Positions 1 to 64,000 of a stretch of 64,000 nt of DNA are shown here, piece after piece. The notes below the pieces were generated by a model. That model was not told where the DNA came from, made no database searches, and worked only from the letters and a program-made list of their open reading frames with translations. The DNA comes from Salipiger thiooxidans (GTDB lineage Bacteria; Pseudomonadota; Alphaproteobacteria; Rhodobacterales; Rhodobacteraceae): the NCBI RefSeq assembly GCF_900102075.1, contig NZ_FNAV01000001.1, positions 372,001 through 436,000 on the forward strand, given 5' to 3'. The stretch's first letter is position 1; each line of letters opens with the position of its first letter. The translations under genes were made by a program, and so were the position numbers.

Positions 1-1357
1 CGGTCGCGCCGCCGATGTGCCGGCCGCCCACGAAGACCTGCGGGATGGTCACCGCGCCGGTGGTCTCGGCCAGTGCCTTGCGCAGCGCGCCGCCGCGGTC
101 GCCGATGCGGAAGGCGGCGCTGTCGAGATCGACCGAGCGATACGCGATCCCCGCCGCCGCGAAGAGCTTGCGCACCGACCAGCAGAACTCGCACCACTCG
201 AGCGCGAAGAGTACCACCGGCTGCGACGGATCCGAGATCAGCGCTTGCAGGTCGGCCAGTGCCTCGTCGCTGGCCGCAGCCGGGGCGGCCTGCGCCGCGG
301 GGGCGGAGGGCGCATCGAAGCGGAAGCGCGGGGTCGAGGCGGCGATGGCCAGCTCCTCGGCGTTCATCACCTCCTCGATGCCGCCGAAGAGCGGGGTCGA
401 AAGGTAGCGCTCGCCGGTGTCGGGCAGCATGGCGAGAATGCGCGAGCCCTTGGGCGCATTGCGCGCCACCTCGAGCGCAGCGGCAAAGGTCGCCCCGGCG
501 GAGGTGCCGCAGAGGATGCCCTCGTGCCGCGCCAGATCCTGCGCGCAGTCCATGGCGTCGGCCCCGGCCACGGCGCGGATCTCGTCGATCCAGCCCTCCT
601 GCAGCACGTCATGCGCCAGCTTCGGGATGAAGTCCGGCGTCCAGCCCTGCATCAGGTGCGGGCGGAAGGCCGGGTGGCTGGCGGCGGGGGAGCCGTCGGG
701 GTTGAACGGCTGCACCACGCCCGAGGCCAGAAGCGCCGAGTTGTCGGGCTCGCTGGCGACGATGCGGGTGCCCGGGCTGCGCTGCTTCAGCGTGCGCGCG
801 ACGCCCTTCATGGTGCCGCCGGTGCCGAAGCCCGACACCCAGTAGTCCAGCGGCGCGTCCGCGAAGGTCTCGAGGATCTCGGCCGCGGTGGTGCGCGAGT
901 GCATGTCGGGGCCGGCCTCGTTCTCGAACTGGCGGGCGAGGAACCAGCCGTGGGTCTCGGCCAGCTCGCGGGCCTTGGCGATCATGCCCGAGCCCTTTTC
1001 GGCAGCCGGGGTCAGCACCACCCGCGCGCCCAGGAAGCGCATCAGCTTGCGGCGCTCGATCGAGAAGCTCTCGGCCATGGTCACCACCAGCGGGTAGCCC
1101 TTGGCGGCACAGACCATGGCAAGGCCGATGCCGGTGTTGCCGCTGGTGGCCTCGATCACCGTCTGTCCGGGCCTGAGCGAGCCGTCGCGCTCGGCGGCCT
1201 CGATGATGCCGAGGGCCAGCCGGTCCTTGATCGAGCCCATGGGATTGAAGGCTTCGAGCTTGACGTAGAGCTCGACGCCCTCGGGCGCGAGCTTGTTGAT
1301 GCGGACGATCGGCGTGTTGCCGACGGTGTCGAGGATGCTGTTGAAAGCCTTGGTCAT
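1..1357 (-). CDS. cysK: Cysteine synthase fused to a C-terminal glutaredoxin domain (3' end outside window)
   Basis: O-acetylserine sulfhydrylase-type PLP enzyme that makes cysteine from O-acetylserine and sulfide. The N-terminus reads MTKAFNSILDTVGNTPIV; the PLP lysine lies in NPMGSIKDRLAL and the substrate loop in EATSGNTG, both typical of CysK. After about 330 residues a linker rich in Ala leads to a glutaredoxin/thioredoxin-fold segment with a CxxC site (EWCEFCWS) and the cis-Pro/GG elements TIPQVFVGG. The start at 1357 gives the full CysK N-terminus. The gene runs off the window, so the stop is not seen. It lies 44 bp downstream of a small membrane ORF and a globin gene on the same strand, so it may belong to the same redox-linked transcript. 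Inference: the glutaredoxin domain could couple sulfide or thiol redox state to cysteine synthesis. Confidence 0.93.
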   Translation of the reverse strand, partial: MTKAFNSILDTVGNTPIVRINKLAPEGVELYVKLEAFNPMGSIKDRLALGIIEAAERDGSLRPGQTVIEATSGNTGIGLAMVCAAKGYPLVVTMAESFSIERRKLMRFLGARVVLTPAAEKGSGMIAKARELAETHGWFLARQFENEAGPDMHSRTTAAEILETFADAPLDYWVSGFGTGGTMKGVARTLKQRSPGTRIVASEPDNSALLASGVVQPFNPDGSPAASHPAFRPHLMQGWTPDFIPKLAHDVLQEGWIDEIRAVAGADAMDCAQDLARHEGILCGTSAGATFAAALEVARNAPKGSRILAMLPDTGERYLSTPLFGGIEEVMNAEELAIAASTPRFRFDAPSAPAAQAAPAAASDEALADLQALISDPSQPVVLFALEWCEFCWSVRKLFAAAGIAYRSVDLDSAAFRIGDRGGALRKALAETTGAVTIPQVFVGGRHIGGAT

Positions 1358-1401
1358 TGGAAGGGTCCTTGTCCGGAAAGGGAGGGGTTGGGAGGGAGGG
1401 G

Positions 1402-1524
1402 TCAGAGGATGGGCAGGATGCAATGGGCGAAGACCCCGGCAGCACCTGCCAGGATCGCCGCGACGATCACCCTGCGCGGGTGACGCGGCAGAAGCGCCGC
1501 GGGAGGGATGGACGGGGACGGCAT
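1402..1524 (-). CDS. Small single-span membrane protein, 40 aa
   Basis: A 40-residue ORF begins MPSPSIPPAALLPRHPRR and continues into one hydrophobic stretch (about residues 19-40, VIVAAILAGAAGVFAHCILP) ending at the stop. Its ATG is preceded at suitable spacing by GAGGGGACC, a fair Shine-Dalgarno match. It starts 13 bp after the globin stop and ends 44 bp before the cysteine synthase start, so it fits between two co-oriented genes. I do not recognise a family. Too short for homology to be judged by eye; it could be a chance ORF in GC-rich DNA. Confidence 0.45.
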   Translation of the reverse strand: MPSPSIPPAALLPRHPRRVIVAAILAGAAGVFAHCILPIL

Positions 1525-1537
1525 CGCAGCGGTCCCC

Positions 1538-1972
1538 TCAGGCGCTCTTGCGCCGGGCCGCGGCTGCGCCGGCCAGCATGGTCCCGGCCACCGCGCCGTA
1601 GGCGGCAAGCCAGGCGTCACGGATCGCGGGCGTGAAGTGCGCCCCCAGCCGGCGGGACATGGTCTCGATCAGCGCGGCGCCCACGGTGTCGTAATCGCCG
1701 TCCTGCACGCCGTAGACGACGTGACGGGCGCCCAGAGCCTCGAGCGGTGCCAGCACCGGGGCGAGGTCGTCGGCGCTCTTGACCACCAGCGCGATGGCGG
1801 CGGCGAGCTTGCGGCCCTGCCCGGCCATGTCGGTCGCGCCAAAGAGCGGGCGCAGCGCCGGGTCGTGGCGGAACAGGGTCTCGTAGAAGTCAGCGGTGAG
1901 GGCCTCTGGCTCGGCGGCAAGCGCCTGCCAGCTGTCGCGGATGTCGGAGATGTTCTGCGGTGTCAGGCTCAT
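1538..1972 (-). CDS. Single-domain globin (flavohaemoglobin-type haem domain)
   Basis: Bacterial single-domain haemoglobin of 144 aa, resembling the haem domain of Hmp/Vitreoscilla globins; such proteins bind O2 and often detoxify NO. Visible globin features are a B10 tyrosine (DFYETLF, Y30), the CD1 phenylalanine in PLFGATD (F44), and the proximal histidine in LGARHVVYGV (H84) followed by Tyr87. No reductase domain follows. The start at 1972 is chosen because AAAGGAG lies just upstream; longer readings run into the regulator gene. The gene follows the response regulator gene by 91 bp. That gap carries a copy of the TGAAACANNNGAAAC promoter motif, so the globin probably has its own promoter and may drive the small ORF and cysK too. 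Confidence 0.9.
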   Translation of the reverse strand: MSLTPQNISDIRDSWQALAAEPEALTADFYETLFRHDPALRPLFGATDMAGQGRKLAAAIALVVKSADDLAPVLAPLEALGARHVVYGVQDGDYDTVGAALIETMSRRLGAHFTPAIRDAWLAAYGAVAGTMLAGAAAARRKSA

Positions 1973-2018
1973 GGCTTGCTCCTTTGATCGGAAGGTGCAG
2001 CCAGGATGTACGTCACGG

Positions 2019-2066
2019 GTTTCGCGCCTGTGTCCGGAAGGCGGCGCGCGTGTTTCGAGTGTTTCA
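2019..2066 (-). promoter_or_regulatory. Direct-repeat regulatory motif upstream of the globin gene
   Basis: On the minus strand positions 2066 to 2052 read TGAAACACTCGAAAC, a direct repeat of GAAAC with 9-bp period. A third GAAAC (2023-2019) begins 42 bp downstream of the first. The same arrangement precedes three other minus-strand transcription units in this window. The first half-site overlaps the stop codon of the response regulator gene. The bound factor is not shown by the sequence. Confidence 0.6.
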
Positions 2067-2762
2067 GCCCGGGTCGTAGATGTAGCCAACCCCGCGCACG
2101 GTGCGGATGACCTCAGGCTTGGCGGGGTTCACCTCGATCTTCTTGCGGATGCGCGAGATGCGGATGTCGATGGAGCGGTCGAACGGATCCCACGAGCGGT
2201 CATGCGCGCCCTCGAGGATCTGGTCCCGGTTAAGCACCCTGCCCCGGTTGCGGGCGAAGAGCTTCAGCAGGTTGAACTCCATCGCGGTGAGCGGCAGCTC
2301 CTCGCCGCCCTCGTCGAAGAGCTTCGCCGCGTCGAGGTCGAGCCAGGTCTTGCCGAAGCGGAAGCGGGCCCGCTCGCGCGGGGCCTCGGTGGCGACACTG
2401 GTCTGGCGGCGCAACACCGCCTTGATGCGCGACACCAGCTCGCGCAGGTCCACGGGCTTGGCGAGGTAGTCGTCGGCGCCCATCTCGAGCCCCACCACCC
2501 GGTCGATCACGTCGCCGGCGGCGGTCAGCATGATGACCATGGGCGCCTCGGGCCCCTGCAGGCTGCGCAGGACCGACAGCCCGTCCTCGCCCGGCATGTT
2601 GATGTCGAGCAGGATGAGATCCGGCCGCGCCTCGGCGAGATGCGCGCGCAGCTCCTCGGCCCCGGACGCGAGCGTGGTGCGGTAGCCGCGCTTGCCCAGG
2701 TATTCCGCCAGCATCTCGCGCAGGTCGGGCTCGTCGTCGCAGATCAGGATGTGATCGCTCAT
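2064..2762 (-). CDS. OmpR-family response regulator
   Basis: Two-domain transcription factor of 232 aa. The receiver domain (about 1-115) has the acidic pair D9/D10, phosphoacceptor D53 (LILLDINMPG) and the conserved lysine K102 (DDYLAKP). The winged-helix DNA-binding domain (about 135-230) has the signature LTAMEFNLLKLFARNRGRVL and RTVRGVGYIY. Its ATG overlaps the stop of the histidine kinase gene by 4 bp (ATGA), so the two are translationally coupled and almost surely partners. OmpR-type regulators bind short direct repeats spaced about one helical turn. It is therefore a candidate for binding the GAAAC repeats in this region, one of which overlaps its own stop codon (inference). Confidence 0.95.
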   Translation of the reverse strand: MSDHILICDDEPDLREMLAEYLGKRGYRTTLASGAEELRAHLAEARPDLILLDINMPGEDGLSVLRSLQGPEAPMVIMLTAAGDVIDRVVGLEMGADDYLAKPVDLRELVSRIKAVLRRQTSVATEAPRERARFRFGKTWLDLDAAKLFDEGGEELPLTAMEFNLLKLFARNRGRVLNRDQILEGAHDRSWDPFDRSIDIRISRIRKKIEVNPAKPEVIRTVRGVGYIYDPG

Positions 2763-4672
2763 GCCGCGCCTCCCTTGAGCATCGCCCGTGCCAGCCGCCG
2801 CAGTTCCTCGGGCGCGATGGGTTTCTCGAGGAACGGCCGCCCGGCTCTGTCGAGGAAGCCGCGCGCCTGCGGGCTCATGGTATCGCCTGTGACGAAGCCC
2901 ATGCGCCGCGCCAGCGCCGGCCGATCGCGCAGCAGCCGCTTGTAGAAACCCCGGCCGCCGAGCCCCGGCATGTTCAGGTCCGACAGGATCAGGGCAAAGT
3001 CGCCACTTGCGACCCGCTCGAGCGCGGTCTCGGCGGAATTGGCCACGGTGACCTCGAAGCCCTCGCGCTGGAGGATCTCGCGGATCAGGTCCGAGACGTC
3101 CTCCTCGTCGTCGACCACCAGCACCGCCCCGCGCGAGACCGCCGCCTCAGGCGGACGGGTGGTGGCCGCGGCGTCGCTCTCGACCTCGGTGGTGGGCAGG
3201 CGCACGACCAGCGTGGTGCCGGGACCGGAGGTCTCGGCCAGCGCGATCCGGCCGGCATGGGCGGTGGCGATGCGGTGGCAGAGCGCCAGCCCGATGCCGG
3301 TGCCCGAACCCACGGGCTTGGTGGTGAAGAGCGGGTCGAAGATGCGGCTGCGGATCTCCTGCGGGATGCCGGGCCCGTTGTCCGTCACCCGCAGCTCGAC
3401 CATCTGGGCACCGGCATCGTGGCTCAGCGCGATGCCGATGGTGTCGCCGGTGCCGCTGTCGCGGATCGCCTGATCGGCATTGGTCACGAGGTTGATGACC
3501 AGCTGCGAGAGCTGATGCGCATCGCCGCGCACGTTCGGCAGGTCGGGCGCGATCTGCAAGTCGACCTCGGCGCCCAGCCCGTCGGCACCGTTGCGCAGCG
3601 CATCCACCGCCATCAGCACGGTCTCGGCGATGTCGGTCGGCACCAGCCGCGTCGGCTGCTGGCGCGCCATGGCAAGAAAGGACTTCACGATCCGGGCACA
3701 GCGCTCTGCCGCATCCGAGATTTTCTCCACCCGGCGGCGCACATCGTCCGAGATCTCTTCATCGCGCAGCATCAGCGCGTGGCCCACCACCACCGAGAGC
3801 GGGTTGTTCAGCTCATGCGCCACGCCCGCCAGAAGCTCGCCCAGCGCCGACATCTTCTCGGCCTGGAAGATCTGCTCGCGCTGCGCCGCGAGGCGGCGGC
3901 GCAGGTCGACCTCCTTCGAGACGTCCACGGTGGACGACACCAGCACGTCCTCGCCCCGGTACTGGATCAGCCGGGCGGAGACGAGGCTCGGGAAGCGCGT
4001 GCCATCGGCGCGGACGCCGGTCACCGGCATGTCGTCGACCCGGCCGTCGGGCAGCACGGCGGTGATGAAATCCGCCCGCTCGGCGCGCGAGGCGAAATGC
4101 GCGTGGGTTCGCTCGGCGTTGCCCAGCAGCTCGGTCGCGGCAGGCGAGCGGTAGATCACCTCGCCGTCGCCGACGCGAGACATGATGATGTTGGCCGGGC
4201 AGTTCTCGAGCACCTTGCGCACCAGCTGGTCGGCGGCGCGCTCGGCCTCCTCGAAGCCGTGCCGCTCGGTAACGTCGGTCTGCACCAGCACGAAGCCCCC
4301 AGCCGCGGTGCTGCGCATCACGAACTCGTAGACCCGGTCGCCGCATTCCGCCTCAAGCGGGGTGACCATCCAGTCGCCGCCCGCAAGCCGCGCCTCCATG
4401 AAGCTGAGCCGCTCGCCGTCCTGTACCGAGACAGCGCCCCTCGCGGTCCACTCGCGCAGCAGCAGCGACCAGTCGAGCCCCGGCTCGAGCAGGTCGCCCA
4501 CGGTGGTGTTCATCCGCTCGAAGCCGGAGTTGCAACGCAGCAGTACCGCGTTCTCGTCGAAGATCGCCAGACCCTCGGACAGGGCGTCGATCACCTCTTC
4601 CAGCATGTCGGACGGTCGCCGCCCCGGTCCGTCGGGCGCTTCCGGCACCGAGGGATCGAAGCGCACCGCCAT
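2759..4672 (-). CDS. Hybrid sensor histidine kinase (PAS-PAS-HisKA-HATPase-REC)
   Basis: A 637-aa cytosolic kinase with no membrane segment visible. In order: a PAS-like region (about 23-140), a second PAS region (about 145-255), a HisKA dimerisation domain with H-box SALGELLAGVAHELNNP (phospho-acceptor H286), an ATPase domain with N-box VINLVTNAD (N398), G1 box DNGPGIP and G2 box GSGTGIGLAL, and a C-terminal receiver with D565 (LILSDLNMPG). The start at 4672 lies 2 bp after the stop of the cyclase gene; an in-frame extension further upstream would overlap that gene and is unlikely. Lack of transmembrane segments and the genes before it (haemoglobin, PAS/cyclase) suggest an internal signal such as O2, NO or redox state. 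The attached receiver suggests an extra phosphorelay or feedback step besides the partner regulator. Confidence 0.94.
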   Translation of the reverse strand: MAVRFDPSVPEAPDGPGRRPSDMLEEVIDALSEGLAIFDENAVLLRCNSGFERMNTTVGDLLEPGLDWSLLLREWTARGAVSVQDGERLSFMEARLAGGDWMVTPLEAECGDRVYEFVMRSTAAGGFVLVQTDVTERHGFEEAERAADQLVRKVLENCPANIIMSRVGDGEVIYRSPAATELLGNAERTHAHFASRAERADFITAVLPDGRVDDMPVTGVRADGTRFPSLVSARLIQYRGEDVLVSSTVDVSKEVDLRRRLAAQREQIFQAEKMSALGELLAGVAHELNNPLSVVVGHALMLRDEEISDDVRRRVEKISDAAERCARIVKSFLAMARQQPTRLVPTDIAETVLMAVDALRNGADGLGAEVDLQIAPDLPNVRGDAHQLSQLVINLVTNADQAIRDSGTGDTIGIALSHDAGAQMVELRVTDNGPGIPQEIRSRIFDPLFTTKPVGSGTGIGLALCHRIATAHAGRIALAETSGPGTTLVVRLPTTEVESDAAATTRPPEAAVSRGAVLVVDDEEDVSDLIREILQREGFEVTVANSAETALERVASGDFALILSDLNMPGLGGRGFYKRLLRDRPALARRMGFVTGDTMSPQARGFLDRAGRPFLEKPIAPEELRRLARAMLKGGAA

Positions 4673-4674
4673 GG

Positions 4675-5727
4675 TCAGAGTTCCTGCCCGGCGCGCATCT
4701 GTTCGGCGGAGATGCGGAACACCGGCTCTTCGCTTTCGCCCGAAAGCGCCAGAGTGCCCGCCTCGGTCGCCGAGAACTGGTTGTCGAGCGCCGCGACCAC
4801 GGCGCCGTTGCCAGTGATGGTCATCGGCTCGGCCATGTAGCGCAGCCGGCTGGCATAGATCACCGCCGGGCCGAAGACGTCGTAGATGTATTTCTGCACC
4901 CCCACGACCGAGCCCACCACCGGCCCCGAGGCGATGCCCACCCGGCAGCTCCACTGGATCGGGTGGCTGGCGTTGCGCTGGTGCAGGTAACGCATGAAGC
5001 GGATGGCGGCGTTGGCCGCCGCCTGCGCGTGATCCTCGGTCGGGTCGGGCAGCCCGGCGACGCCGATATAGAGATCGCCCACCGCCCGGATCCGGGCACA
5101 GCCGAACTGTTCGCCGATGCGGTCGAAGGCGGTGTAGATGTCGTTGAGCTCGGAGACGATGACGGCGGGCTCATGTTCGGTGACCATCTCGGCGAAACCG
5201 ATGAAGTCGATGCAGACCACCGACACCGGATCGTAGAGCCGCGGCGTGACAATGCCGAAGGTCTTGTATTCCTCGTAGACCGAGCGCGGCATCATGTTGA
5301 GCAGCAGCTTCTCGACCTGCTCCTTCTCGCGCTTGATCTCGCGGGTGTTGCGCTCGACCATGGCGGAGTAGCTGTCGATCATCGACTCGAGCTCCTTGAT
5401 CCGCGAGATGTTCTGGCAGACCAGCACCGCGATCGGCTCGTCCTCGTCGAGCGCGCGGTTGAAATCCATCGCCACGGTCATGGTGCGGCGGCGCAGGCGG
5501 AAGGTGCTCTCGGTCGCGTAGCGCCCCTCGGAGGTCAGCGCCGCCCTCAGCGCCTCGACGTCGAGATCGCCGAACTGCTCCAGCAGGTTTGAGCCCACCT
5601 CCATCTCGCCGAACCAGCCGCGGAACGTGTCGTTGCAGAAGCGCAGCCGCAGGGTCTCGAGATCGAGCAGCGCGACCCCGACGCCGATCGCCCTCAGAAG
5701 CTGTTCGTTGATCGCCGCGATGGTCAT
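4675..5727 (-). CDS. PAS-coiled-coil class III nucleotidyl cyclase (divergent active site)
   Basis: A 350-aa soluble protein. An N-terminal PAS-like domain (about 5-110) is followed by a helical linker (about 110-150, ending LLLNMMPRSVYEEY) as in soluble guanylate cyclases, then a class III cyclase domain (about 163-345). Both metal-binding aspartates are present: D174 in VCIDFIGF and D218 in AVGDLY. The base-selecting position D283 (YDVFG) is adenylate-type. Two usual catalytic residues differ: the adenine-contacting Lys is R214, and the transition-state Asn expected four residues before R294 is Ile290. It may make cAMP weakly, use another substrate, or act as a sensor. The start at 5727 is 4 bp after the haemoglobin stop, so the genes form one transcript. 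Confidence 0.88.
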   Translation of the reverse strand: MTIAAINEQLLRAIGVGVALLDLETLRLRFCNDTFRGWFGEMEVGSNLLEQFGDLDVEALRAALTSEGRYATESTFRLRRRTMTVAMDFNRALDEDEPIAVLVCQNISRIKELESMIDSYSAMVERNTREIKREKEQVEKLLLNMMPRSVYEEYKTFGIVTPRLYDPVSVVCIDFIGFAEMVTEHEPAVIVSELNDIYTAFDRIGEQFGCARIRAVGDLYIGVAGLPDPTEDHAQAAANAAIRFMRYLHQRNASHPIQWSCRVGIASGPVVGSVVGVQKYIYDVFGPAVIYASRLRYMAEPMTITGNGAVVAALDNQFSATEAGTLALSGESEEPVFRISAEQMRAGQEL

Positions 5728-5731
5728 GCGC

Positions 5732-6088
5732 TCACCCCGTCACCAAGGCGCGCCGGGCCTCGAAGGCCGCGAGGATGGCCTCCTGGTCCCCGGGCGCCAC
5801 CCCATGATCGGCCAGCGTCGCCCGCAGCAGCGACTGGAGCTTGTCGAAATGCAGCTGGTGGATCTCGAGATGGGCGTGCATCCGGCGGATCTGCTCGTCG
5901 CTGTAGGAGGCGGGACCACCCATCAGCGACGAGACGAACTTGGTCTGGTGATCGACGATGCGCGCCATGTCGATCTCGTCAAAGAACGGCCCGACGTCAT
6001 CGTCGTCGAGCAGCCGGTCGTAGAGGTCGAGGACGATCTTGCTGACGACGGAGAACCCGCCGTACTTTTCGAACAGGGACTTCTGCAT
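5732..6088 (-). CDS. Group 1-like truncated haemoglobin
   Basis: A 118-aa 2-on-2 globin and the first gene of the signalling operon. It begins MQKSLFEKYGGFSVV, typical of trHbN proteins, with a B10 tyrosine (VLDLYDRLL, Y23), FFDEID after helix B/C, the GGP turn in SLMGGPASY, and a proximal-histidine region RRMHAHLEIHQLHFDKL (most likely H71). ATG 6088 is preceded by GGGGGAGGAG. Truncated haemoglobins bind O2, NO or CO. Placement immediately before a PAS-cyclase, a hybrid kinase and an OmpR regulator with 2-4 bp gaps suggests it feeds the signal or scavenges it for this pathway (inference). A GAAAC repeat motif lies 171 bp upstream. Confidence 0.92.
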   Translation of the reverse strand: MQKSLFEKYGGFSVVSKIVLDLYDRLLDDDDVGPFFDEIDMARIVDHQTKFVSSLMGGPASYSDEQIRRMHAHLEIHQLHFDKLQSLLRATLADHGVAPGDQEAILAAFEARRALVTG

Positions 6089-6394
6089 GCGCTCCTCCCC
6101 CGGGCCGCGGGGCCCCTCGTCGCCAAAATCCGTTGTCTGGTAATCTTCTGCAAACATGCGGGATCTTGCACCTCTGTGGCAAGAAGTTCGTCGACGGGGC
6201 GGAGACCCCATCCTTTCCGGCGCATGTATGGATCGTGTTTCAGCGCGGGCCCCGCTTCGTTTCAATTGTTTCAGGGCGGGCCGGGGGGACGCTACAGTCC
6301 AAACATTTCCGCCCCCGCCGCGACATCGGTCCGAAACCGCGCCGGGCGAAGGTTGTGCATCACCGACGTGACCAACCTGACAAAGGACCAAACC
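6089..6394. other. Divergent intergenic region between truncated haemoglobin and a small ORF
   Basis: This 306-bp gap separates the minus-strand haemoglobin operon from a plus-strand small ORF. It contains the GAAAC repeat motif (6259-6273, read on minus) plus a third half-site at 6237-6242, and is locally less GC-rich around 6130-6185. No other gene is convincing here. Confidence 0.6.
6237..6273 (-). promoter_or_regulatory. Direct-repeat regulatory motif upstream of the truncated haemoglobin operon
   Basis: On the minus strand 6273 to 6259 read TGAAACAATTGAAAC, the most symmetric of the four copies. A third TGAAAC starts at 6242, 31 bp downstream of the first. The inner part CAATTGAAAC resembles the vir-box recognised by the OmpR-family regulator VirG. 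That is a sequence resemblance only. Confidence 0.6.
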
Positions 6395-6544
6395 ATGAAA
6401 GCCCTGAACGACCTGCACCAAGCCCTTGAAGAACGCCGCGCCGAGCGTCGCTACCGCCGCGCCCTGCGCAACCTGCCGGGAGGCGTCGATGCCGCAACCG
6501 ACGCCGAGCGCCGGCGCCTCTTCGCGAGCTTCCACAACTGCTGA
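6395..6544 (+). CDS. Small basic protein, 49 aa
   Basis: A 49-residue ORF, MKALNDLHQALEERRAERR at its N-terminus, rich in Arg, Glu and Ala and probably helical, ending FASFHNC. It has a good ribosome-binding site (AAAGGA, 8 bp before ATG) and is followed 24 bp later by a strong terminator, which supports expression. No known family is recognised; size and arginine richness recall DUF1127-type proteins but the core motif of that family is not clear. It is transcribed away from the truncated haemoglobin operon. Confidence 0.6.
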   Translation: MKALNDLHQALEERRAERRYRRALRNLPGGVDAATDAERRRLFASFHNC

Positions 6545-6567
6545 ACGCGCTTGCGCCGAAGCGAAGA

Positions 6568-6594
6568 GACCCGCCGATCCGGCGGGTCTTTTTT
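6568..6594 (+). terminator. Rho-independent terminator after the small basic ORF
   Basis: Perfect 8-bp stem GACCCGCC / GGCGGGTC with a 5-base loop, followed by six T. It probably ends the plus-strand small ORF and may also receive transcripts from the flavoprotein genes on the other strand. Confidence 0.85.
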
Positions 6595-6622
6595 GTGTTC
6601 CCAGCGGGCGGCGGAGGCCGCG

Positions 6623-7759
6623 TCAGGCGACGCGGCGCTCCTCGGTCGGGCGGCCAGCGATCCAGGCCTGGTTGGCCTTCATCGCGCGGTTCAGCGCCTT
6701 GTGCAGGCCGGCGAGCTCGCCCAGCGACCAGTCGAAGCTCGCGATCCGGTCCGAGACCTCGAAGATCGGACCCGAGAGCCGGTCGCGCAGCGCCTCGTAG
6801 TCCGAGAGCGTGCCCGTCGTCACGGCCTCGGCCAGCAGGGCGGCATCGCGGAAGGCGTCGGTGATGCCATGCGCCGTCATCGGGTCGCGGAACCAGCTCG
6901 CATCGCCCACCAGCGCCCAGCCGGGACCCGCGCAGCGGCGGAAATAGCCGCGCATGCCGGCGAAGATCACCGGCGCCGCCTCGGGCACCGCGCCCTCCAT
7001 GTCCGCGGCCATGCACGGCAGGCGGCGGTGCGCGAGCTCGGGCAGCGGGGCGCCGCGCAGGTCCTTCGCACGCGCCTCGGGCACCGCCACGAAGGCGCAG
7101 GTCCGGCCGTCGTTGGTCGGGATCAGCCCGCCCGCGGCGCCAAGGTCGAAGTGCCAGCGATAGCCGCGGTCGGGCAACTCGGTGACGTACTGGTAGGCGC
7201 AAGCGACCGAGTGCCCCGCCTGCCGCGTCAGCGGCGCCCCGACCAGACGCGCAACCCGCGAGCGCTTGCCATCGGCGCCGATCACCAGCGTGGCGCGGAC
7301 CTCTTCGGTGCGGCCGTCACTGGACGCAAGCCTTGCGCCACGGACCCGGCCGGCATCGTCCCGCAGCAGGCCGACGCAGGCGGTCTCGTAACGCAGCCCG
7401 GCGCCGGCCTCGGCGGCCGCGCGGGCGAGCATCGCGTCAAGAAGGTAGCGGCGCGGCGCCATCAGGGTCTCGACCCCCTCCTCGGGCCGGATGTCGAGAT
7501 CGAGCGCGGCGGCACCGTAGATGAAGCTGGTGCGGCTGACCTGCGGCGTGCCGGCGGCGCGAAGCGGTTCGGCAAGGCCCCAGCGCTCGAGCAGCATCAC
7601 CGCGCCGCGCATCAGCGCGTGGGTGGACATCGTGTCCGTGCCCGGCGGGGCGCTGTCGACAAGCAACACGCGCGCGCCCTGCCGGGCAAGCAGCATGGCG
7701 GTGGCGGCCCCGGCGCAGCGGGCGCCGACGACGATGGCATCATAGTGGGTCGTGGTCAT
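6623..7759 (-). CDS. FAD-dependent oxidoreductase of the geranylgeranyl reductase/FixC type
   Basis: A 378-aa flavoprotein. It has an N-terminal Rossmann FAD-binding motif (VVGARCAGAATAMLLARQG, about residues 11-29), the mid-protein motif LVIGADGKRSRVARL, and the second FAD motif LVGDASWFRDPMTAHGITDA. These are the three standard signatures of the PHBH-like superfamily that includes geranylgeranyl reductases, FixC and aromatic hydroxylases. The substrate cannot be read from the sequence. It starts 24 bp after the stop of a second flavoprotein gene on the same strand, so the two probably act on the same or consecutive substrates. Confidence 0.88.
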   Translation of the reverse strand: MTTTHYDAIVVGARCAGAATAMLLARQGARVLLVDSAPPGTDTMSTHALMRGAVMLLERWGLAEPLRAAGTPQVSRTSFIYGAAALDLDIRPEEGVETLMAPRRYLLDAMLARAAAEAGAGLRYETACVGLLRDDAGRVRGARLASSDGRTEEVRATLVIGADGKRSRVARLVGAPLTRQAGHSVACAYQYVTELPDRGYRWHFDLGAAGGLIPTNDGRTCAFVAVPEARAKDLRGAPLPELAHRRLPCMAADMEGAVPEAAPVIFAGMRGYFRRCAGPGWALVGDASWFRDPMTAHGITDAFRDAALLAEAVTTGTLSDYEALRDRLSGPIFEVSDRIASFDWSLGELAGLHKALNRAMKANQAWIAGRPTEERRVA

Positions 7760-7783
7760 TTTCCTGGTCCTTTCGAAGGGGGT

Positions 7784-9031
7784 TCAGGCTGCAAGGGAGG
7801 CATCGCGCCGAAGCCCGGCCGCGATGAGAGGGGCGAGCGCCTCGGCGTCGCGGCCCACCCCGTGGATGAAGGCCGAGGCGCGGTGACGCATGAAGGGAAG
7901 GCCCAGCGCGTAGAGCCCGGGCACGGCGGTCACCCCGCCCTGGGTCTGGAGCTCACCGGCGGCGTCGAGCACCGGCAGGTGCAGCCACGGGTAGCTGCGC
8001 CGGAAGCCGGTCGCCCAGATCACGGTCCGGATGCCAGCGGCGGCAAGGCCGAGCCGGTCGGGACCGCTGCCCGGCAGCTCCGGGGCGCGCCACGCGGCGG
8101 CATCGGGTGGCAGCCGTAGCCCCGCCGCAGCGATATGACCGTCGACATGGCGCAGGATCCGGTGACGCCGCCGCTCGGCGGCCTCGATCTCGGGCGCCAG
8201 CGCCGGGTCGAGCCGGACCACACCACCACCCGCCCCCAGCGCGCGCCCGACGAGGCTCACGCCCATGGCGGCCAGTGTCTCGAGCCCCAGCGCTCCGCCT
8301 CCGCCCGCCCCAGTGAGCTGCAGCGACGGTAGCGCCATGAGCTGGCGGGGATCGGCATTCGCGGGGCGCGGCTCTTCGAGAAAGCCGCTGCCGGAGAGCA
8401 GGGAAAAGATCTCGCGCCCGCGGTACCGCCGCGGCGTGCGCACGTGCCGCCCGACCGCGAGCGTGACAGGCCGGCCCGACGCCCGGATCTCGGCGGCAAG
8501 CTGCACCCCTGTAGCCGAGGCGCCGACGACAAGAACGCCGCCCGGCGCCAACACCCCGGCGCCGCGGTAGCGGGTGGGGCTCACCTGCGCGATGTCCTCC
8601 GGCAGGGCCGCGGCCCAACCAGGGACAGCGGGCCGGTCGCAGGCGCCGGTGGCGATGACCACCGCCCGCGCGAAGAAGTGCCGCGCGCCCGCGTCGACGT
8701 GGAAGAGACCGGTCTCGTGGCGGACCGAGCGCACCGCACAGCCGGTCAGCACCGGCGCCGCGATGGCCTTGCGGTAGGCCGAGAGCCGCTCTCCGAAACT
8801 GGCCGCCGACATGAACCCGTCGGGATCGGCCTCGGGCCAGGGTCCGGGCAGGCGGTTCATCCAGTTGGGCGTCAGCAGGTGCAGCCCCGGCCAGCGTTCG
8901 GCGTGCCAGCGCTCGCCCACCCGGCCGCGCTCGAGCAGGAGGTGGTCGATGCCGCGCCAGGTCAGCGACCAGCTGAGCGCGAGGCCGGCCTGGCCCGCTC
9001 CGACGATGATGACTGGGATGATGGGGGACAT
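7784..9031 (-). CDS. Flavin-containing monooxygenase-like NAD(P)/FAD protein (CzcO-like)
   Basis: A 415-aa protein with the FAD motif VIIVGAGQAGLALSWSL at its N-terminus, the GERWHAERWPGLHLLTP segment typical of CzcO/FMO-like proteins, a second dinucleotide motif (VLVVGASATGVQLAAEI, about residue 165) and a C-terminal ATGFRR signature. Family members oxygenate soft nucleophiles such as amines or sulfides using NADPH. It is the first gene of a two-gene flavoprotein unit; upstream lie a copy of the TGAAACANNNGAAAC motif and the terminator of the preceding unit. Role in amine metabolism next to the qhp cluster is possible but not shown. Confidence 0.87.
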   Translation of the reverse strand: MSPIIPVIIVGAGQAGLALSWSLTWRGIDHLLLERGRVGERWHAERWPGLHLLTPNWMNRLPGPWPEADPDGFMSAASFGERLSAYRKAIAAPVLTGCAVRSVRHETGLFHVDAGARHFFARAVVIATGACDRPAVPGWAAALPEDIAQVSPTRYRGAGVLAPGGVLVVGASATGVQLAAEIRASGRPVTLAVGRHVRTPRRYRGREIFSLLSGSGFLEEPRPANADPRQLMALPSLQLTGAGGGGALGLETLAAMGVSLVGRALGAGGGVVRLDPALAPEIEAAERRRHRILRHVDGHIAAAGLRLPPDAAAWRAPELPGSGPDRLGLAAAGIRTVIWATGFRRSYPWLHLPVLDAAGELQTQGGVTAVPGLYALGLPFMRHRASAFIHGVGRDAEALAPLIAAGLRRDASLAA

Positions 9032-9074
9032 TGGGGTTCTCCGTCTTGCGTTGGAGCCACCCTGAGCGGCGCGG

Positions 9075-9122
9075 GTTTCGCTTGGGCGTCGTCGAAGGCG
9101 CCTTTGCGTTTCGACTGTTTCA
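9075..9122 (-). promoter_or_regulatory. Direct-repeat regulatory motif upstream of the flavoprotein operon
   Basis: On the minus strand 9122 to 9108 read TGAAACAGTCGAAAC. A third GAAAC (9079-9075) starts 42 bp downstream of the first, the same spacing as at the globin promoter. The motif ends 76 bp before the start codon at 9031. Confidence 0.6.
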
Positions 9123-9148
9123 GTGTGCGATCAGGGGTTTGGCCCGAA

Positions 9149-9181
9149 GAAAAAAGGCCCGCAGCCTTGCAGCTGCGAGCC
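9149..9181 (-). terminator. Rho-independent terminator of the OsmC operon
   Basis: Read on minus, GGCTCGCAG pairs with CTGCGGGCC around an 8-base loop, with one non-Watson-Crick pair, followed by TTTTTTCTTC. It lies just after the 57-aa ORF and before the promoter motif of the next unit, separating the two. Confidence 0.75.
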
Positions 9182-9221
9182 AGTCGGGACGGGAAAGGAG
9201 GAGGGAGGAAGGGCGTCGGGG

Positions 9222-9395
9222 TCAGGCCGCCATCGGCAGGCACGGGGTGATCTCGGGATCGTCGCGCCGCGCGATCCCGGTCAGGCGGTTGCGGTCCCAC
9301 CAGCTGCGGAAGTCGGCGAAAGCATCGCGAAGCGCGACGTGGTCGAAACCGGAGCCGTAGCTCTTGGTGGCGTCGGAAGCGGTGAAGCGGGGCAT
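9222..9395 (-). CDS. Small protein, 57 aa, downstream of the OsmC-like gene
   Basis: Begins MPRFTASDATKSYGSGFDHV and contains a Trp pair (FADFRSWWDRN). The ATG has an upstream GAAGGA. It lies 81 bp after the OsmC-like gene on the same strand and directly before a terminator, so it is probably the second gene of that transcript. I recognise no family. Confidence 0.55.
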   Translation of the reverse strand: MPRFTASDATKSYGSGFDHVALRDAFADFRSWWDRNRLTGIARRDDPEITPCLPMAA

Positions 9396-9476
9396 GGGGA
9401 AGATCCTTCTGAAATCGGAGGATTGAAAGCGTGGCGGTGGTGGCCCGCGCCCGGGGCGCGGCGCGGGCACCTGCGC

Positions 9477-10055
9477 TCAGCCGGCCATCTCGACCGAGAT
9501 GGGGACGCCGTTGCGGAGCACGTCGAAGACGGCGGAGCGGGCGACCGATTGCTCGACGATCTCGCGCAGCTTCTCCTGCGGGGCGTCGCCGCGGATGGTC
9601 ACCGCCATGCGGACACCGGTGAAGCCGTTGCGCGCCGTCTTGTCGAGCCCGAGGATGCCGTTCAGGTCGACGTCGCCCTCGACCGAGGTCTCGACCGCGT
9701 GCAGCTTCACCTGGCGGATCGAGGCGATGTTGCCGATGCCCGCGGTGATGCAGGAGGCCAGCGCCGCCAGCAGCAGCTCTACCGGGGTCGCGGCGTTGTC
9801 GGTGCCGCAAAGCACCTGCGGGTGGTCGCACTCGACATCGTACTCGCGGCGGTGCTTCATCTCCTGCATGGCGCCGTGGAAGCCGGTGAAGGCGGTGCGG
9901 CTATGGGTGCCCGAGAGCCATTCGCCGTTGGCGCGGAAGGTGAACTTGGCGATCTCCGGGGTCTCGCCCACCACGCCCAGCGTGGCGAGGAAGGTCGGGA
10001 CGTCGACCCCGTTCATGGCGGTCTTGGCGGGCTTTTCGAGGGTCTGGGTGGTCAT
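9477..10055 (-). CDS. OsmC/Ohr-family protein
   Basis: A 192-aa member of the OsmC-like superfamily of thiol-dependent peroxide-reducing or related proteins. The C-terminal half shows the diagnostic segment CGTDNAATPVELLLAALASC (C83 and C102) and the following helix TAGIGNIASIRQ. The family motif normally places two redox cysteines far apart; here C83 and C102 are the best candidates, with a further C76. The start at 10055 leaves about 40 residues before the conserved fold. A GAAAC-repeat motif lies about 110 bp upstream. Function suggested: peroxide or electrophile defence, consistent with nearby globins and flavoproteins. Confidence 0.88.
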   Translation of the reverse strand: MTTQTLEKPAKTAMNGVDVPTFLATLGVVGETPEIAKFTFRANGEWLSGTHSRTAFTGFHGAMQEMKHRREYDVECDHPQVLCGTDNAATPVELLLAALASCITAGIGNIASIRQVKLHAVETSVEGDVDLNGILGLDKTARNGFTGVRMAVTIRGDAPQEKLREIVEQSVARSAVFDVLRNGVPISVEMAG

Positions 10056-10140
10056 TGGAAACTCCTGTCTGTGATCTGGTCTGTTGCCGGTCAGGTCGGG
10101 CGTCCTGCCCTTCCGATGACAGCAGTTCTGACGGACCGGA

Positions 10141-10178
10141 GTTTCAGGCCGATTGCGCGGGGCGTTTCGTTTGTTTCA
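10141..10178 (-). promoter_or_regulatory. Direct-repeat regulatory motif upstream of the OsmC-like gene
   Basis: On the minus strand 10178 to 10164 read TGAAACAAACGAAAC; a third TGAAAC starts at 10146, 32 bp downstream. This is the fourth copy of the motif, in the same orientation relative to its gene. Confidence 0.58.
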
Positions 10179-10272
10179 TTGCGGAGAGCGCGGGCCCTCG
10201 CGCGCTGAGACACGCTCGGTGGTACGACCGGCCTTGGGCCGGTTCTCGACGGACAGACTGCGAGAAATGGGC

Positions 10273-11286
10273 CTACCCGGCGAGACCGGGTCGCAGGTCT
10301 CCAGCCGCGGGCTGGCGGGCACTCTTCCGGATCTCGCTCGGGCACATGCTGAACCAGCGCGAAAAAGCCCGCGAGAAGGCGGTCTGGTCGGAGTAGCCCA
10401 GCGCGTGGGCGATGTCGCCGAGGCTCCGCTCGGTGCGGGTCAGCAGCGCCTCGCCCTGCGCCCGGCGGCATTCCTCGAGGATGTCGTGGTAGGAGGTCGC
10501 CTCGACCGACAGCTTGCGGCGCAGCGAGCGGTCGGACATGCCGAGCTCGGAGGCGATGGACGCCTGCCCCAGCGAGCCGCGTCCGATGTGGCGCAGGATG
10601 CGCGCCCGCACCAGTTCGCCGGTCGCGAGCCGGCTCTGGCGGCGCGACAGCCGGTCGAGCAGCGCCCGGCTGCGTTCCGAGAACTCCTGCGTGCCGGCGC
10701 TGCCGGTCACCGAGGGGTTGGAGAGGAAGCGCGCGGGAAAGGCCACGTAGTTCTCGGTCTGGTCGAAGCGCGGCATGACCCTGAGGTGGCGCGCGCATTC
10801 CGACGGATCGCGGTCGGGGACGTATTCCAGCCCGACCTGCCGCAGCGCCCCGCGCGGCATCCCGAAGCGCATGCAGATGTTCTGCGCCAGCGACAGGGTG
10901 ATCTCGGCATCGCCGCGCCGGGGCCAGATCTCCGGGTCGAGCACCCGGTAGCTCAGCCGCGCCTCGTCGTCGATCACGGTGAAGCTGGTCTCGGCCCCGC
11001 TCTGCAGCATCGGAAGCCCCTGCGCCAGCTGCCGCATGGCGTGGCCAAGCGTCGGCGCGCAGGCGATGATCTCGCCGAGGTCGCCCAGCATGTCGAAGGT
11101 GAAGATCTCGCCCACGGTCCACGCGTAAAGCCCGCCCTCGGAGCGCTGCCGCAGGGTCTCGAGCCGGTCGACGAAGAACGACAGCGGGACAAAGCCCTCG
11201 CCCTCGACGGAGGGTTGCCCATGGCCTGCGTCATCGCCGCCGAGCACCGTCCCGGCGATGGCCTCAGAGATGACCGAATTGAGCAT
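10273..11286 (-). CDS. qhpR: AraC-family regulator, probable QhpR
   Basis: A 337-aa transcription factor. The N-terminal 220 residues look like the AraC-type arabinose-binding-like domain (PF12625 group). The C-terminal AraC double helix-turn-helix includes SIASELGMSDRSLRRKLS and SLGDIAHALGYSDQTAFSRA. Start 11286 (MLNSVISEA) has AGGAAGG upstream. It is the last gene of the qhp gene row; in Paracoccus denitrificans an AraC-type protein, QhpR, activates the qhp operon in response to amines. Assignment rests on family plus position. A likely target is the inverted repeat between qhpA and qhpG. Confidence 0.85.
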   Translation of the reverse strand: MLNSVISEAIAGTVLGGDDAGHGQPSVEGEGFVPLSFFVDRLETLRQRSEGGLYAWTVGEIFTFDMLGDLGEIIACAPTLGHAMRQLAQGLPMLQSGAETSFTVIDDEARLSYRVLDPEIWPRRGDAEITLSLAQNICMRFGMPRGALRQVGLEYVPDRDPSECARHLRVMPRFDQTENYVAFPARFLSNPSVTGSAGTQEFSERSRALLDRLSRRQSRLATGELVRARILRHIGRGSLGQASIASELGMSDRSLRRKLSVEATSYHDILEECRRAQGEALLTRTERSLGDIAHALGYSDQTAFSRAFSRWFSMCPSEIRKSARQPAAGDLRPGLAG

Positions 11287-11463
11287 GTCGGGGCCTTCCT
11301 GTGGCGGTGGGTCCGATACCTTTCGACGCAAGCCTATCCGATTTTCGCGATCCGACGGAGTCCGTTTTCCGGACGTGCCCGCGCTTGGCAAAGGCCCGCG
11401 CGTGATTGGCGCGCGCATGACGGGACGGCGCACAGCGCCGCAGCGGACCGAAGGGAGCTGGTG

Positions 11464-13161
11464 TCAGACCGCGGCCCTCCGGGTCATGGGCAGCGGCACA
11501 CCCGGCCGGAGCTCGGCCTCCAGCGTGATCCGCTGGTCATAGGCGCGCGTCCGAACGGCGCCGGAATGGGCCACGAAGATGCGGAGCCGGTCGGCGCAGG
11601 CGCGGTCGATGGCGTCGAGGATGCGTTCGCAGCGGGCGGTATCGATCTCGGAGAAGCTCTCATCGAAGATCAGTACTCCCGAGGGCCGCAGCAGCGCGCG
11701 GGCGATGGCGATGCGCTGGCGCATGCCGCCCGAGAGCGTCGCGCCGAGCTCGGTCAGCCCGGTGTCGAGGCCGCGATGGTCGTCGGCCCAGTCCAGCAGG
11801 TCGCAGATGCCCAGCACCTCGCGGCAATCGGCGTCCGTGGCGTCCGGCGCCGCCACCAGCAGGTTGTCGCGCAGGGTGCCGCGCAGGATGCAGGGCCGCT
11901 GCGGGACATGGGTGATGGCCTCGCGCCGGCTCGCGGTGCTGTAGATCGCGGCGGGCTTGCCGTCGATCTCGGCCGTGCCCTCGGCCAGCGCGACCTCGCC
12001 GGTGAGGCTTGCCAGCAGGGCCGACTTGCCGATGCCTGAGGGGCCGTCGAGCAGCACGCCCTGCCCCGCCCGCAGCTCGAGCGCGACCGGTGCATGGCCG
12101 CCCCACGGGCTGCGCGCGCCCTGCAGGCGGATCACCGAGGGCCGGAGCGGACAGGTCTCGCCCGCCGCCGGGTCGTGCGCGTCACCGATGATGCCCGACA
12201 GCCGGGCCAGCGCGACCTTGGCGCGGGCCTGCGCGTGGTAGAGCCCCAGCAGGTTGCGCAGCGGGCCCGCCATCATGCCGGTGTAGGCGAGGAAGGCGAT
12301 CAGCGAGCCGATGGGCCACGACCCCGTCACCACGAGCCAGCCGCCGAGCAGCAGCACGGCAGAGCGCACAACCGCGGTAAGGATCTGGCTCACGGCGCCC
12401 ACCGCCTCGGTCCAGAGCCGCTGCCGCTCCTGCGCGCGGAAGAGGTCGCCCTGCAGCGCGCCGAAGCCGGTCTCGCGGGTGCCGAAGGCGTTCAGGGCAC
12501 GCAGCCCGGGGACCAGCATGAAGGTCTCGGCCAGCTGGCTCGAAAGCCCGCCACGGTGTTCGCGCACCTCCTCGGCCCGCGCCTGCGTGCGCGGCCGCGC
12601 CCAGCTCAGGAACCAGAGCTCGAAGGGGGCGGCGAGCGCGGGCAGCAGCGCCAGCCGCCAGTCGAGCGCCAGCATCAGCGTGGTGCCGCCCAGCAGCCGG
12701 AACAGCGCGGTGACCGCGACGAGGCCGGAATCGAAGAGGAAGCGCTGGATCTCGGCGCAGTCGCCATCGATGCGGGTCTGCGCCTCGCCCACGGGCAATG
12801 CCTGCGTCTGCGGATCGCGCGCGAGTGCGGCCCCCAGAACCGAGCGCCGCAGGTCGCCCAGCATGGCCTGCGAGGCCCGCAGATGCGCCATCTGCGAGAC
12901 GATCCCAAGCCCGACGACGCCGAGCCCCAGCGCGAAGCCGACCGCCGCCCAGGTCACGAGCGCCTGCATGTCCCGCGCCATGATGCCCCGGTCGATGAGC
13001 GCCTTGGTCACCATCGGCGCCGCGAGCCCCACCGCGGCGGCGAAGAGCGACAACGCCAGCACCCGGGACATGCCGGGCAGCGCGCGCTCGACCAGCGGGC
13101 CGAGCCAGCCCGCGCCCGGGAAGATCCGCGCGGCCATCATGCGTGCGAGCCGCGCCCTCAT
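11464..13161 (-). CDS. qhpF: ABC half-transporter QhpF
   Basis: A 565-aa fused permease-ATPase. The N-terminal region (about 1-300) contains several hydrophobic segments typical of exporter-type membrane domains; the ATPase domain has Walker A LLDGPSGIGKSAL, signature LSGGMRQRIAIARALL and Walker B VLIFDE. In the known qhp system QhpF moves the cross-linked gamma subunit across the membrane. Start 13161 overlaps the qhpE stop by 4 bp (ATGA); longer readings would cover qhpE and are rejected. Confidence 0.92.
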   Translation of the reverse strand: MRARLARMMAARIFPGAGWLGPLVERALPGMSRVLALSLFAAAVGLAAPMVTKALIDRGIMARDMQALVTWAAVGFALGLGVVGLGIVSQMAHLRASQAMLGDLRRSVLGAALARDPQTQALPVGEAQTRIDGDCAEIQRFLFDSGLVAVTALFRLLGGTTLMLALDWRLALLPALAAPFELWFLSWARPRTQARAEEVREHRGGLSSQLAETFMLVPGLRALNAFGTRETGFGALQGDLFRAQERQRLWTEAVGAVSQILTAVVRSAVLLLGGWLVVTGSWPIGSLIAFLAYTGMMAGPLRNLLGLYHAQARAKVALARLSGIIGDAHDPAAGETCPLRPSVIRLQGARSPWGGHAPVALELRAGQGVLLDGPSGIGKSALLASLTGEVALAEGTAEIDGKPAAIYSTASRREAITHVPQRPCILRGTLRDNLLVAAPDATDADCREVLGICDLLDWADDHRGLDTGLTELGATLSGGMRQRIAIARALLRPSGVLIFDESFSEIDTARCERILDAIDRACADRLRIFVAHSGAVRTRAYDQRITLEAELRPGVPLPMTRRAAV

Positions 13162-13808
13162 GCGGTCTTCCTTTCCGCGCCGTGGTGACGTGCGCGCAGC
13201 GCCAGCACGTCCAGCGCCGCCGCGCTCGTGTCGGCGCCGTCCGCCATGATCGCGGCAACATGCCCGGCAAGGCGCGCCGTCCCGAGGCTCGCGCCGCCCA
13301 TGCCGGTGCCGCCGTGCTCGGGCGAGTTGCACCACGCTCCGAAGAGCCGCGGACCCAGCCGGGACAGCGCGTCCCAGCCGCAGCGCGCATCGCCGGTTCC
13401 GGCGATGACGCCGGGATAGGCGGCGGGCCATGGCGCCGGGCCGCGGGCGGGATGGGCCGCGACCAGAACCAGCCCCGCCGCCTGCGCCCGCGCCACCGCC
13501 TCGGCCAGCACCGTGCGGTCGGCGGAAAGCCCGAGGCTGAGGCAGACCAGCCCCACATCCCCGCGCCCGGCCAGCCAGTCGAGCGCCGCCGCCACCCGCA
13601 GCGCCGAGGTCACGGGCCGCGCGTCGAAGACCTGCGCATGCACAAGCCGCACCGTGGGGCAGGCCCGCAGGATCGTCCGGGCCACGGCCGTCCCGTGGCC
13701 CAGCCGGTCAGGCAGGGCGGCATGCCCTGCCCCGTCGGCATCGAAGGCGCGCGCCTCGCCCGGCAGGTCCGGCGCCGCGCCGCTGTCGATGATGCCGACC
13801 GCCCGCAT
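13158..13808 (-). CDS. qhpE: Subtilisin-like maturation protease QhpE
   Basis: A short S8-type protease of 216 aa counted from the ATG at 13808; a GTG three bases upstream would add one residue. The catalytic triad is visible, numbered here from that GTG: Asp9 (VGIIDSG), His39 (RLGHGTAVA) and Ser175 (GGASLGTARLAG). It lacks a signal peptide and is much smaller than secreted subtilisins, which matches QhpE, the protease that removes the leader of the gamma subunit in the cytoplasm. Its ATG shares a base with the qhpB stop (TGATG), indicating coupled translation. Confidence 0.92.
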   Translation of the reverse strand: MRAVGIIDSGAAPDLPGEARAFDADGAGHAALPDRLGHGTAVARTILRACPTVRLVHAQVFDARPVTSALRVAAALDWLAGRGDVGLVCLSLGLSADRTVLAEAVARAQAAGLVLVAAHPARGPAPWPAAYPGVIAGTGDARCGWDALSRLGPRLFGAWCNSPEHGGTGMGGASLGTARLAGHVAAIMADGADTSAAALDVLALRARHHGAERKTA

Positions 13809-14899
13809 CACTCGTCGCGCTGGAACAGCCGGATGTTGGAGAGCGACATCGCCGCGCCATCGGGCATGTCGACCTGTCCCTTGCGCTCGAGCGTCTCGGC
13901 ATCGTAGGCCGCGAGATCCGACAGCGCGCCGCCCAGCCAGACGGTGTTGCCGTCCGACGAGACGTTGACCGAGTAGTAGCTGTGCGGCAGCGCCACCCGC
14001 TTGAGCGGCTCGACCTTCTCCATGTCGAAGCTCTCGAGCACGTTATAGGCGCCGTAGACGCGGGTGCCGTCGGGGCTGGCCGCCGAGGAGAAGTAGAAGA
14101 CGTCCATCATCCGGATGTCCTGCATCTCCATCTCGCCGCTCTCGAGGTCGAGCGTCAGCATCCCCGTGCGCCAGGCCTCGGGATCGTCGAGGCTGAGGTC
14201 GGTGCGGGCGGTGTAGAACGGCGTCACCATGATGTTCGAGCTCTCGAACTGGCTCCAGACGTCGAGCACGTCGGGCTGCATGTAGGCGTCGGGCTTCCAG
14301 CCGTGGATCGGCATTTCGTCGATCTGATCGCCGCTTGCGGCATCGAAGACGAACATGCTGCGACCCATGCCGTAGATCCTGGAGCCGTCGGCCGAGTACA
14401 TCAGCAGGGTGATCTGGCGCGGCGCCTCGACCGTCTTCACCGTCTCGAGCGTGGCCGTATCGACGAAGGCGATGCGGGTCGGCTGCACCTCGTAATGGGT
14501 GGTGCCCAGCGTCACCGGCGACTGGTAGACCGCGAGGGTGGAGCCGTCGGGCGAGAGGTCCATGCCGAAGAGCGTCTTCACCCGCTCCCCGGCGCTGCTG
14601 AAGTCGGTGCGCGCCACGGTCTCGCCGGTGGTGAGATCCACCTTCACGATGCTTTCCGTGCGGTTGATCGTGACATAGGCGAAGCGGCCTTCGTCATCGA
14701 CGACGGGTACCGCGGGCTGCGGGCCGGCGTCCTCGGCCAGCGTGATGACCTTGTCGATCGCCATCGCCTCGGTGTCGACGACGACGAGCTTGTTGGGCCG
14801 CGCCGGAGCGAGGATGTAGTCCCTGGCCACCGCGGGCACCGCCGACAGCGCCATGCCGCCCGCGAGCAGCAGCGAGAGGGTCCTGTTGCAGGTCATCAT
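13808..14899 (-). CDS. qhpB: Quinohemoprotein amine dehydrogenase beta subunit
   Basis: Periplasmic seven-bladed beta-propeller-type subunit of 363 aa. The N-terminus is a signal peptide (TLSLLLAGGMALSAVPAVA) with cleavage probably before RDYILAPARPN. Repeated motifs such as VDTEAMAIDKVI, VDTATLETVKTV and YDAETLERKGQV mark propeller blades. It helps form the site around the cysteine tryptophylquinone cofactor of the gamma subunit. It lies 1 bp after qhpC and overlaps qhpE. Two adjacent ATG codons (14899, 14896) are possible starts. Confidence 0.95.
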   Translation of the reverse strand: MMTCNRTLSLLLAGGMALSAVPAVARDYILAPARPNKLVVVDTEAMAIDKVITLAEDAGPQPAVPVVDDEGRFAYVTINRTESIVKVDLTTGETVARTDFSSAGERVKTLFGMDLSPDGSTLAVYQSPVTLGTTHYEVQPTRIAFVDTATLETVKTVEAPRQITLLMYSADGSRIYGMGRSMFVFDAASGDQIDEMPIHGWKPDAYMQPDVLDVWSQFESSNIMVTPFYTARTDLSLDDPEAWRTGMLTLDLESGEMEMQDIRMMDVFYFSSAASPDGTRVYGAYNVLESFDMEKVEPLKRVALPHSYYSVNVSSDGNTVWLGGALSDLAAYDAETLERKGQVDMPDGAAMSLSNIRLFQRDE

Positions 14900-14900
14900 G

Positions 14901-15227
14901 TCAGCCTTTCGGTTCCGGGAAGACGGACTGCAGGTTGCGCCAGTCCTCGGTGACGTTGGTCGCGTCGTCGCTCCAGTTCGGGTAGGTGTTGAGCGTGTCG
15001 GCCACCTGCGCGGGCCACCAGCAGGGATCGGCGCAGCCGTAGAGATCGGCCTCCATCGGCTGGCAGAGGTTCGACAGCGCCCCGAAGGCGTCGACCTCCC
15101 AGCCGGGATCGAAGGAGGTGGTGCAGCCGACGAGGCTGTTCATCGCGACCACCTCGTCTTCGCGGCCTTCCGCCTGCGCTTCGACAAAGGCCTTGGCCTT
15201 GGAATTGGCCGGGGTGAGATGTTTCAT
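14901..15227 (-). CDS. qhpC: Quinohemoprotein amine dehydrogenase gamma subunit precursor (CTQ-bearing)
   Basis: A 108-aa peptide that becomes the catalytic subunit. A 28-residue leader ([20 protein letters not shown]...) precedes the mature part. With Cys35 set as mature Cys7, every cross-linking residue known from the Paracoccus enzyme is present: Cys7-Glu16 (C35/E44), Cys27-Asp33 (C55/D61), Cys41-Asp49 (C69/D77), and Cys37-Trp43 (C65/W71), which form the CTQ cofactor in GCADPCWWP. No extra or missing cysteines are seen. It overlaps qhpD by 4 bp, placing substrate and modifying enzyme in one coupled unit. Confidence 0.96.
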
Positions 15228-16696
15228 CTGGCAAGCTCCTGTGCAGGGCGTGGCTGGGCGGCACCGGGCCGGGCAAGCCGCGGCTCGAGCTGGGTTCTGA
15301 AGAAGGCGGGGTTGGCCTGCATGATGCGGACATAGGCTTCGACGCCGAAGTCGACCCAGTCCCGCATCAGGTCGCAGTAGTGGTAGACCGGGGCGAAGGC
15401 GTCGCCCTGCCGGGCGTAGCTCTCGTGGTAGCAGCCACCGGCGCAGATCGACCGGATCCGGCAGGTCTTGCAGCCGAACTCGGTGCGGTCCTGCGCGGTC
15501 TCGATGAACCGTGCGAGCTTGGGGACGTCGATGCCGCGGTCCACGTTGCCGTAGGTCGGCTGGTCCGAGCCCACGAAGCGGTGACAGAGGTGCAGGTCAC
15601 CCTCCTTGTCCACCGCCAGCATGCCCAGACCGGCGCCGCAGGGCACCTGCTTCTTGGTGCCCTGCGCGATGTCCGTGAGCAGCTGGTGCATGTTCGAGAA
15701 ACCGATGTTCTCGCCCCGGCAGGCGGCCTCGACGTAGCGCCGTCCGAGCGCCTTCATGTCCTCGAAAACCTGCTTCAGCGCATCCTGGTCGAGGTTGAAC
15801 ACCGCTATGGGCCCGGAGGTGGCGGGGCCGAAGCCCACCTCGGCGAACCCGAGGTCGTACTTAAGGTGATCGTGAATGCCGATCACGTCCGTCACGCCCC
15901 GGGTCAGGGTGACGCGCACCCCCACCGGCCGTGCCGTATAGCGCGCCAGCAGCATCCGGACCTTCTGCGACACCACGTCATAGGTGCCCTTGCCGCCGAC
16001 GGTCTTGCGGTTCACGTCGTGCAGCGCCTTGGGGCCGTCCATCGACACGGTCAGCGCGAAGCGGTGGGCGTTGAACCAGTCGACCATCTGCTCGGTGAGC
16101 AGGGTGGCGTTGGTGGTCAGACTGAAGTCCACGACCTTGCCCAGCTCGGCGGCGCGCGGCTCGGCATAGGCCACGACCTCGCGGATCAGCGGCATGTTCG
16201 ACAGCGGCTCGCCGCCAAAGAACACCACGTTGATCCGGTCGCGCCCGCTGGCCTGCTTCAGCAGCAGCTCGATGCTCGCCTTCGCGGTCTCGAAGCGCAT
16301 CTTCTCACCCTTCGAGGGGATCGCGAGATCCTCCTTGTAGCAGTAGGTGCAGGCGAGATTGCAGCCGGTGTTGACGTTGAGGATGATCGTCGAGAGCGGA
16401 ATCTCCTCGACCGGCACGATGCTGCGCGCCACCTCGGGCTCGGCCGCGTCGCGGACGATGTCGAGGTCGAGGAAGCTTTTCACGCAGTCGGTCAGCTCGG
16501 ACGGGCTGTGCCGGTGCCCGAGCGCCTCCTGCATGGTCTGCGCCCCCACCGCGTCGTGGCGGCGGAAGAGCTCGTAGACGTCGCGCGACACCGGGTCGAG
16601 CTCGAAGAGCGCGCTGGTCGGCACGTGCATCAGCATCGCGTGGCCATCCACGTCGACCCGGTGCGCGTTATGGGTGATGAGTGTCAGGTCTCCCAT
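15224..16696 (-). CDS. qhpD: Radical SAM/SPASM peptide-modifying enzyme QhpD
   Basis: A 490-aa radical SAM protein that installs the Cys-to-Asp/Glu thioether bonds in QhpC. The SAM cluster motif is [15 protein letters not shown] (about residues 108-122). The C-terminal SPASM region carries further cysteines in [19 protein letters not shown] and [17 protein letters not shown], for auxiliary Fe-S clusters. Start 16696 ([15 protein letters not shown]) is chosen because GAGGGAGG lies directly upstream; an in-frame start at 16723 would run into qhpA. Confidence 0.95.
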
Positions 16697-16706
16697 GGTC
16701 CCTCCC

Positions 16707-18263
16707 TCAGCGGATCGGCGCATCGACGAAGCGCTGCACCGTCGAGAACAGGTGCGCCTCGGCGCTCAGCGGCTCGGCACTGCCTTCGTAGGTGGCGGTG
16801 ATGCGCAGGTTGCCGACGTTGTTCGTGCCCATGACGCGCTCGGGGTTGGGGCCCGCACCCGCCGGGGTGAAGCGGCCGGTCTGGTCGATGGAGCCAGCGT
16901 ATTTCGCGTCCTCGACCTCGGCGGCAGCTTCGTCCCAGTTGTCGGTGGTCCAGGCGGCCTCGACCGCGCCGATGGCGAGATCATCGTCGGTGGCGGGCGC
17001 GCCGTCGGGGCCGTTCGACCAGGCCCAGGCCTCGAACTGTGCCGGGACCTTGGGGATCGGACCGCCGTTGCCGCCGATGCGGGCCATGGCGACCTCGGGG
17101 ACGATGCTGATGCGGTCGATGCCATCGTAGACCACGAGATCGGAGGGCGTGGCCGCGTCGCCGAACAACAGCGCATAGGTGCCCTCGGTTTCGCCGGTCA
17201 CCTTGAGGACCACTTCCCCGGGGCTCTCGCTGACGATCTCTGCGCTCAGCCCCTCGGGCAGGACCGCCTCGCCGGACAGGCCGGTGCCGGTCAGGGTGAC
17301 CTCGGTGGTGCTGCCCGCGGCGATGGCGGCGGGGTTCATGCCGATGATCGCGGGCGCGGCGTCCTCGGCCCGGGCGACGATGTCACCGCCGGTCGCGTCC
17401 TCGCCGGCGACGAACCAGCGGCCCGAAAGCTCGGCGCCCTCAAGCGCCATGACCTGCCGGATCGTCACATCCCCGGCGCTCAGCGTCGCGCGCCATTCGC
17501 CCGCGCCATAGACCAGCCCGGTGCCGGTGTAGGTCTCGCTGCCGTCGGCGAAGCTCAGCTCGAGCGTCGCGTCATAGCCCGCATCCGAGGCGGCCAGCTC
17601 CATCGAGCCCGAGTAGGCGCCGCGGCCCGGCTGCCGCCCGGCCACCACGTAGCGGCCCGAGAGATCGCCTGAAAAGGCCTCGGGCATGTCGCCCAGCGGG
17701 TAGGTCTCGGCGAGGAAGGGAATGATCTGCTCCTGCGCGATGCCCCACCAGTCGCGGTCCCGTGCCAGCGCCTGGTATTCCAGCGTCGGGAACTGGCCGA
17801 GGTGGAAGTTCACCAGATGCGCCCAGTCCTCGGGGGTCCGGCGTTGCAGCGCCACGCGGGCGTAGGAGTGGCAGCGGCCGCAGGTCTCGGACATCAGCTG
17901 GTCGGGGCCGGAATCCTCGGCGATGGGCTGCTTCTCGAGGATGTAGCGGCGGCCCTCGGTCTCGGCGACGGTGAGGCCACGGGTGTCGGCAAGGTAGCGG
18001 ACGACCGCGACACGGTCCTCGGGGCTGAGTGCGACGCCGTGGTTGCGCATCATGCGCACCACGGTCATGTCCCAGGCCTCGGGCGTCTTGCGGACGGCGT
18101 CGATGCGCTCGACCGCGCCATCGTCGGTGGTGGCGTGACAGGCGGCGCAGATCGTGGTCAGCACCTCCTCGCCGGATTGCGCCAGCGCTGGCAGCGCGGG
18201 CATCCCCGACAGCATCAGGCAGGCTGCGCTTGCAGAAAGGTAAAGACGGTGTCTTGAGGTCAT
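16707..18263 (-). CDS. qhpA: Quinohemoprotein amine dehydrogenase alpha subunit (dihaem cytochrome c)
   Basis: Periplasmic electron-transfer subunit of 518 aa. A signal peptide (LYLSASAACLMLSGMPALPALA) is followed by two CxxCH haem c sites, CAACH (about residue 39) and CGRCH (about residue 128), then beta-barrel-like domains with Ig-like stretches such as TTEVTLTGTGLSG. Electrons from amine oxidation pass through its haems to external cytochromes. It is the first gene of the minus-strand qhp operon; upstream is the long inverted repeat at 18357-18418 shared with qhpG. Confidence 0.96.
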   Translation of the reverse strand: MTSRHRLYLSASAACLMLSGMPALPALAQSGEEVLTTICAACHATTDDGAVERIDAVRKTPEAWDMTVVRMMRNHGVALSPEDRVAVVRYLADTRGLTVAETEGRRYILEKQPIAEDSGPDQLMSETCGRCHSYARVALQRRTPEDWAHLVNFHLGQFPTLEYQALARDRDWWGIAQEQIIPFLAETYPLGDMPEAFSGDLSGRYVVAGRQPGRGAYSGSMELAASDAGYDATLELSFADGSETYTGTGLVYGAGEWRATLSAGDVTIRQVMALEGAELSGRWFVAGEDATGGDIVARAEDAAPAIIGMNPAAIAAGSTTEVTLTGTGLSGEAVLPEGLSAEIVSESPGEVVLKVTGETEGTYALLFGDAATPSDLVVYDGIDRISIVPEVAMARIGGNGGPIPKVPAQFEAWAWSNGPDGAPATDDDLAIGAVEAAWTTDNWDEAAAEVEDAKYAGSIDQTGRFTPAGAGPNPERVMGTNNVGNLRITATYEGSAEPLSAEAHLFSTVQRFVDAPIR

Positions 18264-18356
18264 GCGCGATCCTCTGGCTTGGTCCGGACGGGCGTGCCCT
18301 CCGGCGGGTGGCTTCAAGATGGAGGGCAGTCTTGCCGAGAGGGCGGGCACCGTTCT

Positions 18357-18418
18357 TGACATTTCCGGCCAAAATTCACGCCGGATGACGGATCCGTGAA
18401 GGTTGGCCGGAAATGTCA
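18357..18418. promoter_or_regulatory. Long inverted repeat between divergent qhpA and qhpG
   Basis: Two 24-nt arms (18357-18380 and 18395-18418) are complementary at 22 positions around a 14-nt centre. The outer core GACATTTCCGGCCAA / TTGGCCGGAAATGTC is perfect over 15 bp and the inner TTCACG / CGTGAA over 6 bp; only two adjacent positions differ. Its place in the middle of the divergent gap suggests that each arm serves one promoter. The AraC-family QhpR is the obvious candidate to bind it (inference). Confidence 0.75.
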
Positions 18419-18453
18419 TGGAGGCCCGCGCGGCCCCGCGTTTCACTGCTGAA

Positions 18454-19731
18454 ATGACGTGCAGCATGCGAAAACCTCTCCCCCGGAGAGCCGATATGGT
18501 CGTGGTGGGCGGCGGCCCGGCGGGCGCCGTGACGGCGTGGCTTGCGGCGCGCGACGGTCTTCAGGTGCTGCTGGTCGACCCGCTGCGGACCGGCGGGCGG
18601 ATCGAGGGCCTGAGCCCGCGCCTGCACCGCTGGCTGGTGTCCTCGGGAATCGGCACGGGCGACAGCGTCGTCGGCCCCCTGCCCCGCCGGGTCGACTGGG
18701 CGGGCGTCGCGGACAGCGCCAACGGCGAATACCTCGTGCGCCGCGACCGGCTCGACGCGCATCTGCGCGACGCGGCGGTTGCCTCGGGCGCAACCCTCAT
18801 CGAGGGCTCGGCCCGGCCCGAGCGCCAGGCGGTCGACCTTGGCGACGGGCAGCGGATCGAGGCCGGTTGGGTGATCGACGCCCGCGGCCGCGGCGCCCAT
18901 GGGCGCGACGCCACCCGGCGGCCGGGCTTCTCGACCATCGCCATCAGCGGCGCCTGCCGCGGCGCGCGGCCTGCCGGGCCCGGCATCTCGGCCACCGCCC
19001 TTGCCGGCGGCTGGGCCTGGACAGCGGCGCTGCCGGGCGGCGAGCTCTGGGCGCAGTATTCCTGCGATGCCCGGGGCGATGCGCCGCTCGAGGCGCGTCT
19101 CGCCGCGGCGCTGGCAGAGGCGCGGCCCGAGCTCGGCGAGATCCGCTTCGACTCACCGCCCCGGGCGCGGGAGGCGGCGCCCGTGCTGCCGGCCCCCATC
19201 GCGTCGCTCACCGCCCTGCCCATCGGCGACGCCTTCGCCGCCATGGACCCGCTCTCGGGCCACGGGCTGTTCTGGGCAGTCTCCAGCGCGCTTGCCGCGG
19301 CGGCGGTGCGCCGAACCCTGGCTGCGCGCCCCGGGGCGGCCAGCGAAGCGCTCTGTCGCCGCTACATCGAGGAGCGCGCCCGCGAGACCTGCCTGCGCAA
19401 CGCCCGCATCGGGCGCGACTTCCTGCGGCAGGAGACGCGCTTTGCCGACGCCCCGTTCTGGCGCGCCCGGCGCGACTTTCCCGACGACCTGCCCTCGCAC
19501 GCCCCCCGCGATGAGATCAGCGTCGCGCAGGGCCTCGTGCTGCGCGACGGGCTGATCGAAGAGATGGAGATCCTGAAGACCCCGCGCAGCCCCGACGGCA
19601 TCGGCTGGCTGGGCCGGGCCCCCGCGACGCAGGTCTGGCGGGATTTCCAGACCTCGGGCCCCGGCGAGGCGTTCCTCGGCCGTTGGGGGCCCGCGGCGCA
19701 GGCGCTGCTGGCGGAAATGTCGCCGCGTTGA
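18454..19731 (+). CDS. qhpG: FAD-dependent monooxygenase QhpG
   Basis: A flavoprotein of about 425 aa that in the known system hydroxylates the gamma-subunit tryptophan on the way to the CTQ cofactor. FAD motifs are MVVVGGGPAGAVTAWLAARD, VIDARGRG, and PIGDAFAAMDPLSGHGLF. The start is uncertain: ATG 18454 (MTCSMRKPLPRR) and ATG 18466 both lie after the inverted repeat, while ATG 18418 sits at its edge and would place the coding region in the operator. No strong Shine-Dalgarno sequence is seen before any of them. It is transcribed divergently from qhpA. Confidence 0.92.
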   Translation: MTCSMRKPLPRRADMVVVGGGPAGAVTAWLAARDGLQVLLVDPLRTGGRIEGLSPRLHRWLVSSGIGTGDSVVGPLPRRVDWAGVADSANGEYLVRRDRLDAHLRDAAVASGATLIEGSARPERQAVDLGDGQRIEAGWVIDARGRGAHGRDATRRPGFSTIAISGACRGARPAGPGISATALAGGWAWTAALPGGELWAQYSCDARGDAPLEARLAAALAEARPELGEIRFDSPPRAREAAPVLPAPIASLTALPIGDAFAAMDPLSGHGLFWAVSSALAAAAVRRTLAARPGAASEALCRRYIEERARETCLRNARIGRDFLRQETRFADAPFWRARRDFPDDLPSHAPRDEISVAQGLVLRDGLIEEMEILKTPRSPDGIGWLGRAPATQVWRDFQTSGPGEAFLGRWGPAAQALLAEMSPR

Positions 19732-19737
19732 TCCCGC

Positions 19738-20817
19738 TCAGACGGGCGCCACGCTGCTCACGTCGGCGGCGAAGCGGGCGAGCGCGGCCGAGACCTCGCG
19801 CATCACCTCCTCCGCCTCGGCGAACTCGGGCTGGAAGGCGTGGCCGCACTCCATGGTGAAGCCCAGCACCTTGGCCTTGCCCGTATCCGCCCGGTGACGG
19901 CTGTAGGCATAGTCGTCGCTCGCGCCTGAGGTGGCGTAGAGCGAAAAGGATGCCGAGACCTCGTATTCGTCGCCCCGCACCTTGCGGATCTCCTCGGCCA
20001 TGAGCCGCGACAGGCGCGCCATCTCGGTGGCGTCGGCGGGCTCGATGAACTCGCGGTAGAGCGTGTCGCCCGCGATGCCGCGCTGGCCGTCATGGGCGGG
20101 GTTGAGGAAGTTCATCCCGGGCGCGTCGCTCTGCAGCTCGTCGAGCCCCCAGTTGTGGTAGATCGCCGGCACCGCGCTGTGGATGTCGAGATACCAGCCG
20201 GTGCCGGTGAAATGGTCGAGCAGCCAGACGATGTTGGCGGTCTCGGGCTCGGAGGCCGCTTCGGGCCCCACGTAGAGGTACTTGTTGCAAGGATCGTCCG
20301 AGGCGCTGACCGCGTCCGGGGCGAACGTCCGGCGGAAGTCCCAGGCCACGTCGAAGTTCCGGTTGATGTCGACCCCATGGCACACCCCGCCGTCGGGCCG
20401 CACGTTGCGGGCACGGTTCTTGCGCCAGTCGGGATCGACCTCCTGGCTGTAGATACGGCCGTCGGGATTGGCGCAGGGCAGGATCACCAGCTGCAGGGTC
20501 CCGAAGATCCGGCCGAGCTCTTCGGCACTGATCCGGGCGTCGCCCCAGCTGAGCCCGGTACCCGCCCGGCGCGCCTCGAGCAGGTCGGCGGCGAAATAGA
20601 GCAGCGCGTCGGGCGGGATCCACTCGCGCGCATGGACGCCGCCGACGTAGACCACGGTGCGGACCTCGGGCCCGCGGGTGTCGCCCAGCGCAAGCGCGAG
20701 CACGTCGCGCGCCTCGACGCTGGTGTTGGGAAGGGTCACGAGATCGCAGAATGCGCCATATTCGGTGGCGAGGTTGCGGACGCCGGTGACGATCTCCTCG
20801 AAGCTCAGGTAGCTCAT
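19738..20817 (-). CDS. M14-family zinc carboxypeptidase
   Basis: A 359-aa carboxypeptidase A-like enzyme. Zinc ligands are in GGVHAREW (HxxE) and YLDIHSAVP; arginines that bind the substrate C-terminus are likely in KNRARN and DINRNFDVAW; the catalytic Glu is in GFTMECGHAF. There is no signal peptide. Start 20817 is preferred to GTG 20823 because GGAAGGAG is correctly spaced only for the former. It begins 2 bp after the 98-aa protein's stop and ends an operon with a trypsin-like and a subtilisin-like protease. Confidence 0.92.
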   Translation of the reverse strand: MSYLSFEEIVTGVRNLATEYGAFCDLVTLPNTSVEARDVLALALGDTRGPEVRTVVYVGGVHAREWIPPDALLYFAADLLEARRAGTGLSWGDARISAEELGRIFGTLQLVILPCANPDGRIYSQEVDPDWRKNRARNVRPDGGVCHGVDINRNFDVAWDFRRTFAPDAVSASDDPCNKYLYVGPEAASEPETANIVWLLDHFTGTGWYLDIHSAVPAIYHNWGLDELQSDAPGMNFLNPAHDGQRGIAGDTLYREFIEPADATEMARLSRLMAEEIRKVRGDEYEVSASFSLYATSGASDDYAYSRHRADTGKAKVLGFTMECGHAFQPEFAEAEEVMREVSAALARFAADVSSVAPV

Positions 20818-20819
20818 GC

Positions 20820-21116
20820 TCACTCCTTCCGGCCATAGCCGCGTGGCACCACGCCACCAGCGAAGCGGTTGCCGGTCGGCACCATGCGCAGCCGCCGCGC
20901 CGCCGAGGGCATCTCTTCGAGCACCTCGATCCGGACGCCGCCCGCGCGCCGCCGGCCAAGCCGCGCAAGCTCGTCGTCATCCGAGATCACCTCGGTGGCG
21001 TAGCGGTCGCCGCGTTTCACCGCGACCGGGCGGCAGCCCATGTCGACATCGGCCCCGGCAAGGAAATCGCGCAGTTCGGGAATGGTTTCGGCGCTGACGC
21101 GCAGTTTCTTGGACAT
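20820..21116 (-). CDS. Hypothetical 98-aa basic protein in the peptidase operon
   Basis: Begins MSKKLRVSAETIPELRDFLA and ends RFAGGVVPRGYGRKE. It is rich in Arg and charged residues, with no signal peptide or membrane segment and only one cysteine. It lies 52 bp after the trypsin-like gene and 2 bp before the M14 gene. I recognise no family. Possible roles are a protease inhibitor, chaperone or substrate of the neighbouring enzymes, but nothing in the sequence decides this. Confidence 0.75.
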   Translation of the reverse strand: MSKKLRVSAETIPELRDFLAGADVDMGCRPVAVKRGDRYATEVISDDDELARLGRRRAGGVRIEVLEEMPSAARRLRMVPTGNRFAGGVVPRGYGRKE

Positions 21117-21168
21117 CGCATCCTCTCCTTGGGGAGGCGCCCGAAGGGTCCCGGGCGCCCGGTGGCGG

Positions 21169-22011
21169 TTACTTGGCCTCTTCCATCATCATCCCCATGG
21201 TCTCGCCGGCCCAGCCGTAGATCTCGGAGACACGGGTGTAGACGCCGTATTTCAGGCGCAGCGCGCAGCCCTGCCCCCAGCTCACGATGCCGACGAGCCG
21301 GTCGTCATCGCCGATGATGGTGTCGACCGGGCCGCCGCTGTCGCCCTGGCAGGCATCGACGCCGCCCTCGCGCTCGCCGGCGCAGAACATCGATTGCAGG
21401 ATCGCGCCGTCATAGCTTTCGGGCTCGTTGCACTCGTCGTTCGAGATCACCGGCACCTCAGCGAAGAGCAGCTCGTCCGAGCCGGGCCCGCCGAGCGAGG
21501 TCGCGCCCCAGCCCGAGACCCGCACGCGCGGTCCGACGGGAAGCTCTTCCTCGGGGCTCTGCATCTGGATCGGCATGCCCATGGTGGCGTCGGTCGCAAG
21601 CTCGACCAGCGCCGCGTCATGATCGAAGGTCGAGGCGTTCCAGTCGGGGTGCACGTGGATCGCGCTCACCCCGAGCAGCTCGCCGCCGCTGTCATAGGTC
21701 AGAGTGCCGGCCACAATGCTCAGCCGCTCGGGGTTGTTCTGCCAGAGCGGGCTGTCGACGCAATGCGCCGCCGTCAGCACCCAGTTGGGCGCCACCAGAG
21801 AGCCGCCGCAGAACTGGTTGCGCGCCTCGCCGCCGCCGACGAGCGCGACCTGCCACGGGGTATCGGCGATGTCGCCGACCGGCTCGCCGCCCACGATGAG
21901 CGGGTTCGCCGCGGGACCGGTGTTGTCCTGCGCCTGCACCAGCGGTGCAAGGCCCAGCGCAAGAACCGCCGTCAGGGCGGTCATCCTGAAGGTCATTTTG
22001 GAAACAGACAT
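21169..22011 (-). CDS. Secreted trypsin-like serine protease (S1)
   Basis: A 280-aa preproprotease. A signal peptide (TALTAVLALGLAPLVQA) is followed by a short pro-region and the mature-type N-terminus IVGGEPVGDIADTPW. Catalytic His is in LTAAHCV, Asp in FDHDAALVEL and Ser in CQGDSGGPV. Paired cysteines flank the His and Ser as in chymotrypsin-fold enzymes. The specificity position before CQGDSGG reads GVDA, consistent with a trypsin-like Asp six residues before Ser. ATG 22011 has GGAGGAG upstream. Eukaryote-like S1 trypsins of this form occur in scattered marine bacteria. Confidence 0.93.
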   Translation of the reverse strand: MSVSKMTFRMTALTAVLALGLAPLVQAQDNTGPAANPLIVGGEPVGDIADTPWQVALVGGGEARNQFCGGSLVAPNWVLTAAHCVDSPLWQNNPERLSIVAGTLTYDSGGELLGVSAIHVHPDWNASTFDHDAALVELATDATMGMPIQMQSPEEELPVGPRVRVSGWGATSLGGPGSDELLFAEVPVISNDECNEPESYDGAILQSMFCAGEREGGVDACQGDSGGPVDTIIGDDDRLVGIVSWGQGCALRLKYGVYTRVSEIYGWAGETMGMMMEEAK

Positions 22012-22069
22012 GAGAATTCTCCTCCGTTAGATCATTGGTTGAAAATGACGTGTCGTGGCTCTGTCGCGG

Positions 22070-23719
22070 TCATCCTGTCCCCCGTGTCGCCTCTCCGGCG
22101 CGGGGAGCAGCGGCGGCGACCCGCGGCGCGCCCCCTGCCGCCAGCTCCAGCGCCCGGGCCACGGCGGCATCCGCGTCGATGCAACCGTGGCCGTACCTGG
22201 TGGAATGGCCGTTCACGTAGTCCGCCGCGTCGCCAATGCGGCGGGCCGTGGAGCGGATCACCTCGCGGAGTTCTGCCGCAGTCAGGTCGGGGTTGGCGCC
22301 AAGCACGAGGCCGCAGATCCCGGCGACCAGCGGGCAGGCGCTCGAGGTGCCTTCGAACTCGGCGTAGTAGTCGCCCGGCTTGTAGCCGCGCGGCCGCTCA
22401 ACCCCGCTGCCGTCAATATAGGTGCCGGTCACGTCCGAGGTGGTGATCCCGAGCCCGCCCCGCCCGGCCGAGGGCGCGCAGATCGCGATCTCGCGCCCGG
22501 TCTGGGAGTAGCTCGCGCGGCGATCGAGGCTGGTGCAGGCGGCGATGGCGATCACGTCGGGATGGGTGGCGAAACCGTTCTGCGTGCGCGGCGGATCGTT
22601 GACGTCCTTGCCCGAGTTGCCCGCGGCGAAGACCACGACGGCGCCCTTGCCGCCGCGCCCCTCGGTCGCGCAGCGGTGGATGGCCCGCGCCACCCGCGCT
22701 GGAAGCGGATAGACCGCGGCCTCGGCGTTCCAGCTGCAGCTCACCACCCAGGCGCCGTGATCGGTGGCGTAGTCGAACCACTCGGCCACGTTGAGCGGCG
22801 AGAGGTGCTCGGTCATCCGCAGCGGCATCAGCGTCGCGTTGGGCGCCGCGCCGACGATCTCGCCGCCGCCGGACTTGCCCATGGCGACACCTGCGCAGGC
22901 GGTGCCGTGCCAGTCGCCGCCGCGCTGGTCGAAGAGGTCGGGCTCGGGCGTGACGTCCGCGGTGCCGCGGATGAAGTCACGGGGATCGACCGACTTGCCC
23001 GCAAGATCCGGGTGCATGAGGTCGAACCCGTCGTCGATCACCGCGATCACCGTCTCGGAAGAGCCGAGGCTCCCCAGCCGGCGCCACGCTGCGACCACGC
23101 GGGCATCCGCTCCGGCCTTGAGCCCCGCCGTGTTGCCGTCGATCTCGCCCCGGTTCTCGAGATGCCACTGCCGCGCGAGCATGGCGTCGTTCGGCAGGAA
23201 GGAGAGCAGGTTGCGCGGCGTGATCAGGTCAGGCTCGGCCAGCAGGACCGCGGGCTCGGCCTGCAAGTCCGCTGCGAGCCGCACCCCGTCGCGGGTGAAG
23301 GTCCGCACGGTGTGGAAGCCGCCCGAGGCCGAGACCAGCTCGAGATCGTAGCGCAGGATCACGTCGGTGATGGCATCGGCATCCGCATCGGGCTCGAAGC
23401 GCAGGAACAGCGTCCCCTCCGGCACGAAGGGCACCTCGTCATCCGAGGTGTGATAGACCGAGACGCTCTCGCGCACGTCGCGGGACCGGCCAAGCGCCGA
23501 GATCTCGGCCGCGGCCTCGACCTCGGGCATGCGCATGTCGACGATCTCGAAGCGGCCGAGACGGCCGCGCCGCTCGGTCGCCTTGCGGGTGCCGAGGCTC
23601 TGCAGGGTGGACTCGAGGCTGCGCGCGCGGCCCGGCGCGGGGGCCACGGCGACCTGCGTGGCGCTCTCGCGGAAGGCGACCTCGTGGCCGCCGATGCGAA
23701 GTGGAATTACATCTGCCAT
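22070..23719 (-). CDS. Subtilisin-family serine protease (S8), no signal peptide
   Basis: A 549-aa protease, first gene of the peptidase operon. After an N-terminal region of about 215 residues, which may act as a pro- or docking domain, comes the catalytic domain with Asp in VIAVIDDGFDLMHPDL, His in DWHGTACAGV, oxyanion Asn region FAAGNSGKD and Ser in EGTSSACPLVAGI. The first 30 residues are not a signal peptide, unlike secreted subtilisins. Start 23719 gives MADVIPLRIGGHEV. The next gene (trypsin) begins 58 bp downstream. Confidence 0.92.
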   Translation of the reverse strand: MADVIPLRIGGHEVAFRESATQVAVAPAPGRARSLESTLQSLGTRKATERRGRLGRFEIVDMRMPEVEAAAEISALGRSRDVRESVSVYHTSDDEVPFVPEGTLFLRFEPDADADAITDVILRYDLELVSASGGFHTVRTFTRDGVRLAADLQAEPAVLLAEPDLITPRNLLSFLPNDAMLARQWHLENRGEIDGNTAGLKAGADARVVAAWRRLGSLGSSETVIAVIDDGFDLMHPDLAGKSVDPRDFIRGTADVTPEPDLFDQRGGDWHGTACAGVAMGKSGGGEIVGAAPNATLMPLRMTEHLSPLNVAEWFDYATDHGAWVVSCSWNAEAAVYPLPARVARAIHRCATEGRGGKGAVVVFAAGNSGKDVNDPPRTQNGFATHPDVIAIAACTSLDRRASYSQTGREIAICAPSAGRGGLGITTSDVTGTYIDGSGVERPRGYKPGDYYAEFEGTSSACPLVAGICGLVLGANPDLTAAELREVIRSTARRIGDAADYVNGHSTRYGHGCIDADAAVARALELAAGGAPRVAAAAPRAGEATRGTG

Positions 23720-24114
23720 GTCGCACCTCCCGCGCGGCACGCGCACCGGGGGACGGACGGCCTGGCATCAGGGCACCGACAGGGAGGTGTGAGGGCGGCG
23801 CAAGATACTGGGAACGCTCCGGAAACGGGGCGGCAGAGCCTGCGCGGGCACACGGCTTCGAAATCCATTTCGCGAACTCCAATTTCATACGCGGGCCGAG
23901 GCTGGAGCGTAAGAAGGACTGAAGTGTTCAAAAATCAGGTCTAATGACTCGAGGAATGAAAAGAGTACACGCTATAGGGGAAATCTACCACAAGAGGAGG
24001 AAACCGTAAATGGAGTTTCAATTTTAGAGATTGCAGCACCCTGCCCCGATACGCGCCCCGACCCGAGGCGCGCAGGGCTCCGTTCCGCGTCCGCGCATGC
24101 CGGCCGGGAGTGCC
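23720..24114. other. AT-rich intergenic patch with an orphan Shine-Dalgarno and 5-codon ORF
   Basis: This 395-bp gap lies upstream of the S8 protease gene and downstream of the amphi-Trp gene. From about 23870 to 24035 base composition drops sharply below its neighbours. On plus, AGAGGAGG (23994-24000 region) is followed by ATG GAG TTT CAA TTT TAG, an open frame of five codons. No longer gene is convincing. It probably holds the promoter of the peptidase operon, but I could not pick a clear -35/-10 pair. Confidence 0.5.
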
Positions 24115-24387
24115 TCAGCCCTCGATGCGGGGCTGTCCCTTGGGCGAGGCAGTCTCGCCCGGATCGGCCCAGGACACCCGCAGGCTGAAGACGCAGCGGC
24201 CGTCCTCGCGTTCCGCCTTGATCCGCACGTTCATCAGGCCGCCGGTGTCGAGCACCAGCTCGTCATCGTCGTCGCCCAGCGTCATCCGGCCCTTGGAAAA
24301 GCCCTTGGACAGCGACGAGAGCAGCGTCTTGATCGTCTTCGCGTCCTGCAGCGACTCGTGGGTGAAACGTGAGTTTGAGCCGCCCAT
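24115..24387 (-). CDS. amphi-Trp domain protein (GAK-type system)
   Basis: A 90-aa protein matching the amphi-Trp domain as I recall it: a helical start (SRFTHESLQDAKTIKTLLSSLSKGFSKG), an acidic turn (LGDDDDELVLDTGG) and a strand-rich end finishing with FSLRVSWADPG, which holds the conserved tryptophan. ATG 24387 has a strong AAGGAGG. It is the last gene of the minus-strand GAK-type row, 32 bp after the metallophosphatase gene. The family is known only by association with ATP-grasp and HprK-like kinase genes; it may be the protein substrate or carrier of that pathway (inference). Confidence 0.85.
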   Translation of the reverse strand: MGGSNSRFTHESLQDAKTIKTLLSSLSKGFSKGRMTLGDDDDELVLDTGGLMNVRIKAEREDGRCVFSLRVSWADPGETASPKGQPRIEG

Positions 24388-24419
24388 GCGCAGCCTCCTT
24401 CGGATCGATGAAGCCGGAT

Positions 24420-25724
24420 CTACGCGGGGCGCCCCGGGGCGAAATGCTTGGCCATCGGGTAGTCCCGGCTCAGACCGATCACATCTCCGGACGGAAAGAT
24501 CAAGGTTGCCCCGGCGCCGATCCCGTCCAGCCCCTCGAGCCGCCGCGACGCGCGGTCGAGCGTGACGTCGCCCTCGAGATGCAGCAGCCCGCACTTGGCG
24601 CGGAGGGTCTGGCCGGTGTGGTTGTTGACGTGGCCCTGCACGATCATGTGCAGCCCGTCGCGGGTCAGCAGGTCGACGCCCGCCTGCGTCAACTCGCAAT
24701 CCGAAGGCCGGTACTTGGTGCGCACGAGGTTGGCGAGCGGCCCGAAGTAGAACCCGAGCGAGGCCTGCTCGGCCTCGGCCCGGTAACGCGCATTCACCGC
24801 GTCGGGGCCGCCGCTGACCAGCAGGCGGCACATGCTGTCGCAGAGACCCGCGTGCACGAAGAGCAGCGAGCCGCTGCGGGCGACCACCTCCATCTCCTCG
24901 TAGAACCACGCGTAGGGACCGCCGGGCACGAAGAAGACCTCGTGGCATTTCAGCACCGCGGCCAGCAGCTCGCGGTGGGTCATGCCGACCTTGGCGCGCT
25001 CGCGGTCGAACTTGGCGAGCTTCTCGTCGAGCTTGGCGATCTCCCTGGCGATGGCCGATGCACGCAGCTGGTCGCGCGCGGCCCCGGCAAAGCGCAGGTC
25101 CCAGTCGGGTCCCGGGGTGAGGCGCGCGGCGCAGGCGGCCTCGCCGGGCAGGGCGTCGAGCTCGGCGCCGGTGACGAAACGGTCGAACACCTCGCGCAGG
25201 GCGGGTAGGATCTTGCGGCCCATGCGCACGAAGAGGTGCTCGCGCAGGGCGCTGCGCGGGCCGCGCACCGCATCCACCGCCATGCGCATCCGCAGGTCGT
25301 GGTTGCCCGCGAGGATGTCGAGCTCGGCCCCCGAGGCGCGCAGGGCCGCCAGCGCATCCAGCAGGTCGAGGTTGCTCGGCCCCTTGTCGAGGCTGTCGCC
25401 GCCCACGATGATGCGCGCGCTGCGCCCGAACCCGGTGAGGGAAAAGCCCCCCGCCTCGCGCCGGATCACCCCGGCAGCGACGAGCGAGCGCAGGAAGCCC
25501 TCGGCATCGGCATGGGTGTCGGAGACGAAGATCACCGGCCGTGCGGGCCACTGCCAGCCGCCGTTGCTGCGGGCCCGTTCGAGGCAGGCCGAGATCTGCG
25601 GCTGGGCACTGGCACCGGGCCACGGGGCGATGTCCCGGGGCAGGTCGGCAAGCTGGCCGTGGGGGTCGTGGACCGGCGGCAGAAGGTCCGCCGCGTGACC
25701 GCTCCAATGGCTGACGTGTTCCAA
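24420..25724 (-). CDS. Calcineurin-like metallophosphatase (GAK-type neighbourhood)
   Basis: A 434-aa phosphoesterase. The motifs of the PPP/calcineurin fold are all present: DxH in FVSDTHADAEG, GDxxD in VGGDSLDKGP, GNHD in ILAGNHDLRMR, and two later His motifs, LFVHAGL and IVQGHVNNHTG. A helical insertion rich in Lys and Glu (about 215-250, KLDEKLAKFDRERAKV) lies between them. The reading starts at TTG 25724, which has GGAG upstream; no ATG is suitably placed. It follows the histidine phosphatase gene by 27 bp. Likely removes a phosphate added by one of the kinases in this row. Confidence 0.87.
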   Translation of the reverse strand: MEHVSHWSGHAADLLPPVHDPHGQLADLPRDIAPWPGASAQPQISACLERARSNGGWQWPARPVIFVSDTHADAEGFLRSLVAAGVIRREAGGFSLTGFGRSARIIVGGDSLDKGPSNLDLLDALAALRASGAELDILAGNHDLRMRMAVDAVRGPRSALREHLFVRMGRKILPALREVFDRFVTGAELDALPGEAACAARLTPGPDWDLRFAGAARDQLRASAIAREIAKLDEKLAKFDRERAKVGMTHRELLAAVLKCHEVFFVPGGPYAWFYEEMEVVARSGSLLFVHAGLCDSMCRLLVSGGPDAVNARYRAEAEQASLGFYFGPLANLVRTKYRPSDCELTQAGVDLLTRDGLHMIVQGHVNNHTGQTLRAKCGLLHLEGDVTLDRASRRLEGLDGIGAGATLIFPSGDVIGLSRDYPMAKHFAPGRPA

Positions 25725-25751
25725 TGCAGGGCCCTCTCCGTGCGGGCCGGG

Positions 25752-26444
25752 CTAGTCGACGGGCGCGTCCTTGGGGGCCCTGATCTTCCACGTCCCGGCG
25801 ACGTGGTACCATCTACCATGGCCCCTGTAACAGAGAAGTAACGCGCGGGCGTGGAACATCGAGAGCCCGGCGACCTCGTCCCGGCGCAGGATGCCGAGAT
25901 GTGCGCAGGCATGGCGGAACGAGGCGCCGTGGCCCACGTGCACGGTCAGCGCGCCGCCCGTCGCCGCCTCGGCCACGGCCTGCAGGTGGCCCGCGACGCG
26001 CACGCCCGCCTCGGAAAGGCTCTCGGCCCCTTCCAGCGGCAGGCGGTAGTCGCTGTCCGACTTCCAGCCCGGCGGCGGCGCGCCGAAGCGCGGATCCCCG
26101 GCCAGCACCGCCTCGATCTCGGCCACGGTGAGGTTCGCCGCCGAGCCGAGGCCGCGCTCGGCCAGCGCCGAGGTCTCGCGGATCTCGTCGACCCGGTGCC
26201 CATGCGCCCGCAGCTGCCCGGCAATGCCCGAGGCGGTCTGCCATGCCCTGAGCTGGCGCGAGGCGTGGACGACGGGATCGAGCGTCAGCCCGTGCTCGGC
26301 CAGCATCCCGGCCAGCGCGTCGCCGCAGTCCGACGCCTGTCGCAGGCCCTCGTCGCTCAGCGCAAAGGGCTGGCGGGCCGAAGGCGCGCCGGGACGCTGG
26401 CGGTAGGCGCCGTGGCGGACGATGGCGTGGTAGCTTTCAGCCAT
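25752..26444 (-). CDS. Histidine phosphatase superfamily protein (GAK-type neighbourhood)
   Basis: A 230-aa phosphoglycerate-mutase-like phosphatase. The RHG motif is IVRHGAYRQ near the N-terminus, a conserved Arg lies in HASRQLRAWQTA, the acid/base Glu is probably in ALAERGLGS, and the second catalytic His is in VHVGHGASFRH. The start at 26444 overlaps the HprK-like gene by 8 bp, so translation is coupled. SixA/cobC-type relatives act on phosphohistidine or small phosphometabolites; the substrate here is unknown. Confidence 0.88.
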   Translation of the reverse strand: MAESYHAIVRHGAYRQRPGAPSARQPFALSDEGLRQASDCGDALAGMLAEHGLTLDPVVHASRQLRAWQTASGIAGQLRAHGHRVDEIRETSALAERGLGSAANLTVAEIEAVLAGDPRFGAPPPGWKSDSDYRLPLEGAESLSEAGVRVAGHLQAVAEAATGGALTVHVGHGASFRHACAHLGILRRDEVAGLSMFHARALLLCYRGHGRWYHVAGTWKIRAPKDAPVD

Positions 26445-27525
26445 CGAAGATCCGCCGCCCCTCGGCCGCGAGCACGTCGAAATCAACCCGGCCCGAGACC
26501 TCGGACACGCGCACGCCGCGCAGCGCCTCGAGATAGGGCCCCGGCACCGGTGCGGCGCCGTTGGGTTCGAAGCTGCCATCGGGTCGCTGGTAGAACGGCC
26601 CGGGGCTCTTCATGATCGCGGCCAGCAGGTCAGGGCGGTCGTCAAGCGTCACCTCGGTCACCCGCGTGGGCCCCGCCGCGTCGCGCTGCCAGTTCAGCAC
26701 CCAGAAATCGGTGAGCGGCGCGGCGTATTGCACCCTTCCCGACCCGTAGATCTCGGAGACGATGAGGTCGTGCTTCTCCTCGAGCGACCAGAGCGCATCG
26801 GCAGGCATCGCCAGAAGCTCGGCGCGGCGCTCGGGCGCGATGAGCCCGTGCAGGCGCGGGTTGCCGAGGATGGTGCCGGGGTTGATGCGCGGCTGCTTGG
26901 GGATGCCCTGCGCCTGCGCGGGCGCCCCGCCCTTCACCAGCACCCGGTCGTTCGAGACGAAGGCGGTGCCGTCGATGTCCATCATCCGCAGCATCGAGGT
27001 CGACTTGCCGCCGCCCGAAAGGCCCGAGATCGCCAGTGTCCGCCCCTGCCCCGTCACCGCGGCGGCATGGCAGAGCTGCCAGCCCTCGCGCAGGCAGGCG
27101 CTGAGGATCTGGGTGTTGATGAAGTTGATCACCGTGCTGACGTTGTCGCCGAGCGGCCCGAAGGCCACCGCCACCCCCGGCGCCTGCAGGAAGGTCACGC
27201 CGCTGCGCACCTTGCGCACCAGCCGCCCGTCGTCGAGATCGCAGATCGCGTCCTTGCGACCGCTCTTGCCGCCCTCGCGCAGCCAGTCGGTCCACGCGGG
27301 CTCTGCCGTCAGCGCCTGCCCGGGAAGCAGGTCGACCACGATCCCGCCCGGAACGTCGGTCAGCACGTCGGTCAGCACGTCGGCGAAATAGCTCACCAGT
27401 TCGGCGCGCAGCGATGTCGGGGCGTGGACGGTGATACCGATACGGCCCACGGCGAGGTGGAACGGCTCGGCCGCACGGGCCGGAGCGAGGTCGAGTCCCG
27501 CCAGAATGTCACGTGCCACGCTCAT
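26437..27525 (-). CDS. HprK-related kinase (type B, GAK-type system)
   Basis: A 362-aa protein whose central P-loop, AISGLSGGGKSTSMLRMMD, followed by FVSNDRVLV, resembles the catalytic core of HPr kinase/phosphorylase. The remaining parts (N-terminal 150 residues, C-terminal GPFYQRPDGSFEPNG) are not those of true HprK, and no HPr gene is nearby. NCBIfam separates such proteins as HprK-related kinase B, found beside ATP-grasp and amphi-Trp genes (from memory). It overlaps the ATP-grasp gene by 4 bp and the phosphatase gene by 8 bp. A 12-bp tandem repeat near 27353-27386 encodes the DVLTDVLTDV segment. Confidence 0.87.
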   Translation of the reverse strand: MSVARDILAGLDLAPARAAEPFHLAVGRIGITVHAPTSLRAELVSYFADVLTDVLTDVPGGIVVDLLPGQALTAEPAWTDWLREGGKSGRKDAICDLDDGRLVRKVRSGVTFLQAPGVAVAFGPLGDNVSTVINFINTQILSACLREGWQLCHAAAVTGQGRTLAISGLSGGGKSTSMLRMMDIDGTAFVSNDRVLVKGGAPAQAQGIPKQPRINPGTILGNPRLHGLIAPERRAELLAMPADALWSLEEKHDLIVSEIYGSGRVQYAAPLTDFWVLNWQRDAAGPTRVTEVTLDDRPDLLAAIMKSPGPFYQRPDGSFEPNGAAPVPGPYLEALRGVRVSEVSGRVDFDVLAAEGRRIFDG

Positions 27526-28403
27526 GCGGTCACCGCCTGGTGGACGTGTTCCGCCACCAGCGCCGCCGCGTCGATGCCGCAGCCCTCGAGCGCGCCGCGA
27601 TAGCCGCCGAAGGCCGAGACCTCGAAGACGATGGGGCCGTCCGGGGTCAGCGCGATGTCGACCGTGGTGAAGGTCAGCCCGAAGGGCGCCTGCGCCCGCC
27701 GCCCGAGCTCGATCAGCGCGGCGTCGGGCTCGAAGGGCGCATACTTGCCGCCCGAATGGATGGTGGTGTTCCAGCTGCCGGTCTGGTTCACCCGGGCGTA
27801 GGTGCAGAGATACGCACCACCGAGGAACACCATGCCAAGATCGTGCCCCGAGAGATCGGCCTTCTTTTGCAGGTACATGACCGGGTTGGCGGCCTTGAAC
27901 GCGGCGATCTGCGCCTCGGCATCGGGCGCGTCCGCATCAAGCAGCACCATGCCGCGGGCCTTGGTCGAGAACAGCGGCTTGAACACCGCCGAGCCATAGC
28001 GGTCGAGCGCGGCCCTGGCGGCTGTCACATCCTCGGTGATGGTGGTGGGCGGCATCGGCACGTCGGCATTGGCCAGCGTCACGGTGCAGGCGAGCCGGTC
28101 CATCAGACGCAGGATGGCGGTGGCCGGGCTGAAGATCTTCACACCCATCGCCTCGGCCACCCGCAGCATCTCGAGCCGGTCGAGCGCGTCGGGGCTGTAG
28201 GTCTCGGCGATCTTCTTCACCACGAGCCCGTCGAGCGCGCAAAGATCCATGCCGTCGCAGACCAGCGCGCGGGTCCCGAGATCCAGCGTCACGCGCGCCA
28301 TGTCGATCACCTGGCGATAGCCGGTGCGGGCCTCGAGCGCGTCGGCAAGCGCCTCGGTCGACCATTTTCCGGGGGTGCCGATCACCCCGATCTTCTCAGT
28401 CAC
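27522..28403 (-). CDS. ATP-grasp enzyme (GAK-type system)
   Basis: A 293-aa protein of the ATP-grasp fold, resembling RimK-like ligases. The ATP-binding part includes SAVFKPLFSTKARGMVLLD; later come VMYLQKKADLSGHDLGMVFL, YARVNQTGSWNTTIHSGGKY and the Mg-binding end PIVFEVSAFGGYRG. Such enzymes join a carboxylate to an amine through an acyl phosphate. Start is GTG 28403, overlapping the upstream kinase gene by 8 bp. It matches the family I recall as ATP-grasp enzyme, GAK system. The substrate is unknown; the product could be a modified peptide or small amide. Confidence 0.88.
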   Translation of the reverse strand: MTEKIGVIGTPGKWSTEALADALEARTGYRQVIDMARVTLDLGTRALVCDGMDLCALDGLVVKKIAETYSPDALDRLEMLRVAEAMGVKIFSPATAILRLMDRLACTVTLANADVPMPPTTITEDVTAARAALDRYGSAVFKPLFSTKARGMVLLDADAPDAEAQIAAFKAANPVMYLQKKADLSGHDLGMVFLGGAYLCTYARVNQTGSWNTTIHSGGKYAPFEPDAALIELGRRAQAPFGLTFTTVDIALTPDGPIVFEVSAFGGYRGALEGCGIDAAALVAEHVHQAVTA

Positions 28404-30030
28404 TGAACAGCATCCTTATGGGCAGGCGAAGCCGCGTCTCCCTGCCCTCGGGCACGGCCAGCGCGGTTTCCAGAATGTAGCGGGCGCGCAGCATCATCCG
28501 GCGCGCGTGGTCCTTGTCGACGATGAACCGGGTCGAGCTCGCGAAGGACCGGGCCAGGCCCAGCGCGAGACGGTACTCGAAGGTCGGATCCTTCTGCCGC
28601 CGTGCGAACTTGGCGGCCATGTCGTGCATGTCGACGGCGACGCTGGCGATGCGGGCGCGGACGCCCGCGTCGAGCACCTGCAGACGGTAGTTCGAGACCA
28701 TGAAGACCGTCACGTCCTGCACGTAATCCATGTAGCGCGAGCGGTGCAGGTCGATGAAGCGCACCTTCTTCTCGACCGGGTCGTAGATCACGTTGTCGAG
28801 GTTGAAATCGCCGTGGATGTAGACCGAGAACGGCGCCCGCAGCCGGGCCTCGCGCCGGGCCGCGGTGGCGACCAGCGCGTCGAAACTGTCGACCTTCAGC
28901 CCCTGCAACCGCTGCGTGCCGATCTCGAACCTCGGGTGCAGCCGGTAGACGTCGGGCAGCCGCTTGCCGAGCTGGTCCATGGCCTTCATCTCGGCGGGCT
29001 CGTCGGTGCGGGTCCGGCGCCAGATGTCGCGCACCGTGGCGTGCAGCGCCTTCTGCGCCTCTGCGAGCCGCGCCTCGGAGCCGCCCAGCACGATGTCCTC
29101 GAAGGTCTCGCCGTCGAGATGCTCGATCAGCAGCGCGGCGGACTCCCCGCGTTTCTCGTAGGACAGGATCTGCGGCGCGAGCCCGGGGTAGACCGAGTTC
29201 CAGCTCTTCACCCCCACCCGCTCTTCCTTGACCTTGCGCCGGTCGCCGTCCTTGAACACCGCATCCACCGGGCGGCCCTCGGCGTCGCGCATGCTGACGC
29301 TCGAGATCGCGCTGCCGGAGCGGGTCTCGGCCAGCGGCTGCAGCCGGATCTCCTCGTCCTCCTTGCCCACGCCCGCCAGCACGCTGCGCAGGGTGAAGTA
29401 GCGCTCGAACTGCACGGTCTGCCCGATGTTGATCGACAGGATCGCCTCGCTGATCGCCTCGAGCGCCTCGCCCATCCGGTAGACCTCGTTCAGCGCCAGA
29501 AGCCCGTGCGCGAGATCCTCGGTGTGCCGGGTCCCCTGCATGTCCCGCGTGTAGGTGCGGAAGAGCTGGTCGTGGAAGACGCCCAGATCCGCGCGGGTCC
29601 GGCCGATCTGCACGGCGAGGCGGCTGTCGCCGGACTGCAGCGCCTCCTGCGCACGGGCCACGGACTTGCGCACCTGCTTGAGCGGCTTGAGGTAGCTGTC
29701 GGCGCGCAGGAGCTTTGTGCGCTGCACGTTCTCGGCGTGCTGCACCGAACGGCGCCCCAGCCGCGAGACAAGGTCGAGGTTGCGCGCGATGCCCTCGATG
29801 CCCTGCAGCTGCAGCTCGCGCGCGGCGCTGCGCTTGCCCCTGAGCATCCCCGCGAGACAGGCCTTGCGGACCCGCGAGGCGAGGTTCTGCGAATAGCCCG
29901 CCCGCCGGACCAGCCCCTGCGCCGCGTCGGGCCCGGGCGCCCCGAAATAGCCGATGAGCTTCGCGAGTTGCCCGTCGAGCTCGGCGAAGAGGAAGGAGAG
30001 GTTCTCGTCGACCGCCTCAGGACGTTTCAC
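28396..30030 (-). CDS. PhoU-like helical domain fused to an aminoglycoside-phosphotransferase-type kinase
   Basis: A 544-aa two-part protein. Residues about 1-235 are all-helical and PhoU-like (for example LASRVRKACLAGMLRGK and DLAHGLLALNEVYRMGEALE). Residues about 255-520 form a kinase-like fold: a possible ATP-binding Lys in VDAVFKDGDRRK, the catalytic loop YIHGDFNLDNVIYD with HGDxNxxN, and the metal-binding FIDLHRSRYMD. Start is GTG 30030, overlapping the NUDIX gene by 4 bp. The combination of domains in one chain is unusual. I infer a phosphotransferase acting on a small molecule or on another pathway protein. Confidence 0.82.
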   Translation of the reverse strand: MKRPEAVDENLSFLFAELDGQLAKLIGYFGAPGPDAAQGLVRRAGYSQNLASRVRKACLAGMLRGKRSAARELQLQGIEGIARNLDLVSRLGRRSVQHAENVQRTKLLRADSYLKPLKQVRKSVARAQEALQSGDSRLAVQIGRTRADLGVFHDQLFRTYTRDMQGTRHTEDLAHGLLALNEVYRMGEALEAISEAILSINIGQTVQFERYFTLRSVLAGVGKEDEEIRLQPLAETRSGSAISSVSMRDAEGRPVDAVFKDGDRRKVKEERVGVKSWNSVYPGLAPQILSYEKRGESAALLIEHLDGETFEDIVLGGSEARLAEAQKALHATVRDIWRRTRTDEPAEMKAMDQLGKRLPDVYRLHPRFEIGTQRLQGLKVDSFDALVATAARREARLRAPFSVYIHGDFNLDNVIYDPVEKKVRFIDLHRSRYMDYVQDVTVFMVSNYRLQVLDAGVRARIASVAVDMHDMAAKFARRQKDPTFEYRLALGLARSFASSTRFIVDKDHARRMMLRARYILETALAVPEGRETRLRLPIRMLFSD

Positions 30031-30473
30031 TGCGCAGCGCCCCCCAGGCAGACCGGCGCATCGGCGCGGGTCAGGGCAAGGTCGGAGCGGGGCCGGAACA
30101 GCGCGCCGGACTCCGACGGATCGGCCCAGGCGGTGGCGCTCTGGCGATGGTCGGGCCGGGTGCCCGGCCGCGGCTCGTAATCGTCGGGCACTTGGCCCCG
30201 GAACAGCATCCCGGTCTGCTGGCAGCGCTTGTCGCCACCGACGCGGAACACCTCCGCCACGAAGAGGATGTCGCGCAGCACAGGCGCCACCCCGATCTCT
30301 TCGAGGCATTCGCGGGCCACGCACCCGTGCATCGTCTCGCCGGGCTCCCGCCGCCCGCCGGGAAGCGGCATGTCACGCTGGCCGTCCGGTCTCTGCTTGA
30401 CTTGGACGCGCACGGGAGGTCCCTTGCGGATGACAGCGCGAACTGTCGGGCGGATGGAGAGGTCTTCGATCAT
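30027..30473 (-). CDS. NUDIX hydrolase (GAK-type neighbourhood)
   Basis: A 148-aa protein, first gene of the minus-strand GAK-type row. The NUDIX box is complete: GGRREPGETMHGCVARECLE then EIGV, fitting Gx5Ex7REUxEExGU. It hydrolyses a nucleoside diphosphate linked to another group; the C-terminal part (YEPRPGTRPDHRQ) may set specificity. It is transcribed divergently from the CofD-like gene, 91 bp away, so both are probably controlled together. Confidence 0.88.
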   Translation of the reverse strand: MIEDLSIRPTVRAVIRKGPPVRVQVKQRPDGQRDMPLPGGRREPGETMHGCVARECLEEIGVAPVLRDILFVAEVFRVGGDKRCQQTGMLFRGQVPDDYEPRPGTRPDHRQSATAWADPSESGALFRPRSDLALTRADAPVCLGGAAQ

Positions 30474-30564
30474 GAGGCCTTATGCTCCGAAGAATATAAC
30501 AGTTTAAAGGCATAATGGCTGTCGCTTTCGGCGTACCCCCGACGACAGGCCCGACGAGACAGTG
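30474..30564. promoter_or_regulatory. Divergent promoter region of the GAK-type genes
   Basis: This 91-bp gap between the NUDIX gene (minus) and the CofD-like gene (plus) is notably AT-rich in its centre (AGAATATAACAGTTTAAAGG). Flanking the AT-rich part are imperfect inverted arms, GCCTTATGC (30477-30485) and GCATAATGGC (30510-30519). This is a plausible shared operator and divergent promoter; no exact -35/-10 pair is assigned. Confidence 0.5.
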
Positions 30565-31746
30565 ATGACCGATATCCGGATCGAGCGCGAGATCAGCCTG
30601 CCCGACGCCCTGCGCGTGTCGCGCGCCGCAAGTGCCCCGCACCTTGGCCCACGGGTGCTGTTCTTCAGCGGCGGCAGCGCGCTGAACGGCATCTCGCGGC
30701 AGCTCAAGACCTATACCTTCAATTCGATCCACCTGATCACGCCCTTCGACAGCGGTGGCAGTTCGCAGATCCTGCGCGAGGCCTTCGACATGCCCGCGGT
30801 CGGCGACCTGCGCAGCCGGCTGATGGCGCTGGCGGACGAGACGGTATTGGGCCAGCCCGACATCTACGCGCTCTTCAGCCACCGGCTGTCACGTAACGCC
30901 CCGCAGGAGGAGCTGCGCGCCGAGGTCGCGGCGATGATCGAGGGCAAGCACCCGCTGATTTCGGCCATTGCAAAGCCCATGCGGATGCTGATCCGCACCC
31001 TGCTCGAGAGCTTCGCCGCCGAGGTGCCGCGTGGCTTCGACTACCGCAACGCCAGCATCGGCAACCTGATCCTCGCCGGGGGCTACCTGAGCAACGGCCG
31101 CGCGCTTGAGCCGGTGCTGTTCCTGATGTCCAAGATGGTCGACGTGCGCGGCACCGTGCGCGCCGTGGTCGACGAGACGCTGCAGCTGGGGGTCGAGCTT
31201 TCGGACGGGCGGGTGATCGTCGGCCAGCGCCAGATCAGCGGCAAGGAATCCGCGCCCATCGACAGCCCCATCGCCCGCCTGTTCCTGAGCGACGGCACGC
31301 AGGAGCTGGCGCCCGGCGACGTGCCGCTGCCCAAGCGCAACCGCAAGCTCATCGCCCAGTCGGACGTGATCTGCTACCCGCCTGGAAGCCTCTATTCGAG
31401 CGTGATCGCCAACCTGCTGCCCGCCGGTGTGGGCAAGGCGATCGCCGCGCGGCACGTGCCCAAGGTGTTCCTGCCGAGCCTCGGCGTCGATCCAGAGGCA
31501 TTGGGCCACGGGCTTGCCGACCAGGTGCAGGCACTTCTGGCGCCGCTGCTGGCGGATGCGGGCAGGACGATCCCTGCGCGGCAGCTGATGACCCACGTGC
31601 TCTGCGACCGATCGCAGAGCGACGCGGCCTGCGCCGAAGTCACCGCCCGCTTCGGCATCCCCTGCCACCGCCTGCCGCTGCGCCAGACCGATCAGGACAA
31701 GTACGACACGCGCAAGGTCGCGGAGCTTCTGGTTTCGCTGGGCTGA
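30565..31746 (+). CDS. CofD-like protein (GAK-type system)
   Basis: A 393-aa protein of the CofD/YvcK fold. The N-terminal nucleotide-binding segment is RVLFFSGGSALNGISRQLK; later come TPFDSGGSSQILREAFD, RNASIGNLILAGGYLSNG, and SDVICYPPGSLYSSVIANLLP, all typical of this superfamily. CofD proper transfers 2-phospholactate in F420 synthesis; no other F420 gene is visible, and NCBIfam has a CofD-related family of the GAK system (from memory). ATG 30565 is chosen over the adjacent GTG 30562. It is divergent from the other seven genes of the set. Confidence 0.88.
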   Translation: MTDIRIEREISLPDALRVSRAASAPHLGPRVLFFSGGSALNGISRQLKTYTFNSIHLITPFDSGGSSQILREAFDMPAVGDLRSRLMALADETVLGQPDIYALFSHRLSRNAPQEELRAEVAAMIEGKHPLISAIAKPMRMLIRTLLESFAAEVPRGFDYRNASIGNLILAGGYLSNGRALEPVLFLMSKMVDVRGTVRAVVDETLQLGVELSDGRVIVGQRQISGKESAPIDSPIARLFLSDGTQELAPGDVPLPKRNRKLIAQSDVICYPPGSLYSSVIANLLPAGVGKAIAARHVPKVFLPSLGVDPEALGHGLADQVQALLAPLLADAGRTIPARQLMTHVLCDRSQSDAACAEVTARFGIPCHRLPLRQTDQDKYDTRKVAELLVSLG

Positions 31747-31975
31747 GCCCCGGTCCCACCACTGCCGCGACGGTCGGCGCCGCTGCCGCCTCGTTCGGCA
31801 ACTGACGCCACGGCAACGGGAAATCCCCGGGAAAACCCCTCCCGGACCGGATTCGTGATTTGATGTGAGCAGTGTCCGCGGGTAACCGGGCCTCATCCGA
31901 TGCGGGCGACGCCAAGACCTGTCCCCCCGGAGCCCTGAACCGACTTGCCCCGATCCGCAGAGCGGACCCGCTGCC

Positions 31976-32884
31976 ATGCACGTGTTGTCTGGAAGAATAC
32001 ATCTTGTCATCGCCCTGCTTCTGCTGCCGGTCCAAGCCGCAGCGGACGATGCCGACCTGCGCGACGCGCTCAAGCTCGGCGCCTCGACCACGCTGAGCGC
32101 CGACATCACCGCGCACGAGGCCGCGCTTGGCAACGTGATGGACGGCTTCGGGCACGTGAACCTCTACGGCAACGGGCTCTATCTCGCCTCGCGTTCGCGC
32201 GAGAGCATGGCGCGCGGCTGGGCGGCGCTGAGCGTGCGGGAATACCATGACGACCCCTCGGGCGTCGCTTCGCGCCTGATGATGGGCTACGACTTCCCGC
32301 TGCTGCAGCACAGCCGGCTGGGCTTTTCCGCGGGTTTTGCCAAGGCCAACCTCGACACCGGGCGCGAGATCGAGAGCCGGAGCTTCTCGTTCGGGCCGTA
32401 CCTGAAGACCCGGATCGGCGACAAGCTGAAGCTCAAGAGCTGGATGAACGTGGCGCAGCCGGTCTACCGCTACTCGGGTGGGAGCACACGGGCGATGCGC
32501 GTGGGCGGCGGCACCAAGGCCACGCTCTCGGACCGGATCGGCGGCATCAAGATGAGCTCGTCGGCGGCGCTGTCGATGTCGCACCAGTTCACGCCGAGTG
32601 CGGGCAGCCTCGACGGGTTCGAGATCTCGAACCTCTATTCCAGCATCTCGGCCCGGGCGACGCTGAACCCGGACGGGCACTTCAAGCCCTATTTCGACGT
32701 CGGCGTGACCCAAGGCTACTGGCGCAACGACTCGAGCTTCGGCGACTACAGCACGCCGCGCTTCGCCACCGGCTTCCAGTGGTCGCACAAGAAGCGGTCG
32801 CTGACGTTGCAGATTGACGGCAGCCACGTCTTCGACCCGACCCTGCCGGTCGCGCTGACCTCGAACTTCCGCCTGAGCTTCTGA
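31976..32884 (+). CDS. Outer-membrane beta-barrel-like protein, family unknown
   Basis: A 302-aa secreted protein. The signal peptide is HLVIALLLLPVQAAA. The rest alternates short polar and aromatic strands (for example FGPYLKTRIGDKLKLKSWMN and PYFDVGVTQGYWRN) and ends with Phe (SNFRLSF), the usual C-terminal signature for insertion into the outer membrane. I recognise no specific family. It stands 229 bp downstream of the CofD-like gene and is followed by a terminator, so it may be an independent gene. Confidence 0.72.
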   Translation: MHVLSGRIHLVIALLLLPVQAAADDADLRDALKLGASTTLSADITAHEAALGNVMDGFGHVNLYGNGLYLASRSRESMARGWAALSVREYHDDPSGVASRLMMGYDFPLLQHSRLGFSAGFAKANLDTGREIESRSFSFGPYLKTRIGDKLKLKSWMNVAQPVYRYSGGSTRAMRVGGGTKATLSDRIGGIKMSSSAALSMSHQFTPSAGSLDGFEISNLYSSISARATLNPDGHFKPYFDVGVTQGYWRNDSSFGDYSTPRFATGFQWSHKKRSLTLQIDGSHVFDPTLPVALTSNFRLSF

Positions 32885-32936
32885 TCCTCCCCCTGCCCCG
32901 GCACGCAAACGCAGCACGCAGACCCGGCACACGAAA

Positions 32937-32962
32937 AGGGCGCCCGCTGTCGCGGACGCCCT
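32937..32962. terminator. Bidirectional terminator between barrel gene and sulfate-activation gene
   Basis: An 11-bp stem (AGGGCGCCCGC / GCGGACGCCCT, one mismatch) around a 4-base loop, with AAAA before and TTTGC after. It sits between two converging genes. Confidence 0.75.
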
Positions 32963-32987
32963 TTGCTTAGCTGAGGGATGTCGGGGC

Positions 32988-35066
32988 TCAGTGGCCCGCG
33001 ATCAGGCCCATGCTCTCGAGCTTCAGGATCACCTGATGTGCGCAGTTGTCGACATCGGTGCCTTCGGTCTCGACGCGCAGCTCGGGGTTGGCGGGAACGT
33101 CATAGGGGTCGGAGATCCCGGTGAATTCCTTGATCTTGCCTTCGCGTGCCAGCTTGTAGAGACCCTTGCGGTCACGACGCTCGCATTCCTCGATCGTGGT
33201 CGCGACGTGGACCTCGATGAAGGCGCCGAACTGCTCGATGTCCTCGCGCACGGCGCGACGGGTGGTCGCGTAGGGTGCGATGGGCGCGCAGATCGCGATG
33301 CCGCCGTTCTTGGTGATCTCGGACGCCACGTAGCCGATGCGGCGGATGTTGAGGTCACGGTGCTCTTTCGAGAAGCCGAGCTCGGAGGACAGGTTCTTCC
33401 GGACGATGTCGCCGTCGAGCAGCGTCACCGGACGGCCGCCCATCTCCATGAGCTTGGTCATCAGAGCGTTGGCGATGGTCGACTTGCCCGAGCCCGAGAA
33501 GCCGGTGAAGAACACGGTGAAGCCCTGCTTGGAGCGCGGCGGCTTGGTGCGGCGCAGCTCGGAGACCACCTCGGGGAACGAGAACCACTCGGGGATCTCG
33601 AGGCCTTCCTGAAGACGGCGGCGCAGTTCGGTGCCGGAGATGTTCAGGATGGTGACCTTGTCCTTGTCGAGGATCTCGTCGTTGGGCTCGTACTGGGCCC
33701 GCTCTTCCACATAGACCATGTGTTTGAACGGCACCATTTCGATGCCCATTTCCTCTTCGTGCTGCTTGAAGAGCTCCTGCGCGTCGTAGGGACCGTAGAA
33801 GTCCTCGCCGGCGGAGTTCTTGCCCGGGCCCGCGTGGTCACGGCCGACGATGAAGTGCGTCACGCCGTAGTTCTTGCGGATCAGGCCGTGCCAGACCGCC
33901 TCGCGGGGGCCGGCCATGCGCATGGCGAGCGGCAGCAGCGACATGGTGGTGGTCGACGCCGGGTACTTGTCGAGAACCGCCTCGTAGCAGCGCACGCGGG
34001 TGAAGTGGTCGACGTCGCCGGGCTTGGTCATGCCGACGACCGGGTGGATCAGCAGGTTGGCCTGCGATTCACGGGCGGCGCGGAAGGTCAGCTCCTGGTG
34101 GGCGCGGTGCAGCGGGTTCCGGGTCTGGAACGCCACGACCTTGCGCCAGCCAAGCTTGCGGAAGTAGGCGCGCAGCTCGTTCGGGGTGTCGCGACGGGCG
34201 CGGAAGTCGTAGTGCACCGGCTGCTGGATGCCGGTCACCGGGCCGCCGAGGTAGATCTTGCCGGCGGTGTTGTGCAGGTAGTTGACGGCGGGGTGCGCGT
34301 CGTCGTCGGCACCGAAGACCTTCTCGGCTTCCTTCGCCTTGTTCGGCTCCCACTTGTCGGTGACGGTCATGGTCGCGAGGATCACGCCTTCCTGGTCACG
34401 CAGCGCGATGTCCTGGCCGATCTCGATCTTGTCGGCGAAGTCTTCCTTGACGTCGAGCGTGATCGGCATCGGCCACAGGGTGCCGTCTGCCAGGCGCATG
34501 TCGTCGATGACGCCGTCGTAGTCCGCCTCGGACAGGAACCCTTTGAGCGGGTAGAAGCCACCGTTCATGAGCAGCTCGAGATCGCAGATCTGGCGCGGGG
34601 TCAGGTCGTGCGAGGTCAGCTCGGCCGCCTCGACCTTGAGCTTCTGCGCGCTGTCGTACGAGACGAACAGCTCGGGGATGGGAGCAAGGTAGTTCTGCAT
34701 CAGACTTGTCCTGTTAGTGGAGGGGACGTATGGGCTGCCGGTTCCGGTCAGCTCTGCGTGAAGGGCCTGGTACTCCAGGAATTTCCGCGCGAGGAAACGG
34801 TCGGTGAGTCTGGCTTTTTCAGCCGCTCCGCGCGAGGTCAGCGTGTAGGCGAACCTCTGGCGCCGGTCCGGCCCCACACGCTCGCTCACTTTGATGAACC
34901 CAGCTTCGGCAGCCGCTCGCAGCTGCGCGTTGAGCCGCCCGAGGGAGACCCCGATGGCCGATGCGATGTCCCGCTGCGACGCTTCCGGCGCCAGGTCGAC
35001 CTGGCGCAGAAGGTGAAACAGGGGACCTTCCTCATCGGTAATCGGTTTTGCACCAGGTGCGGGCAT
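32988..35066 (-). CDS. MarR-like wHTH fused to bifunctional sulfate adenylyltransferase/APS kinase
   Basis: One uninterrupted 692-aa frame. Residues about 1-120 are a winged-helix domain like the EPS-associated MarR group (ASQRDIASAIGVSLGRLNAQ, AEAGFIKVSERVG). Residues 123-692 are the full Sat-CysC enzyme that makes APS and then PAPS: sulfurylase motifs RNPLHRAHQ and VGRDHAGPGK, then the APS kinase P-loop TGFSGSGKSTIANAL and DGDIVRKNLSSELGFS. The enzyme part alone equals the usual length of roseobacterial Sat-CysC (about 570 aa). An AGGA before Met123 (34700) would allow a second, internal start, so both long and short products are possible. PAPS production suggests sulfated polysaccharide or sulfate assimilation. 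Confidence 0.9.
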   Translation of the reverse strand: MPAPGAKPITDEEGPLFHLLRQVDLAPEASQRDIASAIGVSLGRLNAQLRAAAEAGFIKVSERVGPDRRQRFAYTLTSRGAAEKARLTDRFLARKFLEYQALHAELTGTGSPYVPSTNRTSLMQNYLAPIPELFVSYDSAQKLKVEAAELTSHDLTPRQICDLELLMNGGFYPLKGFLSEADYDGVIDDMRLADGTLWPMPITLDVKEDFADKIEIGQDIALRDQEGVILATMTVTDKWEPNKAKEAEKVFGADDDAHPAVNYLHNTAGKIYLGGPVTGIQQPVHYDFRARRDTPNELRAYFRKLGWRKVVAFQTRNPLHRAHQELTFRAARESQANLLIHPVVGMTKPGDVDHFTRVRCYEAVLDKYPASTTTMSLLPLAMRMAGPREAVWHGLIRKNYGVTHFIVGRDHAGPGKNSAGEDFYGPYDAQELFKQHEEEMGIEMVPFKHMVYVEERAQYEPNDEILDKDKVTILNISGTELRRRLQEGLEIPEWFSFPEVVSELRRTKPPRSKQGFTVFFTGFSGSGKSTIANALMTKLMEMGGRPVTLLDGDIVRKNLSSELGFSKEHRDLNIRRIGYVASEITKNGGIAICAPIAPYATTRRAVREDIEQFGAFIEVHVATTIEECERRDRKGLYKLAREGKIKEFTGISDPYDVPANPELRVETEGTDVDNCAHQVILKLESMGLIAGH

Positions 35067-35230
35067 GACGAGCGACTCAAAGTGTGTTCACGGATGAACG
35101 CATTACACGGATGACCGGACAGAAAAAGCCCTAACTGGCCGATCAGGGGGATTCCTGCCGACGTGATTCTTGTGCAACGCCCGGTTGCCGGGAAATCACG
35201 CACTATCACTTCGCGCGCAGCGGAACACGA

Positions 35231-35257
35231 AAGGGGCGCGCCATCGGCACGCCCCTT
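35231..35257 (-). terminator. Terminator-like hairpin downstream of trxB
   Basis: Stem AAGGGGCG / CGCCCCTT with an 11-base loop; read on minus it is followed by TCGTG, so the U-tract is short. It lies 24 bp after the trxB stop. Confidence 0.6.
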
Positions 35258-35280
35258 CCCCGAGCCAGATTGGCGAGGGA

Positions 35281-36285
35281 TCAGTCCTCGGCCGGCACCT
35301 CGGCACCGTAGCCGAGCGGCAGGGACTCGTCCTTGCCCTCGTCGATGCCCTGCTCCGCGAGCCAGCGCTCGGCCTCGAGCGCGGCCATGCAGCCCATGCC
35401 CGCCGAGGTCACCGCCTGGCGGTACTTGTGGTCGGTCAGGTCACCCGCGGCGAAGACGCCGGGGATCGAGGTCGCGGTACTGTCGGGCTGGGTCTTCACG
35501 TAACCGCCCATGTGGGTCTCGAGCACGTCCTTGACCAGCTCGCTGGCCGGGGCGTGGCCGATGGCGATGAACACGCCCTTGCAGGGGATCTCGGTGATCT
35601 CGCCGGTGCGGACGTCCTTGGCACGCACCGCGGTCACGCCCTTGGGGCTATCCTCGCCCACGACCTCCTCGAGCGCGTGATGCCAGAGCGGCACGATCTT
35701 CTCGTGCTTCATCAGGCGGTCCTGCAGGATCTTCTCGGCGCGCAGCTCGTCGCGACGGTGGATCAGCGTCACCTTGCTGGCGAAGTTGGTGAGGAAGAGC
35801 GCCTCTTCCACGGCGGTGTTGCCGCCGCCCACCACGACGATCTCCTGCCCGCGGTAGAAGAAGCCGTCACAGGTCGCGCAGGCGGAGACGCCGAAGCCCT
35901 TGAACGCCTCTTCCGACTCGAGCCCCAGCCACTTGGCGCGGGCGCCGGTGGCAAGGATCACCGCGTCGGCGGTGTAGGTCGTGCCGCTGTCGCCATGCGC
36001 CACAAAGGGCCGCTTGTCGAGCTCGAGCGAGGTGATGATGTCCGAGATGATCTCGGTGCCCATGGCGCGGGCGTGGGCCTCCATGTTGACCATCAGGTCG
36101 GGGCCCTGGATCTCGGTGTGGCCGGGCCAGTTCTCGACCTCGGTGGTGGTGGTCAGCTGGCCGCCGGGCTCGAGCCCCTGCACGAGGATCGGCTCGAGCA
36201 TCGCGCGCGACGCGTAGACGCCGGCGGTGTAGCCCGCGGGGCCGGAGCCGATGATGAGAACCTTGGTATGGCGTGTGTCGGACAT
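35281..36285 (-). CDS. trxB: Thioredoxin reductase
   Basis: A 334-aa NADPH-dependent flavoprotein that reduces thioredoxin. It has the FAD motif [18 protein letters not shown], the redox-active [12 protein letters not shown] (CxxC), NADPH motif [16 protein letters not shown] with [10 protein letters not shown], and the FAD-binding end [20 protein letters not shown]. Start 36285 yields [15 protein letters not shown]. It is divergent from an Lrp-type regulator gene across a 192-bp gap. Confidence 0.96.
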
Positions 36286-36421
36286 GGGAGGCGCCTCGGA
36301 AGCTGTGGCATTCGGTTTGGTCCATGCATATAGACATGTGGGCCGCCTGCGCAAACCCCGGGCAGAACCATGCGATTCAGGTCGCAAATCATTAACAATC
36401 TTTCGCGAAAACGAAACTTTA

Positions 36422-36449
36422 TTGCGCCGGCCGTGCGGGATGGTATAAC
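36422..36449 (+). promoter_or_regulatory. Candidate sigma-70-type promoter of the Lrp-type gene
   Basis: TTGCGC (36422-36427) and TATAAC (36444-36449) are separated by 16 bp; the start codon is 28 bp after the -10 box. The pair fits the alphaproteobacterial housekeeping consensus. Confidence 0.5.
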
Positions 36450-36477
36450 AATCGCGAATTCACGTGAGGACTGACTG

Positions 36478-36978
36478 ATGCCCGGGAACCGGCTTGATCC
36501 CATCGACAGAAAGATTCTGGCCGAACTGCAAGCCGACGGTCGTATGACCAACGTCGAACTTGCCAAGCGCGTGGGCATTTCCGCGCCGCCCTGCCTGCGC
36601 CGTGTGCGCACGCTCGAAGAGCAGGGGTTCATCCGCGGCTACCACGCCGAGGTCGACCCGCGCGAGCTGGGATTCGAGGTTCAGGTCTTCGTCAGCGTCG
36701 GACTCCAGAGCCAGGCCGAGATCGACCTGCGCGCCTTCGAGGACCGCTGCCGTGCGTGGCCGCTCGTGCGAGAGTGCCACATGTTGAACGGCGAGGTCGA
36801 CTTCATCCTGAAATGCGTGGCACCGGACCTCTCGACCTTCCAGAGCTTCCTGACCGGCGAGCTGCTGACCGCGCCCAATGTCGGCTCGGTAAAGACCTCG
36901 CTGGTGATCCGCGGCGCCAAGGACGAGCCGGGCGTGCCCTTCGACGTGCTCGAGGAACGGCTGAACCGCAGCGCCTGA
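36478..36978 (+). CDS. Lrp/AsnC-family transcriptional regulator
   Basis: A 166-aa regulator. The N-terminal helix-turn-helix is LDPIDRKILAELQADGRMTN then VELAKRVGISAPPCLRRVRTLE; the C-terminal ligand-binding RAM domain includes VDFILKCVAPDLSTFQSF. Such proteins respond to amino acids and form octamers on DNA. GAGGA lies before ATG 36478. It is divergent from trxB; the next gene converges on it. Confidence 0.93.
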   Translation: MPGNRLDPIDRKILAELQADGRMTNVELAKRVGISAPPCLRRVRTLEEQGFIRGYHAEVDPRELGFEVQVFVSVGLQSQAEIDLRAFEDRCRAWPLVRECHMLNGEVDFILKCVAPDLSTFQSFLTGELLTAPNVGSVKTSLVIRGAKDEPGVPFDVLEERLNRSA

Positions 36979-37024
36979 CCGGCCGGGCGCAGGTCTCGGG
37001 CAACACCCCTTCAGGCGGCAGTCT

Positions 37025-37816
37025 TCAGGCCGTGACGAGCCCCTCGATCACGTCACGGGTCGTGCGCGTCATCGTCAGCTCGCCGAAATCATGCATCATC
37101 CCGATGTTCGGGAACATCGACAGGAACAGCGCCCGCATGGGCTCGCCGAGGCCGCGGGTGACGGTCTTGCCCGGGTGATAGGTCTCCATCTCGATCCCGC
37201 CCACCCGGATCGTGCCGTGCCGTCCGAGCATCAGGTGAAAGAGCTGCACCGGGGACGCCGGCGTGACCTGCACGATGCGGTCGCCGTCGGCGAAATCCGC
37301 CACCGGCACTAATACCCGCTCCTGCCCGATCAGCGATTTCAGGCGGCTGCGGCGCAGCACTATGCGGGCGGCAGGCCCCACCAGCACGTCCGCCTGCGGC
37401 CGTGTCGGCCCGAAGGCATCTGCGGTGATCCGCGACAGCTGCACGACCGTGGTCTCACCAGTCTCGACCCCCGGCACGTAAGAGGTCGAGCCGATCCACG
37501 TCACCGGCTGCGCGCCCTCGCTGCTCTGCACGTAGTCGCCCGGCAGCAGGTCCTCGATGGCGACGGGGCCGCGCACCGTGGGAATCAGCGTGCCGCGCGC
37601 GAAGGCGGTGGCCGCCTCCTCGAAGAGCGCGGTGGCCGGCGCAACGTGGCTCTTGCACGAGATGGTGAGATCGGGACGCAACGCGGCGGCCTCGTACCTG
37701 CGCATGAGAGAAGATGCGCGCTGCGGCCGCCCGTCCCGGAGAGAAGCGGTGTCACGATGGACATTGTCGGAAACCGGATCGCCCGAGGGACGGAAGGACT
37801 GGTGCAGGCTGGACAT
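37025..37816 (-). CDS. Hint-domain protein
   Basis: A 263-aa protein. The first 110 residues are low in recognisable features. From about residue 70 follows a Hedgehog/intein-type Hint fold: FARGTLIPTVRGPVAIEDLL, PGDYVQSSEGAQPVTWIG, and a C-terminal part with HLMLGRHGTIRVGGIEMETY. The usual catalytic first Cys of an intein is absent (the segment reads AFARGTLI), so splicing or self-cleavage is doubtful. Roseobacters carry many such Hint proteins, often of unknown function. Start 37816 has AAAGGGGG upstream. It converges with the Lrp-type gene. Confidence 0.8.
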   Translation of the reverse strand: MSSLHQSFRPSGDPVSDNVHRDTASLRDGRPQRASSLMRRYEAAALRPDLTISCKSHVAPATALFEEAATAFARGTLIPTVRGPVAIEDLLPGDYVQSSEGAQPVTWIGSTSYVPGVETGETTVVQLSRITADAFGPTRPQADVLVGPAARIVLRRSRLKSLIGQERVLVPVADFADGDRIVQVTPASPVQLFHLMLGRHGTIRVGGIEMETYHPGKTVTRGLGEPMRALFLSMFPNIGMMHDFGELTMTRTTRDVIEGLVTA

Positions 37817-38351
37817 GTGATCCCCCTTTCTTGAGGCGGTCACATCCGTGCTGGCCCCCACCAACAACGACAGAAGGACATTCGCGGCTTCGTTGGCGAG
37901 CAACAGGCCGGGCTGCCCAGCATCTGTCAAAATTGAACCGGATTTGACCTATTGAGGCCGGTCGGTCCGGCCCGATGTATAGGATTGTCGGAAAATACCG
38001 AACCGTTTCGCCACAATTCGCCGAGGGCCGGCGAATCAGGTGCAATCTTCAGGCAAGCGCCAGGAGCGTCGCGGGGCTCTTTCGTCGGGACTGGCAAAGG
38101 CGCCCGCAGGCCGGGCGACCTCCGGTCGCGGCCTCTTTGGTATCGATCAGCGTTCTTGTGAAACGGCTCTGCGCCTTCATTGCCAGCTCCCCATATCCGG
38201 TCCCGGACCTGCCGGGACACCCTTGCCGGATCGCAGGTGCGTCCTGCGTCCTGCACCGAGGATGCGCAGGAATTGGGGCACGTTTTGGACCCGTAGCGGA
38301 CAATTTCAGGAAATGGCCGCCTTTGTTTCCGGCCCTATCCCGGGTCCCGGG
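37817..38351. other. 535-bp intergenic region without a convincing gene
   Basis: Between the Hint gene's start and the 3' end of the pgeF-like gene. The ORFs here are short and lack ribosome-binding sites. Part of it (38085-38135) has GC-rich inverted repeats such as GCCCGCAGGCCGGGC and GACCTCCGGTC. A small RNA is possible but nothing fixes its ends. No tRNA fold was found by eye. Confidence 0.45.
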
Positions 38352-39107
38352 TCAGAGCCGGATCACCGAGATCAGCCGGCCGTAGTCGGCTTCCTTGTCA
38401 TGCACCGACCGGCGGTACGAGAAGAAGCGCTCCGGGTCGGAATAGGTGCAATGCCGGGTCCATTGCGCCTCGACGCCGGCGCTGCGCAGGCGGTGCAGCC
38501 CGTAGCCCGGCAGGTCGAAGTGCAGCCGGTCGCCCGAGCCACCGGCGAAGAACCGGGCGTTGACCGGATCCTCGGCCATGAAGACGTCGAAGAACTCGGG
38601 ACCGACCTCGTAGGCGCGCTGGCTGATCGACGGGCCGATCACCGCCTGGATGTTCCCGGGCGTGGCCCCGAGCGCCACCATGGCCGACACCGTGGCGTCG
38701 AGCACGCCGTCCAGCGCCCCGCGCCAGCCGGCATGGGCCGCGCCGATGACGCCGGCCTCGGGATCTCCGAAGAGCACCGGCTGGCAGTCCGCTGTCAGCA
38801 CCGCGAGCGCCACGCCCGGGGTGGCGGTGACGAGCGCGTCGGCTTCGGGCACCGGCCCCTCGTGCGGGCCCGACACGGTCATGACGCGCGCGGAATGGGT
38901 CTGGTGCACGTTGATCAGCTGCGCGACCGGCACCTCCATCGCGTCGGCCACCCGCGCGCGGTTGATGGCGACGATCTCGGACTGGTCCGAGGAGCCGTTG
39001 CCGCAGTTGAGTCCGGCGAAGACTCCCGAGGAAGCGCCCCCTCGTCGGGTGAAGAACCCGTGCCGGAAAGGGGTCAGGGCCTGCGAGGTGATGATCTCAA
39101 GCGTCAT
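38352..39107 (-). CDS. pgeF: Peptidoglycan editing factor/laccase-domain protein (PgeF, YfiH family)
   Basis: A 251-aa protein of the copper/zinc-dependent YfiH group. Conserved His and Cys ligands appear in VHQTHSARV, TADCQPVLFGD and AAHAGWRGALDG; the end RRHCTYSDPERFFSYRR is typical, reading RHCTYSDPERFFSYRR here. Members remove L-Ser mis-incorporated into peptidoglycan precursors. Start 39107 overlaps the methyltransferase stop by 4 bp; a much longer in-frame reading upstream would overlap that gene and is rejected. Confidence 0.9.
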   Translation of the reverse strand: MTLEIITSQALTPFRHGFFTRRGGASSGVFAGLNCGNGSSDQSEIVAINRARVADAMEVPVAQLINVHQTHSARVMTVSGPHEGPVPEADALVTATPGVALAVLTADCQPVLFGDPEAGVIGAAHAGWRGALDGVLDATVSAMVALGATPGNIQAVIGPSISQRAYEVGPEFFDVFMAEDPVNARFFAGGSGDRLHFDLPGYGLHRLRSAGVEAQWTRHCTYSDPERFFSYRRSVHDKEADYGRLISVIRL

Positions 39108-40165
39108 GTCAGAAGTCCGGGCGGCGGTGTGGCGCTTTCGGGGAAGAACCCGAGTGTCTTGAACAGCGAACCCATTTCCTCGGGGTGCGTCAACCGGCGA
39201 TGTGCGGCAATGTGGCTGTCGAGTGCCGGGCCTTCGAGCTTTGCGGCAAGGGCCCGCGCACGATCGGTGATACCGAGCCGTTCGAGGAAGATGCCCTGCG
39301 GCACCAGCGGGGCGGTGGCACAGGGCGCGGCCTGCGCGAGCGCACCAAAATCCACGTGAGCGGTGAGATCCGCCTCGCCCGGGCAGTCGAGCGGCCCGAG
39401 CTTGCGATGGCGGCGGACCGCCTGGAACGTGTCGCCCAGACTTTGGTCGCTGCCGTAGTCGACGATGAGCGCGGCGCCGCCGTGTTCGGCGATGCGGCGG
39501 CCGATCTCGGCGGCGATCCCGGTGGCGGGGGCGCAGGTCTCGACCATGTCGCCCTCCTGCGTGTCCGCAAGCCGCGACTCGAGCGACGCCAGCGCCACCG
39601 GCTCGGTAAGCCCGAAGGCCAGCGCGCCGTCCTGCACGCCCACGACGCGCTCGGCCCAGCCGGTGCCCACGCGCAGGAACTGCCGGATGGGCAGCGCATC
39701 GAAGAACTCGTTCGCAAGCAGGAAGAGCGGCGCCTCGGGCAGGTCGGCGACGCTCTCGTGCCAGACCGGCATCAACGGCGCCAGCCGCCGGTGCTGGGCG
39801 TCGCGCAACGTGGGCGAGGCCTCGACGAGGTGCAGCCGCGCCGCCTCGAGCATCCCCGGCACCGCGCGCATCGCGCGCGTGGCGTCGGCCATCAAGGTCC
39901 CCCGCCCCGGCCCGAGCTCGGCCAGGACGAACGGCGCGGGCCGGCCCTGATCGATCCAGCACTGCGCGAGGCAGAGCCCCAGCAGCTCGCCGAACATCTG
40001 GCTGATCTCGGGGGCGGTGGTGAAATCGCCCGCCGCACCCAGCGGGTCGCGGGTGGCGTAGTAGCCGTGCTGCGGATGCAGGAGACAGGCCGTCATGTAT
40101 TCCGCGACGCTCATCGGGCCCTCGGCGGCGATGCGCCGGTGCAGGATCTCGGCCAGCGGGGTCAT
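39104..40165 (-). CDS. SAM-dependent methyltransferase of the MidA/NDUFAF7 family
   Basis: A 353-aa class I methyltransferase. Typical signatures are SVAEYMTACLLHPQHGYYAT, GDFTTAPEISQMFGELLG, LAELGPGRGTLMAD (SAM-binding) and LLANEFFDALPIRQF. In mitochondria NDUFAF7 dimethylates an arginine of the complex I subunit NDUFS2; a similar role in bacteria is assumed. It starts 4 bp after lgt and is coupled to the pgeF-like gene, a common alphaproteobacterial arrangement. Confidence 0.92.
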   Translation of the reverse strand: MTPLAEILHRRIAAEGPMSVAEYMTACLLHPQHGYYATRDPLGAAGDFTTAPEISQMFGELLGLCLAQCWIDQGRPAPFVLAELGPGRGTLMADATRAMRAVPGMLEAARLHLVEASPTLRDAQHRRLAPLMPVWHESVADLPEAPLFLLANEFFDALPIRQFLRVGTGWAERVVGVQDGALAFGLTEPVALASLESRLADTQEGDMVETCAPATGIAAEIGRRIAEHGGAALIVDYGSDQSLGDTFQAVRRHRKLGPLDCPGEADLTAHVDFGALAQAAPCATAPLVPQGIFLERLGITDRARALAAKLEGPALDSHIAAHRRLTHPEEMGSLFKTLGFFPESATPPPGLLT

Positions 40166-40169
40166 GCCG

Positions 40170-41057
40170 TCACACCCGCCGCCGCGCCGCCACCAGCAGC
40201 GCCAGCCCCACGAGGATCATCGGCAGCGACAGGATCTGCCCCATGGTGAGCCCCCAGCCGTTCACGTGCCACGCAAGGCCGAGCGGATTGCCGGGCGAGA
40301 CGAACTGCGCATCCGGCTGCCGTACCAGTTCCACCAGGAAGCGCGCGACGCCGTAGCCCGCGAAGAACACCCCCGCGACGACGCCCGGCGTCTTCAGCGC
40401 ACCGCGCGCGAAGGCCAGCCAGATCAGCAGCCCGCCCAGCAGGATGCCCTCGAGCCCGGCCTCGTAGAGCTGCGACGGATGCCGCGCGCAGAGCTCGCCC
40501 ACCGCCTGCCCGCAGGCCTGCGCCGCCTCGCCCGGGAAGATCACCCCCCACGGCAGGTCGGTCGGCCGCCCCCAGAGCTCGGCGTTGACGAAATTGGCAA
40601 GCCGCCCCAGCAGCAGCCCCGGCGGAACCGCCAGCGCCACGGTGTCGGCGGCTGGCAGCAGCGGGATGCGATGGCGCGAGAAGAATGTCAGCGCCGCGAC
40701 GATCACCCCGATCAGGCCGCCGTGGAAGGACATGCCGCCATGCCAGATCATCAGGATCTCGGCCGGATGACTGAAATAATAGCCCGGCTGGTAGAACAGC
40801 ACGAAGCCGAGCCGGCCGCCAAGGATGATGCCGAGGATGATCCAGGTCATCAGCTGCTCGAGCTGCTCCGGCGTCATCGGCGGGCGGTCGTCGCGCCAAA
40901 GCGTCGCACGCTTCAGCGCCGTCGCCGCCAGTTTCCAGCCCAGCAGGATGCCGGCGATATAGGCCAGCGCGTACCAGCGCAGGGCGAATTCGAAACTGCC
41001 GATCGAGATCGAGAACAGCTCGGGCGAGAGCGGCGGGAAAGGAATGGCGGCTTTCAT
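40170..41057 (-). CDS. lgt: Prolipoprotein diacylglyceryl transferase
   Basis: A 295-aa inner-membrane enzyme that adds diacylglycerol to the lipobox cysteine of lipoproteins. Seven or so hydrophobic segments are visible. Conserved parts include [52 protein letters not shown] and [13 protein letters not shown]. The ATG at 41057 begins [12 protein letters not shown]. It heads a three-gene row with MidA-like and pgeF-like genes. Confidence 0.96.
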
Positions 41058-41166
41058 GGGCGCATGAGTGCAATTGCTTTGGCGGGGAAGTCAACATCGC
41101 CCACGCGGACTTGAGCCCGGGGCCCACGCGCTCCATATAGAGGCAAGAACGCATCAGGAGGTCACC

Positions 41167-41412
41167 ATGCAGACCCGCAGCAAGGTTTTCGACGACATCT
41201 CGCAGCTCATGACCAACGCCATGGGCGTGGCGCAGGGCGCAAAGGAAGAGGCCGAGACCGCCATGAAGTCGATGATCGACCGCTGGCTGGCGGACCGCGA
41301 CTTCGTCACCCGCGAGGAATTCGACGCCGTCCGCGCCATGGCCCAGAAGGCCCGCGAGGAGAACGAGGCGCTGAAGGCACGCCTCGACGCCCTCGAGAAA
41401 CGCGCCGACTGA
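41167..41412 (+). CDS. UbiK-family accessory factor
   Basis: An 81-aa helical protein, MQTRSKVFDDISQLMTNAMG at its start and a coiled coil at its end (KAREENEALKARLDALEKRA). This is the BMFP/UbiK pattern; in E. coli UbiK helps aerobic ubiquinone synthesis. AGGAGG lies 6 bp before ATG 41167. It is divergent from lgt. Confidence 0.85.
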   Translation: MQTRSKVFDDISQLMTNAMGVAQGAKEEAETAMKSMIDRWLADRDFVTREEFDAVRAMAQKAREENEALKARLDALEKRAD

Positions 41413-41578
41413 GCGCGCCGCACTGCAGAGCCTCTGTGCCCGGCGATCGCGTCCGGGCGCAGCCGGGGCGCGTGTCTCAACAGGGTGACGGATGTCAGCG
41501 CCTGCGGACCCGCCCCTTCCGCCTCCCCGGAGCCTGATTCTGCTGGCTCCGGCAGCGTCACAGAGCCATGCGCGGGCC

Positions 41579-41606
41579 TTGCCTTGCGCGTGATGTGACG
41601 CTATAG
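41579..41606 (+). promoter_or_regulatory. Candidate promoter of the rplO-secY operon
   Basis: TTGCCT (41579-41584) and CTATAG (41601-41606) with a 16-bp spacer, 95 bp before the rplO start. The same combination (TTGCCA, 16 bp, CTATAG) occurs before rpmC on the other strand. A hairpin CGGTGGC / GCCACCG follows at about 41612-41630. Confidence 0.6.
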
Positions 41607-41701
41607 GCCCCCGGTGGCATTGCGCCACCGATTCAGAAAACCAAGAAACGCCGTGGTTGGCCCGTTCGCTTCGGGGTCACATCCGGCAATGGAGAAGCGA
41701 C

Positions 41702-42172
41702 ATGAAACTCAACGAACTGCGCGACAATCCGGGCGCAACCCGGTCCAAGAAACGCATCGGCCGCGGCCCGGGCTCGGGCAAGGGCAAGATGGGTGGCCGT
41801 GGTATCAAGGGCCAGAAATCCCGTTCGGGCGTGGCCATCAACGGCTACGAAGGCGGCCAGATGCCGCTCTACCAGCGTCTGCCCAAGCGCGGCTTCAACA
41901 AGCCGAACCGCAAGGACTACGCTGTCGTCAACCTCGGCCTGATCCAGAAGTTCGTCGACGCGGGCAAGCTCGAAGCCGGCTCGATCACCGAAGAGACCCT
42001 CGTCTCGTCGGGCCTCGTGCGCCGCAGGCTGGACGGCATCCGCGTCCTTGCCAAGGGCGAGGTCACCTCGGCCCTCACCATCGAGACCACCGGCGCGTCG
42101 AAATCGGCGGTCGAGGCGGTCGAAAAGGCGGGTGGCACGCTGAAAGTTGCGGTGGCGGCAGCCGCCGAATAA
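41702..42172 (+). CDS. rplO: 50S ribosomal protein L15
   Basis: A 156-aa protein beginning [20 protein letters not shown] with the typical glycine-rich [20 protein letters not shown] and GFEGGQ-like [21 protein letters not shown] 41702 follows GGAGAAGCGAC. In most bacteria rplO directly follows rpmD; here it is the first gene of a transcription unit and rpmD lies about 17 kb away on the other strand. Confidence 0.98.
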
Positions 42173-42225
42173 GCGGGTTGTGAGCGGTGAGACAGCCGCT
42201 TACATAGGACCCCACGTTTTCCACG

Positions 42226-42262
42226 AACGCCGCCGGAGCCGGAAAGCGCTTCCGGCGGCGTT
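42226..42262 (+). terminator. Hairpin between rplO and secY
   Basis: Perfect 12-bp arms AACGCCGCCGGA (42226-42237) and TCCGGCGGCGTT (42251-42262) around a 13-base loop; no long T run follows. It could attenuate or process the message between rplO and secY. Confidence 0.5.
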
Positions 42263-42282
42263 CTGCCTTCGAGAGGACCCGC

Positions 42283-43646
<1,364 letters not shown>

Positions 43647-43650
<4 letters not shown>

Positions 43651-44225
43651 ACATCATTCTTCTTGGACCGCCCGGAGCCGGCAAAGGCACTCAGTCAGGG
43701 ATTCTTGTCGAAGAGCGTGGCATGGTCCAGCTGTCGACGGGTGACATGCTTCGCGAAGCCAAGGCCAGCGGCAGCGAGCTCGGCAACAAGGTTGCCGAAG
43801 TCATGGCCCGCGGCGATCTGGTCACCGACGAGATCGTCATCGGCCTGATCCGCGAGAAGTTCGAGGCAGACCCGTCGCGCGGCTACATCTTCGACGGCTT
43901 CCCCCGGACCCTGAAGCAGGCCGACGCGCTCGGCGACCTGCTCGAGGAGATGGGCCAGAAGCTCGACAAGGTGATCGAGCTGCGCGTGGACGACGAGGCG
44001 CTGGTTTCGCGCATCGTCAACCGCGCCGAGCAGGCCAAGGCCGCAGGCCAGCCGGTCCGCGCCGACGATAACGAAGAGTCGCTGCGCACCCGCCTGATGG
44101 CCTACTACAAGATGACGTCGCCGCTGGTCGGCTACTACTATGCCAAGGGGCTCTATTCCCGGATCGACGGCATGGGGCAGATCGACGAGGTCAAGACCGC
44201 GCTGGCGGCACGGCTCGACGAGTGA
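43647..44225 (+). CDS. adk: Adenylate kinase
   Basis: A 192-aa enzyme interconverting AMP, ADP and ATP. P-loop is [16 protein letters not shown] site [10 protein letters not shown] and [11 protein letters not shown]. The lid is short (about [20 protein letters not shown]) and has no zinc-binding cysteines, as in other alphaproteobacteria. Its start overlaps secY; a terminator follows. Confidence 0.98.
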
Positions 44226-44247
44226 TTGCAGCGACATCGCAGACAGC

Positions 44248-44279
44248 AAAGGCGGGCCCCTCGGCCCGCCTTTTCTTTT
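44248..44279 (+). terminator. Terminator after adk
   Basis: Stem GGCGGGCC / GGCCCGCC with a 4-base loop and TTTTCTTTT after it. It ends the rplO-secY-adk transcript before the oppositely oriented BLUF gene. Confidence 0.9.
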
Positions 44280-44319
44280 GCGCCCGGCGCGCTCCGGTGC
44301 CCCCCTGCCCCGGCGCGGC

Positions 44320-44715
44320 TCAACTCCCGGTGGCGGCGATCCGCCCCACCCGGTCGAAGGCCAGCAGCACCCCTCCGCGCCCGTCGGCAAAGCGGGTGGC
44401 AAGGAACTCCGCGTCGACGGGCGAAAGGCTCGCGTAGCCCATGGACCAGCCGAGGAAGGCGCGCTCGCTCACCTGCCTCCGCATCCTGACCACGACCCGG
44501 TCGTGCCGGGTGTCGCGGGCGATCTCCGAGAACAGCAGGTCGACGGAGGCACCGGGCCCCTCGAGCACCTGGCAGAAGCTCGCGAGGTCGCGGAGCAGGT
44601 AGCCGGTGACCCCGAGCTGGGTGTTCCGCTCGAGAGCCTCCGCCAGGATCTGGAAATCCGTCGGGTGGCCGCGAGGGTAGCGCGAGGCGCTTGTATATAG
44701 CAGTTGCGTTATCAT
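44320..44715 (-). CDS. Short BLUF-domain blue-light photoreceptor
   Basis: A 131-aa protein consisting of a single BLUF domain. The flavin-site residues are recognisable: Tyr in QLLYTSASRY, Asn in ALERNTQLGVTGYLL, Gln in SFCQVLEGP, and the Trp/Met segment FLGWSMGYASL. Short BLUF proteins regulate partners by contact or by gene regulation. ATG 44715 gives the canonical start MITQLLYTS; its Shine-Dalgarno is weak. It is an unusual insertion within the ribosomal/RNA polymerase gene row, between adk and rpsM and on the opposite strand. Its start codon overlaps a candidate plus-strand promoter. Confidence 0.9.
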   Translation of the reverse strand: MITQLLYTSASRYPRGHPTDFQILAEALERNTQLGVTGYLLRDLASFCQVLEGPGASVDLLFSEIARDTRHDRVVVRMRRQVSERAFLGWSMGYASLSPVDAEFLATRFADGRGGVLLAFDRVGRIAATGS

Positions 44716-44720
44716 ATAAT
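44691..44720 (+). promoter_or_regulatory. Candidate promoter upstream of rpsM
   Basis: TTGTAT (44691-44696) and a perfect TATAAT (44715-44720) with 18-bp spacing. If used, the rpsM message would have a leader of about 280 nt. The -10 box overlaps the start of the BLUF gene on the other strand, so transcription of the two may interfere. A second candidate -35 (TTGACG, 44824) lacks a good -10. Confidence 0.4.
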
Positions 44721-45006
44721 CGGAACAACGCGGTCGCAGCCTGTTTGGTTCAGGACAGCGTGGCCTTTCGCGCCCGCATGCGCGGAAAAATGCCCCCTGA
44801 AGCGGGACGCCTCTGGTTGAGGGTTGACGCTCCTTGCGAATCCTCTTACCCACCCGCATCTCTAGCAGAGAATCGTTTTTGCGGAGCGGGTCTCACCCAT
44901 CTGCAGACCACCTCATCAGCGGACAGCCCGAGGCGCATCGCGCTTTGGGCTCATGTTGTGAAAAAAGGTTCTGGAACTACGGAACCGCAACGAAAGGAAC
45001 AGAGAC

Positions 45007-45375
45007 TTGGCACGTATTGCCGGCGTCAACATCCCGACCAACAAGCGGGTGCCCATCGCACTCACCTACATCACCGGTATCGGACACACTTCGGCCCAGG
45101 CCATCTGCGAAGCCGTGAACATCGAAGCCTCGCGCCGCGTGAACGAGCTGTCCGATGCGGAAGTGCTCGCCATCCGTGAGCACATCGACGCGAACTACAC
45201 CGTCGAAGGCGACCTGCGCCGCGAAGTTCAGATGAACGTCAAGCGCCTGATGGACCTCGGCTGCTACCGTGGCCTGCGTCACCGTCGCAACCTCCCCGTC
45301 CGCGGTCAGCGGACCCACACCAACGCTCGTACGCGCAAGGGCCCCGCAAAGCCCATCGCCGGCAAGAAGAAGTAA
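45007..45375 (+). CDS. rpsM: 30S ribosomal protein S13
   Basis: A 122-aa protein with [20 protein letters not shown] at the start and the conserved [20 protein letters not shown]. The frame opens with TTG at 45007, preceded by AAAGGAACAGAGAC. It follows adk after a 781-bp gap occupied by the BLUF gene, and precedes rpsK by 15 bp. Confidence 0.97.
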
Positions 45376-45390
45376 GGGAGGCCCACCGAT

Positions 45391-45783
45391 ATGGCACGTG
45401 ATACCCGTCGCGGAGGCAAGAAGAAGGTCTCCAAGAACATCGCCGCTGGCGTGGCGCATGTTAACTCGTCGTTCAACAACACCAAGATCCTGATCTCGGA
45501 TGTGCAGGGCAACGCGATCTCCTGGTCGTCCGCCGGCACCATGGGCTTCAAGGGTTCGCGGAAATCGACCCCCTACGCCGCTCAGCTGGCCGCCGAAGAC
45601 GCGGGCCGCAAGGCGCAGGAACACGGCGTGAAAACGCTGGAAGTCGAAGTCCAGGGCCCCGGCTCGGGCCGTGAATCGGCTCTGCGCGCGCTTGCCGCCG
45701 TCGGCTTCAACATCACGTCGATCCGTGACGTGACGCCGATCGCGCACAACGGCTGCCGTCCGCCGAAGCGCCGCCGCGTCTGA
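45391..45783 (+). CDS. rpsK: 30S ribosomal protein S11
   Basis: A 130-aa protein with [40 protein letters not shown] and the end [11 protein letters not shown], all diagnostic of S11. GGGAGG lies before ATG 45391. A strong hairpin separates it from rpoA. Confidence 0.98.
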
Positions 45784-45797
45784 TCTTACGTACTTAC

Positions 45798-45833
45798 GAG
45801 GTGGGGCCCTGCCATTTGGCGGGGTCCCACCTC
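45798..45833 (+). terminator. Long hairpin between rpsK and rpoA
   Basis: A 16-bp stem (45798-45813 with 45818-45833, two G-U pairs) and a 4-base loop, followed by ACGTCATTTTAA. Strong enough to attenuate or act as an RNase or protein-binding site between rpsK and rpoA. Confidence 0.6.
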
Positions 45834-45898
45834 ACGTCATTTTAACCTCGGGCGTCTGAGCCTTTGGACATGGGGCACGGACAGGAATGGAGGGACGC

Positions 45899-46915
45899 AT
45901 GATCCACAAGAACTGGGCTGAACTCATCAAGCCGACCCAGCTGGAGGTTCGCCCCGGCGCCGACCCCTCCCGGGTGGCAACCGTTGTCGCAGAACCGCTC
46001 GAGCGCGGCTTTGGTCTGACCATGGGCAATGCGCTGCGTCGCATTCTGCTGTCGAGCCTTCAGGGCGCGGCAATCACCAGCGTGCAGATCGACAACGTGC
46101 TGCACGAATTCTCGTCCGTCGCCGGTGTCCGCGAAGATGTGACCGATATCGTCCTGAACCTCAAGGGCGTTTCTCTCCGCATGGAAGTCGAGGGACCGAA
46201 GCGCCTGTCGATCAACGCCAAGGGCCCGGGCGTCGTCACCGCTGGTGACATCTCGGAAACCGCCGGCATCGAAGTGCTGAACAAGGACCACGTAATCTGC
46301 CACCTCGACGACGGTGCCGATCTCTACGTGGAACTGACGGTCAACACCGGCAAGGGCTACGTCTCTGCCGACAAGAACAAGCCCGAAGACGCGCCCATCG
46401 GCCTGATTCCGATCGACGCGATCTACTCGCCGGTCAAGCGCGTCTCCTACGAGGTGCAGCCGACCCGTGAGGGCCAGGTTCTCGACTACGACAAGCTGAC
46501 CATGAAGGTGGAGACCGACGGTTCGGTCACCCCCGATGATGCCATCGCCTTCGCGGCGCGCATCCTGCAGGACCAGCTGTCGATCTTCGTGAACTTCGAA
46601 GAGCCCGAAGCGGCCGGCCGCCAGGACGAGGACGACGGGCTGGAGTTCAACCCGCTGCTTCTCAAGAAGGTGGACGAGCTCGAGCTGTCGGTGCGTTCGG
46701 CGAACTGCCTGAAGAACGACAACATCGTCTACATCGGCGACCTGATCCAGAAGACCGAAGCCGAGATGCTCCGCACTCCGAACTTCGGCCGCAAGTCGCT
46801 GAACGAGATCAAGGAAGTGCTGTCCTCCATGGGTCTGCACCTCGGCATGGACGTCGAGGACTGGCCGCCGGACAACATCGAGGATCTCGCGAAGAAACTG
46901 GAAGACCAGTTCTGA
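45899..46915 (+). CDS. rpoA: DNA-directed RNA polymerase subunit alpha
   Basis: A 338-aa protein. The N-terminal assembly domain includes [20 protein letters not shown] and [15 protein letters not shown]; the C-terminal DNA/activator-binding domain includes [20 protein letters not shown] and [12 protein letters not shown]. Start ATG 45899 ([12 protein letters not shown]) is chosen because GGAGGG lies just upstream; an earlier in-frame start at 45887 would add four residues. Confidence 0.98.
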
Positions 46916-46943
46916 GAGACGCGGGTCTGACGAAATAAGGGGC

Positions 46944-46972
46944 GGGGCGCAGTGAGAGGGCGCCCCGTTTTC
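46944..46972 (+). terminator. Terminator-like hairpin between rpoA and rplQ
   Basis: Stem GGGGCGC / GCGCCCC (46944-46950 with 46960-46966), 9-base loop, then GTTTTCC. It may reduce rplQ transcription relative to rpoA. Confidence 0.6.
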
Positions 46973-47101
46973 CTCCCCGCAAGGGGATCCGGGGCTTTGG
47001 CCCCACACGACCGGGCATCTGCCCCAAGGAGAGCGGTCCGCACGCATGGACCGCCTGACAAAGCAAAACCGCCCCACGATGGGCAAATGGAGTAAAGAAA
47101 C

Positions 47102-47524
47102 ATGCGTCACGCAAAAGGCTACCGCCGCCTCAACCGCACCCACGAGCACCGCAAGGCACTCTGGGCAAACATGGCCGGCTCGCTGATCGAGCACGAGCAG
47201 ATCAAGACCACCCTGCCCAAGGCCAAGGAACTGAAGCGCGTCATCGACAAGCTCATCACCCTCGGCAAGCGCGGCGACGTGCACGCCCGCCGTCAGGCCG
47301 CCGCCCAGCTGAAGCAGGACATCCACGTCGCGAAGCTGTTCGAAGTTCTCGGCCCGCGCTACACCGAGCGCAACGGCGGCTACTGCCGTGTGCTCAAGGC
47401 CGGCTTCCGTTACGGTGACATGGCGCCGATGGCGATCATCGAGCTCGTCGACCGCGACGTCGACGCCAAGGGTTCGGCCGACAAGGCCCGCCTGGCCGCG
47501 CTCGAGGTGGCTGACGAGGAGTAA
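47102..47524 (+). CDS. rplQ: 50S ribosomal protein L17
   Basis: A 140-aa protein with [20 protein letters not shown] at the start and the conserved [20 protein letters not shown] and [18 protein letters not shown] is at 47102. It ends the plus-strand ribosomal gene row; a strong terminator follows. Confidence 0.98.
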
Positions 47525-47547
47525 TCCTCGCCCGAGCAACTGCATCG

Positions 47548-47582
47548 AGGCGCCGCAGGGATCTTCCCCGCGGCGCCTTTTT
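47548..47582 (+). terminator. Terminator after rplQ
   Basis: 9-bp stem AGGCGCCGC / GCGGCGCCT with a 13-base loop and a run of five T. Confidence 0.9.
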
Positions 47583-47638
47583 CATTTCGGCCTCACCGCA
47601 TCCGACAGACGAAGCGAAAAGGCCATGCGGCCGGCAGC

Positions 47639-48094
47639 TTACGCCGCCTCCAGCTCCTTCTTCACCAGCGCCTCGATCTTCGCGATCGGGTGGTTGGTCA
47701 GGGTCTTCGGAATCTCGGCCACGATCTTGTCGGCCACCTCCTTGTGCAGAGCGGCGCGCAGGTCGCCCAGAACCTTGGGCGCGGCCACGAGCACCAGCCG
47801 CTCGAAGGCGCCGCGGTGGGCCTCGGCATAGAGCTTCTCGGCAAGATCCGCCGCGAAGCGCTCTTTCTGGAGCTCGTGCCAGTCGGTGTCGTCGAGCGCA
47901 GACCGCTGACCCATCCCCCCGTCATTCATCCGCCCGGGACGGTTCGCCCCCTGCTCGCGGTCCGAAGGGTTCTCCTGCGCCTCGGCATCGAACAGGTCGA
48001 GGTTGGGGTTCTCATGGTCGGTCAGGTTGCGCAGGAACAGCGCCTTCTCGCTGTCCGTCACCACCACCCAGGTGTCCTGTTTCAGCTCTGTCAT
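47639..48094 (-). CDS. Host-attachment-protein family (baeRF-like) protein
   Basis: A 151-aa cytosolic protein. It contains TWVVVTDSEKALFLRN at the start and ERLVLVAAPKVLGDLRAAL in the second half, as in the family first named from Agrobacterium host attachment and later linked to peptide-release-factor-like folds. Conserved function is not established. AAAGGAG lies before ATG 48094. It is divergent from the Deg protease gene. Confidence 0.82.
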   Translation of the reverse strand: MTELKQDTWVVVTDSEKALFLRNLTDHENPNLDLFDAEAQENPSDREQGANRPGRMNDGGMGQRSALDDTDWHELQKERFAADLAEKLYAEAHRGAFERLVLVAAPKVLGDLRAALHKEVADKIVAEIPKTLTNHPIAKIEALVKKELEAA

Positions 48095-48260
48095 GGTTCG
48101 GTCTCCTTTCGTGGCGTCGCGGGACCCGGCGGCACCGTCACGGCGTCCGCCCGCACCCGGCTTCACGGGATCAACGCCCCTGCTCACGCGCACGTTCCGC
48201 CACTCGCCTTGATTCCATTTCCGCAGGCGGGCATATCGCAGTGGCACAGGAGGACCGATC

Positions 48261-49655
<1,395 letters not shown>

Positions 49656-49659
49656 TCCC

Positions 49660-50973
49660 TTGGCCGATCTCTTCGACAGCCCCGACGCCACGCCACCGGA
49701 GGACCGGGCCCCCCGCCCGCTCGCCGACCGGCTGCGGCCGCGGGCGCTCGACGAGGTGATCGGCCAGCGCCAGCTTCTCGGCCCCGACGCGCCGCTCGGC
49801 ATCATGCTGGCCTCGGGTGCGCTCTCGAGCCTCGTGCTCTGGGGCCCGCCGGGGGTCGGCAAGACCACCATCGCGCGGCTGCTCGCGGATGCCACCGACC
49901 TGCACTTCGTCCAGATCAGCGCCATCTTCACCGGCGTCCCGGAGCTGCGCAAGGTCTTCGAGGCGGCCCGGCACCGCCGCACCAACGGCCAGGGCACGCT
50001 GCTCTTCGTCGACGAGATCCACCGCTTCAACAAGGCGCAGCAGGACGGCTTCCTGCCACATATGGAAGACGGCACCATCCTGCTGGTGGGCGCCACCACC
50101 GAGAACCCCAGCTTCGAGCTGAACGCGGCGCTGCTGTCCCGCGCGCAGGTGCTGGTGCTCGAGCGCCTCTCCCTCGCCGACCTCGAACGCCTCGCCCAGC
50201 GGGCAGAGAAGGAACTCGGCCGCGCCCTGCCCCTCGACGGCGCCGCCCGAGAGGCGCTGCTCGAGATGGCCGACGGCGACGGCCGCGCCGCGCTCAACCT
50301 TATCGAGCAGGTCATGGCGTGGAAGACCGACGCCAAGCTCGACACGGCCCAGCTCACCCGGCGGCTGATGCGGCGCGCGGCGCAGTACGACAAGTCCGGC
50401 GACGGCCACTACAACCTGATCTCGGCGCTGCACAAATCCGTGCGCGGCTCCGACCCGGATGCGGCGCTCTACTGGTTCGCCCGGATGCTCGAGGCCGGCG
50501 AGGACCCGCGCTTCCTCGCCCGCCGCATCACCCGCATGGCGGTCGAGGACATCGGCCTCGCCGACCCGCAGGCGCAGGCGATCTGCATCGACAGCTGGCA
50601 GACCTACGAACGGCTGGGCTCTCCCGAAGGCGAGCTGGCGCTGGCCAACGCGCTGGTCTACCTCGCGCTCGCGCCCAAATCCAACGCCGCCTACATCGCC
50701 TACAAGGCCGCCCGCGCCGATGCCCGCCGCACCGGCTCGCTGATGCCGCCGAAGCACATCCTCAACGCCCCCACCCGGCTGATGAAGGAGCAGGGCTACG
50801 GCAGCGGCTACAGCTACGATCACGACGCCGAGGACGGATTCTCCGGGCAGGACTACTTCCCCGACGACATGGGCCGCCAGCGCTTCTACGCCCCGGTCGA
50901 ACGCGGCTTCGAACGCGAACTGAAGAAGCGCGTCGAGTATTTCGAACGCCTCCGCCGCGAGCGCAGCGGCTGA
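49660..50973 (+). CDS. rarA: Replication-associated recombination protein RarA (MgsA)
   Basis: A 437-aa AAA+ ATPase acting at stalled replication forks. Walker A: LWGPPGVGKTTIAR; Walker B: LLFVDEIHRFNKAQQDGFLP; sensor region GATTENPSFELNAALLSR; C-terminal tetramerisation part with VEDIGLADPQA and MPPKHILNAPTRLMKEQGYG. The frame opens with TTG 49660 (MADLFDSPD), preceded by CCGGAG; no ATG is better placed. Confidence 0.95.
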   Translation: MADLFDSPDATPPEDRAPRPLADRLRPRALDEVIGQRQLLGPDAPLGIMLASGALSSLVLWGPPGVGKTTIARLLADATDLHFVQISAIFTGVPELRKVFEAARHRRTNGQGTLLFVDEIHRFNKAQQDGFLPHMEDGTILLVGATTENPSFELNAALLSRAQVLVLERLSLADLERLAQRAEKELGRALPLDGAAREALLEMADGDGRAALNLIEQVMAWKTDAKLDTAQLTRRLMRRAAQYDKSGDGHYNLISALHKSVRGSDPDAALYWFARMLEAGEDPRFLARRITRMAVEDIGLADPQAQAICIDSWQTYERLGSPEGELALANALVYLALAPKSNAAYIAYKAARADARRTGSLMPPKHILNAPTRLMKEQGYGSGYSYDHDAEDGFSGQDYFPDDMGRQRFYAPVERGFERELKKRVEYFERLRRERSG

Positions 50974-51091
50974 CCGGTAACGCGACGTCGCGCCTTCATC
51001 TTGCCGGATAAACTCCGGGGGGCCCCGCAGGGGCGGGGGCAGAGCCCCCTCCGACCTTGACAAGCGCACCGCCGCGCGACATTCCGCGACC

Positions 51092-51469
51092 ATGATCCTG
51101 ACGCTTCTACAGGTCGCCCTGGGCGGCGCATTGGGCGCATCCGCGCGCTATCTGACCGGTGTCGCCATGACGTCGCTGATGGGGCGTGGCTTCCCGTGGG
51201 GAACGCTGGCCGTCAACATTCTCGGCTCCTTCCTCATGGGGCTGCTGGTGGTGGCGCTGGCCAACCTCTCTGCGACCCGGCTGGCGCCGTTCTTCGCGGT
51301 GGGCTTCCTCGGCGGCTTCACCACCTTCTCGAGCTTCTCGCTCGACGTCGCGACGCTCTACGAGCGCGGCGACGTCGCTCTGGCGCTCGGCTACGTGGCG
51401 GTCTCGGTCGCCGTTTCCATCGCCGCGCTGTTCGCGGGCCTCCTTATCGCACGGAACCTTTTCGCATGA
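51092..51469 (+). CDS. crcB: Fluoride channel CrcB/Fluc
   Basis: A 125-aa, four-helix membrane protein that exports fluoride as a dual-topology dimer. Signatures: GGALGASARYL, FPWGTLAVNILGSFLMG and FLGGFTTFSSFSLD. Its stop overlaps the rluC start by 4 bp. No fluoride riboswitch is recognised upstream. Confidence 0.95.
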   Translation: MILTLLQVALGGALGASARYLTGVAMTSLMGRGFPWGTLAVNILGSFLMGLLVVALANLSATRLAPFFAVGFLGGFTTFSSFSLDVATLYERGDVALALGYVAVSVAVSIAALFAGLLIARNLFA

Positions 51470-52521
51470 GCCGAGTCCAGACCATCACCATCGGCCCCGG
51501 CGACGGCGACCAGCGCCTCGACCGCTGGCTGAAGCGGCACTTCCCGCACCTCGCGCAGGGCCGCATCGAGAAGATGTGCCGCAAGGGCGAGATCCGCGTC
51601 GACGGCGGCCGGGTCAAGGCCTCGACCCGCCTCGAGGTCGGCCAGCAGGTGCGCATCCCGCCGCTGCCCGAGCCCGACGCCGTGAACGCGGCCCCCGCGG
51701 CCGCGCCGAAGCCGCGTGTGAGCGATGCCGACACCAAGTTGATCCAGGACGCGGTGATCTGGAAGGACGACCACATCATCGCGCTCAACAAGCCGCCGGG
51801 CCTGCCGGTGCAGGGCGGCAGCAAGACCACCCGACACGTGGATGGCCTCTCCGAGGCGCTGCGCTTCGGCCTCGACGAGAAGCCGCGCCTCGTGCACCGG
51901 CTCGACAAGGACACCTCGGGCGTGCTGCTGCTGGCGCGCACCCGCGCGGTGGCGCAGGCGCTGACCGCCGCCATCCGCCACAAGCAGACCCGCAAGATCT
52001 ACTGGGCGGTGGTCGCGGGCGTGCCCACCCCCTACCTCGGCGAGATCCGCTACGCGCTGGTCAAGGCGCCCGGCCACGGCAGCTCGGGCGAGGGCGAGAA
52101 GATGATCTGCGTGCACCCGCGCGACGTCGACCGCACCGAGGGCGCCAAGCGCGCCCACACGCTTTACGCCACGCTCTACCGCGTCGCGGGCCGCGCCTCG
52201 TGGGTGGCGCTCGAGCCGATCACCGGCCGCACCCACCAGCTGCGCGCGCACATGGCCGAGATCGGCCACCCGATCATCGGCGACGGCAAGTACGGCGGGT
52301 CGGGCCAGGAAAACCTCGGCGACGGCTGGGGCGCCCAGCTTGGCGGGGTGATCTCGAAGAAGCTGCACCTGCACGCCCGCTCGATGACCTTCGAACACCC
52401 GGTGACCCACAAGCGCGTCACCGTGACCGCGCCGCTGCCGGAACACATGAAGCACACCTGGGAGACCCTCGGCTGGACCGAGGACCTCGCCGCGGACGAC
52501 CCCTTCGAAAGCCTGCAATGA
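51466..52521 (+). CDS. 23S rRNA pseudouridine synthase, RluC/RluD family
   Basis: A 351-aa protein: N-terminal S4 RNA-binding domain (QRLDRWLKRHFPHLAQGRIE), then the synthase domain with the catalytic Asp in PRLVHRLDKDTSGVLLLA and the end GRTHQLRAHMAEIGHPIIGD. Coupled by 4-bp overlaps to crcB and to the HAD gene. Which U residues it modifies (RluC or RluD type) cannot be decided by eye. Confidence 0.93.
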   Translation: MSRVQTITIGPGDGDQRLDRWLKRHFPHLAQGRIEKMCRKGEIRVDGGRVKASTRLEVGQQVRIPPLPEPDAVNAAPAAAPKPRVSDADTKLIQDAVIWKDDHIIALNKPPGLPVQGGSKTTRHVDGLSEALRFGLDEKPRLVHRLDKDTSGVLLLARTRAVAQALTAAIRHKQTRKIYWAVVAGVPTPYLGEIRYALVKAPGHGSSGEGEKMICVHPRDVDRTEGAKRAHTLYATLYRVAGRASWVALEPITGRTHQLRAHMAEIGHPIIGDGKYGGSGQENLGDGWGAQLGGVISKKLHLHARSMTFEHPVTHKRVTVTAPLPEHMKHTWETLGWTEDLAADDPFESLQ

Positions 52522-53198
52522 CCGACCTGCGCCTCGTGATCTTCGACGTCGACGGCACCCTCGTCGACAGCCAGGCCGACATCCTCGCCTCGATGCGCGC
52601 GGCCTTCGCCAGCGCCGGGCTCGAGGCCCCCGCGCGGGCCGAAATCCTGTCGATCGTCGGGCTGTCGCTGCCGCTGGCGATCGCCGAGCTCGCGCCCGGG
52701 ATCGACCCCGCGACCCGCGACGCCATGGTCGAGGCCTACAAGGCCAGCTACATGGGGCTGCGCATCGAGAAGGGCACGCCGCAGAGCTCGCCGCTCTATC
52801 CCAACACACGCGAGGTGCTCGAGGCGCTGCACGCCCAGCCCGAGACCCTGCTCGGCATCGCCACCGGCAAGTCGCGCCGCGGGCTGGACAAGCTGCTCGA
52901 CGGCCACGAGATGCGCCGGCTCTTCGTCACGCAGCAATGCGCCGACGACCACCCCTCCAAGCCCCACCCCGCGATGATCGAGGCCGCGCTCTCCGAGACC
53001 GCCATGCCCGCGCACCGCGCGGTGATGCTGGGCGACACCAGCTTCGACATGCAGATGGCGCGCGCCGCCGGCGTCACCGCCATTGGCGTCACATGGGGCT
53101 ACCACGACGCAGCGCGGCTGCGGGACGCACATCACGTCATCGACGACATCCGCGCCCTGCCCGCCCTGCTGGAAGAGATCTGGGAGACGACCGCATGA
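52518..53198 (+). CDS. HAD-family hydrolase (phosphoglycolate-phosphatase-like)
   Basis: A 226-aa phosphatase. HAD motif I VIFDVDGTLVDSQ, motif II GIATGKSRRGLD, motif III KPHPAMIEAAL, motif IV MLGDTSFDMQMARAAG. The cap region suggests subclass I. Substrate not determined. It overlaps rluC and the ATP12 gene by 4 bp each. Confidence 0.92.
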   Translation: MTDLRLVIFDVDGTLVDSQADILASMRAAFASAGLEAPARAEILSIVGLSLPLAIAELAPGIDPATRDAMVEAYKASYMGLRIEKGTPQSSPLYPNTREVLEALHAQPETLLGIATGKSRRGLDKLLDGHEMRRLFVTQQCADDHPSKPHPAMIEAALSETAMPAHRAVMLGDTSFDMQMARAAGVTAIGVTWGYHDAARLRDAHHVIDDIRALPALLEEIWETTA

Positions 53199-53908
53199 GC
53201 GAATGGGCCCCCCGCCGCTTCTATACCGAAGCCACCGTCACCGAGGCCGAAGGCGGCTACGGCATCGCGCTGGACGGCCGCCGCGTGATGACCCCGGGCA
53301 AGTCGCCGCTGGTGGTGCCGACCCGCGCACTCGCCGAAGCCATCGCCGCGGAATGGGCGGCGCAGGGCGAGAAGATCGCCCCCGAGACCATGCCCTTCAC
53401 CCGCACCGCCAACAGCGCCATCGAGAAGGTCGCCCCGCAGCGCGCCGCGGTGGCCGACATGCTGGCGGAATACGGCGACAGCGACCTGCTATGCTACCGC
53501 GCCGTGGACCCCGAGCCGCTGGTGGCCCTGCAGTCCGAACGCTGGGATCCGATGCTCGCCTGGGCGGCCGAGCATCTTGGCGCCGCGCTCGAGCCGCGCG
53601 CAGGGCTGATGCACGCGCCGCAACCCGCCGAAGCGCTGGAACGCCTCGCGGTCCGCACCCATACGCTCGACCATTTCCGGCTGGCGGCCTTTCACGATCT
53701 CGTGGCGCTGACCGGCTCTCTGGTGCTCGGCTTTGCCGCCACCGACCCCGCGCAGGATCCCGAGGCGCTCTGGGCGCTCTCGCGGCTCGACGAGACCTGG
53801 CAGGAAGAGACCTGGGGCACCGACGAGGAAGCCCGCGAGATGTCCGAGAACAAACGCCGCGCGTTTCTTCACGCTCATCGATTTTTTGCTCACTGCGCCA
53901 CTGATTAA
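53195..53908 (+). CDS. ATP12-family F1-ATPase assembly chaperone
   Basis: A 237-aa protein matching ATP12: RRFYTEATVTEAEGGYGIAL, GKSPLVVPTRALAEAIAAEW, MPFTRTANSAIEKV, DSDLLCYRAVDPEPL and the end VLGFAATDP. In mitochondria ATP12 binds the F1 alpha subunit. It ends the crcB-rluC-HAD-ATP12 row. Confidence 0.93.
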   Translation: MSEWAPRRFYTEATVTEAEGGYGIALDGRRVMTPGKSPLVVPTRALAEAIAAEWAAQGEKIAPETMPFTRTANSAIEKVAPQRAAVADMLAEYGDSDLLCYRAVDPEPLVALQSERWDPMLAWAAEHLGAALEPRAGLMHAPQPAEALERLAVRTHTLDHFRLAAFHDLVALTGSLVLGFAATDPAQDPEALWALSRLDETWQEETWGTDEEAREMSENKRRAFLHAHRFFAHCATD

Positions 53909-54108
53909 TCACGCCGCGGCACCGGAAACACTGCCCATTTTCGCGGCAGTGCATGGTGACTTTCGCAGCGGAACGGCTTGACCTCTCTTTGGGAATCCGA
54001 ACACACTCGGCCTCACCAGAGGGGGGAGAACCCTGCCCAGGTATTTTCACGGCCCATGTGGGTCACGGAACCGGCCCAAGAGGGGCCGGACAACAGGAAG
54101 AGGTTAAC

Positions 54109-55128
54109 ATGAAAAAAACCGTAATCCTTGGCGCGCTCACGGTGGCCGGTCTTGCGGCGGGTGCCGCAGGTGCGGCAACCCTTGACGACGTCAAGGCACG
54201 TGGCTCGCTGAACTGCGGCGTGTCGACCGGTCTGACCGGCTTCTCGGCCCCCGACGCCAACGGCGTCTGGCAGGGCTTCGACGTCGCCGTCTGCCGCGCG
54301 GTCGCCGCAGCGGTTCTCGGCGACCCGATGGCGGTCGAATTTGTGCCCACCACCGGGCAGACCCGCTTCACCGCGCTGGCGTCCGGCGAGATCGACGTGC
54401 TGGCGCGCAACACTACCTGGACCTTCTCGCGCGATGTCGACCTCAAGTTCGAATTCATCGGCGTGAACTACTACGATGGCCAGGGCTTCATGGTGCCCAA
54501 GGCCCTCGGCGTGAGCTCGGCCAAGGAACTCGACGGCGCAACCGTCTGCATCCAGACCGGCACCACCACCGAGCTGAACCTCGCGGACTTCTTCCGCGTG
54601 AACAACATCAGCTACGAGCCGGTGCCGATCGAGACCAACGCAGAGGCGCAGCAGCAGTACCTTGCCGGCGCCTGCGACGTCTACACCACCGACGCGTCCG
54701 GCCTCGCTGCCACCCGCGCGTCGTTCGAAGCTCCGGGCGATCACGTGATCCTGCCGGAAATCATCTCGAAAGAGCCGCTCGGCCCGCTCGTCCGCCACGG
54801 CGACAGCGAATGGGGCGACATCGTGCGCTGGACCCTCAACGCACTGGTCGCCGCCGAAGAATACGGCGTGACCTCGGCCAACATCGGCGAGCTCTCGGCG
54901 GCTCCGGGCAACAACCCGGAAATCAACCGTCTGCTCGGCACCGAAGGCGAGCTTGGCGCGATGTTCGGCCTCGAGGCCGACTGGGCCAAGAAAGCCATCA
55001 TGGCCAACGGCAACTACGGCGAGATCTTCGAGAAGACCATCGGCGAGAACACCCCCATCGGCCTGTCGCGCGGCCTGAACGCGCAGTGGACCGAAGGCGG
55101 CCTGCTCTACAGCCCGCCGTTCCGCTGA
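54109..55128 (+). CDS. bztA: Amino-acid ABC transporter substrate-binding protein (BztA/AapJ type)
   Basis: A 339-aa periplasmic protein. Signal peptide ILGALTVAGLAAGAAGAA, then TLDDVKARGSLNCGVSTGLT, FDVAVCRAVAAAVLG, ARNTTWTFSRDVDLKFEF and VCIQTGTTTELNLADFF, as in Rhodobacter BztA and Rhizobium AapJ. It binds glutamate, glutamine, aspartate and asparagine. GGAAGAGG precedes ATG 54109. A hairpin after the gene explains a higher expected level of this subunit. Confidence 0.95.
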   Translation: MKKTVILGALTVAGLAAGAAGAATLDDVKARGSLNCGVSTGLTGFSAPDANGVWQGFDVAVCRAVAAAVLGDPMAVEFVPTTGQTRFTALASGEIDVLARNTTWTFSRDVDLKFEFIGVNYYDGQGFMVPKALGVSSAKELDGATVCIQTGTTTELNLADFFRVNNISYEPVPIETNAEAQQQYLAGACDVYTTDASGLAATRASFEAPGDHVILPEIISKEPLGPLVRHGDSEWGDIVRWTLNALVAAEEYGVTSANIGELSAAPGNNPEINRLLGTEGELGAMFGLEADWAKKAIMANGNYGEIFEKTIGENTPIGLSRGLNAQWTEGGLLYSPPFR

Positions 55129-55144
55129 ACGGCACGAAAAACGA

Positions 55145-55173
55145 GGGCGCGGGGATGAACTCCCGCGCCCTTT
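55145..55173 (+). terminator. Attenuator-type hairpin between bztA and bztB
   Basis: Perfect 9-bp stem GGGCGCGGG / CCCGCGCCC, 8-base loop, then TTTCC. The weak T tract would let part of transcription continue into the permease genes. Confidence 0.75.
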
Positions 55174-55287
55174 CCAAATAGAGGGCGAAGCAGTCGCCCG
55201 ACACCAATACGAGTTTCCGACGAGGGGCGGAGGCCGGATCAACCGGCCCGGGACCCGGGAAGAACGGAAACCACCGGGGAGAACAAA

Positions 55288-56520
55288 ATGACGACCATGA
55301 CGGACCCGCCGGGGCAAGGCTTCCGGCTGTCTCAGCTTATCTACGATACCCGCTACCGCTCCCTGACCATTCAGGTGGTGGCGATGATCCTGCTGATGCT
55401 TCTCTTTTCGTGGCTCGTCTCGAACACGATCCACAACCTGCAGAACCTCGGCAAGGACTTCGACTTCGGCTTCCTGTGGCAACCGTCGGGCTATGACATC
55501 AACCAGCGCCTGATCGACTACAACAGCCAGAGCACCCACGGACGCGCCGCCCTTGTCGGCATCCTCAACACGCTGCTCGTCGCGGCGCTGGGATGCGCAC
55601 TGGCCACCGTGCTGGGCGTCATCGCCGGCGTGCTGCGCCTGTCCAACAACTGGCTGGTGGCGCGGCTGATGGCCTTCTACGTCGAGGGCTTCCGCAACGT
55701 GCCGCTGCTGCTGTGGATCGTGCTGATCTTCGCGCTGATGACCGAGGGCACCCCTGCCCCTTCGGCCTTCCGGGGCGACACCCCGTCCGCCTCGATGCTG
55801 TTCGACGCGGTGGCGATCACCAACCGCGGCGTCTACATTCCCGCCATCCACTTCAACGCGGCCTTCTTCGAGAGCGGGCTCTACAACTGGCTGCTGATCA
55901 TCGCGGTCTTCGCCGCCTCGGTCTTCGCCGTGAAGCGCATCGGCCACTGGGCCGCGGTCAAGCAGGAAGCCACCGGCGACCGGCCGACCACGTGGTACCT
56001 GACGCTGGGCGTGCTGATCGTCCCGACCGCGATCCTGATGGTGCTGATGGGCGCATATTTCGACCTGCCGTCGCTGCAGGGCTTCAACTTCGGCGGAGGC
56101 GTACACCTGCGCGGCTCGCTGATTGCACTCTGGCTGGCACTGTCGCTCTACACCGGTGCCTTTATCGCCGAGATCGTCCGGGGCGGCATCCTCGCCATCT
56201 CCAAGGGCCAGAGCGAGGCGGCCTTCGCGCTCGGCCTGCGCCCGGGCACGACGATGAACCTCGTGATCCTGCCGCAGGCGCTGCGGGTCATCATTCCGCC
56301 GCTGATCTCGCAGTTCCTGAACCTCACCAAGAACAGCTCGCTCGCCATCGCGGTGGGCTACATGGACGCGCGCTCGACCCTGGGCGGCATCACCATCAAC
56401 CAAACGGGCCGCGAGCTCGAGGGGATGCTGCTGCTGGGCCTGTTCTACCTCGTGCTCAGCCTGCTGATCTCGGGCGTGATGAACGTCTACAACAACTCCG
56501 TGAAGCTGAAGGAACGATGA
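55288..56520 (+). CDS. bztB: Amino-acid ABC transporter permease (BztB/AapQ type)
   Basis: A 410-aa inner-membrane permease with an N-terminal segment MILLMLLFSWLVSNTIHNLQ, a permease core and the ATPase-contact EAA motif SEAAFALGLRPGTTMNLVIL. It pairs with BztC. A perfect context AACCACCGGGGAG precedes the start. The next gene begins 1 bp after its stop. Confidence 0.95.
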   Translation: MTTMTDPPGQGFRLSQLIYDTRYRSLTIQVVAMILLMLLFSWLVSNTIHNLQNLGKDFDFGFLWQPSGYDINQRLIDYNSQSTHGRAALVGILNTLLVAALGCALATVLGVIAGVLRLSNNWLVARLMAFYVEGFRNVPLLLWIVLIFALMTEGTPAPSAFRGDTPSASMLFDAVAITNRGVYIPAIHFNAAFFESGLYNWLLIIAVFAASVFAVKRIGHWAAVKQEATGDRPTTWYLTLGVLIVPTAILMVLMGAYFDLPSLQGFNFGGGVHLRGSLIALWLALSLYTGAFIAEIVRGGILAISKGQSEAAFALGLRPGTTMNLVILPQALRVIIPPLISQFLNLTKNSSLAIAVGYMDARSTLGGITINQTGRELEGMLLLGLFYLVLSLLISGVMNVYNNSVKLKER

Positions 56521-56521
56521 G

Positions 56522-57838
56522 ATGAGCGATACCCACGCACAGACCGTCGCCTTCGTCCGCGACACCATGACCGAGCAGCAGGAGCCCCCGCTCTCGCAAT
56601 CCGGTGCCTACAAGTGGATGCGCGAGAACCTGCTCTCGACGCCGCTGAACGTGATCCTGACACTGGTCTCGGTCTGGCTGATCTACTCGGTCCTGAGCCA
56701 TGTCATGCCCTGGGCGGTGTTCGGGATCTGGGACGCCAGCAGCCTCTCGGAATGCCGCACCATCCGTGACGAGCTCTACGGCGCCGACGCCAACGTCGCC
56801 TGCTGGGCGGTGATCAGCGAACGCTGGAAGCAGCTGCTCTTCGGCTTCTACCCGCCCGAGCACTACTGGCGCCCGGTGCTGGCCTTCGTGCTGTTCCTCG
56901 TCGCGATCTCGCCGGTGCTGTTCTCGTCGCTGCCACGCAAGCTGCTGGCCTTCTCCGTCGTCGCGCCCTTCATCCTGTTCTGGCTGATCTGGGGCGGCAC
57001 CATCTGGGGGCCGATCTGCGTCGCACTCGGCTTCGTCATCGGCTGGGCGATCATCCGCTACGCAAGCCCCTACATCGGCGCGCTCGGCAGCGTCATCCTC
57101 GCCATCGTCGTACCGCTTCTGTACTGGTTCGTGCTGGCCGGGCCGCTCGACGACCTGCTGGCGTCGATCCTGCCCATCGGACTCGAGCAGGTGCAGTCCA
57201 AACAGATGGGCGGCTTCATGCTGGCCATGATCATCGGCATCTCGGGCATCGCCCTGTCGCTGCCGCTGGGCATCGTGCTGGCGCTCGGCCGCCAGTCGGA
57301 CCTGTTCCTCATCAACAAGTGCTCGGTGATCTTCATCGAGGTGATCCGCGGCGTGCCGCTGATCGTCTGGCTGTTCACCGCGTCGCTGCTGCTGAACTAC
57401 TTCCTGCCGCCGGGCACCAACTTCGACCTCATGCTGCGGGTCATCATCATGGTGACGCTGTTCTCCTCGGCCTACATCGCCGAGGTGGTGCGCGGGGGCC
57501 TCGCGGCCCTGCCCAAGGGCCAGTACGAAGCCGCCGACGCGCTGGGGCTCGACTACTGGAAATCCATGCGGCTCGTGATCCTGCCGCAGGCACTCAAGAT
57601 CTCGATCCCGGGGATCGTGAACACGTTCATCGGGCTCTTCAAGGACACCACGCTGGTGGTCTTCATCGGTCTGCTAGACCCCATCGGCCTGTCCAACGCG
57701 ATCCGGGCCAGTACCGAGTGGAACGGCATCTACTGGGAGCTCTTCGTCTTCATCGGCCTCTGCTTCTTCATCTTCTGCTTCAGCATGGGCCGCTATTCGC
57801 TCTTCCTCGAGAAAAAGCTCCGCCGTGAGCACCGCTAA
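56522..57838 (+). CDS. bztC: Amino-acid ABC transporter permease (BztC/AapM type)
   Basis: A 438-aa permease with several hydrophobic segments, including SVVAPFILFWLIWGGTIWG, and the EAA motif YEAADALGLDYWKSMRLVIL. The ORF opens at ATG 56522 (MSDTHAQTVAFVRD). It pairs with BztB to form the membrane pore. Confidence 0.95.
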   Translation: MSDTHAQTVAFVRDTMTEQQEPPLSQSGAYKWMRENLLSTPLNVILTLVSVWLIYSVLSHVMPWAVFGIWDASSLSECRTIRDELYGADANVACWAVISERWKQLLFGFYPPEHYWRPVLAFVLFLVAISPVLFSSLPRKLLAFSVVAPFILFWLIWGGTIWGPICVALGFVIGWAIIRYASPYIGALGSVILAIVVPLLYWFVLAGPLDDLLASILPIGLEQVQSKQMGGFMLAMIIGISGIALSLPLGIVLALGRQSDLFLINKCSVIFIEVIRGVPLIVWLFTASLLLNYFLPPGTNFDLMLRVIIMVTLFSSAYIAEVVRGGLAALPKGQYEAADALGLDYWKSMRLVILPQALKISIPGIVNTFIGLFKDTTLVVFIGLLDPIGLSNAIRASTEWNGIYWELFVFIGLCFFIFCFSMGRYSLFLEKKLRREHR

Positions 57839-57850
57839 GGAGACCTGATC

Positions 57851-58639
57851 ATGCAACAACAATCGACCACGTCCGTCGACCTCAGCCACATGACCGTCTC
57901 CGACGAGGTGGCCATCCAGATCACGAAGATGAACAAGTGGTACGGGAACTTCCACGTGCTGCGCGACATCGACCTGACCGTCTACCGCGGCGAGCGGATC
58001 GTCATCGCCGGGCCGTCGGGCTCGGGCAAGTCGACGATGATCCGCTGCATCAACCGCCTGGAGGAACACCAAGCGGGCAAGATCGTGGTGGACGGCACCG
58101 AACTCGGCTCCGACCTCAAGAACATCGACAAGATCCGGTCCGAGGTCGGGATGGTGTTCCAGCACTTCAACCTGTTCCCGCACCTGACCATCCTCGAGAA
58201 CTGCACCCTCGCCCCGATCTGGGTTCGCAAGATCCCCAAGAAGGAGGCCGAGGCCACGGCGATGCACTTCCTCGAGAAGGTGAAGATCCCCGAGCAGGCC
58301 AACAAGTACCCCGGCCAGCTCTCGGGCGGTCAGCAGCAGCGCGTGGCCATCGCCCGCTCGCTCTGCATGAAGCCGCGGATCATGCTCTTCGACGAGCCCA
58401 CCTCGGCGCTCGATCCCGAGATGATCAAGGAGGTGCTCGACACCATGGTATCGCTCGCCGAGGAAGGCATGACCATGATCTGCGTGACCCACGAGATGGG
58501 CTTCGCGCAGGCTGTGGCCAACCGGGTGATCTTCATGGACGCGGGCCAGATCGTCGAACAGAACGAGCCCAAGGAGTTCTTCAACAACCCGCAGCACGAG
58601 CGGACGAAGCTGTTCCTCAGCCAGATCCTCGGCCACTGA
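57851..58639 (+). CDS. bztD: Amino-acid ABC transporter ATPase (BztD/AapP type)
   Basis: A 262-aa ATPase: Walker [17 protein letters not shown]-loop [12 protein letters not shown], signature [16 protein letters not shown], Walker [17 protein letters not shown]-loop CVTHEMGFA. It drives the bzt transporter. AAGGAG precedes ATG 57851; a terminator follows. Confidence 0.97.
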
Positions 58640-58673
58640 GCCCCCTGCCCGTCATTGCAGCCGGACGCAGCAA

Positions 58674-58700
58674 GGGCCCGCCATCCCGGCGGGCCCTTTT
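58674..58700 (+). terminator. Terminator of the bzt operon
   Basis: 9-bp stem GGGCCCGCC / GGCGGGCCC with a 5-base loop and TTTT. Confidence 0.88.
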
Positions 58701-58766
58701 CTCGCGCGCTGAAGCGGTCTCTTGACCGAGACGGGATCGCCCCGCCCCGCCGTATCAACGCAAAGA

Positions 58767-58799
58767 AAAACGCCCCGGAGAGGCTCTCCGGGGCGTTTT
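58767..58799. terminator. Bidirectional terminator after rpmD
   Basis: 16-bp perfect arms AAAACGCCCCGGAGAG / CTCTCCGGGGCGTTTT around one base. It ends the minus-strand rpmC-rpmD row at the place where most bacteria continue into rplO. Confidence 0.9.
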
Positions 58800-58821
58800 C
58801 CTGTCATGGTCAGAGCTGGCT

Positions 58822-59010
58822 TCAGCCGCGCTCTTCGATGATCTCGACGAGGTGCGGGATCTTGGCAACCATGCCGCGCACGGCGGGGGTGTCCTCGAGC
58901 TCGCGGGTCTTGTGCATCTTGTTCAGGCCCAGGCCGATCAGCGTCTTGCGCTGGACTTCGGGGCGACGGATCGGCGAGCCGATCTGCTTGACAACAATGG
59001 TCTTAGCCAT
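58822..59010 (-). CDS. rpmD: 50S ribosomal protein L30
   Basis: A 62-aa protein, [20 protein letters not shown] at its start with the conserved [19 protein letters not shown]. It is the last gene of the minus-strand spc row and is followed by a terminator instead of rplO. Confidence 0.98.
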
Positions 59011-59015
59011 GGATC

Positions 59016-59603
59016 TCAGGCCTCCTCAGCGACTTGGGTCGACTCGGCCGCAGCGTCTTCACGCTTGGGCAGGATGTCGGCCACTTTCTTGCCGCGGCGC
59101 TGTGCGACGTTGCGCGGCGACTGCTCGCGCCCGAGGCCGGCCAGCGTGGCGCGGATCATGTTGTAGGGGTTCTGCGAACCGATCGACTTGGCGACCACGT
59201 CGTGCACGCCCAGCATCTCGAACACGGCACGCATCGGACCACCGGCGATGATACCGGTACCTTGCGGTGCGGTGCGCATCACGACGCGGCCAGCGCCGTG
59301 GCGGCCTTCGATATCGTGGTGCAGGGTGCGGCCTTCGCGCAGCGGCACGCGGATCATCTTGCGCTTCGCCTGCTCAGTGGCCTTGCGGATGGCCTCGGGG
59401 ACCTCCTTGGCCTTACCCTTGCCAAAGCCGACGCGGCCCTTCTGGTCGCCCACAACCACGAGTGCAGCGAAGCCGAAACGCTTGCCGCCCTTCACGGTCT
59501 TGGACACACGGTTGATCGCGACAAGGCGATCGGCGAATTCGGGTGCGGCGTCCTCGCGGTCGCGGCGACCACGGCCTTCCCGGCGGTTATCACGTTCTGC
59601 CAT
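59016..59603 (-). CDS. rpsE: 30S ribosomal protein S5
   Basis: A 195-aa protein with [37 protein letters not shown] and [17 protein letters not shown], typical of S5. Start 59603 has AGAAGGA upstream; the earlier in-frame start at 59651 lacks one. A 191-bp gap, longer than others in the row and containing a GC-rich hairpin near 59730, separates it from rplR. Confidence 0.97.
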
Positions 59604-59794
59604 CTGGCATTCCTTCTGTTCAGGGTCGGCGCGCGGCTCAACGCGTTGCACCGGATGGTGTCGATCCTTGGTGAGCCCCTGCGATAGGCGAAGGGTCCCG
59701 GATCATCGAGGCGTTGCCGCCTACAGGAAAGCGGGGCGACAGGGCCGCCCCGCGTTTCGACCGCCAGGTGAGCGTCAGGCGCCCACCCTGCGGA

Positions 59795-60154
59795 TCAGAT
59801 CTTCAGACCTGCTTCGCGGGCGGCGTCGGCCAGAGCCTTCACACGACCGTGGAACAGGAAACCGCCGCGGTCGAAGTAGGCTTCTTCCACACCGGCTGCC
59901 TTCGCGCGCTCGGCAATCGCGGCGCCCACCTTCGCGGCGGCCTCCACGTTGCCCTTGCCGACGACGCCCAGATCCTTCTCGAGCGAGGAGGCCGAGGCCA
60001 GGGTCACGCCCTGCACGTCGTCGATCAGCTGCACGCTGATGTTCTTGTTCGAACGGTGCACCGAAAGCCGCACGCGGCCTGCGTTCACCTTGCGAAGCTT
60101 GTTCCGGACGCGCAGGCGGCGCTTGAGGAACAGTTCCCGTTTGCTGAGTGCCAT
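59795..60154 (-). CDS. rplR: 50S ribosomal protein L18
   Basis: A 119-aa protein: [35 protein letters not shown] and the end [20 protein letters not shown] fit L18, the 5S-rRNA-binding protein. It starts 11 bp after rplF. Confidence 0.98.
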
Positions 60155-60165
60155 TGTCTGCGTCC

Positions 60166-60699
60166 TTACTTCTTCTTGCCTTCCTTGGCGAAGATGTATT
60201 CGCCCTTATAGCGAATACCCTTGCCTTTGTAGGGCTCGGGGCGGCGCCAGTCGCGAATGTTCGCGGCAACCTGGCCAACCTGCTGGATGTCGTGACCTTC
60301 CACGACGATCTCCGTCGGCTTCGCGCAGGTGACCGTGATCCCCTCCGGAATGTCGAAGTTCACGTCGTGGCTGTAGCCCAGGTTCAGCTTCAGGACCGAA
60401 CCCTGAACCGCGGCGCGGTAACCCACACCCTGGATCTCGAGCTCTTTCTTGAAGGTGTTCTGAACACCGTGCACCATGTTCGCGACGACGGTGCGGGACA
60501 TGCCCCACTGCTGGCGCGCGCGCTTGGAGTTGCCGCGCGGCTCAACGGACACACTGTTTTCGTCGACGGTGATGGTCACGTCGTCGGTGGCGACGAAGGT
60601 CTGGGTGCCTTTCGGCCCCTTAACTTCGACGGTCTGGCCGCTGACGGATGCGGTGACACCCGAGGGCAGCTCAACCGGCTTTTTCCCAATACGAGACAT
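60166..60699 (-). CDS. rplF: 50S ribosomal protein L6
   Basis: A 177-aa protein: [20 protein letters not shown] at the start and [20 protein letters not shown] at the end, diagnostic of L6. Start 60699 follows AAGGAGGG. Confidence 0.98.
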
Positions 60700-60709
60700 C
60701 AGTCCCTCC

Positions 60710-61102
60710 TTAGAATACCGTGCAGAGCACCTCGCCGCCAACATTGGCAGCGCGGGCGTTCGCGTCCGACATCACACCTTTAGGCGTGCTGACAATCGAC
60801 ACACCCAGGCCCTGGCGGACCGAGGGGATGTCCTTGACACCCATGTAGACGCGGCGGCCGGGCTTGGAGACCCGCTTGAGCTCGCGAATGACGGGGGTGC
60901 CGTCGAAGTACTTCAGGCTGATCTCGAGCGTCGGGTGACCGTTGGTGTCGGTCCCGGACTCGTAGCCGCGGATGTAACCTTCGTCCGCGAGCACATCGAG
61001 AACCCAGGCGCGCAGCTTCGAGCCGGGGGTCGACACGGTCGACTTGCCACGCAGCTGTGCGTTACGGATACGGGTGAGCATATCGCCGATAGGATCGTTC
61101 AT
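60710..61102 (-). CDS. rpsH: 30S ribosomal protein S8
   Basis: A 130-aa protein: [20 protein letters not shown] and the end [20 protein letters not shown] fit S8, which in many bacteria also represses its operon. Normal length. Confidence 0.98.
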
Positions 61103-61114
61103 CTCATACCCTCC

Positions 61115-61420
61115 TTACCAGCTCGACTTCACGACGCCGGGCAGCTGACCGTTCGAGCCCAGCTCGCGCAGCATGATCCGGGAGATCTTGAGCTTGCGGT
61201 AGTAGGCATGCGGACGGCCGGTCAGCTGGCAACGGTTGTGCAGGCGGCTCGGGGCGGAGTTGCGCGGAAGTTTCGCCAGTTTCAGGCGAGCCTTGAAGCG
61301 CTCTTCCATCGGTTTGGATTCGTCGTTCGCGATCTCTTTGAGCTCAGCGCGCTTGGCGGCGTACTTCTCCACCAGCGCCTGGCGCTTCTTCTCGCGTTCG
61401 ATCATGGATTTCTTGGCCAT
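61115..61420 (-). CDS. rpsN: 30S ribosomal protein S14
   Basis: A 101-aa S14 of the zinc-free long type: [20 protein letters not shown] then [19 protein letters not shown]. No CxxC zinc site is present. Confidence 0.98.
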
Positions 61421-61432
61421 GTCTGTCGCTCC

Positions 61433-61993
61433 TTACGCGTTGAAGGGCATGTTGAAAGCCTTCAACAGCGCCTTGGCTTCCGCATCGGTGGATGCGGTGG
61501 TGGTGATGATGATGTCCATGCCCCAGACCTCGTCGACCTTGTCGAAGTCGATCTCGGGGAAGACGATGTGTTCCTTGATGCCCATGGCAAAGTTGCCACG
61601 GCCGTCGAACGACGGCTTCACACCGCGGAAGTCCCGGATCCGGGGCATCGCGACGTTGATCAGGCGATCGAGGAATTCATACATCCGGTCACCACGCAGG
61701 GTCACCTTGGCGCCCAGCGGCATCTCTTCACGAACGCGGAAGCCGGCGATCGACTTCTTGGCTTTCGTGGTGACAGCATGCTGGCCGGCGATCTTGGTCA
61801 GGTCTTCCTGAGCCGATTTCGCCTTCTTGGAGTCGCGCACGGCTTCGGCACCGCAGCCGATGTTCAGAACGATCTTATCGAGTGCAGGGATCTGCATGTC
61901 GTTCTTGTAGCCGAACTCTTCTTTCAGAGCGGCCTTGATGTCGCTGCGGAAATGCGCCTTGAGACGCGGGGTGTAGTTCGCGGTATCAAGCAT
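61433..61993 (-). CDS. rplE: 50S ribosomal protein L5
   Basis: A 186-aa 5S-rRNA-binding protein: [40 protein letters not shown] and [20 protein letters not shown]. Its start overlaps the end of rplX by 8 bp. Confidence 0.98.
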
Positions 61994-62297
61994 CGATCAC
62001 GTCCCCCGTGGTCTTGGCGAAGCGGACCTTCTTGTCGCCTTCGATGCGGAAGCCGACGCGGGTCGGTTTGCCGTTTGCATCGACGATGGCGATGTTCGAG
62101 AGGTCCAGCGGCATTGCCTGGGACAGACGGCCGCCTTGCGACGTCTGGCTCTGGCGCGTGTGACGGATGGCCATGTTGATGCCGCCGACGATGGCCTTGC
62201 CGGCCTTCGGATCGACGGATTCGATGGTCCCGGTCTTGCCCTTGTCCTTGCCGGCAAGGACGATGACCTTGTCACCTTTTTTCAGCTTGGCAGCCAT
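61986..62297 (-). CDS. rplX: 50S ribosomal protein L24
   Basis: A 103-aa protein with the KOW motif [20 protein letters not shown] and the end [20 protein letters not shown]. It shares its first base with the last base position of the rplN stop region. Confidence 0.98.
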
Positions 62298-62665
62298 CAG
62301 AGCACCTCCGGCGCGAGCGAGATGATCTTCATGAAGTTCTTCGCACGCAGCTCGCGAACGACCGGCCCGAAGATACGGGTGCCGACCGGCTCGCCCGAGT
62401 TGTTCAGGATGACGGCCGCGTTGCGGTCGAAGCGGATGGACGTGCCGTCTTCACGGCGGACTTCCTTGGCGGTGCGCACGACGACGGCCTTGCGGACGTC
62501 ACCCTTCTTCACGCGACCGCGCGGAATGGCCTCTTTCACCGAGACGACGATGATGTCGCCGACCGATGCGTAGCGGCGATGCGAGCCGCCGAGGACCTTG
62601 ATGCACTGAACTTTCCGGGCACCGGAATTGTCAGCGACATCCAGATTGGTCTGCATCTGGATCAT
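62297..62665 (-). CDS. rplN: 50S ribosomal protein L14
   Basis: A 122-aa protein: [20 protein letters not shown] and the end [19 protein letters not shown], fully typical. A 75-bp gap separates it from rpsQ. Confidence 0.98.
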
Positions 62666-62740
62666 GTGGTTTCTCCCGACCTTTGGGGGCTGTTCTTGGT
62701 CTACCCCCCAGGGTTTCGATCAAACTCGGACGTGGGCGGA

Positions 62741-62971
62741 TTACTCCGCGATCACTTCCCAGCGTTTCGTCTTCGACTTCGGAGCGCACTCGATGATGCG
62801 GACCATATCGCCGACAGCGAACTTTTCCGCCTCGTCGTGAGCGCGGTATTTCTTCGACTTCTTGATGGTCTTCTGCAGCACCGGGTGCTTGAAGCGGCGG
62901 ACCACCTGGACCGTGACGGTCTGAGCGTTGGCGGTGGAGGTCACGGTGCCTTGCAGGATACGCTTGGGCAT
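62741..62971 (-). CDS. rpsQ: 30S ribosomal protein S17
   Basis: A 76-aa protein: [20 protein letters not shown] and [20 protein letters not shown] fit S17. It starts 12 bp after rpmC. Confidence 0.98.
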
Positions 62972-62983
62972 GGGGTTAACTCC

Positions 62984-63190
62984 TTATTCCGCCGAAGCCG
63001 CGGCAGCGGCTTTCTGGTTCAGCACGGTCTTGACGCGTGCCACGTCGCGACGCACCTGGCGGATGCGTGCGGTGTTCTCGATGGCTCCGGTGGCTTTCTG
63101 GAAGCGGAGGTTGAAGGCCTCCTTCTTCAGGGCCACGAGCTCGTCCCGGAGCTGGTCCGGGGTCTTCGAGCTAAGCTCTTTGGCGTCCAT
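62984..63190 (-). CDS. rpmC: 50S ribosomal protein L29
   Basis: A 68-aa protein: [20 protein letters not shown] and the central [20 protein letters not shown] are typical of L29. Start 63190 follows AAAGGAG. It is the first gene of the row here; in most bacteria rplP precedes it. Confidence 0.98.
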
Positions 63191-63278
63191 ATCGGTCGCT
63201 CCTTTGTTGCAACATCACCGGAGAGCCCCGTCGTTAAGCGGGTCACCCTGATTCCCGGTGGAGGTGGATGAACGCGGT

Positions 63279-63306
63279 CTATAGGCGCGTTGGGGCGAGA
63301 TGGCAA
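63279..63306 (-). promoter_or_regulatory. Candidate promoter of the rpmC-rpmD operon
   Basis: Read on minus: TTGCCA (63306-63301) and CTATAG (63284-63279) with a 16-bp spacer, 88 bp before the rpmC start. Nearly identical to the candidate rplO promoter (TTGCCT, 16 bp, CTATAG). Confidence 0.6.
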
Positions 63307-63338
63307 GGAGAGTCTTGGACCGCCGAGGTCCGCCTAGC

Positions 63339-63509
63339 CTAGCGCCCGCCACGCATCGCTTTGAACAATCGGACCAAGCTCTCCGAAGACGGTTTACGGC
63401 CTATCAGGAATGCTATCGCTACAAGAGCGAGCAACACGGCACCAAGCCCCAAGCCTTCAGCGACACCGATATTCAATTCTGCATTCGCGATGAGTTCTGT
63501 CAGGTTCAT
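63339..63509 (-). CDS. Small single-span membrane protein, 56 aa
   Basis: Begins MNLTELIANAELNIGVAEG and has one hydrophobic span (about residues 20-37, LGLGAVLLALVAIAFLIG) followed by a basic tail (RKPSSESLVRLFKAMRGGR), the inside-positive arrangement. GGAGAGG lies before ATG 63509. It is upstream of rpmC on the same strand. Family not recognised; base composition is lower in G+C than around it. Confidence 0.6.
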   Translation of the reverse strand: MNLTELIANAELNIGVAEGLGLGAVLLALVAIAFLIGRKPSSESLVRLFKAMRGGR

Positions 63510-63867
63510 TGACCTCTCCAAAACTTTCGAGGGTCAATGTTCGTGAGAACAAAGGAGCGCCCCCCGACAAAGTTGTCGGTTACGATCCTCAGTCCTCTTT
63601 TCCTACAAAGGTGGCGCCACCATTTTGGTCGGGCACCGCCCCAGAAGCGATCTGGGTATTTAGTGAACTCAAAACTAGCTACTGACACCACGCTTTCGGG
63701 CGGCCGCCGAAGCTCGACATGCAGGTCGTCGATCTTTGGCCTTCACTCGAAAGATGTCAGATCAATTCGATCAAGACTCTGCAATACCAACGAGCCTGTT
63801 GGGCTCCGCCCGTTCGCACCTCAAACGCTCCCCCGGAGCGTTTGCCGTGCAAAGCCCGGACCGGCGC
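63510..63867. other. AT-richer intergenic patch
   Basis: This 358-bp region between the small membrane ORF and the end of the oxygenase gene has lower G+C than the rest of the window. A minus-strand frame at 63506-63691 (GTG start, 61 aa, ending VLTNIDPRKFWRGQ) overlaps the small membrane gene by 4 bp and could be an upstream partner; I cannot confirm it. Nothing else is convincing. Confidence 0.4.
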
Positions 63868-64000
63868 TCACTCCCACTTGTAGTTGAAGCTGACCGAGAT
63901 GCGCTCGTCTTCCGACGTGTTGGGCGGGACCTCGTGGCGCAGCCACGATTCCCAGAGCAGCACGTCGCCCACCGCCGGGGCCTCGTAGACGAAGGTCTTC
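63868..64000 (-). CDS. 2OG-Fe(II) oxygenase-like protein, C-terminal end only
   Basis: The last 43 codons of a gene entering from beyond the window. The visible end includes VGDVLLWESWLRHEVPPNTS and finishes RISVSFNYKWE. The WESWLxHxVPPN pattern followed by RxSVSFN is typical of the small 2-oxoglutarate-dependent oxygenase family annotated as TIGR02466, where His is an iron ligand and Arg binds 2-oxoglutarate. The rest is not visible. Confidence 0.75.
   Translation of the reverse strand, partial: KTFVYEAPAVGDVLLWESWLRHEVPPNTSEDERISVSFNYKWE

Follow-up and report, generated by a model that had tools for sequence, protein, structure and literature searches.

Seven tightly packed genes on the minus strand and one divergent CofD-like gene on the plus strand lie at positions 24115..31746 of the window, the 64,000-nucleotide stretch of DNA that was analysed. 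All eight are present where a first, sequence-only reading had described them, with the minus-strand genes overlapping or nearly touching. The operon's first gene encodes a NUDIX hydrolase (30027..30473, minus strand; PF00293, 1.8e-10) and is followed on the same strand by a 544 aa PhoU-APH fusion kinase with a GTG start (28396..30030; APH 1e-12, PhoU), a GAK ATP-grasp ligase resembling RimK, LysX and MptN (27522..28403; TIGR04356), an HprK-related kinase B (HprK-B; 26437..27525; TIGR04355), a branch 1 histidine phosphatase (25752..26444; PF00300, 7e-15), a calcineurin-like (metallophos) phosphoesterase whose TTG start is uncertain (24420..25724; Metallophos) and an amphi-Trp protein of 90 aa (24115..24387; TIGR04354). 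An alternative upstream ATG for the histidine phosphatase, at 26579, would overlap the HprK gene deeply and is less likely. Overlaps of 4–8 bases join NUDIX to PhoU-APH, PhoU-APH to ATP-grasp, ATP-grasp to HprK and HprK to the histidine phosphatase, and the final two gaps of the row are 27 and 32 bases.

The CofD/YvcK-like gene (30565..31746, plus strand; TIGR04357) has a possible GTG start at 30562, and the gap that separates it from the NUDIX gene is 91 or 88 bp depending on the CofD start chosen. The earlier description of this gap as a 91-bp AT-rich operator thus holds for one of the two starts, and the gap is AT-rich in relative, not absolute terms, as the GC content of the 88-bp version is 53% compared with 68% for the window, with 2% of 88-bp windows equally low. 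A degenerate PHO-box-like site, ATGCCTT-N4-CTGTTAT, is located at 30496..30513 on the minus strand (4 mismatches), and a -10-like CATAAG (30479..30484, minus strand) follows 11 bp downstream of it.

Protein families

Profile-HMM comparison assigned four of the proteins to NCBIfam GAK families, all above the curated cut-offs: the ATP-grasp protein (TIGR04356, 443.4 bits, cut-off 300), HprK-B (TIGR04355, 288.2 bits, cut-off 200), the CofD-like protein (TIGR04357, 495.8 bits, cut-off 340) and the amphi-Trp protein (TIGR04354, 62.6 bits, cut-off 31), the latter falling slightly below the cut-off of Pfam PF20068 (25.3, cut-off 27). Pfam matches above cut-off were obtained for NUDIX, APH and His_Phos_1. 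The gene labels of the sequence-only reading are borne out by these NCBIfam and Pfam matches, except that PhoU and Metallophos are weak in the window proteins alone (E 0.0047 and 0.0039) and hold across their families, being detected at E <=0.05 in 52 of 59 aligned kinases and in 25 of 25 aligned phosphoesterases.

In the fusion kinase the PhoU domain is N-terminal, and a structural model (pLDDT 90) has a helical N-terminal half and recovers the APH fold, with HGDFNxDN and DLH conserved in the family. Motifs are also conserved in the histidine phosphatase (RHG and GHG), the NUDIX hydrolase (Nudix-box residues), HprK-B (a conserved His, the P-loop SGGGKST and NDR) and the phosphoesterase, where the DxH, GDxxDKG, GNHD, H and GHxN columns are retained in 84–85 of 90 sequences. 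Single-sequence searches of solved structures returned no credible relative for the phosphoesterase or for the HprK-related kinase, and no HPr kinase was among the matches of the latter. The CofD-like protein matched the Pfam CofD domain and, among solved structures, UPF0052/YvcK and unnamed proteins. The nearest solved chains of the ATP-grasp protein were RimK and LysX, and the nearest families after its own model were MptN and RimK. An inositol-kinase-like ATP-grasp was rejected, as its matches at E <=1 comprised 14 solved sequences, among them RimK, LysX and similar ligases but no inositol kinase. For the amphi-Trp protein, AlphaFold2 (pLDDT 84) predicts one helix and four beta strands, and a Foldseek search of the PDB gave no match under E 0.001 (best 0.42).

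Conservation and distribution

The gene set and, largely, its order recur in 94 loci that were chosen by their ATP-grasp. HprK-B is found in 94/94 of these, amphi-Trp in 92/94, the metallophos protein in 90/94, the histidine phosphatase in 86/94, a NUDIX homologue in 60/94 and the CofD-like gene in 48/94, and a SixA-NUDIX fusion is a frequent extra gene (36/94). A tally of neighbours revealed no constant additional partner, the commonest being HI0933-like/oxidoreductase (5/127) and CNNM/CorC (4/127) proteins, and the constant operon members of the surveyed loci include no polyphosphate kinase or phosphate transporter.

Within the host family (248 genomes, 247 genera), the 11 genomes that have HprK-B are, without exception, also the 11 that have the ATP-grasp. 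GAK was present in 13 of 398 genomes of a phylum sample, host included, and on 5 plasmid records. The sequence-only reading was to be given up if the proteins failed to match the GAK families or if the genes did not co-occur beyond this genome; both the matches and a co-occurrence extending far beyond this genome were found, and so its identification of the gene set stands.

Phosphate-related signals

According to PMC4415409, the PHO box consists of two 7-nt direct repeats with 4 nt between them, the E. coli motif being CTGTCAT. At <=2 mismatches, CTGTCAT-N4-CTGTCAT was found in 8 of 92 operon upstreams, compared with 3 of 421 upstreams of other ORFs and 3 of 1840 shuffles. The comparison ORFs were recurrent ones of >=180 aa and could include shadow frames. 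Two of the three control-upstream boxes sit before a CHAD gene. When counts in 77 dereplicated loci were compared across 420 anagrams, the true half-site ranked first whether 2 or 3 mismatches were allowed, and a gap of 4 was the peak among gaps 0–14 (8 vs <=2; 17 vs <=7). A box within 3 mismatches exists in 17 of the 77, so that most loci are without a convincing one. Loci with a good PHO box are of the L033, L034 and L065 types.

Other measures were less distinctive. By mean mismatch, the unrelated anagram TTTCAGC (4.36) was slightly ahead of the true half-site (4.39), and in an unbiased count of exact 5-mer direct repeats, made before the anagram and gap comparison, the PHO box did not stand out, its reverse complement TGACA at spacing 11 ranking 11th (3 loci vs 0.07 expected); the leading 5-mer repeats were taken for shared sequence of relatives. 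Downstream of the sites, a -10-like hexamer with <=2 mismatches was present in 9 of 16 cases, which were not dereplicated, vs 17.7% of random positions, with a best spacing of 10. The degenerate site in the window is placed, by eye, relative to ATAAGG as are the boxes of L052, L062 and L065, which have 2–3 mismatches.

CHAD is a polyphosphate-binding protein. It is encoded in the fetched flanks of 7 of the 94 GAK loci, in 6 of them with ParA alongside, and the genome studied here has a CHAD-ParA-CYTH operon of its own. In the host family, CHAD occurs in 9 of 11 GAK-positive vs 32 of 237 GAK-negative genomes (Fisher 1.8e-6), a count for which the first 6 candidates per genome were scored with a query built from loci near GAK operons. 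The association persists after stratification by size (p 3e-4, rounded genome sizes, 242 of 248 genomes), and a T6SS control gave 4/11 vs 53/237 (p 0.28). Outside the host family CHAD was no commoner with GAK (6/13) than without it (11/30). Upstream of CHAD operons at 16 further loci the best sites had 3–6 mismatches, which indicates that PHO control of CHAD operons is not general. A Na/Pi cotransporter-PhoU lies near the operon in L036 and L118. A pairing of GAK with PPK1 was dropped, as PPK1 is not enriched with GAK in host-family genomes (8/11 vs 209/237).

A proposed phosphate module and its alternatives

The reading that we favour, and to which we give an even chance, is that GAK is a PhoB-controlled module of phosphate/polyphosphate homeostasis. 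What the data show is the gene set, its order and co-inheritance, the domain identities, the enrichment of PHO boxes in a subset of loci and the co-occurrence with CHAD in the host family; we infer that PhoB induces the operon, and likewise all substrates, which way the flux runs and a link to granules. Under low phosphate, PhoB at the PHO box would activate the operon. Through the PhoU-APH kinase, phosphate status would be coupled to phosphorylation, either of a protein or of a small molecule, and the HprK-like kinase and RimK-like ATP-grasp would place phosphate and an amino acid on the same product or partner protein. Reversal or recycling may be carried out by the histidine phosphatase, the NUDIX or SixA-NUDIX protein and the calcineurin-like phosphoesterase, through splitting of phosphoanhydrides (polyphosphate, ApnA or a similar compound), with the amphi-Trp protein as a putative scaffold or target, while the CHAD-ParA-CYTH operon would connect the product with polyphosphate bodies and with the way these are segregated. 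Points for a phosphate role are PhoU fused to a kinase, the PHO box, CHAD, SixA-NUDIX and the Pi transporter; of these, the sequence-only reading named the PhoU domain alone and drew no link to phosphate from it. Points against it are the scarcity of convincing PHO boxes, with 4 mismatches in the window's own site, the mean-mismatch and 5-mer results, the CHAD counts outside the host family and the origin of the CHAD query, the lack of PPK1 enrichment, an operon in which neither a polyphosphate kinase nor a phosphate transporter is constant, and a RimK-like ligase without an obvious role in polyphosphate chemistry.

A possible but unlikely alternative is that the amphi-Trp protein is reversibly modified, being phosphorylated by HprK-B, extended with amino acids by the ATP-grasp and reset by the phosphatases, with phosphate merely one input. 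HPr kinase phosphorylates Ser46 of HPr, and RimK and LysX modify the C-terminus of their target. In favour are the constancy of HprK-B and amphi-Trp, two of the partners most rarely missing, the correlation of their distances (r 0.82) and a Ser directly before the amphi-Trp helix that is retained in 90 of 92 sequences. This Ser, the best candidate phospho-acceptor, is, however, replaced by Ala in two genomes of a single genus (L033 and L034) in spite of the kinase being present, and the C-terminus of amphi-Trp, the end that corresponds to the RimK and LysX target site, is variable by eye. The suggestion of the sequence-only reading that the pathway perhaps acts on the amphi-Trp protein stays tentative.

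It is doubtful that the operon serves biosynthesis or salvage of a phosphorylated amino-acid conjugate or cofactor, with the CofD-like protein and ATP-grasp used as in the side-chain assembly of F420 or tetrahydromethanopterin. The nearness of the ATP-grasp to MptN and RimK, the CofD domain and the small-molecule kinase fold of APH would fit such a role, but the CofD-like protein is nearest to UPF0052/YvcK among solved structures and was found in only about half of the loci, and PhoU, the PHO boxes and CHAD are left unexplained. An anti-phage or other mobile defence system, which the patchy spread, the plasmid records and the nucleotide-like enzymes might suggest, is very improbable and was rejected, as PADLOC gave a single match for the eight window proteins (NUDIX, at a weak 23 bits) and the 25 neighbour families met most often include none that was recognised as a defence family.

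The GAK families are curated yet orphan. If their role is phosphate homeostasis, the odd combination of a ligase with two kinase folds and several phosphohydrolases would become understandable, and a phosphate module that can be transferred would join the repertoire of marine bacteria. This reading gives an enzyme set that so far carries a placeholder name a role that can be tested.

Comparison with known systems

A more speculative form of the phosphate reading, which we consider improbable, is that GAK is a bacterial convergent counterpart of the eukaryotic inositol-pyrophosphate/SPX/VTC circuit. A new phosphorylated messenger would be built by the ATP-grasp, PhoU-kinase and HprK-like kinase and degraded by the histidine phosphatase and DIPP-like NUDIX, its output being carried by CHAD-CYTH-ParA to polyphosphate bodies, all under PhoB control. 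The likeness to DDP1/DIPP lies in the NUDIX half of the one SixA-NUDIX fusion tested (L115), for which the nearest chains are Ap4A hydrolase and DIPP; the difference is that this NUDIX domain is fused to SixA, which is the make-up of mycobacterial MutT1. According to PMC8064635, DDP1 acts on diphosphoinositides, dinucleotides and polyphosphate, and MutT1 may not cleave long polyphosphate.

The likeness of GAK to the Pho regulon, 7-nt direct repeats with 4-nt separation upstream, is convincing for some of the loci only, and the site in the window is degenerate. CHAD-ParA is found nearby or co-occurs, but it belongs to a separate operon and is no constant GAK member. HprK-B has in common with HPr kinase/phosphorylase the conserved His, the P-loop and the DR, residues with recognised roles in that enzyme, and differs in that the first Asp of the DDR motif is Asn. 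The closest comparison is with the NCBIfam GAK families themselves (TIGR04354–TIGR04357), all four of which are above cut-off and close together here. Those models are hypothetical equivalogs (a subfamily in the case of amphi-Trp) that name no function, and no paper on them was found in the literature library searched. New relative to that description are a near-constant PhoU-APH kinase, metallophos protein and histidine phosphatase, a frequent NUDIX or SixA-NUDIX protein, and the phosphate signals.

Composition of the GAK gene set

The eight GAK genes occupy 24115-31746 of the window, at the positions given by the sequence-only reading: seven on the minus strand, from NUDIX to amphi-Trp, and a divergent CofD-like gene. 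The identity that this reading had proposed was confirmed by profile search, as four of the proteins match NCBIfam GAK models far over the cut-off. The other four genes encode a NUDIX hydrolase, an APH-type kinase, a histidine phosphatase and a calcineurin-like phosphoesterase, the last being clear in its family assignment only across relatives (25 of 25 match); its metal-site columns are conserved in 84-85 of 90 sequences. The helical N-terminal half of the kinase contains a PhoU domain; its match is weak for the window's own kinase (E 0.0047), and 52 of 59 aligned family members show it at E ≤0.05 (best 1.9e-15). The predicted structure of this PhoU-APH protein (pLDDT 90) resembles APH(3') and choline kinases. 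As residues recognised as catalytic motifs are conserved in the HprK, APH, histidine phosphatase and NUDIX proteins, these enzymes look active. The ATP-grasp protein is a RimK-type ligase, so that amide formation is a likelier chemistry than inositol phosphorylation. The closest relatives of the CofD-like protein are UPF0052/YvcK-type proteins.

The amphi-Trp protein is small, with one helix and four strands predicted, and no structural match to it was found in the PDB. Its conserved residues are Phe, Gly, Trp and a His-x-Ser motif, the His being present in 90 of 92 sequences (Tyr in loci L033 and L124) and the Ser likewise in 90 of 92. Because this motif is near-constant, yet the Ser is replaced by Ala in two loci that retain the kinase (L033 and L034), the protein may be an acceptor, but not an obligatory one.

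Two other regions of the window were noted by eye. The minus-strand gene at 32988-35066 encodes a sulfate adenylyltransferase/APS kinase fusion with roughly 100 additional N-terminal residues resembling a winged-helix (MarR-like) regulator, and three neighbouring minus-strand genes at 19738-23746 are peptidase-like (M14 carboxypeptidase-like, trypsin-like and subtilisin-like).

Distribution and gene order

The GAK ATP-grasp exceeded the cut-off in 13 of 398 genomes of the phylum sample, host included; in a fourteenth (G033) it scored under the cut-off, the gene being cut by a contig end. Within the host family it occurs in 11 of 248 genomes (247 genera), and an independent search for HprK-related kinase B returned exactly the same 11. 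At least 493 relatives were confirmed in named genomes, the best 80 of which were retained, mostly from bacteria read as marine by name. Five plasmid records carry GAK.

The gene set had been proposed from one genome, and a survey of 94 loci (the window, the 80 named and 13 others), all picked via ATP-grasp and some cut by contig ends, established that its genes recur together beyond it. ATP-grasp is present in 94 of 94 by construction, HprK-B also in 94, PhoU-APH in 93, amphi-Trp in 92, the metallophosphoesterase in 90, the histidine phosphatase in 86, NUDIX in 60 and CofD in 48. The genes usually run in the order CofD (divergent), NUDIX, PhoU-APH, ATP-grasp, HprK-B, histidine phosphatase, metallophosphoesterase, amphi-Trp, with few departures, such as L036, where CofD lies downstream on the same strand. 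Pairwise distances among the eight families, compared only with one another, correlate at r 0.73-0.92, as would be expected for genes inherited together.

PHO-box-like sites upstream of the operon

A PHO box is described in PMC4415409 as two 7-nt repeats separated by 4 nt, the E. coli repeat being CTGTCAT. With at most 2 mismatches, CTGTCAT-N4-CTGTCAT occurs in 8 of 92 operon upstream regions, compared with 3 of 421 regions upstream of other recurrent ORFs, two of which precede a CHAD gene (L060, L038), and with 3 of 1840 Markov shuffles. At 3 mismatches the corresponding figures are 18 of 92, 12 of 421 and 55 of 1840. Among its 420 anagrams scored on 77 dereplicated loci, CTGTCAT matches the most loci (8 at 2 mismatches and 17 at 3), and the next best, TGTCATC and TCTGTCA, represent this site in a shifted register. 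Ranked on mean mismatch, CTGTCAT is placed second at 4.39, behind the unrelated TTTCAGC at 4.36. A gap of 4 exceeds all others within 0-14 (8 versus ≤2 and 17 versus ≤7 loci). A -10-like hexamer (≤2 mismatches) lies 8-13 bp downstream of 9 of 16 plus-strand sites, which were not dereplicated, versus 17.7% of random positions, the best single spacing being 10.

The site in the window (30496-30513) has 4 mismatches. Since its placement relative to ATAAGG matches by eye that of the boxes in L052, L062 and L065, which have 2-3 mismatches, we read it as a putative weak or decayed PHO box.

Possible links to polyphosphate and phosphate transport

CHAD is described as a polyphosphate-binding domain in PMC6537752. 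A CHAD gene lies within the fetched flanks of 7 of the 94 GAK loci, with ParA adjoining in six. A further 16 loci were selected for a close CHAD subtype, and ParA adjoins it in all 16; their pairing suggests a ParA-positioned polyphosphate body. Among the CHAD loci tested, a CYTH domain comes next in L126 (host), L130, L139 and, slightly under the cut-off, L129; a NUDIX domain comes next in L138 and also in L139. The host CHAD-ParA-CYTH operon, at about 92416-95332 (-) of contig C39 (L126, 6416-9332), shares its contig with GAK, some 300 kb apart. PHO-box-like sites of further CHAD operons have 3-6 mismatches only.

In the host family, CHAD (E ≤1e-5) occurs in 9 of 11 genomes with GAK versus 32 of 237 without it (Fisher 1.8e-6; p 3e-4 when stratified by size over 242 genomes of known size), and the close subtype alone in 6 of 11 versus 15 of 237 (size-stratified p 0.003). 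A T6SS control gene showed no such association there (4 of 11 versus 53 of 237, p 0.28, stratified 0.5). Outside the family CHAD is not commoner with GAK (6 of 13 positive versus 11 of 30 negative genomes). Among 49 of the 80 named genomes, all GAK-positive and without matched control, a CHAD protein of some kind is present in 39 and the close subtype, at >400 bits, in 21.

PPK1 is near universal in the host family (217 of 248 genomes) and not enriched there with GAK (8 of 11 versus 209 of 237). It is missing from 9 of 21 genomes with the close CHAD subtype versus 16 identified (at most 22) of 227 others; that the subtype is commoner without PPK1 hints at a different polyphosphate source in those genomes.

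A SixA-NUDIX fusion gene, its domain make-up checked on three examples, is found in 36 of the 94 loci, in 23 of these within the operon on the same strand. In the one fusion tested (L115), the NUDIX half is closest, among solved structures, to Ap4A hydrolase and diphosphoinositol polyphosphate phosphohydrolases. DDP1, of the same class, acts on diphosphoinositides, dinucleotides and polyphosphate according to PMC8064635, where it is also argued that the MutT1 relative may not cleave long polyphosphate, so that polyphosphate would be no more than a candidate substrate of the fusion. In L125 and L105 its frame is in two pieces, through frameshift, insertion or sequencing error.

Among 127 neighbour genes surveyed (from 42 loci, out of 218 candidates), two have a Na/Pi cotransporter domain, both together with a PhoU domain. 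One (L036, 13087-14988) lies about 640 bp from the start of the operon in divergent orientation; the other (L118, 16533-18416) follows amphi-Trp by about 1 kb with one gene between, in a locus that additionally carries CHAD and ParA.

Proposed role

Phosphate signals come from several directions, namely the sensor-like domain of the kinase, the promoter, the polyphosphate-binding partner, the transporter neighbour and the hydrolase class. For this reason we propose, at about even confidence (already slightly lowered by the mean-mismatch ranking of the PHO-box half-site), that GAK is a PhoB-controlled phosphate/polyphosphate homeostasis module. A search of 5.39 million open-access papers for GAK, amphi-Trp and HprK-related kinase found no publication on the system. 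NCBIfam already names the GAK families themselves; what appears to be new, within the literature searched, is their link to phosphate and the extended set of genes.
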